From positions 1 to 31,077 of the IMG/VR virus record IMGVR_UViG_3300030012_001168: a stretch of DNA of 31,077 bases. The stretch is one strand, 5' to 3'. Within the stretch, counting starts at the first letter, position 1. Every line of letters begins with the position of its first letter. Origin of the DNA: a virus. Position numbers and translations under genes: made by a program. A model generated the notes under the pieces. The model had not been told where the DNA came from. It searched no databases and saw only the letters and a list, made by a program, of their open reading frames with translations. This document shows, in pieces, positions 1 to 31,077 of this stretch.

Positions 1-147
1 CCAGCTACGTGGGAACAACCGGCTGAAACTATTGTAACAATCAGCAAGGTGTTGGCTAACGGAAATGATATTACAGATTTCTATTTTGACTTCTTTGATA
101 CAGATATAATGCACGATAGAATAATGGATTACGCAATGGAATTATGA
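1..147 (+). CDS. C-terminal fragment of a small phage protein
   Basis: An open frame runs from the first base of the window to a TGA at 145-147 and gives 48 residues, so the 5' end lies outside. The fragment is acidic, rich in Asp and aromatic residues, and ends in DYAMEL. Its stop overlaps the ATG of the next gene as ATGA, the coupling seen across this region. I do not recognise a family. The clean overlap makes real coding likely. Confidence 0.6.
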   Translation, partial: PATWEQPAETIVTISKVLANGNDITDFYFDFFDTDIMHDRIMDYAMEL

Positions 148-314
148 AGATAGTTATAGAAGATTACAACGGAAATAATTTGTGTGAATTACACATAGAT
201 ACATTTACTGACCTATGCGAAATAGACAACTTAATTGGTTGCAACATAGCAGATGTAGATGAAGATGATGACGGAAACGAATACTTAAGAATACAATTAG
301 ATTATGAAAACTAA
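144..314 (+). CDS. Small acidic hypothetical protein, 56 aa
   Basis: The ATG at 144 overlaps the upstream stop (ATGA), and the frame stays open to TAA at 312-314, overlapping the next ATG at 304. The product begins MKIVIEDYNGN and has a DVDEDDDGNEY stretch, so it is strongly acidic. It fills what would otherwise be an empty gap in a tightly tiled operon. Family and function are unknown. Confidence 0.65.
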   Translation: MKIVIEDYNGNNLCELHIDTFTDLCEIDNLIGCNIADVDEDDDGNEYLRIQLDYEN

Positions 315-516
315 AACAGGAACATTAGCACCAACCGGTATCAGAGGTGGTGGTGGATACATTTCATCACTATCACGGCTCAAGGCATCAGCTATCAAGA
401 CACCACTAAAGTATTACCACGTTTGGAATACATTGGTAAACGAGTGCGATAGCATTGAGCAACTAAACAATTTAACTAAATCGGACAAGTCCGAAAACTT
501 TAACCTTAACAAATAA
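304..516 (+). CDS. Small basic hypothetical protein, 70 aa, carrying palindrome copy 1
   Basis: The start ATG overlaps the end of the preceding gene by 11 bases. The N-terminus has a glycine run (residues about 15-18) and the middle is basic. The last 12 residues are KSDKSENFNLNK, where SDKSE is encoded by the palindrome at 481-494. The C-terminal tail looks unstructured. No known family is recognisable. Coding is supported by tiling with its neighbours. Confidence 0.6.
   Translation: MKTKTGTLAPTGIRGGGGYISSLSRLKASAIKTPLKYYHVWNTLVNECDSIEQLNNLTKSDKSENFNLNK
481..494 (+). repeat. Intragenic palindrome copy 1 (TCGGACAAGTCCGA)
   Basis: This is a 14-bp inverted repeat with 6-bp arms TCGGAC/GTCCGA around AA. 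It lies in frame in the 304-516 gene and reads as S-D-K-S-E. It is one of five copies between 481 and 4941. Confidence 0.85.
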
Positions 517-521
517 TTATT

Positions 522-803
522 ATGACTAAACAAGAAAAATTAACACTAATGCAGTTACGCTGTGAAGAACTTTACAACAAAATTGCAGACGCATTTCACA
601 ATCAGTCCGGAGGCGACTACAATGATACTATGTACTACCAATGGCTTGGTGCATCAGAAGAAATGGAGGAGGCACAGATTGATAATGACATTGAGTCTTG
701 GCAATACGCATACAAAACTCTATCAGAGTGCTGGAAGTATGTAGAGTATTGCAAGAAGATTGATGACCTCCAACAGAATATGCCTGACGAAATATATTGC
801 TAA
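522..803 (+). CDS. Hypothetical acidic helical protein, 93 aa
   Basis: It begins 5 bases after the upstream stop, with an AT-rich leader (AATAATTATT) typical of Bacteroidetes starts. The protein begins MTKQEKLTLMQLRCEEL and is rich in Glu, Tyr and Trp with amphipathic helical spacing, so it is probably all-alpha. A 65-base gap follows (804-868). No family recognised. Two shorter frames over the same bases are shadows. Confidence 0.7.
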   Translation: MTKQEKLTLMQLRCEELYNKIADAFHNQSGGDYNDTMYYQWLGASEEMEEAQIDNDIESWQYAYKTLSECWKYVEYCKKIDDLQQNMPDEIYC

Positions 804-868
804 TATAGTCGAGCAATTAAAACAAGAGAATAAAAACTTTATATTTAATTTAAAAATAACATTGAATT

Positions 869-1186
869 ATGAAAAACACTAATGAAATCGAAAAGCAATT
901 ACAGAGCAAAGCAGACAAGTATCTTGAGCAAAAAGCACAAGAAATGTTTAACATTCACAAAGATATAGCTCTGCACTTAGGAGGTAAGCTTCCAGACCAT
1001 ATACAATACATCACTAACTTTAGCGATTATAGTAAAGATTTGGTCGCAAACAGAGGTAAATACTTTACGTCTAGTTCTCCTTCATCAATGATACTCAAGT
1101 ACCAAAAAGACCTAGCTAAAAACTACAAAGAAAAACTTGTAGCTAAATACACAAGAGATTTATTAACCAAAATAGATATGTTTTAA
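869..1186 (+). CDS. Hypothetical lysine-rich helical protein, 105 aa
   Basis: The start follows ATTGAATT after a 65-base AT-rich gap. That gap has only a weak promoter-like hexamer (TATATTTA at 840-847) and no clear -33 box. The protein begins MKNTNEIEKQLQSKADKY and is Lys/Glu-rich with heptad-like spacing at both ends, consistent with coiled-coil helices. Its stop overlaps the next ATG as TAATG. Function is unknown. Confidence 0.7.
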   Translation: MKNTNEIEKQLQSKADKYLEQKAQEMFNIHKDIALHLGGKLPDHIQYITNFSDYSKDLVANRGKYFTSSSPSSMILKYQKDLAKNYKEKLVAKYTRDLLTKIDMF

Positions 1187-1560
1187 TGAAGATTAGATTT
1201 GAATGGTCTACAAGAGAGGCGTACCTCCTAGACAAACTAGAACAGAAAACTATCGGACATGTCCGAAAATTATTAACTAAAACTAAAACCAAATTACAGA
1301 ACATTATGGATAAAATAAAAGCAACAACGATAACAGAAGAACAATATGATGATTTATGGTCAACCTTAGAAGACAAGCTAGATGATATGTATTGTAATGA
1401 GCCGGAAGCTTGGGATATAGATGAGTATGAATTTGAAGTTAATGGGCGTGAACTCGAACTTGTTGATGTAAGAATGGGTTACAACCACCACACGTCAGCA
1501 AAAAAGATACTTGAGCTATTAATAGAAGAAGATTTAATTAAACTAAAGAAAACTAAATAA
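1186..1560 (+). CDS. Hypothetical acidic protein, 124 aa, carrying palindrome copy 2
   Basis: Translation is coupled to the previous gene (TAATG at 1184-1188). Residues 1-50 are basic and helical. Residues 55-100 are very acidic, with DDLWSTLEDKLDDMYCNE. The palindrome at 1253-1266 lies here in a different reading frame from the other four copies, giving I-G-H-V-R. I do not recognise the family. Confidence 0.7.
   Translation: MKIRFEWSTREAYLLDKLEQKTIGHVRKLLTKTKTKLQNIMDKIKATTITEEQYDDLWSTLEDKLDDMYCNEPEAWDIDEYEFEVNGRELELVDVRMGYNHHTSAKKILELLIEEDLIKLKKTK
1253..1266 (+). repeat. Intragenic palindrome copy 2 (TCGGACATGTCCGA)
   Basis: This copy is fully self-complementary because its centre is AT rather than AA. 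It is read in a different frame from the other copies, which implies that the DNA or RNA sequence, not the peptide, is what is conserved. Confidence 0.85.
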
Positions 1561-1562
1561 TT

Positions 1563-1790
1563 ATGGATACTAGAAAAGCACAATGGAAATACTACAAAGA
1601 TGATGTAGTAAACACACTTAGAACTATCGCCAACTTTGTTGATAATGGTAAGTACGACTACGACCAAGTAGACCTTGACCGGTTGCTTGACCAAGCAAAG
1701 TACAACCACGCTCACTACATAAGGTTGAGAGATGGTAAGGATATTAAAAAAGAAAGCAATAACCTATCAAAAGCAATACAATTCAAATGA
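1563..1790 (+). CDS. Hypothetical protein, 75 aa
   Basis: It begins 2 bases after the preceding stop (TAATTATG context). The protein is charged and Tyr/Asp-rich, with YDYDQVDLDRLLDQAKYNHAH in the middle suggesting a helix. Its last bases overlap the next start as ATGA. No family recognised. Tight spacing on both sides supports real coding. Confidence 0.65.
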   Translation: MDTRKAQWKYYKDDVVNTLRTIANFVDNGKYDYDQVDLDRLLDQAKYNHAHYIRLRDGKDIKKESNNLSKAIQFK

Positions 1791-2035
1791 AAAAGAAGGA
1801 CTTATTACAGGATTGGGAAGACACCCAAAGAGAATACTATGAACAATTTAATCGTTCACAAGTAGAAGAATTGTATAGTGAGTGGTTTGGTAATCATATA
1901 GAACACTATCCATACATGGAAAAGTATCAGATGATTGACGAACTAATTGAAGATGAATTAACACACAGACAAGAAGATAGTATTGAAGACTTGACTGATA
2001 CGATAGAACACCTTAACAAATTAAAATTAAATTAA
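1787..2035 (+). CDS. Hypothetical acidic protein, 82 aa
   Basis: The start overlaps the upstream stop (ATGA, 1787-1790). The sequence begins MKKKDLLQDWEDTQREYYEQ and is strongly acidic with an amphipathic helix at its C-terminus (about residues 60-80). Small acidic proteins like this are common among phage early genes that bind host proteins, but nothing here identifies a partner. Confidence 0.65.
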   Translation: MKKKDLLQDWEDTQREYYEQFNRSQVEELYSEWFGNHIEHYPYMEKYQMIDELIEDELTHRQEDSIEDLTDTIEHLNKLKLN

Positions 2036-2038
2036 ATT

Positions 2039-2443
2039 ATGGGATATAGAAGTGAAGTAATATTTGGTGTTAAAAAAGAACACCGAGAAGCAGTAGATAA
2101 AGTTCTAAAAGAACACGACTTAACAGATAGTTTTAAGTGGTATGAGAGGACATACGATTGGTACGAGTTTGATAAAGACAGCAATGTTAAAGTAACTCAT
2201 ACAGAATATTGGATTGTATGGGTTGGAGATTACTTAAAATGGTATGATGGTTACCCTGATGTTGATGCAGTAAACAGACTTATATCAGACTATTGTGAAT
2301 TAGATAAGTTTATGGTCTGTATGGGAGAAGATGGAGCAATACATTCAGAACAGGGTGATTGGTATAATTATGTGGAACATATCAGTAAACTAGAAATTTC
2401 AATGACAAACCCTTATTTAAGTGTAGCAAATGAAAAGAGATAA
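2039..2443 (+). CDS. Conserved phage protein of the MGYRSEV type, 134 aa
   Basis: It starts after AAATTAAATT, 3 bases past the preceding stop. The N-terminus MGYRSEVIFGV resembles a family of small proteins I recall from many unrelated phages that begin MGYRSDV or similar; their function is unknown to me. The middle is rich in aromatic and acidic residues (residues 35-75) and the protein looks compact and alpha/beta. It overlaps the start of the 36-residue membrane protein downstream by 14 bases. Confidence 0.75.
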   Translation: MGYRSEVIFGVKKEHREAVDKVLKEHDLTDSFKWYERTYDWYEFDKDSNVKVTHTEYWIVWVGDYLKWYDGYPDVDAVNRLISDYCELDKFMVCMGEDGAIHSEQGDWYNYVEHISKLEISMTNPYLSVANEKR

Positions 2444-2540
2444 TAGAAAGCATTACATAGAAATAGCTGAACACGTAGTTATGTATGTGGGATTCATAGC
2501 TATCATATCATTAATAATAGTAAACTTATTTTCAACATGA
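2430..2540 (+). CDS. Single-pass membrane miniprotein, 36 aa
   Basis: The ATG at 2430 opens a 36-codon frame. It has a basic N-terminus (MKRDNRKHY) followed by one hydrophobic segment, VVMYVGFIAIISLIIVNLF (residues about 16-34). Its TGA overlaps the next ATG as ATGA (2537-2540), which supports real translation. The topology fits a small inner-membrane protein with a cytoplasmic N-terminus. Role unknown. Confidence 0.6.
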   Translation: MKRDNRKHYIEIAEHVVMYVGFIAIISLIIVNLFST

Positions 2541-2734
2541 CAGAAGATACAGAGGAAGAATATTCGGACAAGTCCGAAACTAAAGAAGAGATGTTACATA
2601 GAATGAGGGAACACTATGCAAATAGAAGTAGACCATCAAAGATTACTTGGGATAATTACTTCCTTGTAACCGGATTCTTTTATGATAACATACAAGAGAA
2701 CAGATATTTAAAAACTAAAAAACAAAAGAGATGA
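2537..2734 (+). CDS. Hypothetical charged protein, 65 aa, carrying palindrome copy 3
   Basis: It is coupled to the membrane miniprotein upstream (ATGA) and to the next gene downstream (ATGA, 2731-2734). The first 20 residues are very acidic (TEDTEEEYSDKSETKEEM) and include SDKSE encoded by the palindrome. The C-terminus is basic (LKTKKQKR). This split charge suggests a flexible linker or binding protein. No family recognised. Confidence 0.65.
   Translation: MTEDTEEEYSDKSETKEEMLHRMREHYANRSRPSKITWDNYFLVTGFFYDNIQENRYLKTKKQKR
2564..2577 (+). repeat. Intragenic palindrome copy 3 (TCGGACAAGTCCGA)
   Basis: This is an exact copy of the 14-mer at 481-494, in the same orientation and same codon phase (S-D-K-S-E), near the 5' end of the 2537-2734 gene. 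Confidence 0.85.
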
Positions 2735-3333
2735 TTACACGCATTCAATACAAGGGTAATACGTTATCACGAACCAAAGTGAAGAACAACATACTCAAGA
2801 TTTACAGTTTATCGGACAAGTCCGACAGATACGATTGGTATGCAGAGGCACATGCGTTCTGTAAATCACTATCATCTGACTACGACATACCGGTATCAGT
2901 TGCTTGTGGTATTGTTTCAGCTCTCAGTCCACTCAAATCTTGGGAGCAAAACAAAAAGTGTGCTATACAATTCATTGAAACCGGTGATGGTAAGCATATG
3001 AAAGCATTCGTCAAGAAAGCTGAAGACATCATCAATTGTGATGGCTGTGAGGATTGCATCAAGTCAATACTAAAAGGTCGTAAGATTGTATCATTCTTTG
3101 AGAATATGCTACACCCTGACAAAGCTGATATGGTGACTATTGATAGACATGCTCTATCAGTTGCTCTTGGTAGATGGATAAAAGAAGAAGACTATGCTAG
3201 CATGACAAACAACCAATACAACTTCTTCAGAGATACATACAAGTATACTGCTAACATACTGGGTATCAGTCCGATACTATTACAGAGTAGCACTTGGGAA
3301 AGATTTAGAAAGATTAAACAAAACTACAGATAA
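2731..3333 (+). CDS. HhH-DNA-glycosylase-like conserved phage protein
   Basis: This 200-residue protein matches a family I recall in diverse phages, including actinobacteriophages: an ALSP..SWEQN motif (residues about 64-73) precedes GRKIVSFFENM (about 117-127) and then VTIDRHALSVALGRW (about 136-150). The last two blocks resemble the helix-hairpin-helix and D-T-H core of HhH-GPD base-excision enzymes (GPKTA...VDTHV.R...RLG), so a DNA-binding glycosylase-like fold is my inference; no catalytic activity is shown. Palindrome copy 4 encodes LSDKSD at residues about 27-32. It overlaps the upstream gene by 4 bases. Confidence 0.7.
   Translation: MITRIQYKGNTLSRTKVKNNILKIYSLSDKSDRYDWYAEAHAFCKSLSSDYDIPVSVACGIVSALSPLKSWEQNKKCAIQFIETGDGKHMKAFVKKAEDIINCDGCEDCIKSILKGRKIVSFFENMLHPDKADMVTIDRHALSVALGRWIKEEDYASMTNNQYNFFRDTYKYTANILGISPILLQSSTWERFRKIKQNYR
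2812..2825 (+). repeat. Intragenic palindrome copy 4 (TCGGACAAGTCCGA)
   Basis: This is an exact copy in the same orientation and codon phase as copies 1, 3 and 5, read here as S-D-K-S-D. It lies only 248 bases from copy 3, start to start. Confidence 0.85.
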
Positions 3334-3335
3334 CT

Positions 3336-3602
3336 ATGATAACAAAAGGAAATATATTCAACATGATGGAAAAATACGCTCCAGTATTTTGGAACAGTAA
3401 AAACTACAGAACAGAGATGATGCTCACATTGGTTTTGTATGATGACTTCGCTAGAGATTTAGAGGGGTACATAACGTACTGCGAAGACAACGGAATAAGT
3501 GAACATGAAATCAAATCAACCATACATCACGATGTTGGTGGTATGATGAAATCAAACAATGAACATTTCCTACCTAGATGTAGTGGATACGCAATACAAT
3601 AA
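3336..3602 (+). CDS. Hypothetical protein, 88 aa
   Basis: It starts 2 bases after the preceding stop. The protein begins MITKGNIFNMMEKYAPVFWN, is mixed alpha with an acidic middle (residues about 35-52), and ends in a Cys/Gly-containing tail. There is no recognisable domain. It sits between two probable DNA-repair genes in the same operon. Confidence 0.65.
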   Translation: MITKGNIFNMMEKYAPVFWNSKNYRTEMMLTLVLYDDFARDLEGYITYCEDNGISEHEIKSTIHHDVGGMMKSNNEHFLPRCSGYAIQ

Positions 3603-3604
3603 CT

Positions 3605-4078
3605 ATGAACATATTTTATTTACACGAAGACCCAGAGGTATGTGCATCATACTTCTATGATAAGCACAAAGTCAAGATGATACTTGAGTCAGCTCAAATG
3701 CTATGTACAGCACACCATCATTACGATAATGGGGAGAATGTACCATACAAGAAAGCACACTACAATCACCCATCAACCATATGGACAAGGCAGAGTACAC
3801 AACATTACTCTTGGCTTTGGTTACATATGATGGCTTTGGGTGATGAGTACACTAGACGTTATGGCAAGCAACATCTCAGTATTATCAAGTGTGCAGAGTT
3901 ATTATCAACTCCTCCGAGAGATATGCCTAGCCTTGACTTTATTCCTCCACCACAATGTATGCCTGATGAATACAAGCATGAAGATACAATCACTGCTTAT
4001 TGGAATTACTACATTGGAGAGAAACATAGTGTAGCAAACAAGAACGAACCAATATATTTAAAACCTTTTACAAGATGA
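3605..4078 (+). CDS. Pyrimidine-dimer-DNA-glycosylase-like phage protein
   Basis: This 157-residue protein begins MNIFYLHEDPEVCASYFYD, followed by DKHKVKMILESAQMLCTAH, YNHPSTIW (residues about 52-59), SWLWLHMMALGDEY and RRYGKQH. This order of motifs matches a family common in marine phages and sometimes named pyrimidine dimer DNA glycosylase or endonuclease V-like. The family name rests on distant similarity, and I cannot assign the catalytic residue here. If correct, it would cut at UV photoproducts, sensible for a surface-ocean phage. It ends in an ATGA overlap with the next gene. Confidence 0.65.
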   Translation: MNIFYLHEDPEVCASYFYDKHKVKMILESAQMLCTAHHHYDNGENVPYKKAHYNHPSTIWTRQSTQHYSWLWLHMMALGDEYTRRYGKQHLSIIKCAELLSTPPRDMPSLDFIPPPQCMPDEYKHEDTITAYWNYYIGEKHSVANKNEPIYLKPFTR

Positions 4079-4317
4079 GTAAACACAGAATACCAAACGA
4101 CAAATGGATGGAGTTTATTAGCGAGATAGCTACACAACTCACCGAACTAAACTTTCACGAAGATACATTTGAAACTATCAATGTATGGAATAAAGATTGT
4201 GTTGTCTTTACAGAGGAGGCTCAAGATTTCTTCAATGAAAGATATGATGAAGTAGAAACACTACTAGAGAATACATTAGATATAACTAACGATAAACCAG
4301 AATATTATGAAAGTTAA
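4075..4317 (+). CDS. Hypothetical acidic protein, 80 aa, with NDKPEYY tail
   Basis: It is coupled to the preceding gene by ATGA. The product is acidic and ends in ITNDKPEYYES. Nearly the same tail, QNDKPEYYNG, ends the gene at 4567-4740, and the DNA encoding both is nearly identical. The rest of the two proteins is not clearly similar, although both have an N-terminal Trp-containing helix. Function unknown. Confidence 0.65.
   Translation: MSKHRIPNDKWMEFISEIATQLTELNFHEDTFETINVWNKDCVVFTEEAQDFFNERYDEVETLLENTLDITNDKPEYYES
4288..4308 (+). repeat. Junction repeat copy 1 (encodes NDKPEYY)
   Basis: This 21-base segment matches 4711-4731 with a single difference (A for G near the end). Both copies sit at the 3' end of one gene, with the next gene's ATG at 4307 here, so the repeat covers a translation-initiation region. 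Confidence 0.75.
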
Positions 4318-4570
4318 AATTATGCAAAGAAGCGTGTACCACAAGTACGCAGAGGTAGAGGTAGAAGTTCCTGATGGAATGGAGTGTAATGATGTACACG
4401 AATGGCTAATAAATAATGAGAGCTTATATATTGATAAGATAGATAAAGCCATAGGTGAAGCTAACCTTGAGTATGGCTCTGGTGTACATGATTATGGTGG
4501 TATGACAGATGAACTTGCAGAGAGCGAGTGGAGATTTGAATATGGAAATAAATACGGAGGACACTTATGA
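4307..4570 (+). CDS. Hypothetical protein, 87 aa
   Basis: The ATG lies in the junction repeat and overlaps the preceding gene by 11 bases. The protein starts MKVKIMQRSVYHKYAEVEVEVPDGM, an alternating pattern suggesting beta strands, then has a helical acidic part and ends SEWRFEYGNKYGGHL. This resembles small phage proteins of about 80 residues that begin with a beta strand, but I cannot name one. It overlaps the next start by 4 bases. Confidence 0.65.
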   Translation: MKVKIMQRSVYHKYAEVEVEVPDGMECNDVHEWLINNESLYIDKIDKAIGEANLEYGSGVHDYGGMTDELAESEWRFEYGNKYGGHL

Positions 4571-4740
4571 AAAATTACACAGACGGAGAGGTACACGATA
4601 TGTACCTAGATTGGTTCAACAACTTTTTATCAACCGAGAAGTTTAGAGAGTACTACGACTTAGGCATGGCCGAAGCAGAGAACATACTAGACAGAGGTTG
4701 GAAGATACAAAACGATAAACCAGAGTATTATAATGGATAA
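4567..4740 (+). CDS. Small hypothetical protein, 57 aa, with NDKPEYY tail
   Basis: The ATG at 4567 overlaps the upstream stop (ATGA) and the frame runs to TAA at 4738-4740, giving MKNYTDGEVHDMYLDWF... and a C-terminal QNDKPEYYNG. It fills a 160-base space between longer genes and overlaps the next ATG by 8 bases. The C-terminal tail duplicates that of the 4075-4317 product. Function unknown. Confidence 0.65.
   Translation: MKNYTDGEVHDMYLDWFNNFLSTEKFREYYDLGMAEAENILDRGWKIQNDKPEYYNG
4711..4731 (+). repeat. Junction repeat copy 2 (encodes NDKPEYY)
   Basis: This is the second copy of the 21-base segment at 4288-4308, lying 423 bases downstream and again just upstream of a start codon (ATG at 4733). 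Confidence 0.75.
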
Positions 4741-5101
4741 AGAAACTAAAAACAGATTAGCACTTGAGTTATTCAATGGTGCAAAAAGCGGAGGAATTAC
4801 ACTAACTAGAGATGGAGTTCCAGTAAAAAAAGGCTACTCAGTAGCAGTATCAACAGACGACACTACATGTTGTAGTGGTTCAGACCAAGAGATACTTGAT
4901 TGTATAATTGGATTTGTTGATAGGATTTCGGACAAGTCCGATAATAATAACGTTGGTATATGGTATGATGAAAAAGAGAATGTTTATGTTCTTGACTTAT
5001 GTAGGAATGTAAACACTCAAAGAACAGCCACATTGATTGGGTGGTTGTTCAATCAGAAAGCTATATACAATCACAATAAGAAAGAGGAGGTTTTCATATG
5101 A
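4733..5101 (+). CDS. Hypothetical protein, 122 aa, carrying palindrome copy 5
   Basis: It begins right after junction repeat copy 2. The N-terminus reads MDKETKNRLALELFNGAKSGG, followed by GVPVKKGYSVAVSTD (residues about 28-42) and a Cys pair TTCCSG. The C-terminal half has LDLCRNVNTQRTATLIGWLFNQ. The palindrome encodes ISDKSDNN in a likely loop at about residues 65-72. The fold looks alpha/beta. No family recognised. It couples to the next gene by ATGA. Confidence 0.7.
   Translation: MDKETKNRLALELFNGAKSGGITLTRDGVPVKKGYSVAVSTDDTTCCSGSDQEILDCIIGFVDRISDKSDNNNVGIWYDEKENVYVLDLCRNVNTQRTATLIGWLFNQKAIYNHNKKEEVFI
4928..4941 (+). repeat. Intragenic palindrome copy 5 (TCGGACAAGTCCGA)
   Basis: This is an exact copy in the same orientation and codon phase as copies 1, 3 and 4, within the 4733-5101 gene. 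It is the rightmost copy; I found none in the remaining 26 kb on either strand. Confidence 0.85.
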
Positions 5102-5487
5102 GTAAAAGCACGGTAGTATTTGAGGGTGGTATTGATTCAGTCAGAACAATGGCTGATGGTTCATTGAAGATAACTTTGGAAACACCAGAGTTACCACCAG
5201 AAACAATGTCAAACATATTTAACCTCAACAAGAGAAGAGGATATGTTGTTGTATCTACTAACCCTATACCTGATGAGATGGTTGATACTGTAAAGCAATC
5301 AATATCTACAAGTGGCATAGAAAGTAAGACTCCAAGTCAAAAACTTAGAAATGTTTTGTATCTTGTGTGGGAGAATCAACAACCTCAACATATGGATGAA
5401 GATGGTAACATGGTAAGTACACCATTTGCGTTGTATTACAACACTCAAATGAAGAGTATAACCGACCACTTCAAAGAGAAGATATAG
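5098..5487 (+). CDS. Conserved phage protein of the SVRTMADGSL type, 129 aa
   Basis: The N-terminal beta-rich stretch FEGGIDSVRTMADGSLKITL followed by an acidic Pro-rich helix (TPELPPETMSNIF) resembles a small family I recall from many phages and prophages (E.DSVRT..DG.L), often near replication or recombination genes and without known function. The C-terminal half (residues 70-129) contains VLYLVWENQQP and looks helical. It is coupled by ATGA to the upstream gene. Confidence 0.7.
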   Translation: MSKSTVVFEGGIDSVRTMADGSLKITLETPELPPETMSNIFNLNKRRGYVVVSTNPIPDEMVDTVKQSISTSGIESKTPSQKLRNVLYLVWENQQPQHMDEDGNMVSTPFALYYNTQMKSITDHFKEKI

Positions 5488-5489
5488 TT

Positions 5490-5537
5490 ATGCTATGCAT
5501 TAGCATTGCTGTAGCATTGCTATTAATATTAAAGTAA
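5490..5537 (+). CDS. Possible hydrophobic micropeptide, 15 aa
   Basis: An ATG 2 bases after the previous stop opens MLCISIAVALLLILK and stops at TAA. Apart from the final Lys it is entirely hydrophobic. The DNA contains a short direct repeat, TAGCATTGCT (5501-5510 and 5512-5521). The spacing resembles true genes here, but 15 codons is too short to be confident. Confidence 0.25.
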   Translation: MLCISIAVALLLILK

Positions 5538-5551
5538 ATAAAAAAAAGAAT

Positions 5552-5785
5552 ATGGAAGACAACAGAATTAAACCTCCGAGATGGTTTGATGGTGAGATAT
5601 ACAAGGAAGGTACCTCATACATAAACACAAATGGTGACCTTGTAGAGCTTGATGCTCTTGGTTCATCTATGTATGACTTAATAAAAGGCTATGACTTTCT
5701 AAGGTATACTGATAAATCAAAGCGAGCTCACAGATGGTTCAGAGACCACTACCCGGAACAATACAAAAAACTATTTGAAATATGA
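5552..5785 (+). CDS. Conserved marine-phage small protein, 77 aa
   Basis: The sequence has a beta-like half with KEGTSYINTNGDLVELDALG (residues about 18-37), then MYDLIKGYDFL and a C-terminal helix AHRWFRDHYPEQYKKLFEI. This order (Y..G..Y.N..GE.VEL, MYDL.KG, WF...PE.Y..L) resembles a short family I recall from cyanophages and other marine phages, with no assigned role. It ends in an ATGA overlap with the next gene. Confidence 0.7.
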   Translation: MEDNRIKPPRWFDGEIYKEGTSYINTNGDLVELDALGSSMYDLIKGYDFLRYTDKSKRAHRWFRDHYPEQYKKLFEI

Positions 5786-5964
5786 TGAAACCTAAATTAT
5801 TATTTATGATGTCTCACAGATTACTTGGGGCAACATTGTTGAAGTTTATATATAACCCAGCCCTCAAACTAGGAGTAAGCTACTCAAGTGATGAGGTGTT
5901 TGAGATGTATACTATTGATATTCACCTACTTATGATTGATATTAAAATAATAAAATATTATTAA
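5782..5964 (+). CDS. Hypothetical protein, 60 aa
   Basis: It overlaps the preceding gene by ATGA and the next one by TAATG. The product begins MMKPKLLFMMSHRLLGATLL, a hydrophobic, weakly basic stretch that could associate with the membrane but is broken by charged residues. The C-terminus is Ile/Lys/Tyr-rich. Coding is supported mainly by tiling. Confidence 0.5.
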   Translation: MMKPKLLFMMSHRLLGATLLKFIYNPALKLGVSYSSDEVFEMYTIDIHLLMIDIKIIKYY

Positions 5965-6071
5965 TGAGAAAGTATAGAGGTGGTAATTTTATGGAGTTTG
6001 TATACTACATGGTCACAATGAGTGCATTGTTCATAGTATACAAAATACTTATTAACATTGTTAGTAATTAA
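5964..6071 (+). CDS. Small membrane protein, 35 aa
   Basis: The ATG overlaps the upstream stop (TAATG at 5962-5966) and the frame ends at TAA 6069-6071. The product has a basic N-terminus (MRKYRGGNF) and a hydrophobic segment from about residue 12 to 33 (VYYMVTMSALFIVYKILINI), predicting one membrane span. It is the last gene of the early cluster, immediately before the recombination-module promoter. Confidence 0.55.
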   Translation: MRKYRGGNFMEFVYYMVTMSALFIVYKILINIVSN

Positions 6072-6084
6072 CAAATATATTTCC

Positions 6085-6092
6085 TACATTTG
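6085..6092 (+). promoter_or_regulatory. Bacteroidetes-type promoter -7 box for the recombination module
   Basis: TACATTTG matches the Bacteroidetes -7 consensus TAnnTTTG and lies 24 bases before the ATG at 6116. The best -33 candidate is TTG at 6058-6060, with a longer than usual spacer of 24 bases, so this is weaker than the promoters at 16897 and 24665. The leader GTCAATTCAATTTAAT resembles the one after the 16920 promoter. Confidence 0.55.
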
Positions 6093-6115
6093 TAGGGTCA
6101 ATTCAATTTAATATT

Positions 6116-6736
6116 ATGGAAAAGAAAAACAACATGGCTATTTGGAGCCAAGTCTCTGTGACGAATCCAAAGTATACCAAAGAAGTGAACTTCGGTCGTA
6201 AGTTTACAAGTATCAACGCTCAGTACCAGATTATGTGTGCAACCGAACAATTCGGTGCCTGCGGTGATGGTTGGGGTGTTTATGAAGAGAATTTTTACAT
6301 GGTAACTGATGGTCTACTAGGATACCAGGCTACCTTTTGGTGGAGGGGCACAGACCAACAAATGAAAACATTTTCTATCAACTCATCTATCGCAACACAT
6401 AACAAGTCTGGCAAGCTAGATGATGATTGTTTTAAGAAAGTTTCTACAGATGCCTTGACAAAGGGATTGTCTAAGCTAGGATTTTCTGCTGATATATTCT
6501 TGGGTGACTGGGACGACAACAAGTATGTTGCTCAAAATCAACCTAAGAAACAATCACTATCATCATCATCGCCTACAAAAAAGCTTGATGCTAAAACATT
6601 CAAAGCAATGATTGAGTTTATCAATGATGGTAAAGGCGATATTGTTCTTGAGCGTATGAAGTCTTACACAGCTACTGATACTCAAAAGAAAAAGCTACGT
6701 GAGGCTTTAGATAGTTTCAATAAATCATCTAAGTAA
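6116..6736 (+). CDS. Rad52-like single-strand annealing protein (phage recombinase)
   Basis: This 206-residue protein probably anneals complementary single strands during phage recombination. The N-terminal half has the GACGDGWGVYEE block (residues about 43-54). The signature is TDALTKGLSKLGFSADIFLG at residues about 111-130, closely matching the DALTKALS.LGF.AD.FLG motif of Rad52/Sak-type phage annealing proteins as I know them. A Ser-rich linker (about 144-150) leads to a C-terminal helical domain, perhaps for SSB or partner contact. It lies directly upstream of a RecE/Cas4-like exonuclease, the usual partner, and has its own promoter. The family assignment is sound; ERF is the main alternative name. 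Confidence 0.8.
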   Translation: MEKKNNMAIWSQVSVTNPKYTKEVNFGRKFTSINAQYQIMCATEQFGACGDGWGVYEENFYMVTDGLLGYQATFWWRGTDQQMKTFSINSSIATHNKSGKLDDDCFKKVSTDALTKGLSKLGFSADIFLGDWDDNKYVAQNQPKKQSLSSSSPTKKLDAKTFKAMIEFINDGKGDIVLERMKSYTATDTQKKKLREALDSFNKSSK

Positions 6737-6741
6737 TCATT

Positions 6742-7509
6742 ATGAGTGTAGAAAAAGACATCGTCAGATTCTCTGATGACAGGGAATACTATGCTGATAA
6801 TTCTTATGTGACTAACTCCATGTTGAGTAAGTTAAATAAGGGGCCGGAACATCTTCAACACTATCTTGATGGTGGTGTTGAGGAATCTCCAGCTTTAAAC
6901 TTCGGCAAAGCTTTTCATTTATACATTCTTGAGAAAGATAAGTACGATACAGATGTTGCTGTATTTCTTGGTAAAACAAGAAGAGGTAAAGAATGGGAGG
7001 CTTTTAGTAAGGCTCACGTAGGAAAAACTATTATCAGCTTCAAGGAGGCTTTGAAGATTAAAGAGATGGAGGAGTCCTTATTTAGTAAGAAAGCTATAAA
7101 AGAAGCTTTAACAGATAGTGACAACTCTTATGAGTCGGTTGCTATAGGTAACATTTATGATACTCCTTGCAAAGGCAAGGCTGATATTGTAAACGATAAG
7201 AAAGGAATGATTATTGATTTGAAAACAACTCAATCTGTAAACCCTAAAGAATTTCGTAGGTCTTGCTATAAATATGGATACCACAGACAAGCATACTTCT
7301 ACAAAGAATTATTTAAAGCTAATCAGTTTATGTTTATATGTGTAGAGAAAGAGCCACCGTACTCTGTTGGAATCTTTCATACATCTGATGAATTTATAGA
7401 GCAAGGACAAGATGAGGTTATTGGTTTGCTGGAGCAGTATAATGATTATTTTCAAGATGACTTTGGTAGAGAGATGTTAAAGAATTATTTTGTAAACGAA
7501 GAATTATGA
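6742..7509 (+). CDS. PD-(D/E)XK exonuclease, RecE/YqaJ/Cas4-like
   Basis: The 255-residue protein likely degrades double-stranded DNA ends to give single strands for the upstream annealing protein. The visible core is FGKAFHLYILE with His59, then GKADIV with Asp148, and IIDLKT with Asp159 and Lys161, followed by a helix with YHRQAYFY (about 178-185), matching the G.x.H / D / D.K / Q...Y arrangement of this nuclease group. It starts 5 bases after the annealing gene and overlaps the next gene by ATGA, so the pair forms a two-component recombination unit. Confidence 0.85.
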   Translation: MSVEKDIVRFSDDREYYADNSYVTNSMLSKLNKGPEHLQHYLDGGVEESPALNFGKAFHLYILEKDKYDTDVAVFLGKTRRGKEWEAFSKAHVGKTIISFKEALKIKEMEESLFSKKAIKEALTDSDNSYESVAIGNIYDTPCKGKADIVNDKKGMIIDLKTTQSVNPKEFRRSCYKYGYHRQAYFYKELFKANQFMFICVEKEPPYSVGIFHTSDEFIEQGQDEVIGLLEQYNDYFQDDFGREMLKNYFVNEEL

Positions 7510-8102
7510 TTAATAAACAAGGATTTGATATTAGGTACAACAAGGTTGCTCCTAATGATATTGTAGATGTTTGTTGTAGTTACTTTGGAGTTGTGAGAGA
7601 GTATGTATTTTCACGCTCTAGAAAATCTGATAAGGTTATGGTTAGACAGATAATGCATTACCTTATGAGTCAATACACTACGATGACACTGACTGAGATA
7701 GCTGACTATTTTAAATTTCACGGTTCTATTGGTAATCACGCTACGGTAATACACTCTATTAAGATTGTTTCTGATAGAATGGAGTATGAAAGAGATTATC
7801 GTAAAGATGTAAAAAATATTGAAGGCATACTTGGTATAGATAGAAGAGACTACTTGAACTCCGGATATTTCATGAGGATGAGCAGAGGTCAAAAGACTTT
7901 GTTACACTACGAAACTGATGAAGGGGTAAAAGAGATTACATATAGACACCAGGCTATAGAAAGAAGAGATGGTATTGTTTATGCTGTAGGATTCTTTAAG
8001 AATGACAATGATGCATGGGTAAGAGTAGATGATGCAATATACGAGGAAAGACTATCTATGGTTATGTCTGAGAATGGAGAAAAAATATTTATAGAGAAAT
8101 GA
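7506..8102 (+). CDS. DnaA domain IV-like DNA-binding protein
   Basis: Residues about 15-95 match the C-terminal helix-turn-helix domain of bacterial DnaA. TLTEIADYF is followed by GNHATVIHSIKIV (residues 76-88), corresponding to the GRDHTTVLHAI signature that contacts the DnaA box. There is no AAA+ domain, so this is a stand-alone DNA binder of 198 residues. The C-terminal part (about 120-198) is a separate beta-rich segment I do not recognise. It may mark the phage origin or read host DnaA boxes. It overlaps both neighbours by ATGA, inside the replication module. Confidence 0.8.
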   Translation: MINKQGFDIRYNKVAPNDIVDVCCSYFGVVREYVFSRSRKSDKVMVRQIMHYLMSQYTTMTLTEIADYFKFHGSIGNHATVIHSIKIVSDRMEYERDYRKDVKNIEGILGIDRRDYLNSGYFMRMSRGQKTLLHYETDEGVKEITYRHQAIERRDGIVYAVGFFKNDNDAWVRVDDAIYEERLSMVMSENGEKIFIEK

Positions 8103-8437
8103 ATCTGAAGTTTTTAAGAAAAGCATTAGACACATCTAGAAAAAGGTTGGGTATATCTTTGAACGCTCTTGAGATATTGATTTATGCTAATCACTGTGAC
8201 ACGTTTGACGTGGCTGACATTAGATTAGATGTATCAAGTTCTGAGAGGTCATTCAGAGAGTCACTCAGAAGGCTTACTGCATTGAGCCTCATCAACATTG
8301 TGAAAGAGAGAAATCAATACAGAACCAGAGTATATTCCATAACTGGTAAAGGAAAATTGGAAGTCAATAAATTTTATAAATCATTAAAAACATTAGAGTA
8401 TTATGATGGTAACTGGAAAGCTCAAATTCAAATTTGA
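8099..8437 (+). CDS. Winged-helix DNA-binding protein, 112 aa
   Basis: The sequence has the layout of a MarR-like winged helix. A helix (LNALEILIYANH) is followed by FDVADIRLDVSSSERSFRESLRRLTALSLINIV (helix-turn-helix, residues about 38-70) and then a wing with RNQYRTRVYSITGKG (about 73-87). The function is probably transcription control or origin binding; the target is not visible. It overlaps the DnaA-like gene by 4 bases and the next gene by 35. Confidence 0.65.
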   Translation: MNLKFLRKALDTSRKRLGISLNALEILIYANHCDTFDVADIRLDVSSSERSFRESLRRLTALSLINIVKERNQYRTRVYSITGKGKLEVNKFYKSLKTLEYYDGNWKAQIQI

Positions 8438-8747
8438 GACAAAGCAAGTAAGCGACAAGTTTAAAGTTCGTGAGTTTATTATTATCACAGATTATGATGG
8501 AGATTATCCTCAGTCAATCTTGATGCAAACCACACAAGATAAGTGTGACATTCTTGACAACTACAAAGTTGGAGACATCGTTGATGTTATGTTCAACTTG
8601 AGAGGTCGTGAATGGACTAACCCTGAAGGTCAGGTTAAATATTTCAATAGCATTGATGCTTGGAAAATCACTGCTAATGGAGAAACTACTACTACTAAGA
8701 AAGTAGAAGAAGCGGTTACTGAAGCCACTGGAGACTTACCGTTTTAG
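8403..8747 (+). CDS. DUF3127 OB-fold, single-strand-binding-like protein
   Basis: The 114-residue product starts MMVTGKLKF and continues with VSDKFKVREFII, YDGDYPQSILMQTTQDKCDIL and GDIVDVMFNLRGREW, ending in an acidic GDLPF tail. This fits DUF3127, a Bacteroidetes family with an OB-fold thought to replace or assist SSB. The acidic C-terminus ending in Pro-Phe mirrors the SSB tail that recruits partner proteins. The ATG at 8406 is an equally good start. It is the last gene before a strong terminator. Confidence 0.8.
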   Translation: MMVTGKLKFKFETKQVSDKFKVREFIIITDYDGDYPQSILMQTTQDKCDILDNYKVGDIVDVMFNLRGREWTNPEGQVKYFNSIDAWKITANGETTTTKKVEEAVTEATGDLPF

Positions 8748-8770
8748 TTATTTAGTTTATTTGTTTACAT

Positions 8771-8797
8771 GGGAGGGGGTAGTTCCCCTCCCTTTTT
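8771..8797 (+). terminator. Intrinsic terminator between the DUF3127 and DUF4373 genes
   Basis: A perfect 8-bp stem (GGGAGGGG 8771-8778 / CCCCTCCC 8785-8792) with a 6-base loop is followed by five T residues. The stop of the upstream gene is 23 bases before it. The next start at 8810 is only 13 bases after the T run, with no promoter visible between, so it probably attenuates rather than ends transcription. Confidence 0.9.
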
Positions 8798-8809
8798 AAT
8801 TTAATTGAT

Positions 8810-9475
8810 ATGAGAGATACAAATACATTTTGGTTTAAACATTATGCTACCAATTGGAGTAGTATGTCTGTGGAATCTATGATGTCTGTATATGGTGCAG
8901 AGGGTTATGGCTTTTACTATATCATTCTAGAGTCTTTGTGTGTTGCTGAAGGCAACTCTATAAAGATTGATGGGAAGGGTATTTTACCAGCACTAGCCAA
9001 AAGAATGCAGACAGATGTTGAAACTGCAAAGACATTCATTGATGATTGTTGCAGTGAGTTTGGGTTATTGTTTATTGAAGATGGTCTCTTGTACTCAGAG
9101 TATATAAAAGAATCACTTGATGCAGCAAACAAGAGAAAAGAAACAGCCAAGAGAGGTGCTGATGCAAGGTGGAAAAATAAAACAAAAGTAGATGATGATA
9201 ATGGATTTGAAGAGTTTTGGGACTTATACGATAAGAAGGTTGGCAAGGCAAAGGCACAATCACTATGGAATAAACTTAGTAAGAATAAAAAGTCTGCATG
9301 CATGGCCTATATACCCCATTATAAGAAGTCGCAACCTGATGTCCAATACAGGAAACACCCTGAAACATTCCTACGCAACGAGTCGTGGAACGATGAAATA
9401 TATCAGAAGAAGGCAAGGGTGATAGAACAAATTAAAAACGCTTCAGCAGAAGACATAACAAAAGCATTTCAATAA
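8810..9475 (+). CDS. DUF4373 replication protein (DnaD/helicase-loader-like)
   Basis: The N-terminus (MRDTNTFWFKHYATNWSSM, then YGAEGYGFYYIILE) is the DUF4373/Lin1244-type winged-helix domain, residues about 1-95. The C-terminal part has FEEFWDLYDKKVGKAKA (about 129-145) and RKHPETFLRNESWNDE (about 182-197), as in phage replication organisers that load helicase at an origin. It is followed with no gap by the primase-helicase, its expected partner. A Lys-rich linker (about 104-126) joins the two parts. Confidence 0.8.
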   Translation: MRDTNTFWFKHYATNWSSMSVESMMSVYGAEGYGFYYIILESLCVAEGNSIKIDGKGILPALAKRMQTDVETAKTFIDDCCSEFGLLFIEDGLLYSEYIKESLDAANKRKETAKRGADARWKNKTKVDDDNGFEEFWDLYDKKVGKAKAQSLWNKLSKNKKSACMAYIPHYKKSQPDVQYRKHPETFLRNESWNDEIYQKKARVIEQIKNASAEDITKAFQ

Positions 9476-11242
9476 ATGATTACAAGAGCAGACTTAAACA
9501 ACATAGGTGTTACGTACACTGGTAGATGGGCTACAGAGATAAAGACTCCTTGCCCTAAATGTTCTTCGGGTAGAAAGAAGCCTAAAGAACCATGCCTTGC
9601 TATAAACACAAAGGATGGCATGTATTTATGTCATCATTGTGGGTGGTCAGGCTCCATAGGAAAAGAAAACGACAAAATTGTATATAACAAACCTGTTCAC
9701 ACAGATAACAACACAGAGTTATCTGACAAGATGCTTAAGTATTTCAACAGTAGAGGTATATCTGATGAGACTGTGAATAGAAATAAAATAACACAGAGTC
9801 TTGAGTATATGCCAGGTTCTGACGGTAAAAAGAATGTAATCAACTTTAATTACTACAGAAACGGTGAGCTTGTAAATATAAAATATAGAGATGCTAGCAA
9901 GACTTTTAAGCAAACAAAAGATGCTGAGAAGATATTCTATGGGCTTGATGATATAAAAGGAGAGAGTGATATAATTATTGTTGAGGGAGAGTTTGATAAG
10001 CTAGCTTTTGAGGAGGCTGGTTATAAGAACTGTATCAGTGTTCCTGATGGTGCACCAAATGCTACAGCAAAAAACTTAGACAACAAATTTACATACATTG
10101 ATAATTGTTTTGATTATCTTGATGCCGCTAGTAACGTTTACATTGGTGTAGACAATGATGAAAACGGTATCAGACTTTTACAAGAGATGAGCAGAAGAAT
10201 TGGAAGAGAGAAATGTTTTATCATTGACTTTCCTGATGGATGTAAGGATGCTAATGACGTACTGCAATCTTATGGCCCTGAGTTGTTGGATGAGTGCTTT
10301 CAGAATGCTAGAGCATATCCTGTTGAGGGCGTTTTTGGTTTGGAGGATGTCAGAGATGAAATGCTTGATGTCTTTGATAATGGCAAGAAAAAAGGTTTGA
10401 CAACAGGTTACCCTGAACTAAATCCACATTATAGTTTTAGACTTTCTGAGTTTGATGTATTTACAGGTATACCTGGTCACGGTAAGACATCTTTCGCTTT
10501 ACAATTAATGATGAATGCATCTATATTGTATGGTTGGAAGTGGGCAGTATTTTCTCCAGAAAACTATCCTATCAACGAATTGTTTGATGGCCTAGTTGAG
10601 TTGTATGTTGGAAAGACTTCTGACATAGATTCTCCAAGTAGAATGACAAAAGAAGAATATGTTCATGGTATGAATTTTCTTAAGAATCATTTCTACGCTG
10701 TTTATCCTGAGAAAGATTTTACAATGAAAAGTGTTTTAGAAAGATTTCAGTTTTTGGTTAGAAGGAAAGGAATCAAGGGAGTCTTGGTAGACCCCTTCAA
10801 TCAGCTTGACCATGACTTTGGCTCGAAGAGTGAAGCAAATTATATTGCTGATGCTTTGAATAGAATAAGAAGATTTACAAAGTCTCATGACCTCAAGTTT
10901 ATTGTCGTTGCTCACCCTATCACAATGCGTAGTGCAACTGCTGGCAGTGGTGACAACGAGGTTCCTACCGCATATAGAATTGCCGGAGGAGCTAACTGGT
11001 TCAATAAAGCTGATAATATTATATGTGTTCATAGACCAAACCCAAAAGACTTTACTGATACTACAACAAATATACATGTACAAAAGATAAAGTTTCAAAA
11101 GTTAGTTGGTGTTCCTACTGGAGAGCCTGTTGTATTAAGATACCATAGGCCTTCAGGTAGGTTCACAAGCTTTACTGGAGAGTATCCAATTGATAAATAC
11201 GTTAACCAACCCTCAGAGCAATTTGAAATGCCTTGGGAATAA
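9476..11242 (+). CDS. Bifunctional primase-helicase (T7 gp4/Twinkle-like)
   Basis: This 588-residue protein joins a DNA primase to a hexameric RecA-fold helicase. A zinc-binding domain has CPKCSSG near residue 24 and CHHCGW near residue 52. The TOPRIM core follows with IIIVEGEFDKLAFEEAG (about 164-180), GVDNDENG (about 223-230) and DANDVL. The helicase has Walker A GIPGHGKTS (331-339), Walker B GVLVDPFNQLD (435-445) and a sensor-like VVAHPIT. It would unwind and prime the replication fork. The start directly follows the stop of the helicase-loader-like gene. No polymerase gene lies in the window. Confidence 0.9.
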   Translation: MITRADLNNIGVTYTGRWATEIKTPCPKCSSGRKKPKEPCLAINTKDGMYLCHHCGWSGSIGKENDKIVYNKPVHTDNNTELSDKMLKYFNSRGISDETVNRNKITQSLEYMPGSDGKKNVINFNYYRNGELVNIKYRDASKTFKQTKDAEKIFYGLDDIKGESDIIIVEGEFDKLAFEEAGYKNCISVPDGAPNATAKNLDNKFTYIDNCFDYLDAASNVYIGVDNDENGIRLLQEMSRRIGREKCFIIDFPDGCKDANDVLQSYGPELLDECFQNARAYPVEGVFGLEDVRDEMLDVFDNGKKKGLTTGYPELNPHYSFRLSEFDVFTGIPGHGKTSFALQLMMNASILYGWKWAVFSPENYPINELFDGLVELYVGKTSDIDSPSRMTKEEYVHGMNFLKNHFYAVYPEKDFTMKSVLERFQFLVRRKGIKGVLVDPFNQLDHDFGSKSEANYIADALNRIRRFTKSHDLKFIVVAHPITMRSATAGSGDNEVPTAYRIAGGANWFNKADNIICVHRPNPKDFTDTTTNIHVQKIKFQKLVGVPTGEPVVLRYHRPSGRFTSFTGEYPIDKYVNQPSEQFEMPWE

Positions 11243-11252
11243 AACCACACTT

Positions 11253-11750
11253 ATGGGAAATTATGATTTTGAAACAGACCTTAAAGAAGGTGAAGCTGGA
11301 GAAAAGATAGTTGCAGTCTATCTAGCTATGCAAGGACTTGAGTTTAGAGGCTACAACAAAGATTACAGATACGACCTAAGACATTACTCACCGTCAAAAG
11401 ACCAAGAGTTATTGTTTGAAGTCAAGACAGATGACTATTGTACAGATGATAGTGATACTGGTAATATAGCCGTTGAGATAAAGTACAAAGGCAATCCTAG
11501 TGGTATATCTACAACTTACGCTCAATGGTTTGTATATTACTACAAGCATGTATCTAAAGATAACCTTTGGATGATACAGGTTGATAACTTGAAATCTTTA
11601 ATAAAAGAAAACATAAAAGATATAAAGTTTGTGAATGGTGGTGATAATAATGATTCATACATAGCTTTGATACCAAGAGATAAGTTTAAACATAAGTTTG
11701 GAATAGATACAATAGAAAAACATGAGATGGAAAAGGAAGAAAGGGACTAA
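11253..11750 (+). CDS. PD-(D/E)XK-like phage nuclease, 165 aa
   Basis: An upstream in-frame ATG at 11190 would overlap the primase-helicase by 53 bases. The ATG at 11253, preceded by AAAACCACACTT, gives the conserved-looking start MGNYDFETDLKEGEAGEKI, so I chose it. The core is RYDLRHYSPSK (Asp near residue 40) and LLFEVKTDD (Glu and Lys near 57-59), fitting D...ExK, then GNIAVEIKYKGNPSGISTT, a block I recall from marine phage proteins. The product could be a resolvase or repair nuclease. The target is unknown. Confidence 0.65.
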   Translation: MGNYDFETDLKEGEAGEKIVAVYLAMQGLEFRGYNKDYRYDLRHYSPSKDQELLFEVKTDDYCTDDSDTGNIAVEIKYKGNPSGISTTYAQWFVYYYKHVSKDNLWMIQVDNLKSLIKENIKDIKFVNGGDNNDSYIALIPRDKFKHKFGIDTIEKHEMEKEERD

Positions 11751-12135
11751 GATAAAAAAAGTAATGCAAGATGGAATCAAGTTTGATTCAAAGCTTGAAT
11801 TATATTTTTACAATCTATTAAAAAAAGAAAAGATTCCTTTCATATTTCAAGAAAAGTTTGTACTTTTGCAAAAGTTTAGATACAATGGTAGTGCTGTTAG
11901 AGAAATGACTTTGACTGTTGACTTCTCTATACCTCAGCATGATATGATTGTTGATACTAAAGGTTTCCAAAGGAACGACAACAAAATAAAATGGAAGTTG
12001 CTCAAGAGACATTTATTAGATAATAACAGAGAGCCTTTAATATTAATGCCTAAAAACCAAAAACAATGTCAAGAAGTAATAACACTAATAAAAGCAATGA
12101 GTTCTGGGAAACAGATACAACTGGACAATATGTAA
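11722..12135 (+). CDS. DUF1064/PD-(D/E)XK-like endonuclease, 137 aa
   Basis: The block QDGIKFDSKLELYFYNLL (residues about 16-33) followed by a beta core ending LTVDFSIP and VDTKGF (about 70-90) is typical of DUF1064 nucleases, where E of SKLE, D of VDF and D/K of DTKG form the metal site. Members act like Holliday-junction or branched-DNA endonucleases in phages. It overlaps the previous nuclease gene by 29 bases; the very basic N-terminus (MRWKRKKGTKIKK) fits DNA binding. Confidence 0.75.
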   Translation: MRWKRKKGTKIKKVMQDGIKFDSKLELYFYNLLKKEKIPFIFQEKFVLLQKFRYNGSAVREMTLTVDFSIPQHDMIVDTKGFQRNDNKIKWKLLKRHLLDNNREPLILMPKNQKQCQEVITLIKAMSSGKQIQLDNM

Positions 12136-12152
12136 TTAATAAAACAAAAGAG

Positions 12153-12395
12153 ATGAGTAAATATAAAGAAAACCCAATGCCTAATTATTATATAGGAAAA
12201 TACTATGGATATGAAGCAAGAAAAGTGTGTGAAGACTTTGAGCTTCCGTATCATATCGCAACCGCCACAACATATCTTTTACGTTGTGAACGTAAGCATG
12301 GAGACCCAACAGAGTGTATACAGAAAGCTATAAATCACCTTGAGTTTCAATTAGAGTATTTAAAAACAAAACAAGAACAAGATAAACCATTTTAA
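12153..12395 (+). CDS. DUF3310-like (T7 gp1.7-type) protein, 80 aa
   Basis: The motif order YGYEARKVCEDFELPYHIAT..TYLLRCERKHGDPTECIQKAINHLEFQLE resembles DUF3310, which has A.KYI.R.GRK.....DL.KA..YLE and is related to the T7 gp1.7 nucleotide kinase family. A role in nucleotide metabolism is inferred from the family. I chose the ATG at 12153, 17 bases after the previous stop. An in-frame ATG at 12066 would overlap that gene by 70 bases and add residues with no match. Confidence 0.6.
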   Translation: MSKYKENPMPNYYIGKYYGYEARKVCEDFELPYHIATATTYLLRCERKHGDPTECIQKAINHLEFQLEYLKTKQEQDKPF

Positions 12396-12397
12396 CT

Positions 12398-12763
12398 ATG
12401 CCTGGAATAAAAATGTCCACACTAGAATACATGAACACAAAAGCTAGAGTTCAATCAGAAGATACCAAAGTAACATTCCATAAGTGGGATGAGATAAAAG
12501 ATGATGTAGATGAAACCGCTTTAAGTAATTGTCACTCAGCACCAATGATTTGGATAGGCCACTCAGATAAAAGAGAGGTTGGTATTTGCTCTCATTGTAG
12601 AAAACTAGCTTTTAACAAGAGTAAGATGCATAAAATATCTTATGACAACAAGTATCAAAACTTTAAAGTGAGAGATAAACATTTCTCAAGACTCAATCAA
12701 CACGGTTATGTTAAGGGTATAGACACACAAAGAGATAAAGGTAGTTCTTTAAAGGGGGAATAA
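12398..12763 (+). CDS. Hypothetical protein with a zinc-binding-like Cys/His cluster, 121 aa
   Basis: Residues about 43-70 contain NCHSAP...GHSD and GICSHCRKLAF, so Cys-His plus a Cys-x-x-Cys could bind one zinc ion. The N-terminus (MPGIKMSTLEYMNTKARVQ) and C-terminus are charged and probably flexible. It is the last gene of the replication module; its TAA stop lies in the loop of the terminator hairpin. No family recognised. Confidence 0.65.
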   Translation: MPGIKMSTLEYMNTKARVQSEDTKVTFHKWDEIKDDVDETALSNCHSAPMIWIGHSDKREVGICSHCRKLAFNKSKMHKISYDNKYQNFKVRDKHFSRLNQHGYVKGIDTQRDKGSSLKGE

Positions 12764-12780
12764 TAACCCCCTTTCCTTTT
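12751..12780 (+). terminator. Intrinsic terminator ending the replication module
   Basis: The stem AAAGGGGG (12751-12758) and CCCCCTTT (12766-12773) closes a loop containing the stop codon TAA of the upstream gene, followed by CCTTTT. It separates the replication module from the tail-fibre promoter that starts just downstream. Confidence 0.8.
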
Positions 12781-12807
12781 ATATACGGAATAATTTTCGT
12801 ATATTTG
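12777..12807 (+). promoter_or_regulatory. Promoter of the tail-fibre-like gene
   Basis: The -7 box TATATTTG (12800-12807) is a full match to TAnnTTTG. At the expected 19-base spacing the -33 position is TTTT (12777-12780), one base off TTTG. The ATG is at 12825. An inverted repeat at 12781-12804 covers the spacer and half of the -7 box. Confidence 0.65.
12781..12804. promoter_or_regulatory. Inverted repeat overlapping the tail-fibre promoter (possible operator)
   Basis: ATATACGGAA (12781-12790) and TTTCGTATAT (12795-12804) are complementary except for one G-T position, around a TAAT centre. A bound protein here would block the promoter. It could alternatively be an RNA hairpin that extends the terminator just upstream. 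Confidence 0.5.
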
Positions 12808-12824
12808 TAACTAAAACCTTTATT

Positions 12825-15800
12825 ATGGGATACCCTATTGTTTTTACAAAGAATGCTGCTGTAATAGTAGAGTCTGGAAGTGTATACGCTGTTAATATTG
12901 ATACTGGGGTTACTGAATTTATAGGTAATACTGGGCTATCTGACGCTAGGGATTTACATCATTACGAAGGCGGAAGATGGTATTTCCTTGACAGGAGTGC
13001 TATTTACGTTTGGAATGAAAGCTCAGGCCCTTTAACTCCAGCAAACGTAATCCTTCTATTTAATGTAAAAATGCCTGACCCTCAAGGGCTTACATATGAT
13101 TATAATCTTCAAAGATTTGTAATTTCTTCAAACAATCAGCTTTATTATTATACCATAAATGGGGCTCCTGTTAACGTGGTCACAGACCAAGATGATGATG
13201 CAAACCAGCAGTTCAATAGTACTGGAGGTATAACTCCTTATTATCCTTCTAATGATGGTGATAGTTTTGAAACTTATTATGCTACAGGAAAATCGTTTGG
13301 TAACATAACGGATAGTTTAGTAAGAATCAGTGCATTAACTATTCCGACCAACCAAGCTGAAGAGGATAGTCAGTTTAATGTGTATAAACAAACAATACAA
13401 CACACCACAAACATACTTCCTCCTAACACTAGCATACATGCTATAACAAATTATTACAGGTCTATACAAGACTCTCATCAGTTGTATGTTTTTTGGAATA
13501 AAGCAAATCAAGATACATTTACTGCTCCTCCAACTAATCAATATTTTTCTCGTGTAGATATAAATACAGGGATAGCTTCAAGTTCTTTGGCTCTCAATCC
13601 AGCTATCAAAGACGCTGTAATTAGAGGTGCTACCATGATAAGTGAAAGACCTATACTTGGTTGTACCGACCCTGATGCTAATAATTATAATCCAAACGCT
13701 ACTGTAGATGATGGTTCTTGTGACTTCTCATCTGATGATGGAGGAACTGACCCAGTAGACCCGGTAGACCCAGTAGATACAGACCCATCAGACTGCAAGT
13801 CTCTTTTAATACTAAACACCGGTTGGGATTTTGATAAAAGCAGACCTATGAGAAATGGTCAGACTGATTCCAAATGGATGAAGGTAAAGTATGGTTCTGC
13901 GGCTAATAAAAATGCTGGGCACAATAGTCATGAGTATCACTCTCCTTATAAGAATATGGATAGTTTTGAGGATAAAACTGTAGATATTATGGGTGGTGCT
14001 GTTCATAGATGGCATGAGGAAAATTCTTGGACTACTCCTTACAGCACAACGGATGTAGCTGTTCCTTACATAAATAGTAATAATATTGTTTTTGAACCAG
14101 GAGGAGCTAACCCAAATCCAAATATAGATAGGTTAAAAAACATAAACCCTTTCTGTAATACTGGTTTGGGTTATCACAGTTGGTATGACAACAGGTGGTT
14201 TAATTATGTTCATGGTCAGGATGGAGGCTCTCCATCTTCCCCATTATCATTCCCATTCCCCATGGACAACTTTGAGCCTTGTGAAGCTAAAATTATAATA
14301 AGGATAACAGAAGGAACCCCAGCGGGTTCTGGACAGGCAAGTAAATATAGGGTTGGAGTTAGAGATGCTAATGGAGAAGACCACTTTTTTACTCATGAAA
14401 GTTTTAATTTACATGAGAGAATTTGCAATACATCTGTAGATTTAAGTACTGAACATTATAATGCTTTAAACGGTCTATTCACCATGATGGGTATTGTAGA
14501 CCTTGACCATGAAAACGCACAATACTCTGGAGATTTTTCAGTTACATCTTCAAAACATACATTTGGCTCTACAGGCCCTACTAGCAAGTTCGGTCATGTT
14601 ATTAGACCAACATTCTCTAGTATAGACGGACACCACACCGGAGACACATGGGTTATATCCGTCACAAAAGGATACTTGGGAGGTAAGAATAGACCAAAAT
14701 CCCCTAGTACAAGTGTAGGGCCAGGCCCTTTTACTCATTGTTCTGATAACTATGATTTTTTCTTAAGTTATCCGGCTACCAGAGATTATCCCTTTAACAT
14801 AGGTACAGATAGTGGTGGTTATAGTTTCGCTTATCTACCAGAAAAAAGGCCAACTGTGTCTCATATTGGAAGGATAAGAATACAAAACACTTATCTTGTT
14901 TGGGGTTACGCTTGTGGTCAATATAAAGGTGATTCTGTAACAATAAACAGTAAGAATGATGTGATGAGAAGGCTTGAAGATATTTACGAGGACTTTGAGC
15001 ATGAGCACAGTTTTATTTTTAGAAACGCTCCAGCTGAGTTTGCGTTGCCAGAAGGGGGTGAAGCGGTTCTTGGTGTATTTACAGATTGGAACGGAAACGC
15101 TATACAAAATGATTACGGTTACTTTCTTCCAAATATGTATACTGGGACTGGAATAAATTACCAGTTTACTCATTTAGATGGAATATACAGACCTTTTCCT
15201 AATGATTTCTTCATGTCTGGTGGGAAAATAAATCCCGCAAAAGACCCATTGTTTCATCAGACATACGGAAACTACGAAACAAGACAAATCAATTGTCCTC
15301 CAGGGTATAAATCAGATATTAATAGAGGTAGACCTGATTATTACGAGGCTACTGGTCAAACTTCTTTTTTACCTCACACTCCACCGGGATTTGGTATTAA
15401 GCAAGATGACAATGTCCATTGTGCCTTCCCGCACTCTATGGTTGTCGGGCCTTTAAATAGCTTTATACTTGGAGGTCAAACTAGTGCTAGCCACCTAACC
15501 GTTAATGGAGGTAAAGCTCAAATGAATGATGACCCTACACTTTTAAGGCATAAGGTGCGTGCAGATGGTCAATATGATAAATTTCCTGTTATTCCAAATG
15601 AAATAGAAGCTGGCACATCTGTTCCTGGAACAAATAGTGTTGCTGGTATAGAGCGTGCAATATACGGAAGGTCTTATAGAAGAAAAGCTTTAGATTACGA
15701 AAGAAAGTTTAAGATACCTGAAGGAGCTACCAATGTTACAGCTAAGTTGGTTTTCTCATCCTATGACAATGTAATGTTATTCTTGAATAAAGCTGGAAAT

Positions 15801-16883
15801 GTAAACCTACCAGTAATTACAACTCATCAAGCACCTTGGTATCCAGATAAATATTATTACACGTGTGAATTATCAAATAATCAATCTATGGATGCTGTTA
15901 TGATAGGAAGCACCTGTTATATGGAGGGTAGTGGAGATTATATAGTAAATCCAGCTAACCTATTTAAACACCCCGAAACAAACAGGGTTATAGGAAGAAA
16001 TTACCCGTTGTATGAGGACTTTGCTGTAGACCCTTATTACGATGCAACAAACAATACTGTCTTAGACCACCCAACAATGTGGGATACATATCAGGGTGAA
16101 CAAAGTAATACAGACACTCCAAGTACTCATAGTCTAGTGTACTGGTCTAAAGGAGGTTTCACAAATCTAGCTATGGCTGATATGCAATTAGCTCACTGGT
16201 CTGCGTGTAAAAACCACAGATATGAACCTATTCGGAATGTATCTAAAATAAGTCCCGACCCTTTTAGAGGTGGTAATAGATGGAGAGATTTCAAAGCAAA
16301 CGGATTTGGTCATAAAACTATCTCCGGTACTATAGCTACAAAACCAATTAGCGATATTTTAGAGGGGGTTGGACTAGGAGGAATCAGGCAGCATAAAAAC
16401 TTTATGGCTGTGGAGATAGGTGCTGGAGGAAAGTTTAAAGTTTTCTTAGATGGATATTATAAGTCTAACGGAGACCCTAAGTTTGTTTATTACACAGGGA
16501 ATGTAACTGGATGGGGTGATGCTGGAGAGTATTTATTAAGAGCTAGAAACACTCAAACATCTTACGGCCCCAGAAACAGATGGGCTGAATTACATCCCTC
16601 TTTTTATACTAATGCATTTGAAACCAAACATATGCATTTAGATAGTGGAAACTTGTTTGATACAAATATGGGGGCTGGATTTGTTGTTAAAGGCTATGTT
16701 GAATATGACTGTGCAAATGCAAGAGGTGAAATAACCAGGATAGATGGAGAGCCTTTATTCTATAGTAAGCAAGAGGCTTTAGATAGAGCTAAAAAATTGG
16801 GTTGTGTAGGTTATCATACTCATAGATATGAAAACGTTATAGGATATATGGCTTGTCAAAGTCACTCAATAGCCACTAAATAG
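12825..16883 (+). CDS. Tail-fibre/receptor-binding-like virion protein, 1352 aa
   Basis: The N-terminal 270 residues look like a beta-propeller or beta-sandwich (VNIDTGVTEFIGNTG, MPDPQGLTYDY). Residue 279 starts one GCTDPDANNYNPNA..DDGSC module, known from Bacteroidetes secreted proteins. An acidic DPVDPVDPVDT linker (about 309-319) follows, then about 1000 aromatic, Gly- and Asn-rich residues with no match I can name. The last 60 residues have SKQEALDRAKKLGCVGYHTH and GYMACQSHS, a small Cys/His domain resembling one at the end of cyanophage structural proteins. There is no signal peptide, as expected for a virion part. Host recognition is inferred. Confidence 0.7.
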   Translation: MGYPIVFTKNAAVIVESGSVYAVNIDTGVTEFIGNTGLSDARDLHHYEGGRWYFLDRSAIYVWNESSGPLTPANVILLFNVKMPDPQGLTYDYNLQRFVISSNNQLYYYTINGAPVNVVTDQDDDANQQFNSTGGITPYYPSNDGDSFETYYATGKSFGNITDSLVRISALTIPTNQAEEDSQFNVYKQTIQHTTNILPPNTSIHAITNYYRSIQDSHQLYVFWNKANQDTFTAPPTNQYFSRVDINTGIASSSLALNPAIKDAVIRGATMISERPILGCTDPDANNYNPNATVDDGSCDFSSDDGGTDPVDPVDPVDTDPSDCKSLLILNTGWDFDKSRPMRNGQTDSKWMKVKYGSAANKNAGHNSHEYHSPYKNMDSFEDKTVDIMGGAVHRWHEENSWTTPYSTTDVAVPYINSNNIVFEPGGANPNPNIDRLKNINPFCNTGLGYHSWYDNRWFNYVHGQDGGSPSSPLSFPFPMDNFEPCEAKIIIRITEGTPAGSGQASKYRVGVRDANGEDHFFTHESFNLHERICNTSVDLSTEHYNALNGLFTMMGIVDLDHENAQYSGDFSVTSSKHTFGSTGPTSKFGHVIRPTFSSIDGHHTGDTWVISVTKGYLGGKNRPKSPSTSVGPGPFTHCSDNYDFFLSYPATRDYPFNIGTDSGGYSFAYLPEKRPTVSHIGRIRIQNTYLVWGYACGQYKGDSVTINSKNDVMRRLEDIYEDFEHEHSFIFRNAPAEFALPEGGEAVLGVFTDWNGNAIQNDYGYFLPNMYTGTGINYQFTHLDGIYRPFPNDFFMSGGKINPAKDPLFHQTYGNYETRQINCPPGYKSDINRGRPDYYEATGQTSFLPHTPPGFGIKQDDNVHCAFPHSMVVGPLNSFILGGQTSASHLTVNGGKAQMNDDPTLLRHKVRADGQYDKFPVIPNEIEAGTSVPGTNSVAGIERAIYGRSYRRKALDYERKFKIPEGATNVTAKLVFSSYDNVMLFLNKAGNVNLPVITTHQAPWYPDKYYYTCELSNNQSMDAVMIGSTCYMEGSGDYIVNPANLFKHPETNRVIGRNYPLYEDFAVDPYYDATNNTVLDHPTMWDTYQGEQSNTDTPSTHSLVYWSKGGFTNLAMADMQLAHWSACKNHRYEPIRNVSKISPDPFRGGNRWRDFKANGFGHKTISGTIATKPISDILEGVGLGGIRQHKNFMAVEIGAGGKFKVFLDGYYKSNGDPKFVYYTGNVTGWGDAGEYLLRARNTQTSYGPRNRWAELHPSFYTNAFETKHMHLDSGNLFDTNMGAGFVVKGYVEYDCANARGEITRIDGEPLFYSKQEALDRAKKLGCVGYHTHRYENVIGYMACQSHSIATK
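13749..13775 (+). repeat. Three 9-base tandem repeats (DPV linker)
   Basis: GACCCAGTA, GACCCGGTA and GACCCAGTA follow one another and encode DPVDPVDPV between the GCxD module and the main body of the fibre protein. Being in frame, a change in copy number would alter linker length only. Confidence 0.75.
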
Positions 16884-16896
16884 TTATTAACAATAT

Positions 16897-16927
16897 TTTG
16901 ATAACACATTTTTAATTCTTACATTTG
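16897..16927 (+). promoter_or_regulatory. Bacteroidetes-type promoter of the phosphoesterase operon
   Basis: TTTG (16897-16900), then exactly 19 bases, then TACATTTG (16920-16927) is a full match to TTTG-N19-TAnnTTTG. The ATG at 16949 follows a short leader containing AAGTCAATTTAAT, similar to the leader before 6116. Confidence 0.8.
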
Positions 16928-16948
16928 TTTAAGTCAATTTAATGTAGG

Positions 16949-17710
16949 ATGAAAAAAGTAGAATACAGACCAAGGTTAAGTCAGATAGAGATGGACTTAA
17001 TATCTAACCACAGAATGTCTAATAATGTGGGCATCATTGGTGACACTCATGAACCATTCTGTCACAAAAACTATAGAAATTTTTGCTACGAAGTCTTTGA
17101 TAGATTTGCTTGTGGCAACATAGTTCATATTGGTGATGAAGTAGATAATGCAGCACTATCTTATCACGAGAAGATGGCTGAGATGCCTAACGCAGAAAGC
17201 GAAGCAGAAAAAGCTCAGAAAGCTATGGAGAAGTGGTACGCTACATTTCCAGAAGTTAAAGTATGTGTAGGGAATCACTCAGCACTACCATATCGCCAAG
17301 CTACTACAGCTGGAATACCTAAAAGATTTATGAAGTCTTACGAAGAGATATGGAACGCTCCAGAAGGATGGAAATGGAAAATGGAATGGGAGATAGATAA
17401 TGTTTTGTATACACATGGAACAGGCTCTGCTGGACAGAATGGAGCAAGAAACAGAGCTATAGCTAACAGACAGTCTACTGTAATAGGACATCTACATTCA
17501 TTTGGAGGTGTATCTTACATGGCTTCTAGAAATGATATTATATTTGGCTTAAATGTCGGTTGTGGAATATCTGTAGACCATATGGCTTTTTCATATGGTA
17601 AGGTGTTTCCAAAGAAACCAACACTCGGATGTGGTGTTGTATTGGATGGAGGTCGAACAGCGATATTCATACCAATGAATCTAGGTAGTAAATATGAATG
17701 GAATAAATAA
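16949..17710 (+). CDS. Calcineurin-like metallophosphoesterase
   Basis: All metal-binding motifs of the family are present: GDTH (Asp32, His34), GDEVDN (Asp63), GNH (Asn109, His110), a later THG (His156) and GHLH (His181, His183). The 253-residue length is normal. Such phage enzymes are usually two-metal phosphodiesterases or phosphatases; the substrate cannot be read from the sequence. A small insertion, residues about 74-98, is a charged helix (EKMAEMPNAESEAEKAQKA) near the active site. It is the first gene after a strong promoter. Confidence 0.9.
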   Translation: MKKVEYRPRLSQIEMDLISNHRMSNNVGIIGDTHEPFCHKNYRNFCYEVFDRFACGNIVHIGDEVDNAALSYHEKMAEMPNAESEAEKAQKAMEKWYATFPEVKVCVGNHSALPYRQATTAGIPKRFMKSYEEIWNAPEGWKWKMEWEIDNVLYTHGTGSAGQNGARNRAIANRQSTVIGHLHSFGGVSYMASRNDIIFGLNVGCGISVDHMAFSYGKVFPKKPTLGCGVVLDGGRTAIFIPMNLGSKYEWNK

Positions 17711-17716
17711 ATTATT

Positions 17717-17929
17717 ATGTCAGAAATTAACCCAGCAATAACAGATTTAAGAGATAGACAAGCGTCAGAAGTTAAGAAAACTATACGTGCAGAGTCTATG
17801 AGAATGGCATTAGCTTTTTTACCAAAAGATGGTGATGCATCTGTAGAAGAAGCTTTAAATTATGCTAAGAGGATTTATGATTATGTAGAGTATGGAAGCG
17901 TTCCTCCTCTACCTAAAAACAAAAAGTAA
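17717..17929 (+). CDS. Small hypothetical helical protein, 70 aa
   Basis: It starts 6 bases after the phosphoesterase stop with TAAATTATT before the ATG. The sequence begins MSEINPAITDLRDRQASEV and is helical throughout (SMRMALAFL, VEEALNYAKRIYDYVEYG), ending with a basic tail. The central part resembles small phage proteins encoded beside lysis or packaging genes, but I cannot assign a role. Confidence 0.65.
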   Translation: MSEINPAITDLRDRQASEVKKTIRAESMRMALAFLPKDGDASVEEALNYAKRIYDYVEYGSVPPLPKNKK

Positions 17930-17930
17930 A

Positions 17931-18542
17931 TTGAAAAATCTTCTTTTAGCATTACTTTTCCTTACTGTATTGACTATGGGCTATTTATATAGCCAGGAAA
18001 AAGGGGTGTCTGCTAGGAGGGCTAATATGATAGCTCTCCAGCAAGACTCCATCAATATACAAAGGAAAGCTTTTGTAGTTAACAAAGATTTACTAAAAGA
18101 GCTTAAGAAAGAAAATGAAGAGTTAAAGGAGGCCACTAAAGACTTCAAGAATGTTGAATCGTACACTAAGGTTAAGACCATTACTAAAATTGATACTGTT
18201 ACCGTTTACTTTGGTGATGATATTCCTGATTTTGGTATTCTCGATGTTAACATTGACTCCTCTCTTTTTTCGCTCTCTGCTGTCGTTAGCAATAAGGCGT
18301 TCACGCTCAAGTCGTTAGAAATCCCAAATCAGTCACAAATAATTGTGGGAGATAAGAAAATTATAGGGTGGACAGGTATAACTAAAGGTACTGAGTATCA
18401 GATAAATATAATAAATTCAAATCCACTAGTATCTAACATAGATATGCAAACCTACACTATAAGAGAAGAGAAGAAGTGGTATGAGACTAGAGGTTTCGCT
18501 GCTGGCGTAGGATTAGTAGGAGGATTAATACTTTTTAAATAA
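17931..18542 (+). CDS. Membrane-anchored coiled-coil protein, spanin-like candidate
   Basis: I prefer the TTG at 17931, one base after the previous stop, giving a compact anchor MKNLLLALLFLTVLTMGYLYS. An ATG at 17892 in the same frame would add 13 residues and overlap the upstream gene by 38 bases. The anchor is followed by a coiled coil (LLKELKKENEELKEATKDF, about residues 50-68), a beta-rich part, and a final Gly-rich hydrophobic segment (GFAAGVGLVGGLILF). An anchor plus coiled coil near lysis genes suggests an envelope-spanning disruption protein. This is inference. Confidence 0.6.
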   Translation: MKNLLLALLFLTVLTMGYLYSQEKGVSARRANMIALQQDSINIQRKAFVVNKDLLKELKKENEELKEATKDFKNVESYTKVKTITKIDTVTVYFGDDIPDFGILDVNIDSSLFSLSAVVSNKAFTLKSLEIPNQSQIIVGDKKIIGWTGITKGTEYQINIINSNPLVSNIDMQTYTIREEKKWYETRGFAAGVGLVGGLILFK

Positions 18543-18778
18543 TGTCAAATAAAACACCAAACATATTCAAGATGGCTATGACGTTTATCGTTGAAGTCTT
18601 CAAGTTTGCTAAAACAGGAGCTGAAATAACAGACAGAGCTACCTTTGCAAAAAGATGGAGCACATGTTTAACGTGTGACTATTTCCTACATAAAAGCTCA
18701 AGATGTTCTCAGTGTGGTTGTTTTATGAAAGTAAAAGCTAAAATGAACTCAGCTAAATGCCCTAAGAATAAGTGGTAA
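18542..18778 (+). CDS. Zinc-ribbon protein, 78 aa
   Basis: The start overlaps the previous stop (TAATG). The C-terminal half has CLTCDYFLHKSSRCSQCGCFM and a later SAKCPKNKW: two Cys pairs plus an extra Cys, a typical zinc-ribbon knuckle. The N-terminal half is helical (MAMTFIVEVFKFAKTG). Similar short zinc-ribbon proteins occur near virion or lysis genes of many phages, including T4-like ones, without a settled function. Its stop is 2 bases from the stop of the convergent amidase gene. Confidence 0.75.
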   Translation: MSNKTPNIFKMAMTFIVEVFKFAKTGAEITDRATFAKRWSTCLTCDYFLHKSSRCSQCGCFMKVKAKMNSAKCPKNKW

Positions 18779-18780
18779 TA

Positions 18781-19260
18781 TTAGCTATGTATGTTCTTAT
18801 CGTCAATCCCTATTGATTTACACCATTTCACAGTATCGAAAGAAGGACATGCTTTTGATGCGAATTGATTATGTCCAGCAATCTTAATGTCTGGATGTCT
18901 CTTAACCATATACTTAACATAAACCTCCAGGGTATCTTTTTGCTCTGGAGTTCTTGTATCTTTAGCATATGTGTTTTCCTCATCAACTCCACCAACGTAC
19001 ACCACATGTCTTGATACAGCGTTGATTCCTCTTACACCATTAGTGACTTCCCATCCTTCAACTATCCCGTCTTGATTGAATGGAGTGAGGTTTTCTAAAC
19101 CCCCGTCAAGATGTATCATATCAGAATATCCAACTTGTCTCCAACCTCTACCTTCTGGCTTTGGAGCAGTATGCCACTTTCTGATTGTATCAGAAGATAT
19201 GTTTCTACCCTCTGGCGTTGCTGTACAATGTATTACTAAGTATTCTAATTTTCTTCCCAT
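18781..19260 (-). CDS. N-acetylmuramoyl-L-alanine amidase (T7-lysozyme-type endolysin)
   Basis: The 159-residue protein is an Amidase_2 domain that cuts the bond between muramic acid and the stem peptide. Zinc ligands are His11 (VIHCTAT), His130 (AGHN) and Cys138 (KACPSF); Tyr45 and Lys136 sit where T7 lysozyme has its catalytic Tyr46 and Lys128, and the His-to-Cys spacing of 8 equals that of T7. It has no signal peptide, so it needs a holin for release. It is the last gene of the leftward operon and overlaps the holin candidate by TAATG. Confidence 0.9.
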   Translation of the reverse strand: MGRKLEYLVIHCTATPEGRNISSDTIRKWHTAPKPEGRGWRQVGYSDMIHLDGGLENLTPFNQDGIVEGWEVTNGVRGINAVSRHVVYVGGVDEENTYAKDTRTPEQKDTLEVYVKYMVKRHPDIKIAGHNQFASKACPSFDTVKWCKSIGIDDKNIHS

Positions 19261-19670
19261 TATTTCTTTGCAAATTTTTCTAAGCCAGCTATACCAAAAC
19301 TACCAAGAACGATGATAGTGAATGAATCGTATATAAACTCTTTAACAACTAAATCTTTCCCAAGTGTTCCTGTAACTAGGTCTACAATCATAACTAGAAC
19401 CATAACCATCAAAGCAATGAATCCAACAATAGTTTTTTCATTCCATTCGTTATCATTTCTAAATATATTAAAGAAAGATTTTTCTAACGACTCACATTTA
19501 CATATGTCGTTAGGGCACTCACTAGCTCCTTTACAGCAACCGCAAGATTTTTCTTCGCAAGTTGGTAATAGGTTTTTATTTGCTTTTATCTGTTCTTCGC
19601 TCATATTTCTTGTGTAATCGTAATAATACTTTGATTTTTCTCTACCAAATGATGTCATTGGATTTTTCAT
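19260..19670 (-). CDS. Two-helix membrane protein with a Cys-rich domain, holin candidate
   Basis: Two hydrophobic segments are visible, TIVGFIALMVMVLVMIVDLV (about residues 79-98) and the stretch ending FTIIVLGSFGIAGL (about 116-131). They are preceded by a soluble N-terminal part with seven cysteines between residues about 38 and 59 (CEEKSCGCCKG...CPNDICKC). The location directly upstream of the endolysin, with TAATG coupling, argues for a holin. The Cys cluster is unusual for one and could bind metal or form disulfides. A gene-local membrane protein of unknown role is the alternative. Confidence 0.65.
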   Translation of the reverse strand: MKNPMTSFGREKSKYYYDYTRNMSEEQIKANKNLLPTCEEKSCGCCKGASECPNDICKCESLEKSFFNIFRNDNEWNEKTIVGFIALMVMVLVMIVDLVTGTLGKDLVVKEFIYDSFTIIVLGSFGIAGLEKFAKK

Positions 19671-21505
19671 TCTATAATTATTTTTGTAGTTAAATTTAAG
19701 TTTTCGTTTGAGATATTAATTAAGTACATTCCTTTATCAAGTTTTACTGTACTTGTTTTATCTTCTAATACCAACTTGCCAAGCATGTTGTATATTTTTA
19801 TATTAAATTCAGATGTAAAGTTTACTACACCTGTCGATGGATTTGGATAAGGCAGCATACCAATTCTATCAAACATTGCTATATTTGTTGGGCCTGTCCA
19901 TCCATCTTGACAATAGTTGTATAAATCATAACAAGGAGAATCCCATGAATCATCGCAACAATACGGGTCTACACTAATCACCCACTCAAAGCATGCATTA
20001 GGAATGAAGTATGGTACATCTGCATCACAATCTGAATTGTAGTAACAACTACTATCAGGTATATTAGCTAATGGCTCAAAGTTTACAGCAGTAACATCCA
20101 TACATCCAGGGAATGGATATATACAAGTCTCATTATCTGTGTTAGCTAATGGATTATAGTTCATAGCTGTAGTATCCATACACCCATAAATAACATCAAT
20201 ACAACTACCATTATCAGTATTGCAAGTGTCGCAGTAATTAAAAGCTGTAGGGTCTATACAACCAAATATTAGTGGTATACAACTACCGTCATCTACATTT
20301 GCATTTATATTATAGTTAAATGCATCATCATCCATACATCCTTCTACGACAGCAATACAAGAGTTAGGTAACTCAGCATTAGCCAATGGGTCGTAATTAA
20401 ATGCAGTTGAGTCCATACATCCGTATACAACCACCGTAGCACAGCTACCATCGTCATAGTCATAAGACGCATCGTACTCCAAATAAAGTGGATTAGTACA
20501 CCCTGGATTATAATAACAAGTGCCGTCATCTGTATTTATTGTATCGTTATAATTTACCGCCAAGCTGTCTATACAGCCGTATGTTCTTTCTATACAATTA
20601 TTACCACAGTATGGTATACCGTAGTTTATTTGAAATGGTACAAGTGGATTAGCAAATCCTCCTGGTTCATGTATTGTTATATCTTCATCAGAATATAGGC
20701 TGTAACCACATTGTACAGCTGTAAAGTCTGATTGTTGTGTTATATTAAACTTAATTCCTACAGGTTCTGATATACTCAACTCGAAAGTAAATGTAGTATC
20801 AAAGCCATCATCTAAAGTAAATATACCTAAAAAGTTGTCACCTTGAAATACCTGTAAATAAGAACCAGCCCAGCCGTTTCCAGCCAAGTCGGTTAGCATT
20901 AAATTATATGTACAACTATCAGTAAGTATATTTGTGTTCGCAGAATCTACATAATTAAAAGCTGTAGAGTCAGTACATCCAAACACTTTAGGAGTGTAAC
21001 ACATACCTGTATCTACAGTTGCTATTGGTAAAAACTCTACGAAATCCGGATTCATACATCCATAAATGGGTGGAGGTGGAGCACAATCTTCTATTGTAAA
21101 ACCTTCATAAGCATAAAAACCAAAGTCAGCTGTATCTGAAGCTACAATAGTATCATTACAACGAATTATATAATATGAGCCATCATTACCACCCCATAAG
21201 CTACCAGCCATACCATCACCGTAAGTATCGTATATTTCAAATGTATAATCGCCATTAGGTATACACAGCTGTGTGTTTTGTGGACTGTAGTCTACTATAT
21301 CAGTATACGGCCCACCTGTAATCAAAGTGTCTCCATTTTCCTCTAAAATAGCCCAAGATGTCTCCTGTGGGTATTGGTCAGGAACAATTAATATATCTAC
21401 ATATGTTCCGTTAGGACATTGTCCAAATGCTTTGGTAGAAACTAAAATAAGTGATAATACATATATCACAAATAAAGTTTTAAATATGTAAGCTATTACT
21501 TTCAT
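19667..21505 (-). CDS. Secreted repeat protein with a type IX secretion sorting domain
   Basis: This 612-residue protein begins with a signal peptide (hydrophobic FVIYVLSLILV, ending near residue 29). Two beta domains typical of Bacteroidetes secreted proteins follow, one with PDQYPQETSW and YDTYGDGMAGS. Nine modules starting GC(M/T/I)(D/N) and ending in a Cys span residues about 148-490, most of the form GCMDSTAFNYDP..N..DDGSC. Then come CCDDSWDSPCYDLY (about 510-525) and a C-terminal domain (about 550-612) with YPNPSTG, IKIYNMLGKLVLE and LDKGMYLINIS, the layout of a T9SS type A sorting signal. It would be exported by the host Sec system and placed on the cell surface by the host T9SS. It is tightly embedded in the phage lysis operon. 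Confidence 0.85.
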   Translation of the reverse strand: MKVIAYIFKTLFVIYVLSLILVSTKAFGQCPNGTYVDILIVPDQYPQETSWAILEENGDTLITGGPYTDIVDYSPQNTQLCIPNGDYTFEIYDTYGDGMAGSLWGGNDGSYYIIRCNDTIVASDTADFGFYAYEGFTIEDCAPPPPIYGCMNPDFVEFLPIATVDTGMCYTPKVFGCTDSTAFNYVDSANTNILTDSCTYNLMLTDLAGNGWAGSYLQVFQGDNFLGIFTLDDGFDTTFTFELSISEPVGIKFNITQQSDFTAVQCGYSLYSDEDITIHEPGGFANPLVPFQINYGIPYCGNNCIERTYGCIDSLAVNYNDTINTDDGTCYYNPGCTNPLYLEYDASYDYDDGSCATVVVYGCMDSTAFNYDPLANAELPNSCIAVVEGCMDDDAFNYNINANVDDGSCIPLIFGCIDPTAFNYCDTCNTDNGSCIDVIYGCMDTTAMNYNPLANTDNETCIYPFPGCMDVTAVNFEPLANIPDSSCYYNSDCDADVPYFIPNACFEWVISVDPYCCDDSWDSPCYDLYNYCQDGWTGPTNIAMFDRIGMLPYPNPSTGVVNFTSEFNIKIYNMLGKLVLEDKTSTVKLDKGMYLINISNENLNLTTKIIIE

Positions 21506-21858
21506 TAGAATTTACTCATTATTAGTTCATCAATATAATCTTGTACTTCTCTTCTTGTAGCAGACATCTTGAAACTTAAATCTGCTTGAAATCGTTTTAC
21601 TTCTTCTCCATCATCAAAGATGATAATAGTTGGCACTACTGCTATACTATATTTCTTTTGATTATCATTACCATCAATACTTTTTATTTCTTTGTCGCAA
21701 TCTCCTAACTTCTCAAACCATTCTACATCATTTGCTGAGTTAAATCCAGCATTAAAGTGCATTGCTGTCACTTGAGAAGAAGCAGTATGCGAGACTACCA
21801 AGAAAAATAATACTAATAAGTATATGCAAAGCAACTTCCATTCTACAGATATTTTCAT
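21505..21858 (-). CDS. Secreted thioredoxin-fold protein lacking the CxxC cysteines
   Basis: A signal peptide (LLCIYLLVLFFLVV, ending near residue 29) precedes a thioredoxin-like domain. HFNAGFNSAND aligns with F.A.WC..C, with Trp replaced by Phe39 and both cysteines by Asn40 and Asn43. VVPTIIIFDDGEEVKRF carries the cis-Pro (Pro76) and final strands. It therefore cannot be a thiol oxidoreductase and more likely binds a partner in the periplasm. The only mature Cys is Cys54. I recall similar proteins in other Bacteroidetes phages. It overlaps both neighbouring genes by TAATG. Confidence 0.75.
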   Translation of the reverse strand: MKISVEWKLLCIYLLVLFFLVVSHTASSQVTAMHFNAGFNSANDVEWFEKLGDCDKEIKSIDGNDNQKKYSIAVVPTIIIFDDGEEVKRFQADLSFKMSATRREVQDYIDELIMSKF

Positions 21859-22136
21859 TACTTATAAAGTTTATCCTCAATTTTTTCAAGAGTAACTTTA
21901 ATCTCTTGAACATCTTCTTGAGTGTTCATAATAGTTTGACGAATAAGTTGGTCTTTCATATCATACTCTATCCTAGTTATCTCAGGGTCTGGAGCTACTG
22001 GTAATTCTTTTGCCTCAGCTATCTCTCCTTTCAGTGTAAACCACATTCCAGTCATACTGACTAATACTACACCTAATGATATAATTGTTTCTAAGCTTAA
22101 TTTAATCTTTGTGTCTTTGCTTATTTCTTGTGCCAT
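21858..22136 (-). CDS. Membrane protein with C-terminal coiled coil, 92 aa
   Basis: After a charged N-terminus (MAQEISKDTKIKLS) there is one hydrophobic segment, TIISLGVVLVSMTGMWFTL (residues about 17-35), then a Pro-rich turn (LPVAPDPE) and a coiled coil to the end (VQEIKVTLEKIEDKL). The topology fits a holin of the one-helix type, a spanin or an adaptor for the lysis system; the lysis operon context supports such a role. Start follows the upstream stop by 2 bases. Confidence 0.65.
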   Translation of the reverse strand: MAQEISKDTKIKLSLETIISLGVVLVSMTGMWFTLKGEIAEAKELPVAPDPEITRIEYDMKDQLIRQTIMNTQEDVQEIKVTLEKIEDKLYK

Positions 22137-22138
22137 GT

Positions 22139-23170
22139 CTAAAATATAACGTAGTTAATACCAACTTTGAAGTCGTACCACTCTTTGTTCCAGTATTTAT
22201 TGTACTTACCTTCTATAAAGCATCCTAAGTGTTTAGTCGCTTTTAATCCAAATATCAATCCTCCTGAGTAGTCATACCATTGTTCTCCATCGTTAAAGTT
22301 GTGAAATGAATATTGTCCACCATCATCATAGTGATAAGGCATTAGGTTACCCCAGGAATGTAACCAGAAGTTTTTAGTGTAGTGGTAAAAGTCAAAACCA
22401 ACTACCAACGAGTATTGCCATTGATTAGCCAACTCATTTCTTTTTCTTTCAACATAATCTTCTAACACTTGAGGCATAACAAGCTCGTTCCATACCTCAG
22501 CACTAGTAGCTACAATAGAACCGTCTGGTGCTCTATACTCAGATTCATATACATCTATGCTGTAGCCTTCTTCTATAGCTAAACATGTGTAATGTATTCT
22601 ATCATTATCAAACGACCATTCCTCTAGTGGGTCGTAACCGTATGGTTCTGCTAACCTCTGTACAGCACCCACGTTGAACGATAACTTCTTGTTACCATTC
22701 AAACGTAGTCTCTGCGTACTTTCAAAGTACTCTATATCTGCAAAACCATCAACTATATATTCTATTTTGGATAACCATTTTGGCTTGACATATCGCACAA
22801 AATGATGTTGGTCGAAGTATTCTATACCTTCTTGTCTCTTGTATTGTACCTGAAACAGGTATTCAAAGGGATTTCTACCTACACTAGCCGCATCGCTAAA
22901 TGAAGACTCTGTACCATCTTTAAACGGTGCAAAACCTTCATATTGAAATCTTTGTATCTTACGAATACCTATAGATAGAGAATAATCATAAGGAGTGAAT
23001 ATAGTATCATATACTAATGTGCTACCGTCTACAGAGTAAATCTCTTTATCAGATAGTGACGTACCACCATTAGCTGCCACGTAGAATGTAGAAAACTTTA
23101 TAGCTTTTTTGAATTGTGCGTTTGCTACACTACAAACAAACAATAATATGATTATTAATCTATAGACCAT
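22139..23170 (-). CDS. Secreted outer-membrane-barrel-like protein, 343 aa
   Basis: A signal peptide (MVYRLIIILLFVCSVANA, cleaved before QFKK) is followed by alternating polar/hydrophobic segments rich in Tyr, Trp and Phe (FSTFYVAANGG, YSLSIGIRKIQRF, LVVGFDFYHYTK, GGLIFGLKATKHLG). The chain ends WYDFKVGINYVIF, a final aromatic strand with terminal Phe like the signal read by the BAM complex. I infer an outer-membrane beta-barrel. I recall close relatives in marine Bacteroidetes phage genomes, so it is probably a phage function, for example receptor masking or lysis. It overlaps the LamG gene by 11 bases. Confidence 0.65.
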   Translation of the reverse strand: MVYRLIIILLFVCSVANAQFKKAIKFSTFYVAANGGTSLSDKEIYSVDGSTLVYDTIFTPYDYSLSIGIRKIQRFQYEGFAPFKDGTESSFSDAASVGRNPFEYLFQVQYKRQEGIEYFDQHHFVRYVKPKWLSKIEYIVDGFADIEYFESTQRLRLNGNKKLSFNVGAVQRLAEPYGYDPLEEWSFDNDRIHYTCLAIEEGYSIDVYESEYRAPDGSIVATSAEVWNELVMPQVLEDYVERKRNELANQWQYSLVVGFDFYHYTKNFWLHSWGNLMPYHYDDGGQYSFHNFNDGEQWYDYSGGLIFGLKATKHLGCFIEGKYNKYWNKEWYDFKVGINYVIF

Positions 23171-23957
23171 TTCTATCCATTATATCCTTTTCTACTCTAG
23201 CTAGAGTAAGTTCACCTAAAGCTTTATCAAAAAACACCACTTCAGCTATAAATCCTTGATACTCTAGTGAGTTAGCTCCACCAACACCAATAGTGTCAAA
23301 AATAAAATCAATCATAGCTGAGTCATTGTTTGCGTCTCCACCTGTGTCAGTATCAGACAAATCAGTAACATCCTTTCTATCAAACCTTACCTTCACATTA
23401 TTCGATGTAGAAGTATCTCTTTTTATTGTTAACAAGAATGGGGTTGTAGGTATATCTTGAGATAGGTCTTCTAAATCACAAATTTCCTTTGTAGTCCCGT
23501 CATCAAATCTAATTTGTATTCTATCACCATCACTACCTTGCAATAGACCTATTCTACTATTAACGTTACCAAACTCACTTATAAACATCTCATTATCTGG
23601 AGATGCGTTTGTTAAATCCATAGCTACTATAAGAGTAAAGTCTTCTGCTGAAATCGTAGAAGAACAAGACATTCTGTCTACCTGAGCAGTACTAGTGCTT
23701 CCATCAAAAAGAAGTCCAGTAATAGTGCTAGCTACATATCTAGGCTGTCTGTTACTTGACGTTTGAATAAAATCATTACTTTGTCCAGATGAGTCATCCC
23801 AAAACTTAACAAAATCATTTAATTCTGCTTGAGAACCATCCGACTCCCTTACAGTACTTCCTAGCTTTAGCCACAGTTTTAGCCCGCCTAAAGAACCAAT
23901 GTCTACAATATTGTTTTTGTCAATAGAGTGACTCTTTATGCTCATTCCTAAGCCCAT
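23160..23957 (-). CDS. LamG/concanavalin-type jellyroll protein, likely tail or fibre component
   Basis: The 265-residue protein has a LamG-like pattern: LGGLKLWLKLGS, WDDSSGQSNDFIQ (residues about 53-65), RQPRYVAS, LLFDGSTSTAQ, DFTLIVAMDL and a closing IAEVVFFDKALGEL. The last block is the standard end of a LamG/Laminin_G_3 domain, and the final residues (ARVEKDIMDRNGL) form a helix. Such domains bind sugars, so a role in attachment is likely. It has no signal peptide, unlike the next genes. It starts 1 base after the preceding stop. Confidence 0.75.
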   Translation of the reverse strand: MGLGMSIKSHSIDKNNIVDIGSLGGLKLWLKLGSTVRESDGSQAELNDFVKFWDDSSGQSNDFIQTSSNRQPRYVASTITGLLFDGSTSTAQVDRMSCSSTISAEDFTLIVAMDLTNASPDNEMFISEFGNVNSRIGLLQGSDGDRIQIRFDDGTTKEICDLEDLSQDIPTTPFLLTIKRDTSTSNNVKVRFDRKDVTDLSDTDTGGDANNDSAMIDFIFDTIGVGGANSLEYQGFIAEVVFFDKALGELTLARVEKDIMDRNGL

Positions 23958-23958
23958 A

Positions 23959-24612
23959 TTATCTGAAAGAAAGTCTCTGAGTATATACTATACAAGCTCC
24001 AGATGTAAGAGTTAAATCAGTGATAGGTAAGTAAACAGTCATACCAGCTGAAATAACAACATCATCAGCACCATCTGTATCAAACATATCTAGGTTTCCA
24101 GATACGTTAGAAGGAACTATCTCTATTTCATTTGAAGAACCACCTATTCCAAAAGTACCCATTTGATTGTTGTATCCTAAATCAACAACTTTAGATAATT
24201 TTGCACTACCTTCAAATCCACTTCCATCACTACTTATAGCTATGGCTGAACCACCATTGGTTCTAGATAGTGTAACTTTGTTGGTTGAAACACTTTGTAT
24301 GAAGTATATAGCGTTATCTGGAGAAGGCATTCCAGTTGGAACTGTGCCAGCAACAGTTAAAAATACTCTGTCACCTACAGCAAATTTACTACCGTCAGAT
24401 ACTTCAAAATCATTGTCAGCATTTGTTACAGCAGATATAGTCTGAGTTTCTTCTAATTGGAGATTGCTTGTCGAACTTAACACAAACTCAGAGAATGTGC
24501 AGTCTTCCAATGCTTGTATAGCGTACCCATGTATTCCTGAAGCGGTGTCTCCATCATGCATCAGCAAGCTTGTGCCGCCCATACCTAGGTTTAAAAAATC
24601 TAATTTAGACAT
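23959..24612 (-). CDS. Virion-type beta-rich hypothetical protein, 217 aa
   Basis: The protein is rich in Ser, Thr, Gly and Asp and has few Cys or Lys, a composition typical of tail or head-decoration proteins. It has VSDGSKFAVGDRVFL (residues about 72-86), a pattern often seen in beta-sandwich repeats, and FGIGGSSNEIEIVPSNVSG. I see no signal peptide. It is the first gene after the leftward promoter, and its start is 23 bases past the -7 box. Exact role unknown. Confidence 0.65.
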   Translation of the reverse strand: MSKLDFLNLGMGGTSLLMHDGDTASGIHGYAIQALEDCTFSEFVLSSTSNLQLEETQTISAVTNADNDFEVSDGSKFAVGDRVFLTVAGTVPTGMPSPDNAIYFIQSVSTNKVTLSRTNGGSAIAISSDGSGFEGSAKLSKVVDLGYNNQMGTFGIGGSSNEIEIVPSNVSGNLDMFDTDGADDVVISAGMTVYLPITDLTLTSGACIVYTQRLSFR

Positions 24613-24634
24613 AATTATGTGTTTTTATAGTTTA

Positions 24635-24665
24635 CAAATATAGTGTTTTTAAAGTTATTAACAAA
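24635..24665 (-). promoter_or_regulatory. Promoter of the leftward virion/lysis/secreted-protein operon
   Basis: Reading the - strand, TTTG (24665-24662), then exactly 19 bases, then TATATTTG (24642-24635) is a perfect match to the Bacteroidetes consensus. It lies between the stop of the giant gene and the start at 24612. Confidence 0.85.
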
Positions 24666-24681
24666 GTTAATTTTTATGTTT

Positions 24682-27600
24682 CTATTCCTTAAAGAACTTT
24701 TTAGTCCTTTCTGTACCTTTTGTAGGCCCTTCAACGTCTAATCCACCTAGTGGAGCAATACCATATCTACTTAAATACTCTACATCCTTATTAAATGGTA
24801 TAGAAGTACCTTGTGTTAATAGTAGGGCTCTTTGTAGGTTTACAAGCATATCAAACAGTGCAGCAGCCTCTCTACCCTCTGGGTCAGTGAAAGATTTACT
24901 ACCATCTGTGGCCTCTTTGTAATTTCTTATAGCTTCTGCATTATCCATCACAATCTCTATGGCATTATAGTACATAGGAGCAGCAGCTCTAATAACCTCT
25001 GTTTTAGGGCCGTAACCCTCAAGATTTAAAGGTTCTGCATAGTATGCAATCTTAGTAAATTCAGATATTAAATCATCCATTTCTTCATCACCAGTAAGGC
25101 CTTGTAAAGCTCCAGCTGTTAGTAACATTAAGTTTCTACCTACCTGAGAATATTTACTAGTCAATAAGAATGTTGCGTTGGCAGCTGATGTTTTTATTAT
25201 ACCTTCAGTAGAAAATAACTCTCTTCTTTTCTTATCAACCTCAGATAACATTTGAGCTCTTTTAGTAGTGTTAGGCTCTGACTCAGCCACCAATTGTTGA
25301 TACATCAGGAACTCTAATGAGGTTCCTATACCGTAAGCTACACCACCAGCAAATTGTGCTGATACTTGTTTTAGAGAATTTGCTTTTTCAGTTGGAGTGT
25401 TTCCAAAATAAATATTTCTAGCAGACCTACCGAAGTTTAAAGATTCCAAAGCACCAAAGTTAGACATGTATGTTACTATTGGGCCTAGTGTTCTGTTATT
25501 AACATCAACTGAACCAAAAGGAAGTTTTATCTGGCTACGACCACCACCTTTTAGCGTAGTGTTTTTCCATTTTACAGCCTCTCTGTCCGCTATGGCAGCA
25601 GCATCAAATATTTCTTTTTCAAACTGCTTTCTATAAGAAGGGTTTTGTCTATATTCTTTTCTATTGAAAGATGCTCCAGTAATCTCCTTAAATTGAGTTT
25701 GGAATGTAGGCATCCAAGCTAAGTAAACAGTAGCTCTATCAGGAGCACTTATTAGAAAGTCATTAAGTGTTTTCAAAGCACCGTTTCTGTAAAGGCCAGA
25801 TAACACATCGTACTCACCATTAATACTATGCTTGTTGAACTTCAACCTAAACTGGCTGTTTGTAAAATTCATTAAGTCGTTAGCTGTCTTGTCTTGTCTA
25901 CCAAACTTAATTTTACCATCTTCAAACCTAGTACCAACAATACGCTCCAGGTTTTCTTTAAACTGATTTATAATGACATTTGGTGTTTCAGGAGTACTAG
26001 CACCTACACCTACCCTTAAATACTCCACTCCCGTCTCCACAGCTAGCCTACCAGGCCTATTTAGAGCTGCTGCATAAGCTGCTCCAGACAATCTCTGAGT
26101 GAGAGCCGGCATAAAAGATTGCTGGTATCCAGAAACATCAAACTGAACTCCTAAAGATTGTTGCATTCTTTCTTTATAGGCATCTAAATATTTACCAACA
26201 TTCAGATTAGTTTGGTCTGTTGGGTTCTCTTGTTGTATACCTTTAAACTCATTTTGAGCATTAGCTATAATCTGGAAAGATTCTCTAACAGTTGGGGTCA
26301 TGTGGAAATCCCTATTAGTTTGAACCACACTTCTCATAAGTAAAGACTCTATATTAAACTCTACAGCAGAAGGCTCTATTGTTGTTCTTTCTTTACCAAC
26401 TCCAGCAGCAAGTCCAGTCTTACCTTTACCTTGTGCTATCTGCTCTACAAAATCTATACTCTTAAAGTCCTCAATACCTACTTTACCAAATCTCATTAAA
26501 GGAACGTATGATTCAAAATCTTGAAACTCTTTACCTCTGTATTCGTTAACAAATCTCTGCTTATCTCTTAGATTACCCTCAAACTGACTTCTTACATAGT
26601 CATATATTTCTTTTTCTTTTTTACTAAGACCTTTGTAAGCTTCGCTCCAGTCAATCATTTCTTTGCCGTCTACAGTCTTTTTAGGCAACTTATTGTAAGC
26701 TTCTTGAAGTCTTTTAGCATCTCCAGTACCGTAATCGTTTGTATTCTCTCTTATAGCTCTATCTACAAAACTACCATTACCACCGTTAACTTCATACTGT
26801 TTTTCCAGCATAATCATGCCCAACTTTTCCATAGTTTCATTCAGCTGCTTTCTTCTAAGCATTGGAGAACTAGGAGAAAATAGTCTAGCTAACGTACCAC
26901 TAGAAGTAATCTTGTTCCATTCCTGAACAACTGTGTTTATGTCAGCTTTAGCACTAGTCATGCTTCTAGTTATTGGAGTGATAACAACCTCATCTAATGT
27001 TCTTCCTGTTTTTTCAGCATTAGCTTTTCCTGTCAAGAAAGACAATGGCATAAACTCCATATCTCTTAATAACAAGTCAGCACCTTTTTTGGTGTCTGAT
27101 TTTTGAGCTAGACTTGGCTTAGACTCTAAACCTAATCTTATCTGTCTGTATAATGGGTTGCCATGTTTAAAACCCATAGATTCTTTAGACAATTCTCCTA
27201 ACCTCTTGGTTGGGAAGTATCCATTAGCCGCATCTATACCTGATATTAATATATCTTCAGCATAACCTATTTTATCTATATACTCTGAGTTTATTACTTT
27301 TTCTAGTAAAGCTTTTTGTTGCGAAGTATAGTTAGGGTATGATTCAAAGTTATTTAAAACCTCTCTCATATACTCTATTCCTTCACTATAAGAAGCTTTT
27401 GTAAACTCGCCTCTTTTACTCAATAACTCTTCAGAAGCTACCTCTATCTTATCACTAAGCTCGTTGTATACTTTTGACTCTATTATACCAGCATCTAAAG
27501 CTTCGTTTAATTTTTGTTGAGCTCTTCTTATACGTAATGCAGCTGAACTATAACTTCTAACTTCACTACCTGTAAGACTACCAGCTTCAAACTCAAAACC

Positions 27601-30600
27601 TTCTACTTTAGATAATTGCTCTTTGACTAAAGACTCAACCTGTTCTACAGTAGTTACAGCATCAGTCTGTGATTTTATTTTATCTGCCTCTTTTTTAGCT
27701 CTATATTCAGAAACAAGCTTATTGGCATTTTCAATAATTGACTTCATTTCTGATTGGCTAGACTTACCAGCTACAGCACCCACCCTTGGTCTTGCTAACT
27801 GCTCCATAGCTAACTTAACATCGTTTAGTAGTTTCATACCAGTCTGACCTTCAGCTGTACCCATAGTGGTTTCTATCTCCTTGAAGTTTATATCTAAAAG
27901 GTCATTAACCAACGCTTTTGTTTTTACATCTCCAAACTCACCAGACTGCAACTTAGACCTTACACTTCTTTTTAGAGAGTTAATGTCTTCGTTGATATTC
28001 TTTACATCATTTCTATAGTTTAGCTTTTCAATCTCTTGTACAAAGTTTTCTAAACCTTTTTCATTCTTGACATTACTAGCTTTCTTTAGTAAGTTCTTTG
28101 TTATAGGGCCTGAAAAATTAGTTTCGTTAATTACTTCAGTAAGATTATTTCTAACCTCTTTTATCTTGTTAGCTTTTTCTCTTGTACCTTCTTTTAACAA
28201 GTCTATCTTTCCTTGATATTCTGAACGAATCTGCTTGATTCTTTCATTAAACTTCTTTCTAGTTTTTTGCTTTTCAGATAGAGGCTTGTATTCTTTTTGA
28301 GATTGCTCTAAGAAAGAGTTTCTATACTCAATAGCTTTATCATATCCAGTCTCGCCCTTAAAAGTTTTTTCTTTTATATCCAACTTCTTTAAAGGGTCAT
28401 ATATCATGGTTACAATGTCAGGAGTACCATGTTTTTCTTTATTATATCCTTCAGGTGCGTATTGTTCGTTAAATGGCGTTCTAGAAACAACTCTAAAGCC
28501 GTTTTTCTCATATATCTTAGTTAGGTATCCATCGTAGTTGTCAAGCGTTCTACCGCCCTCTTCTACAGCTTTCTGTATAATCTTATCACCTACTCCTTTT
28601 TCTTTGGAGTCTGGCTTTTTAAATACGCCCTTTATGTCACCTTCTTTAGTAACAACACCATAACCTCCATCTACTTCTATAAGCTTACTTCCTTTTAAGT
28701 CTTTAGAGTCTACTTTATCTACAGACCAGTAGTCTTCTGGTTTTTCAGATTTTGCTTTATCTAATTCTTGAGTAAACGTTTCTTTTTTATTAGACAGTTT
28801 TACTTCTGGTTTCGCACCAATCTCCTTAATAATATCTGGAGTAAGAGCTATAATACTACGGTCAGGCTTACCACCTTTAGCTACCTCACCTGTATTTAAA
28901 TAGTTTATAGAATCAAACCCTTTATCTAATAACAACTTTCTTATACCAGCTGGGCTTGGGTCTTTTTGTAATTCTTTCTGTGTAACTATTTTATTATCTA
29001 ATAGGTAATCTCCAAACCAGTCAGACTCTATACCTAACTCTTTGTTTTGTTCTTTTTCTCTTAGATATGCATTAGGGTCTTCTTTAAATCTTTTTTCAGC
29101 TGCTTCATTACCTTCCCATACAAAATCTCTTTCTACTTTCAAAGAGTTTTTAGGTTCTAGATTATATTCAAAAATATTTCCGTCTTTCGTGCCTTTCTTT
29201 TCGTTTCTAACTTCAGCTTGTTGCTTGTTAACACCAAAGTGCATACCCATACCCTTTTCAAACCTACTCATGCTAGAGCTTATTACAGGCTTATCCTTAG
29301 AGCCATGGAAGTATTTTTTAGACTCCCCTTCTATTGGAGCTTCTTCAGTCTTGACTTCTGGAGCTTCTTCCTTAACTTCTTTTTCAACAGTAGGCTCTTT
29401 AACCTCAACAGCTCTTTCCTTACCCATTACCTCAGAATAAACGGAATCTAACTCTTTACCTGATGTATTGTTAAGTCTTTCAAGTTCAGCTTTTTGCTCA
29501 GTAGTCATTTCTTTACCTTCTTTCTGCATGCGTAAATATTGACCGTATAATGCTGGGTCACCACTTCTCATTTCAGAAGGTTTATCCATAGGCATGAAGG
29601 CTTCAGCTTCAGCTATCTTGTTTTTATTTATTTCTGTAGCTTTTGAAGATGCTTCGTTAGCCATCTCCATTACTTTGTTTCTGACTTCTGGAGCTACATT
29701 GGTTACGCCTTTTTCAAATATCTCTACTAAGTGAGACTCTGTGATACCGTTCTTTTCTAGTAAGGTGTTGAAGTCACTAACGCTTTCTCTTTTTAGATTT
29801 ATCATTGACTCAAAAGCAAAACCTTGTGAAGAAGCTTCTATAAATTGCTTCTCTGCTTTTAAAGCTTCTGACTTTGACTCAAATATTTCGGTATAAAGCT
29901 TTTCACCTTTATTGTTTAGTATGTCAACAGTGTACTCGATTTTACCACTCTTAGGATTTACCATTGAGTTCATCTTGACATCTTTTGGAACTGTAGTAAA
30001 GTAAGCATCTACATCTATATCTCCAGTCTTACTATTTGTAACATTAGCTACACTATTAAAGAATGCATAGTTTAGCTTCTGCTTTAAATATATGTCTACG
30101 TTTTTGCTATTTAAAGTTTTGATAAGATTATCTGGGGATAAAGCTAAAGACTCAAAAATCTTATCTGGAGATGAGTTAACTTCTAAATCTAACTCTCTAA
30201 TTATTTGTTTCCTTTCAGATTCACTAAACTTTCCAAACGCATCGTATCTTGATTCTGGTTTTGGTGCGTAAAGACTTCTGTGGTTCTTTATGTTTTCAGC
30301 TGTTTTTAATATTTTATGAGGAGCGTTTCTTATACCGTGAGTTAATTTAAGACCACCTAGAAATTTACCTGTTTCTACAAAATCCTGAAATTTTATATCT
30401 GTTCCGTGTAATACAGAGCTACCCAGTGTAAATGCAGAAACTTCAGCTCCAAACTCTACAGGCTTTGCAAACCATTCAGCGTACTTAGGTATACCTCTTT
30501 GAGACATTTGATTGTACATCCTACCAAAACCATATCCTACGTTAGAAACTCCAAAACCTAAAATAAATCCCTTTCCACCAGATTTTAGTGATTGAACATA

Positions 30601-31077
30601 ATCTACTTCAGCCCACTCTCCAGCAGATATTTTTTGTCTAAATACATCTTGACCAGCATCAAATGTTGCAAAACTAGTAGCTCCAGGAACAGTTGTAGCA
30701 ACATACTTATAACCTTTTTGGTTCATTTTAGCCGCACTATACAACTTATAAGCTCTTGTTGCTTCTGCTGTAGTATATCCAGCAGCTTCTAATTTAGCAG
30801 CACCTCTAACTGTGTTTTTCCAAGAATTGTTTATTATAAACCTACCTCCATAATTAACAGCAGCTTTACCAAGAGCACCACCAGCCATAAATAATGGGTC
30901 AAACACAAAAGAACCTACGTCTGTCCAAAAACCTTCTGACTCTGAAGGATTATACCCGTAAGTACTAAACAACTTTCTATCAGTAAGAGCTGTGTAAGCT
31001 AAACCCAAAGAGTTTTTATTTACAGATTCTTTCACAAAATACTCCAAGCTATTATCAACTTGTCCTTTTGGATATTT
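24682..31077 (-). CDS. Giant polyvalent (injected) virion protein, 5' end outside the window
   Basis: The frame is open from the window edge (KYPKGQVDNS...) to TAG, 2131 residues; the TTG at 31047 is not a convincing start. Counting from there: N-terminal hydrophobic/Gly-rich helices (about 25-250). An ADP-ribosyltransferase-like segment starts YFHGSKDKP (about 578) and goes on with MGMHFG and RSIIALTPD. A GNAT-like segment (about 770-885) has KGVGDKIIQKA and LTKIYEKNGFRVVSR. Charged coiled coils follow (885-1260). An LPD38-like C-terminal region (about 1320-2000) contains LNDFLISAPDRATVYLAW. These modules define polyvalent proteins injected with phage DNA to counter host defences. The chain ends FFKE. 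Confidence 0.75.
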   Translation of the reverse strand, partial: KYPKGQVDNSLEYFVKESVNKNSLGLAYTALTDRKLFSTYGYNPSESEGFWTDVGSFVFDPLFMAGGALGKAAVNYGGRFIINNSWKNTVRGAAKLEAAGYTTAEATRAYKLYSAAKMNQKGYKYVATTVPGATSFATFDAGQDVFRQKISAGEWAEVDYVQSLKSGGKGFILGFGVSNVGYGFGRMYNQMSQRGIPKYAEWFAKPVEFGAEVSAFTLGSSVLHGTDIKFQDFVETGKFLGGLKLTHGIRNAPHKILKTAENIKNHRSLYAPKPESRYDAFGKFSESERKQIIRELDLEVNSSPDKIFESLALSPDNLIKTLNSKNVDIYLKQKLNYAFFNSVANVTNSKTGDIDVDAYFTTVPKDVKMNSMVNPKSGKIEYTVDILNNKGEKLYTEIFESKSEALKAEKQFIEASSQGFAFESMINLKRESVSDFNTLLEKNGITESHLVEIFEKGVTNVAPEVRNKVMEMANEASSKATEINKNKIAEAEAFMPMDKPSEMRSGDPALYGQYLRMQKEGKEMTTEQKAELERLNNTSGKELDSVYSEVMGKERAVEVKEPTVEKEVKEEAPEVKTEEAPIEGESKKYFHGSKDKPVISSSMSRFEKGMGMHFGVNKQQAEVRNEKKGTKDGNIFEYNLEPKNSLKVERDFVWEGNEAAEKRFKEDPNAYLREKEQNKELGIESDWFGDYLLDNKIVTQKELQKDPSPAGIRKLLLDKGFDSINYLNTGEVAKGGKPDRSIIALTPDIIKEIGAKPEVKLSNKKETFTQELDKAKSEKPEDYWSVDKVDSKDLKGSKLIEVDGGYGVVTKEGDIKGVFKKPDSKEKGVGDKIIQKAVEEGGRTLDNYDGYLTKIYEKNGFRVVSRTPFNEQYAPEGYNKEKHGTPDIVTMIYDPLKKLDIKEKTFKGETGYDKAIEYRNSFLEQSQKEYKPLSEKQKTRKKFNERIKQIRSEYQGKIDLLKEGTREKANKIKEVRNNLTEVINETNFSGPITKNLLKKASNVKNEKGLENFVQEIEKLNYRNDVKNINEDINSLKRSVRSKLQSGEFGDVKTKALVNDLLDINFKEIETTMGTAEGQTGMKLLNDVKLAMEQLARPRVGAVAGKSSQSEMKSIIENANKLVSEYRAKKEADKIKSQTDAVTTVEQVESLVKEQLSKVEGFEFEAGSLTGSEVRSYSSAALRIRRAQQKLNEALDAGIIESKVYNELSDKIEVASEELLSKRGEFTKASYSEGIEYMREVLNNFESYPNYTSQQKALLEKVINSEYIDKIGYAEDILISGIDAANGYFPTKRLGELSKESMGFKHGNPLYRQIRLGLESKPSLAQKSDTKKGADLLLRDMEFMPLSFLTGKANAEKTGRTLDEVVITPITRSMTSAKADINTVVQEWNKITSSGTLARLFSPSSPMLRRKQLNETMEKLGMIMLEKQYEVNGGNGSFVDRAIRENTNDYGTGDAKRLQEAYNKLPKKTVDGKEMIDWSEAYKGLSKKEKEIYDYVRSQFEGNLRDKQRFVNEYRGKEFQDFESYVPLMRFGKVGIEDFKSIDFVEQIAQGKGKTGLAAGVGKERTTIEPSAVEFNIESLLMRSVVQTNRDFHMTPTVRESFQIIANAQNEFKGIQQENPTDQTNLNVGKYLDAYKERMQQSLGVQFDVSGYQQSFMPALTQRLSGAAYAAALNRPGRLAVETGVEYLRVGVGASTPETPNVIINQFKENLERIVGTRFEDGKIKFGRQDKTANDLMNFTNSQFRLKFNKHSINGEYDVLSGLYRNGALKTLNDFLISAPDRATVYLAWMPTFQTQFKEITGASFNRKEYRQNPSYRKQFEKEIFDAAAIADREAVKWKNTTLKGGGRSQIKLPFGSVDVNNRTLGPIVTYMSNFGALESLNFGRSARNIYFGNTPTEKANSLKQVSAQFAGGVAYGIGTSLEFLMYQQLVAESEPNTTKRAQMLSEVDKKRRELFSTEGIIKTSAANATFLLTSKYSQVGRNLMLLTAGALQGLTGDEEMDDLISEFTKIAYYAEPLNLEGYGPKTEVIRAAAPMYYNAIEIVMDNAEAIRNYKEATDGSKSFTDPEGREAAALFDMLVNLQRALLLTQGTSIPFNKDVEYLSRYGIAPLGGLDVEGPTKGTERTKKFFKE

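Follow-up and report, generated by a model that had tools for sequence, protein, structure and literature searches.

Does the gene at 19667-21505 encode a protein that the host would carry to its own surface through the T9SS, and does it belong to the phage programme? The window, that is, the whole stretch of 31,077 nucleotides that was analysed, covers positions 1 to 31,077 of IMG/VR record IMGVR_UViG_3300030012_001168, probably a virus of marine Bacteroidota, and the cargo gene lies on its minus strand. A preliminary description, made from the sequence alone, had claimed for the product a signal peptide, nine GCxD modules, two further modules typical of Bacteroidetes surface proteins, and a type A sorting domain. 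All of these held, with the repeat now written GCx[D/N] and the body modules found in Flavobacteriales proteins. The features of the gene are as follows.

19667..21505, minus strand: T9SS cargo protein of 612 aa (P0001), intact ORF from ATG to TGA
21422..21505, minus strand: signal peptide (residues 1-28), predicted by a rule-based check, not SignalP, to be cleaved before Gln29
21083..21418, minus strand: module 1, residues 30-141, beta-rich "DQYPxETSW ... YGDG" domain common to Flavobacteriales proteins
20606..20911, minus strand: module 2, residues 199-300, "LTDLAGNGWAGS" beta-rich domain
20036..20593, minus strand: main GCx[D/N] repeat array, residues 305-490, holding seven of the nine modules
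19886..20035, minus strand: C-WV-D-YCC-WD-C-Y-C module, residues 491-540
19670..19849, minus strand: T9SS type A sorting domain, residues 553-612, by profile and fold

The cargo tail is a T9SS type A sorting domain by both profile and fold. It sits at the extreme C-terminus (residues 553-612 of 612). These last 60 residues, for which the preliminary description had proposed a TIGR04183 search, scored 41.1 bits against that profile (E 1.3e-10, cut-off 23) and 41.8 bits against PF18962 (E 1.3e-10, cut-off 27). The profile of the cargo family matched T9SS tails of known structure in the PDB, namely 8glk_D, 8glj_D and those of gingipains. Structure prediction, also proposed earlier, supported the claim: the AF2 model (pLDDT 74.9, tail about 67-86) was closest in the PDB to 8glk_D, which is the tail of NucA bound in a T9SS complex (E 8e-4, TM by target 0.69). 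At the other end, the signal peptide reads MKVIAYIFKTLFVIYVLSLILVSTKAFG, with an A-F-G end followed by Gln, and the Gln after the cleavage site agrees with the Bacteroidetes Q-rule (PMC10653852). The Sec signal peptide expected of T9SS type A cargo is therefore present, as judged by the rule-based check only. The two GC-x-[D/N] modules outside the main array begin at residues 149 and 176. NucA and the gingipains, which are type A cargo, share the same sorting domain by profile and fold, whereas the window cargo is phage-borne and its body is non-enzymatic.

The genes on either side of the cargo gene are listed below.

18781..19260, minus strand: N-acetylmuramoyl-L-alanine amidase endolysin (phrog_822, E 4e-47)
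19260..19670, minus strand: holin candidate of 136 aa, homologous to small TM proteins adjoining the cassette in relatives
21505..21858, minus strand: secreted thioredoxin-fold protein of 117 aa, cassette member, with CxxC replaced by NxxN
21858..22136, minus strand: 92-aa protein with one predicted TM and a coiled-coil-like tail, cassette member
22139..23170, minus strand: exported 343-aa protein, predicted outer-membrane beta-barrel, cassette member

The junction of the cargo gene with the thioredoxin-fold gene is TAATG, a 1-base overlap, and that with the holin candidate is ATGA, a 4-base overlap, both as described earlier. In the window, the holin candidate and then the amidase directly follow the cargo gene, and a virion-type gene, the LamG-like phrog_10356, lies near it. 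The window also encodes a phage-family primase-helicase, exonuclease VIII, SSB, a metallophosphoesterase and the amidase. Two large ORFs were observed elsewhere. The first (12825-16883, plus strand) is a 1352-aa phage ORF in which a single GCxD module occurs; its C-terminus bears a GYHTH...GYM..SHS motif that recurs in small ORFs close to the cassette of relatives, and the ORF matched no family. The second (24682-31077, minus strand) is a giant ORF of 2131 aa, truncated by the contig end, with a minor-capsid-like domain at residues ~730-1033.

The 58 contigs that encode cargo relatives in an IMG/VR scan (37-73% identity, mostly full length) mostly carry a common set of four genes: an outer-membrane beta-barrel, a single-TM coiled-coil protein, a secreted thioredoxin-fold protein and the T9SS cargo. 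Among the 83 non-identical loci with all four genes, these lay on one strand in every case and in this order in 71. A barrel-seeded scan of IMG/VR gave at least 600 stretches. When 79 new loci from that scan were put together with the 58 cargo loci, some of them from the same contigs, 104 loci had an ORF ending in a T9SS tail; the others were cut by contig ends or bore a shorter tail type. The few loci without any cargo (L148, L155, L156, L179, L212) had little DNA remaining beside the barrel. The genes downstream of the cassette varied among relatives, with DUF5675 in 55/92 loci and a GTA-type holin in 38/92. The conserved partners of the cargo are the three upstream genes, not the lysis genes. 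The earlier placement of the gene "inside the lysis operon" was thus partly right: it is true for this contig, but what most relatives keep next to the cargo gene are the genes for the barrel, the coiled-coil protein and the thioredoxin-fold protein. The claim that the gene is part of the phage programme rather than a loose insertion held, since the cassette is conserved in dozens of phage contigs. The body modules showed dN/dS of 0.10-0.13, indicating purifying selection. Conservation of the cargo gene, its linkage to the cassette and purifying selection on it are all shown by these data.

The thioredoxin-fold protein matched 2vim_A by profile (E 1.2e-6) and its PT (cis-Pro motif) is invariant, so the fold proposed earlier is upheld. 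The CxxC active site expected of a thioredoxin is absent and NxxN stands instead, in 28/28 aligned members and in 79/83 by pattern; therefore, no thiol exchange is possible at that site. Compared with thioredoxin, the match is at the level of fold, and the cassette protein differs in being exported and in having NxxN for the Cys pair. Both active-site cysteines have become asparagines, and the C-terminal Phe is invariant. The topology of the 92-aa protein (one hydrophobic stretch and a coiled-coil-like tail) was read from its sequence without a prediction tool. It may be spanin-like or holin-like, and this is unproven.

The 343-aa protein has the features expected of an outer-membrane barrel: a signal peptide, amphipathic strands that close into a barrel, and a C-terminal aromatic residue, which was Phe in 70/82. 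Its AF2 model was of moderate confidence only (pLDDT 70.7, pTM 0.65). The best Foldseek match was the NanC porin (E 1e-6), and the porin-like matches had low TM. A PorV- or PorP-like identity was rejected, with no profile match, no PDB sequence match and no specific fold match. The leader of the barrel varies by phage, being a type I signal peptide in some and carrying a lipobox in others.

The sorting tails of the cargo are exchanged, always for another T9SS tail. TIGR04183 was matched by 33/42 cargo relatives, and 31 of 40 phage records were above its cut-off, nearly always with a single such match within the record. Among 80 full-length relatives, 69 had a PNP-type tail and 11 a shorter "DLLGR...FYIYxDG" tail, and no loss of the tail was found. 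Cargo pairs with 87-93% identical bodies can have tails that are ~32% identical, which is the level of distant pairs. At the DNA level, the tail and the sequence downstream drop to alignment background where the body is still ~86% identical. Clustering at 60% identity split the 69 PNP-type tails into 23 groups, seven of which were represented within a single body cluster of 18. Unswapped tails were under purifying selection (dN/dS 0.17). The shorter ending, carried by L045, L046, L050, L052, L053, L060, L203, L207, L208, L214 and L215, also occurs on secreted Flavobacteriales proteins of other architectures; it is possibly a short T9SS signal that TIGR04183 misses. Signal peptides were likewise common to the cargo, thioredoxin-fold and barrel genes, with 28 cross-gene pairs against 0 in shuffles, a control that is a weak null. 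The window cargo leader and the L166 barrel leader share 81% identity.

The cassette moves between phage lineages. The terminases of cassette-bearing records were found with a crAss-type terminase query; a terminase_6N search was uninformative. Compared with G008, the records of L021, L013 and L003 had terminases only 24-28% identical, against 75-88% for barrels and 78-89% for coiled-coil proteins. Record G008 (L010 / L216-L218) carries the cassette with an RIIA-like gene, a crAss-type terminase and a crAss-type major capsid protein; its terminase and capsid are ~29-42% identical to those of gut crAss-like phages. The window is a partial phage genome, which bears on placing it relative to crAss-like phages. 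Its giant ORF matched non-crAss minor capsid proteins of unrelated phages and had no match in 40 cassette-bearing records, an empty answer that shows little without a positive control.

The homologue search proposed in the preliminary description gave many phage contigs with relatives, and host genomes that share modules only. Large proteins of Flavobacteriales contain the body modules as well. Of 16 genomes that share modules, 14 had SprA, among them two MAGs that hold cassette contigs, and only two had the barrel, on contigs with the whole cassette. Full cassettes in bacterial genomes were found only on L061, L062 and L112; these contigs, which lie in MAG bins, are likely to be phage. A host chromosomal origin of the whole cargo gene was rejected, bacterial genomes sharing only its modules. 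The host is probably a marine member of the Bacteroidota, and within it probably of the Flavobacteriales; this is inferred from the shared modules and the two MAG bins, not from CRISPR or isolation. No tyrosine integrase was found in 32 records, which may be partial, and this suggests lytic phages; a temperate lifestyle was rejected on the same ground. In isolate phages, the barrel and the thioredoxin-fold protein were not found, and the cargo was related only to S-CAM3 and one marine virus, through the GCxD repeats; in cyanophage S-CAM3, the module occurs in a virion protein. A search with the tail only gave three uncultured phage records, all weak.

How would such a protein work? The cargo would be made as part of the late minus-strand phage programme; late expression is inferred because the cassette is co-oriented with virion and lysis genes. 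The host Sec system would export the large modular Cys-rich cargo, and the host T9SS would then carry it across the outer membrane; both steps are inferred from the presence of the signal peptide and the sorting tail. Normally, a type A tail is removed by cleavage and the rest of the protein either stays on the surface or is released. We consider secretion of the cargo by the host T9SS very likely. It is a strong inference, as is the use of host Sec and T9SS claimed in the preliminary description, and has not been demonstrated, there being no expression or localisation data. Taken together, export through the host T9SS and membership of a mobile four-gene envelope cassette are likely, in the absence of host-infection data. 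The putative envelope cassette would comprise an outer-membrane beta-barrel, an inner-membrane coiled-coil protein, a redox-dead periplasmic thioredoxin-fold protein and a surface T9SS cargo.

The roles suggested earlier (superinfection exclusion, receptor masking, aggregation, release aid) remain inferences only. We favour, tentatively, a role in which the cargo together with the barrel alters the surface of infected cells and debris and blocks adsorption of progeny or competing phages. On balance, even this reading is less likely than not. Late expression suits superinfection exclusion less than early expression would. No PADLOC match to a defence or anti-defence family was obtained, which says little. 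T5 Llp is a small lipoprotein and a receptor-blocking superinfection exclusion protein. By analogy only, without an assay, it resembles the proposed outcome in that a phage protein at the outer membrane or surface stops adsorption; the window system differs in using a T9SS-delivered surface protein and a barrel. Late surface modification is ranked above a release module and then adhesion, all of them inferred with no assay.

The first alternative, which remains possible, is that the cassette serves to disrupt the envelope and release progeny: acting beside holin and endolysin, the barrel, the coiled-coil protein and the exported proteins would weaken or open the outer membrane in place of spanins, and the cargo would help to detach progeny from the surface. 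In its favour, genes directed at every envelope layer cluster together, the holin and amidase come next in the window, and holin-like or DUF5675 genes come next in many relatives. However, the cargo resembles adhesin-type surface proteins and not enzymes, the adjoining lysis genes vary where the cassette does not, and no spanin profile was matched. The second alternative, which we consider unlikely, is that the cargo is an adhesin that binds infected cells or debris to one another, to nearby hosts or to particles, giving progeny more encounters. A multi-module Cys-rich architecture is indeed common to large Flavobacteriales surface proteins, and a GCxD module is present in the 1352-aa phage ORF (12825-16883) as well, but the cargo has no known binding partner and no carbohydrate-binding profile was matched. 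It is very unlikely that the cargo is a virion component whose tail is a relic or unused for secretion. The gene adjoins virion-type genes (the LamG-like phrog_10356) and shares its module with the S-CAM3 virion protein; against this, signal peptide and sorting tail occur together, tails are under purifying selection and swapped only for other tails, and neighbouring gene products are exported too. Misassembly of host DNA onto a phage contig, for which only the host-like cargo modules speak and which the preliminary description had named as a possible refutation, is all but excluded, as relatives occur on 58 contigs mostly with the same surrounding cassette and the window junctions overlap by 1 and 4 bases, and a host-phage chimera was rejected on this conserved synteny in many independent phage contigs.

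The cassette and its cargo can be set beside known systems. Phage-encoded T9SS cargo is already known from Cryophage and crAss-BACON. In Cryophage, it was described as a unique occurrence (PMC7468147). The Cryophage cargo likewise has T9SS type A tails, and its export is presumed to use the host T9SS. It comprises three proteins of a single phage, an endoglucanase, a GH39 protein and one with PA14, all encoded in variable islands (PMC7468147), whereas the cassette studied here has a single, non-enzymatic cargo family as a fixed member of its four genes in many phages. In crAss-BACON cluster 2, Bacteroidetes phages have T9SS sorting domains close to their head genes, one of them in a BACON ORF (PMC6949934), but our analysis found no body domain in common and that study reported no cassette. 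The conserved cassette, the NxxN thioredoxin-fold partner and the tail shuffling have not previously been reported in the open-access literature searched, with subscription papers and preprints outside the search.

In a bolder reading, which we put forward as a conjecture with rather less than even support, a mobile "surface kit" would have a part in every layer of the Bacteroidota envelope, from the inner membrane through the periplasm and outer membrane to the cell surface, the last reached via the host T9SS. It would pass as a unit between unrelated phages and adapt to new hosts by swapping export and sorting signals while the bodies are kept. The natural tail swaps on near-identical bodies are a ready set for studying T9SS cargo recognition across hosts. 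Phage T9SS cargo, once an oddity, is here conserved, widespread and mobile in marine Bacteroidota phages, and is tied to three envelope proteins of no known function. The cassette makes phage use of a Bacteroidota-specific secretion machine for changing the host surface a testable proposition.
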